From the NCBI GenBank assembly GCA_003696125.1, contig RFHZ01000789.1, positions 1-5,288 of the forward strand: a DNA stretch of 5,288 bases, written 5' to 3'. Position numbers and translations under genes: made by a program. Source of the stretch: Nitrospinota bacterium (GTDB lineage: Bacteria; Tectomicrobia; Entotheonellia; J063). Of this stretch, positions 1 to 5,288 are shown piece by piece. How positions within the stretch are numbered: position 1 is the first letter of the stretch; each line of letters begins with the position of its first letter. The notes beneath the pieces were generated by a model, which was not told the DNA's origin, searched no databases, and worked only from the letters and a program-made list of their open reading frames with translations.

Positions 1-1
1 C

Positions 2-478
2 ATCCAGGTCGATCAGCAGGGGAACGCGCTCCCGCCCGATGTGCTGGTCGATAAGGGGAAGAGGGGACAGATCGCCGAGATCGCCCGCGCCCGCGATACC
101 CTCTCCCCCAACCTGCAGGGGGCGGAGAAGGAGCGCTACCTGCAGGTGAATGCCCCCAACAGGCGGGTGGTGCTCCCCCCGAAAAAGGATGTCTATACCA
201 GCATCGAGGGCTTGATGAATCACTTTAAACTGATCATGTACGGTCATGGGATCCGCCCCCCTAAAGGGGAGGTCTACCAGCCGGTGGAAGGGGCCAACGG
301 AGAGCTCGGGTTTTACGTGGTCAGCGACGGTACCGACCGGCCGTACCGGGTGCATGTCCGTGCCCCCTGTTTCCCGATCATGGCCGCGCTGGCGCAGATT
401 CTGGAAGGGGATATGCTGGCCGATATTATCCCCACGTTCGGTTCGGTGAATATGATTGGAGGGGAATTGGATCGATGA
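2..478 (+). CDS. nuoD: NADH-quinone oxidoreductase subunit D, C-terminal part (5' truncated by window)
   Basis: This is the C-terminal 158 residues of the 49 kDa (NuoD/Nqo4) subunit of respiratory complex I. NuoD sits in the cytoplasmic connecting module and forms most of the quinone-reduction cavity with NuoB. The frame is open to the left edge, so the true start lies upstream; the GTG at 41 is only an internal valine codon. Family signatures are clear: a PPK..VY.SIE.LM.HFKL block, RPPKGEVYQPVEGANGELG, then VVSDGTDRPYR, and the terminal FGSVNMIGGELDR, which matches the usual C-terminal (G)E.DR ending of NuoD. The stop TGA overlaps the ATG of nuoE. The segment before the PPK motif (encoded by about 2-170) is hydrophilic and looks longer than the short linker I expect there. 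The quinone-site His and Tyr residues lie upstream of the window. A Ni-Fe hydrogenase large subunit is excluded by the absence of a C-terminal CxxC metal ligand motif. Confidence 0.95.
   Translation: MQVDQQGNALPPDVLVDKGKRGQIAEIARARDTLSPNLQGAEKERYLQVNAPNRRVVLPPKKDVYTSIEGLMNHFKLIMYGHGIRPPKGEVYQPVEGANGELGFYVVSDGTDRPYRVHVRAPCFPIMAALAQILEGDMLADIIPTFGSVNMIGGELDR
458..478 (+). promoter_or_regulatory. nuoE ribosome binding site and nuoD/nuoE ATGA overlap
   Basis: A strong Shine-Dalgarno sequence, GGAGGGG at 458-464, lies inside the last codons of nuoD, 10 nt before the ATG at 475. The nuoD stop TGA (476-478) and the nuoE start ATG (475-477) share bases as ATGA. This arrangement usually gives translational coupling and supports 475 as the real nuoE start over any later Met codon. 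Confidence 0.8.
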
Positions 479-960
479 GCAGTGAAGTCGTCTTTTCCAC
501 AGAAGGGCAGGAGCGCCTGGCCGCTATCCTCAAGCGGTATCCTTACAAGCGGGCCGCCATCCTCCCGGTACTGCACCTGGCACAGGAGGAGTTTTCCTAT
601 ATCTCTCCGGCCGTGGAGGAGTATGTGGCCCAGCTCCTGGATCTCACCCCGGCCCAGGTGCACGAGGTGGTCACCTTTTATTCCATGTTCCGTTCCCGAC
701 CCCTCGGGAAGTATCATATCGAGTGCTGCACCAACCTCTCCTGCTTTCTGCGGGGAGGTCTCCCCCTGGTCAAATTCCTGGAGGAGAAACTGGGGATTCG
801 CGTGGGGGAGGTTACCCCGGATCAGCAGTTTTCCCTGGCCACGGTGGAGTGCCTGTGCGACTGCGGGTCAGCACCGGTTGTCCGCATCAATAACCGCTAC
901 TACGGTAACCTCTCACCGCAAAAACTGGATGCCCTCCTGGAGGAACTCAAACAGCAGTAA
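475..960 (+). CDS. nuoE: NADH-quinone oxidoreductase subunit E (24 kDa, [2Fe-2S] N1a)
   Basis: NuoE is the 24 kDa subunit of the NADH-oxidising arm of complex I, bound to NuoF in the cytoplasm. It carries the off-pathway [2Fe-2S] cluster N1a. The 161-residue length is normal for the family. Residues about 10-75 form the N-terminal helical part, with the family-typical VHEVVTFYSMF at 62-72. Residues about 80-158 are the thioredoxin-fold ferredoxin. The expected four ligands are present as C85-x4-C90 (CTNLSC) and C126-x3-C130. Two further cysteines stand beside them: C84, giving a CC pair, and C128, giving CLCDC where the family usually has CLGxC. This is unusual and could affect the cluster environment. 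The homologous subunits of NAD-linked hydrogenases and formate dehydrogenases look similar, but the flanking nuoD and nuoF/nuoG genes identify this as complex I. The gene begins in an ATGA overlap with nuoD and ends 15 nt before nuoF. Confidence 0.95.
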   Translation: MSSEVVFSTEGQERLAAILKRYPYKRAAILPVLHLAQEEFSYISPAVEEYVAQLLDLTPAQVHEVVTFYSMFRSRPLGKYHIECCTNLSCFLRGGLPLVKFLEEKLGIRVGEVTPDQQFSLATVECLCDCGSAPVVRINNRYYGNLSPQKLDALLEELKQQ

Positions 961-975
961 GGGACGGGAAGGATC
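961..975 (+). promoter_or_regulatory. nuoE-nuoF spacer with closely placed ribosome binding site
   Basis: The 15-nt spacer is purine rich. The best Shine-Dalgarno match, GGAAGGA at 967-973, ends only 2 nt before the ATG at 976, closer than the usual 5-9 nt. A weaker GGGA at 961-964 is better spaced (11 nt). nuoF translation may therefore rely partly on ribosomes arriving from nuoE. The NuoF N-terminus fits the family, so 976 remains the best start. Confidence 0.5.
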
Positions 976-2244
976 ATGACAGAACGGATCATTACGAAGC
1001 ATGCCGGAGAAAAGGATACGCACACACTGCGGGTCTACCAGTCGCATGGAGGGTACGAGGCACTCAAAAAGGTCCTCCAGGACTGGTCACCGGAGGATGT
1101 GATCGCCGAGGTGAAGAAATCGAATCTGCGCGGCCGGGGCGGAGCCGGTTTTCCGGCCGGGGTCAAGTGGGGATTTGTGCCCAAAGAGACCGACAAGCCC
1201 AAGTACCTCTGTATCAACGGGGATGAGGGGGAGCCGGGAACGTTTAAGGATCGCTGGATCATGCTCCACGAACCCCATATGATGATCGAGGGGGCGATCA
1301 TCACCTGCTATGCCATCGGTATCCATACCGCCTATATCTACATCCGGGGAGAGTACGATGAACCGATTGCCCGGATGGAGGGAGCACTGGCCGAAGCGTA
1401 CGCGGCCAGTTTGCTGGGAAAGAACATCCTCGGTTCCGGTTTTGACCTGGACATCTACGTGCACCGGGGAGCCGGAGCCTATATCTGTGGGGAGGAGACG
1501 GCCCTGCTGGAATCGCTGGAGGGGAAGAAGGGCTGGCCCCGCCTCAAACCCCCTTTCCCGGCGGCGGTCGGGCTTTTTGGCTGTCCCACGGTGATCAACA
1601 ACATAGAGACCCTCTCCTTCATCCCGCATATCATCAACCGGGGAGGGGAGTGGTTTGCCGGTCTCGGTACGGAGCGGGATGGTGGTACCCGCCTCTTCTC
1701 GGTGAGCGGGCATGTCAAGAAGCCGGGCGTTTACGAGCTACCCATGGGGTATCCCCTGGATAAGATCATCTTTGAGCAGGCGGGTGGCATTGTGGATGAC
1801 CGTCCCCTCAAGGCGGTGATCCCGGGAGGGGTTTCGGCTCCGGTCCTCACTCCAGAGGAGATAAAGATCCCGGCCTCCTTTGATTCCCTGGCCAAGGCAG
1901 GCTCCATGCTCGGTTCAGGGGCGATCATCGTCATGCACGACGGCACCTGCATGGTGCAGGCCCTGCAGCGGATCACCCACTTCTTCTCCCATGAGTCGTG
2001 TGGACAGTGCACCCCGTGCCGGGAAGGGACCCGCTGGGTGGATAAGGTTCTCGACAGCATCTTCCGGGGAGAGGCGACCCTTGAGGATCTCGATCTGCTG
2101 GCCAGCATTACCAGTAACATGATCGGGCAGACGATCTGCCCGCTCGGGGATGCGGATGCCATGCAGATTCAGGCCTTTATTACCAAGTTTCGCGACGATT
2201 TTGAGCGACACATCCGTGATGGGAGATGTCCCCTGGATATCTGA
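976..2244 (+). CDS. nuoF: NADH-quinone oxidoreductase subunit F (51 kDa, FMN/NADH-binding, [4Fe-4S] N3)
   Basis: NuoF is the electron entry point of complex I. It oxidises NADH with bound FMN and passes electrons to cluster N3 and on to NuoG, in the cytoplasmic arm. The 422-residue length is typical of true NuoF. The FMN/NADH Rossmann-like domain shows GRGGAGFP (53-60), NGDEGEPGTFKDR (81-93), and GAGAYICGEETALLESLEGK (166-185), followed by the GWPRLKPPFPA and NNIETL blocks. The middle region (about 235-330) corresponds to the SLBB domain. The C-terminal domain carries the N3 ligands C342, C345 and C348 in SCGQCTPCREGTRW, and C388 in TICPLGDA. It lacks both the N-terminal thioredoxin-like domain and the C-terminal 2x[4Fe-4S] ferredoxin domain found in many HydB/HymB-type hydrogenase or bifurcating subunits, which supports a complex I role. 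No key residue is missing. nuoG starts 24 nt downstream. Confidence 0.97.
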   Translation: MTERIITKHAGEKDTHTLRVYQSHGGYEALKKVLQDWSPEDVIAEVKKSNLRGRGGAGFPAGVKWGFVPKETDKPKYLCINGDEGEPGTFKDRWIMLHEPHMMIEGAIITCYAIGIHTAYIYIRGEYDEPIARMEGALAEAYAASLLGKNILGSGFDLDIYVHRGAGAYICGEETALLESLEGKKGWPRLKPPFPAAVGLFGCPTVINNIETLSFIPHIINRGGEWFAGLGTERDGGTRLFSVSGHVKKPGVYELPMGYPLDKIIFEQAGGIVDDRPLKAVIPGGVSAPVLTPEEIKIPASFDSLAKAGSMLGSGAIIVMHDGTCMVQALQRITHFFSHESCGQCTPCREGTRWVDKVLDSIFRGEATLEDLDLLASITSNMIGQTICPLGDADAMQIQAFITKFRDDFERHIRDGRCPLDI

Positions 2245-2268
2245 ACAGAGAGGAGAGGGGTACGACCG
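2245..2268 (+). promoter_or_regulatory. nuoG ribosome binding site in nuoF-nuoG spacer
   Basis: The 24-nt spacer holds AGGAGAGGGG at 2251-2260, a good Shine-Dalgarno sequence 8 nt before the ATG at 2269. This supports the chosen nuoG start. The spacer is too short and unstructured to hold a promoter or terminator. Confidence 0.75.
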
Positions 2269-3894
2269 ATGCCGAAGCTGATCATCGATGGGCAAGAGAT
2301 CGAAGTAGAAAAGGGGACAACGATCATGCGGGCCGCAGAGGCCCTCGGAATCGAGATTCCCCGCTATTGCTATCACCCGGGTCTCAGCATCGCCGGGAGC
2401 TGCCGGCTGTGCCAGGTGGAGGTGGAAGGCCAGCGCAAGCTCCAGATCGCCTGCAATACCCAGGTAACGGACGGGATGGTGGTGCATACCGATACGGAAA
2501 AGGTGCAGAGCGCGCGACGGGGAATCCTGGAATTCCTCCTCTCTAACCATCCCCTCGACTGCCCGGTTTGCGATCAGGCCGGGGAGTGCTGGCTGCAGGA
2601 CTACTACATGGTGCACGGCCTGTACGAGAGCCGTTTCATCGGGAATAAACGCAAGCTGAAAAAAGCCTTTCCCATCGGTCCTCACGTCATGCTCGACCAG
2701 GAACGCTGTATCCTCTGCTCCCGCTGTGTCCGTTTCTGTCGAGAGATCGCCGGGGTGCAGGAGCTCGGGATCTTTGCGCGCGGCAATCAAGCGGTGATCG
2801 ATGTCTTCCCCGGCAAGCAGCTCGAGAACAGGTATTCGGGAAACGTGGTCGATATCTGCCCGGTGGGGGCCCTGACCGACAGGGATTTCCGCTTCCAGTG
2901 CCGTGTCTGGTACCTGGAGAGGGGGAATTCGATCTGTCCCGGCTGCAGTACCGGCTGTAACATCGAGGTGCACTACAACATCAAGCGTCCCTATAAGGCC
3001 CAGGGCAGAAGAGTCTTGCGACTCAAGCCGCGCTTTAATCCTGCGGTCAACTCCTACTGGATGTGTGACGAGGGGCGCTACGGGTACAAGTTTATCGATG
3101 CGGAGGATCGGCTCCTCCAGCCGCAACGCAGGAAGGATGCCTCCTCTCCTCCCCAGCCCCAGACCTGGGAGGAGGTGCTCCCGCAGGTGGCTGCCACCAT
3201 ACGGCAGACCCTACAGACCGCCGGTCCTGGAGCCATCGGTGTGCTTGCCTCCCCTCAACTCACCAACGAGGAGCTCTTCCTGGTCAAGCAGCTCTTCCAG
3301 AACGCGCTCAAAGTTCCCCACCTCGATTTCCGGGTACCGGAAAAGCGGGAGGTGTACAGCGATAACTTCCTCATCCGGGCAGACAAAAACCCCAACACCT
3401 GTGGGGCCAATATAATCGGCCTGCTCCCTGCCGGCCAGGGCTATGAGAGCGCAGAGATGCTTGAGCAGGCCGGGATCGGGAAGATCAAGGTCCTCTACGT
3501 CTTTGGTCATGATCTCGTGGCCGCCTTCGGTGAAGAGCGGGTGCAGGCGGTGGCAGATGCCGTAGACATGCTGGTCTTCCAGGGGAGTAATGCCAACGGG
3601 ACGGCCCGGCACGCCCATGTCATCCTCCCCAGCGCCACCTTTGTGGAAAAGGAGGGGACCTTTACCAACTACCAGGGGCGGGTGCAGCGCATCCAGAAGA
3701 TCCTGGATCCTCTCGGCATGGCGCTGGCCGATTGGGAGATCCTGCAACGGCTCGCCTCTGCCCTGGATGTCCACTGGTCCTATCGCTCGTCAGAAGAGAT
3801 CTTCCAGGATCTGGCCAGCCAGGTGCCTCCCTTTGCCGGCCTGACCTATGCCCGTATCGCCGACCAGGGAGTGGTGCTCAGAGAAGAAGGTTGA
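2269..3894 (+). CDS. nuoG: NADH-quinone oxidoreductase subunit G, short form with N7 ligands
   Basis: NuoG (75 kDa/Nqo3 family) wires electrons from NuoF towards NuoI and NuoB in the cytoplasmic arm. Domains in order: a [2Fe-2S] ferredoxin domain (about 1-78) with C34, C45, C48 and C62 (N1b); the His-Cys segment with H94, C98, C101 and C107 (N5); a [4Fe-4S] domain with C147, C150, C153 and C197 (N4; C157 nearby is an additional Cys); and a molybdopterin-type Fe4S segment with C223, C226, C230 and C266 (N7, the off-pathway cluster found only in some bacteria). A reduced, presumably cofactor-free molybdopterin-oxidoreductase-like domain follows (about 296-500), recognisable by ARHAHVILPSATFVEKEGTFTNYQGRVQ-type residues at 446-473. 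At 541 aa it is much shorter than E. coli NuoG (about 910) or Thermus Nqo3 (about 780), yet it ends cleanly after a recognisable C-terminal block. It therefore looks like a natural compact form, not a frameshift remnant. The gene is followed by an Fe-S/NarI gene and not by nuoH. Confidence 0.94.
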   Translation: MPKLIIDGQEIEVEKGTTIMRAAEALGIEIPRYCYHPGLSIAGSCRLCQVEVEGQRKLQIACNTQVTDGMVVHTDTEKVQSARRGILEFLLSNHPLDCPVCDQAGECWLQDYYMVHGLYESRFIGNKRKLKKAFPIGPHVMLDQERCILCSRCVRFCREIAGVQELGIFARGNQAVIDVFPGKQLENRYSGNVVDICPVGALTDRDFRFQCRVWYLERGNSICPGCSTGCNIEVHYNIKRPYKAQGRRVLRLKPRFNPAVNSYWMCDEGRYGYKFIDAEDRLLQPQRRKDASSPPQPQTWEEVLPQVAATIRQTLQTAGPGAIGVLASPQLTNEELFLVKQLFQNALKVPHLDFRVPEKREVYSDNFLIRADKNPNTCGANIIGLLPAGQGYESAEMLEQAGIGKIKVLYVFGHDLVAAFGEERVQAVADAVDMLVFQGSNANGTARHAHVILPSATFVEKEGTFTNYQGRVQRIQKILDPLGMALADWEILQRLASALDVHWSYRSSEEIFQDLASQVPPFAGLTYARIADQGVVLREEG

Positions 3895-3923
3895 TGAGAA
3901 GCGAGAGATGAAAGGAGCCCGCG
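3895..3923 (+). promoter_or_regulatory. Spacer and ribosome binding site for the NarI/CCG gene
   Basis: The 29 nt after the nuoG stop contain AAAGGAG at 3911-3917, 6 nt before the ATG at 3924. This is an optimally placed Shine-Dalgarno sequence that fixes the start of the next gene. There is no hairpin plus T-run, so transcription probably continues from nuoG. An ATG at 3894 opens only a five-codon frame (MRSER) that stops at 3911, ahead of the real start. Confidence 0.75.
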
Positions 3924-5288
3924 ATGCCGACACGAGAGATCTACTGGAACATCGCCTATGGGAAGCTGGTCTATCTCTTTTTCCTCATCGTGCTGGGAGT
4001 TTTGGCGTACGCGGTCTATACCCACTATCAGCGCTGGCGGCTCGGGCAGGGGGAGGAAGAGAACCGCTTTGATCAGGTCGGCCAGCGGATAAAGGATCTC
4101 TTCCTGCAGGTGTTCGGCCAACAGCGTATCCTGCGTGACCGCTATCCCGGGCTCATGCATCTCTTCATCTTCAGCGGTTTCCTGGTCCTGTTCATCGGCA
4201 CCTCGATGATCGCGGTGCAGGAGAACCTCTCCATCGAGTACCTGTACGGGAGCTTTTATCTCTTCTACTCCCTGCTCCTCGATCTCTTCGGTCTCCTGGT
4301 CCTGGTCGGCATCGGCATGGCGGTGTACAGGCGTGTGGTGCTCAGGCCGGAGCGGCTGAACAACGTGCTCGACGATTTTACCACCCTGAGCCTCTTCTTC
4401 CTGGTCCTGCTCACCGGGTATCTGGTGGAAGGACCCCGCATCGCGGCTACCGAGCTCCAGGCGCATCCAGCCTGGAGCTGGTGGTCCCCTCTGGGACTGC
4501 TGGTGGCCAAAATCTTCTCCGGCCTGGAAGAGGGCACGCTGCGCACCATGCATAAGGTCTTCTGGTGGGTACACATGGCCCTGGCCTTTGCCTTTATCGG
4601 GTACTTCGGTTACTCCAAGCTCTCCCATATCCTCTTCTCCCCCCTGAACATCCTGCTCCGCTCCTCCCGGCCGCGGGGGGCCTTAAAACCGATCAGGGAT
4701 TTTGAGAATGCAGAGACCTTTGGTGCAGGCACACTGCGTGACCTCTCCTGGAAGCAACTCCTCGACAGCGATGCCTGTACCAGTTGCGGCCGGTGTCAGG
4801 ATGCCTGTCCCGCCTATCTCAGCGGCAAACCGCTCTCTCCCAAGCAGTTGATCCTCGATATCCGGGCCCGGTTGCAGGCCGATGGTCCCCTCCTCTTGCA
4901 GCAGAAGGGACAGGAAGACGGTGAGGAGGCCTCATCCTGCGGTGCCCTGATCGGGGTGGAGGGGGGGTATATCACCGAGGATGTGCTCTGGTCGTGTACC
5001 ACCTGTGGGGCATGCATGCGGGAGTGCCCGGTCCTGATCGAGCATGTGGACGAGATCGTCGATATGCGTCGTTACCTGGTCTTGATGGAAGGGAGGATGC
5101 CGGAGACGGCAGAGCAGGCACTCCGTAGCCTGGAGACGCGGGGGCATCCCTGGCGGGGTACCACCTTTACCCGCACCAGTTGGACGGAGGGACTCGACAT
5201 CAAGACCATGGCCGAGAAAGGGGAAGCCGATATCCTCTTCTGGGTCGGGTGTAGCGGTGCGCTGTTCGATCGCAATGTCCGCACCACC
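3924..5288 (+). CDS. NarI-like membrane domain / 2x[4Fe-4S] / CCG-domain oxidoreductase (FadF/EMO- or HdrD/HmeD-like), 3' truncated by window
   Basis: The frame runs without a stop from ATG 3924 to the last base and gives the first 455 residues. It begins with a nitrate-reductase-gamma-like membrane domain. About five hydrophobic helices lie near residues 12-32, 76-98, 108-135, 150-168 and 211-232, with histidines H34, H79, H210, H217 and H235 as candidate heme b ligands. A cytoplasmic part follows with two [4Fe-4S] motifs: C285-x2-C288-x2-C291-x3-C295-P, followed by SGKPLSPKQ, and C358-x2-C361-x2-C364-x3-C368-P, followed by VLIEH. From about 436 it reads ILFWVGCSGALFDRN, the start of a CCG (heterodisulfide-reductase HdrB/D-like) domain; C443 would be its first Cys. 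This order is that of membrane-bound ETF:menaquinone oxidoreductases (EMO; Bacillus FadF) and of related HdrD/HmeD-like proteins, usually about 650-700 aa, so roughly a third is missing. The likely role is electron transfer between a soluble donor and the quinone pool. The partner (ETF, thiol or other) cannot be told from this window. It is probably cotranscribed with nuoDEFG. Confidence 0.9.
   Translation, partial: MPTREIYWNIAYGKLVYLFFLIVLGVLAYAVYTHYQRWRLGQGEEENRFDQVGQRIKDLFLQVFGQQRILRDRYPGLMHLFIFSGFLVLFIGTSMIAVQENLSIEYLYGSFYLFYSLLLDLFGLLVLVGIGMAVYRRVVLRPERLNNVLDDFTTLSLFFLVLLTGYLVEGPRIAATELQAHPAWSWWSPLGLLVAKIFSGLEEGTLRTMHKVFWWVHMALAFAFIGYFGYSKLSHILFSPLNILLRSSRPRGALKPIRDFENAETFGAGTLRDLSWKQLLDSDACTSCGRCQDACPAYLSGKPLSPKQLILDIRARLQADGPLLLQQKGQEDGEEASSCGALIGVEGGYITEDVLWSCTTCGACMRECPVLIEHVDEIVDMRRYLVLMEGRMPETAEQALRSLETRGHPWRGTTFTRTSWTEGLDIKTMAEKGEADILFWVGCSGALFDRNVRTT

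Follow-up and report, generated by a model that had tools for sequence, protein, structure and literature searches.

A gene for a probable EtfD-type ETF:quinone oxidoreductase lies in complex-I gene clusters of two phyla

The locus described here raises the question of why a gene for a putative Fe-S membrane oxidoreductase stands directly behind nuoG, among genes of complex I, and what its product would contribute there. The window, meaning the whole stretch of DNA analyzed, is the entire contig C183 of genome G000 (5,288 nt); the assembly comprises 990 contigs, with a completeness of 94.8% and a contamination of 8.0%. Five genes are present, all on the plus strand: the 3′ part of nuoD, nuoE, nuoF, nuoG, and an etfD-type open reading frame (Table 1). 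Judged by their Pfam and NCBIfam matches, the identities of the partial nuoD and of nuoE, nuoF, and nuoG are unambiguous. The best stretch of PF00384 in the window NuoG covered model positions 242–352 only, a partial molybdopterin domain match; the NuoG open reading frames compared here spanned 470–640 aa, the window NuoG having 541 aa.

Table 1. Genes, ribosome-binding site, and codons of putative cofactor ligands in the window
Feature	Position	Strand	Evidence or counterpart
nuoD, 3′ part, 158 codons, entering from beyond the contig start	2..478	+	PF00346 E 2.3e-35; TIGR01962 NuoD E 5e-33, partial because cut
nuoE, 161 aa, 4-nt overlap with nuoD stop	475..960	+	PF01257 E 7e-52; TIGR01958 above cut-off
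nuoF, 422 aa	976..2244	+	TIGR01959 620 bits, above cut-off
nuoG, short type, 541 aa	2269..3894	+	TIGR01973 490 bits, above cut-off
Shine-Dalgarno-like AAAGGAG	3911..3917	+	Read in sequence; 6 nt upstream of ATG at 3924
etfD-type ETF:quinone oxidoreductase gene (FadF/EMO family), first 455 codons	3924..5288	+	PDB 9ojn EtfD E 7.1e-58
His79 codon	4158..4160	+	Aligns with heme b ligand His78 of EtfD (9ojn); His in 44/44
His235 codon	4626..4628	+	Aligns with heme b ligand His241 of EtfD (9ojn); 44/44
First Fer4 motif CTSCGRCQDAC (C285, C288, C291, C295)	4776..4808	+	EtfD Cys301, 304, 307, 311, clusters D4/D3; 44/44
Second Fer4 motif CTTCGACMREC (C358, C361, C364, C368)	4995..5027	+	EtfD Cys412, 415, 418, 422; 44/44
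Cys443 codon, start of CCG region	5250..5252	+	EtfD Cys503, cluster D1; 44/44

The sequence-only reading had described a same-strand open reading frame 29 nt past nuoG with a strong ribosome-binding site, and the junction is as described: the nuoG stop at 3894 and the etfD start at 3924 leave a gap of 29 nt on the same strand, with the AAAGGAG motif at 3911–3917. That reading had also named a transcription stop between the two genes as a result that would count against coupling; no promoter-like or terminator-like site was detected in 3600–4200, where chance expectation is just 0.2 and 0.4, respectively, so this is weak evidence. The RNA at the junction showed no unusual fold. Two unrelated pieces joined during assembly or binning could mimic such a junction, particularly in a MAG of 990 contigs with 8% contamination and with nuoG and etfD differing in their nearest relatives. 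However, neither gene is broken at the junction, G+C and GC3 stay even from one gene to the other, the tetranucleotide profile of the contig fits other sampled G000 contigs (r 0.93), and comparable neighbors are found in relatives of the same class. Composition gives no support to a chimeric contig, and an artefact of this kind seems barely credible.

The contig stops within the last gene, after 455 of roughly 685 codons, and the product of this gene shares 49–59% identity with proteins of about 660–685 aa in relatives. Pfam detected dicluster Fer4 domains together with a NarI-type PF02665 match that was weak yet significant (E 1e-4, slightly short of the curated threshold), whereas NCBIfam gave weak partial matches only. 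The earlier label of a NarI/CCG-type protein thus stands for the marginal NarI match and the dicluster Fer4 domains, while CCG is seen in the window as C443 only. Among all PDB chains, the best match was M. smegmatis EtfD (9ojn, E 7.1e-58), with an HdrC chain as runner-up (E 2e-5), and the full-length protein of a relative (G003) matched 9ojn across both halves (E 5.6e-134). A hydropathy scan of the EtfD-type protein indicated about five membrane helices.

The cofactor ligands of EtfD were taken from PMC13083937, and their conservation was counted over an alignment of 44 homologs. The window protein has a NarI-like membrane domain with both heme b ligands (H79 and H235) and R137, the counterpart of EtfD Arg137, as well as the eight cysteines for two cubane [4Fe-4S] clusters, all of which are features of the EtfD/FadF/EMO family. 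R137 is kept in 44/44 homologs, and the counterpart of Arg306 is likewise invariant over the 44. Both menaquinone-site phenylalanines are present, the first without exception across the 44 homologs and the second in 29/44. Residues 210 and 217 are further histidines in the membrane region, kept in 34/44 and 43/44, respectively; since the Syntrophus EMO is described as diheme, a second heme is possible. On these matches and residues, the window gene is a member of the EtfD/FadF/EMO family (ETF:menaquinone oxidoreductase), a protein family already known, and the previous assignment to FadF/EMO can be narrowed to the EtfD type by the 9ojn match and the kept ligands.

Beyond C443, the remaining CCG motifs of the window copy would lie past the contig end. 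No other contig of the G000 assembly yielded the C-terminal remainder of the gene; matches on C186 and C84 were rejected as the missing end and read as other proteins because they are only 26–28% identical. As the contig ends ahead of these motifs and the remainder was not recovered from the assembly, EtfD-type CCG motifs are predicted for it from the class relatives G001–G004 (55–59% identity), which have all EtfD-type CCG ligands, namely the C-T pair (Thr), CPHC, CCG, and CPFC. These motifs also bear on the suggestion that the protein might be an HdrD/HdrDE-like heterodisulfide or thiol:quinone oxidoreductase, which would have the Fer4 dicluster and CCG architecture in common with it and would account for weak matches to HdrC models and chains. 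The EtfD scores, however, are far above those of the HdrC chains, and the extra catalytic Cys of HdrD (CCG domain 1) is replaced by Thr in G001–G004, G052, and G367, the residue of the window copy itself being past the contig end. The His of CPHC, which according to PMC13083937 makes the EtfD cluster non-catalytic, is present in the class relatives. With the C-T and CPHC of EtfD and no Hdr cysteine in the class relatives, the thiol alternative is disfavored, and we consider it highly improbable.

It had further been proposed that the gene takes the place of nuoH. This is true of position only and wrong in substance: G000 carries two nuoH genes on other contigs, C977 (nuoA-nuoH) and C288 (nuoB-nuoC-nuoH-nuoI), by which a replacement of nuoH is rejected. 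No Nuo membrane-subunit model was among the Pfam or NCBIfam matches of the window etfD, so the homology to a Nuo membrane subunit that would mark it as a complex I subunit was not found. In G000 and its class relatives, the complex-I genes are split over several clusters. A second nuoD of G000 is on C435, and two tandem nuoJ-K-L-M-N sets occupy C290 (L142, 4370–14441) plus C507 (L143, 8354–10574), contigs that presumably adjoin, making the sets continuous. The nuoB-nuoC-nuoH-nuoI order on C288 (L002) equals the order in G101 minus the central D-E-F-G, and the window is a D-E-F-G block followed by etfD. The gene order in G001 (L145) is L-M-A-C-D-E-F-H-J-K-N-J-K-L-M-N.

To place the pairing in a wider context, we surveyed genomes for it. 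An EtfD-type protein is encoded in 123/386 sampled genomes (E 1e-30 or better). Contig positions were compared by eye in 80 of the 123; nuoG lay within 5 kb of etfD in six of these (G000, G001, G003, G004, G101, and G367), which belong to two phyla; pairings split by contig fragmentation, or in complex-I clusters lacking nuoG, would escape this survey. Three of the four class relatives (G001, G003, and G004) have the order iscA-nuoA-nuoH-nuoG-nuoI-etfD-iscS on one strand. The fourth, G002, from the same genus as G001, has iscA-nuoA-H-G-I and etfD-iscS each intact but separated by 1.4 Mb, which is what a rearrangement between nuoI and etfD would produce; the linkage is thus dispensable. Fe-S assembly genes flank the class-relative cluster (L063, L064, L065, L150, and L066), iscA-like before nuoA and iscS-like after etfD, both names coming from inspection of the sequences. 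The second phylum contributes four genomes to the set, of which G101 and G367 alone encode the protein, both in the order nuoB-C-D-E-F-G-H-I-etfD, with etfD directly after nuoI and no J-N genes adjacent. The nuo-etfD adjacency, for which the sequence-only reading had asked for a genome survey, is therefore conserved: it is found again in 3/4 class relatives and, as a separate case, in another phylum. Measured against the refuting conditions named in that reading (nuoH next in line with no conserved adjacency, or a transcription stop), the proposal was not overturned. In Centralia MAG 33, an EtfD-like gene is preceded, at a distance of about 2.7 kb, by a NuoE/NuoF/NuoG-like set (L013, 2205–11959). 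This set was not counted; its 520-aa and 940-aa products resemble a NAD-linked formate dehydrogenase set, a reading based on product sizes and gene order. No earlier report of nuo-etfD linkage was found in a literature search that covered few subscription journals, and the part that appears to be new is the complex-I neighborhood of etfD in two phyla with separate EtfD lineages.

We then asked whether the pairing has one origin or several. The EtfDs of the class and of G052 formed a clade (100/100), far from the G101/G367 clade. For the AU test, the nuo-linked EtfDs were defined as a group by their linkage before the trees were made; forcing those of the class and of G101/G367 into a single clade was rejected (182 log units, AU p 4e-36). 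Since etfD does not form a single clade across the two lineages, two or more origins of the pairing are likely, unless many lineages have lost it. The window nuoG groups with G101, G089, and G234 (SH-aLRT 95), outside its class, and the window EtfD groups with the class. This could mean that nuo genes were swapped in situ next to etfD, or else that the two were brought together afresh. The window nuoG is 61–63% identical to that of G101, from the other phylum, versus 50–52% to those of class relatives.

These trees also bear on the possibility that the protein is an EtfD whose position behind nuo is accidental, a case of hitchhiking among scattered clusters with no regulatory meaning. The complex-I clusters of the class are heavily rearranged, the pairing was seen in only 6/80 surveyed genomes and is lost in G002, and the order common to the three class relatives is inherited and so amounts to one event; yet the pairing occurs in two phyla whose EtfDs are not one clade, and the window nuoG is of a different lineage than the nuoG in family f2 of the class, with etfD still behind it. 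By a rough estimate of our own, if etfD were placed at random in some 70 lineages, well under one of them would be expected to show the pairing within 5 kb. An accidental position is thus unlikely, although it deserves more weight than the other alternatives.

ETF genes were present in all seven genomes checked. In G000 they form an etfBA pair on C359, beside which no acyl-CoA dehydrogenase gene was recognised; in G000, G001, G003, and G101 the ETF genes are distant from etfD or located on different contigs, and within the 5,288-nt window etfD has neither an etf nor an acyl-CoA dehydrogenase gene as a neighbor. The canonical ETF-QO family PF05187 had no match in the seven genomes, an absence that is weak evidence for each single genome since the genomes are incomplete; three control genomes do match. 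Given ETF in all seven genomes and no PF05187 match, the EtfD-type protein is the likely ETF-to-quinone link in these genomes.

We propose that the product of the window gene is an ETF:(mena)quinone oxidoreductase located in the membrane and belonging to the EtfD/FadF/EMO family. ETF reduced by acyl-CoA dehydrogenases would be the electron donor, and electrons would pass from the Fe-S clusters of the CCG region through the two cubane [4Fe-4S] clusters and heme b to a quinone as the acceptor. In beta-oxidation, each turn yields one NADH and one reduced ETF, so joint production of both entry enzymes would be sensible. With etfD within the complex-I cluster, the entry enzymes for NADH (complex I) and for reduced ETF (EtfD) are probably made together, presumably by co-transcription and joint regulation of nuo and etfD. 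We assign a probability of about 0.68 to this reading, in which an EtfD-type oxidoreductase feeds ETF electrons to quinone and is probably co-produced with complex I for beta-oxidation. Its basis is the gene order and its conservation, the cofactor ligands, the ETF genes present, and the failure of the canonical ETF-QO family to match; for the gene layout itself, the explanation we favor most, and consider plausible, is that the entry points for NADH and ETF are expressed jointly.

A closer association is conceivable, in which EtfD is a dedicated partner or an extra input subunit of complex I, with ETF electrons entering at or beside it, or with EtfD bound in a quinone-channelling supercomplex or sharing a local quinone pool, allowing joint entry and joint reverse drive. 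Such a partner could be expected inside complex-I clusters, where etfD is found in two phyla, in G101 and G367 directly after nuoI with no J-N genes adjacent. In most surveyed genomes, however, the protein is encoded away from nuoG, and G002 has both apart; moreover, EtfD already has a full electron path from ETF to quinone (PMC13083937). We regard a physical partnership as quite improbable and retain co-production as the preferred reading. If the pairing reflects joint control, it would be a genome-level marker of beta-oxidation, or its reverse, via the quinone pool, and a clear case of gene order tying EtfD to complex I. It would also aid the annotation of EtfD-like proteins in uncultured phyla, where they are often labelled generic Fe-S oxidoreductases.

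Among known systems, mycobacterial EtfD (M. smegmatis MSMEG_0690, PDB 9ojn; Rv0338c) shares with the window protein the heme b ligands in the membrane domain and the two cubane cluster motifs, and its CCG motifs are matched in the relatives of the window protein. It has a long disordered C-terminal tail, whereas the relatives here extend only a short way past the second CCG domain (about 685 aa), and the sections consulted of PMC13083937 make no mention of nuo linkage for it. According to PMC13083937, B. subtilis FadF and P. aeruginosa DgcB belong to the wider family and have an ETF-linked role; cysteines of cluster D1 are missing from them, but the class relatives retain these. The heterodisulfide reductase HdrDE has domain kinship with the window protein, but the extra Cys of its catalytic cluster is Thr in the class relatives. 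EMO, an ETF:methylmenaquinone oxidoreductase from Syntrophus aciditrophicus (described in PMC8805022, after Agne et al. 2021), belongs to the same family. Syntrophus homologs fall within the same larger clade as the window EtfD (96/95 support) and have the four kept membrane histidines in common with it; the homolog at L005, which may differ from the purified EMO, has no nuo genes nearby. As described in PMC8805022, an EMO works with a reverse redox loop; the same paper gives a proton-pumping NADH:quinone enzyme together with EMO as one possible route.
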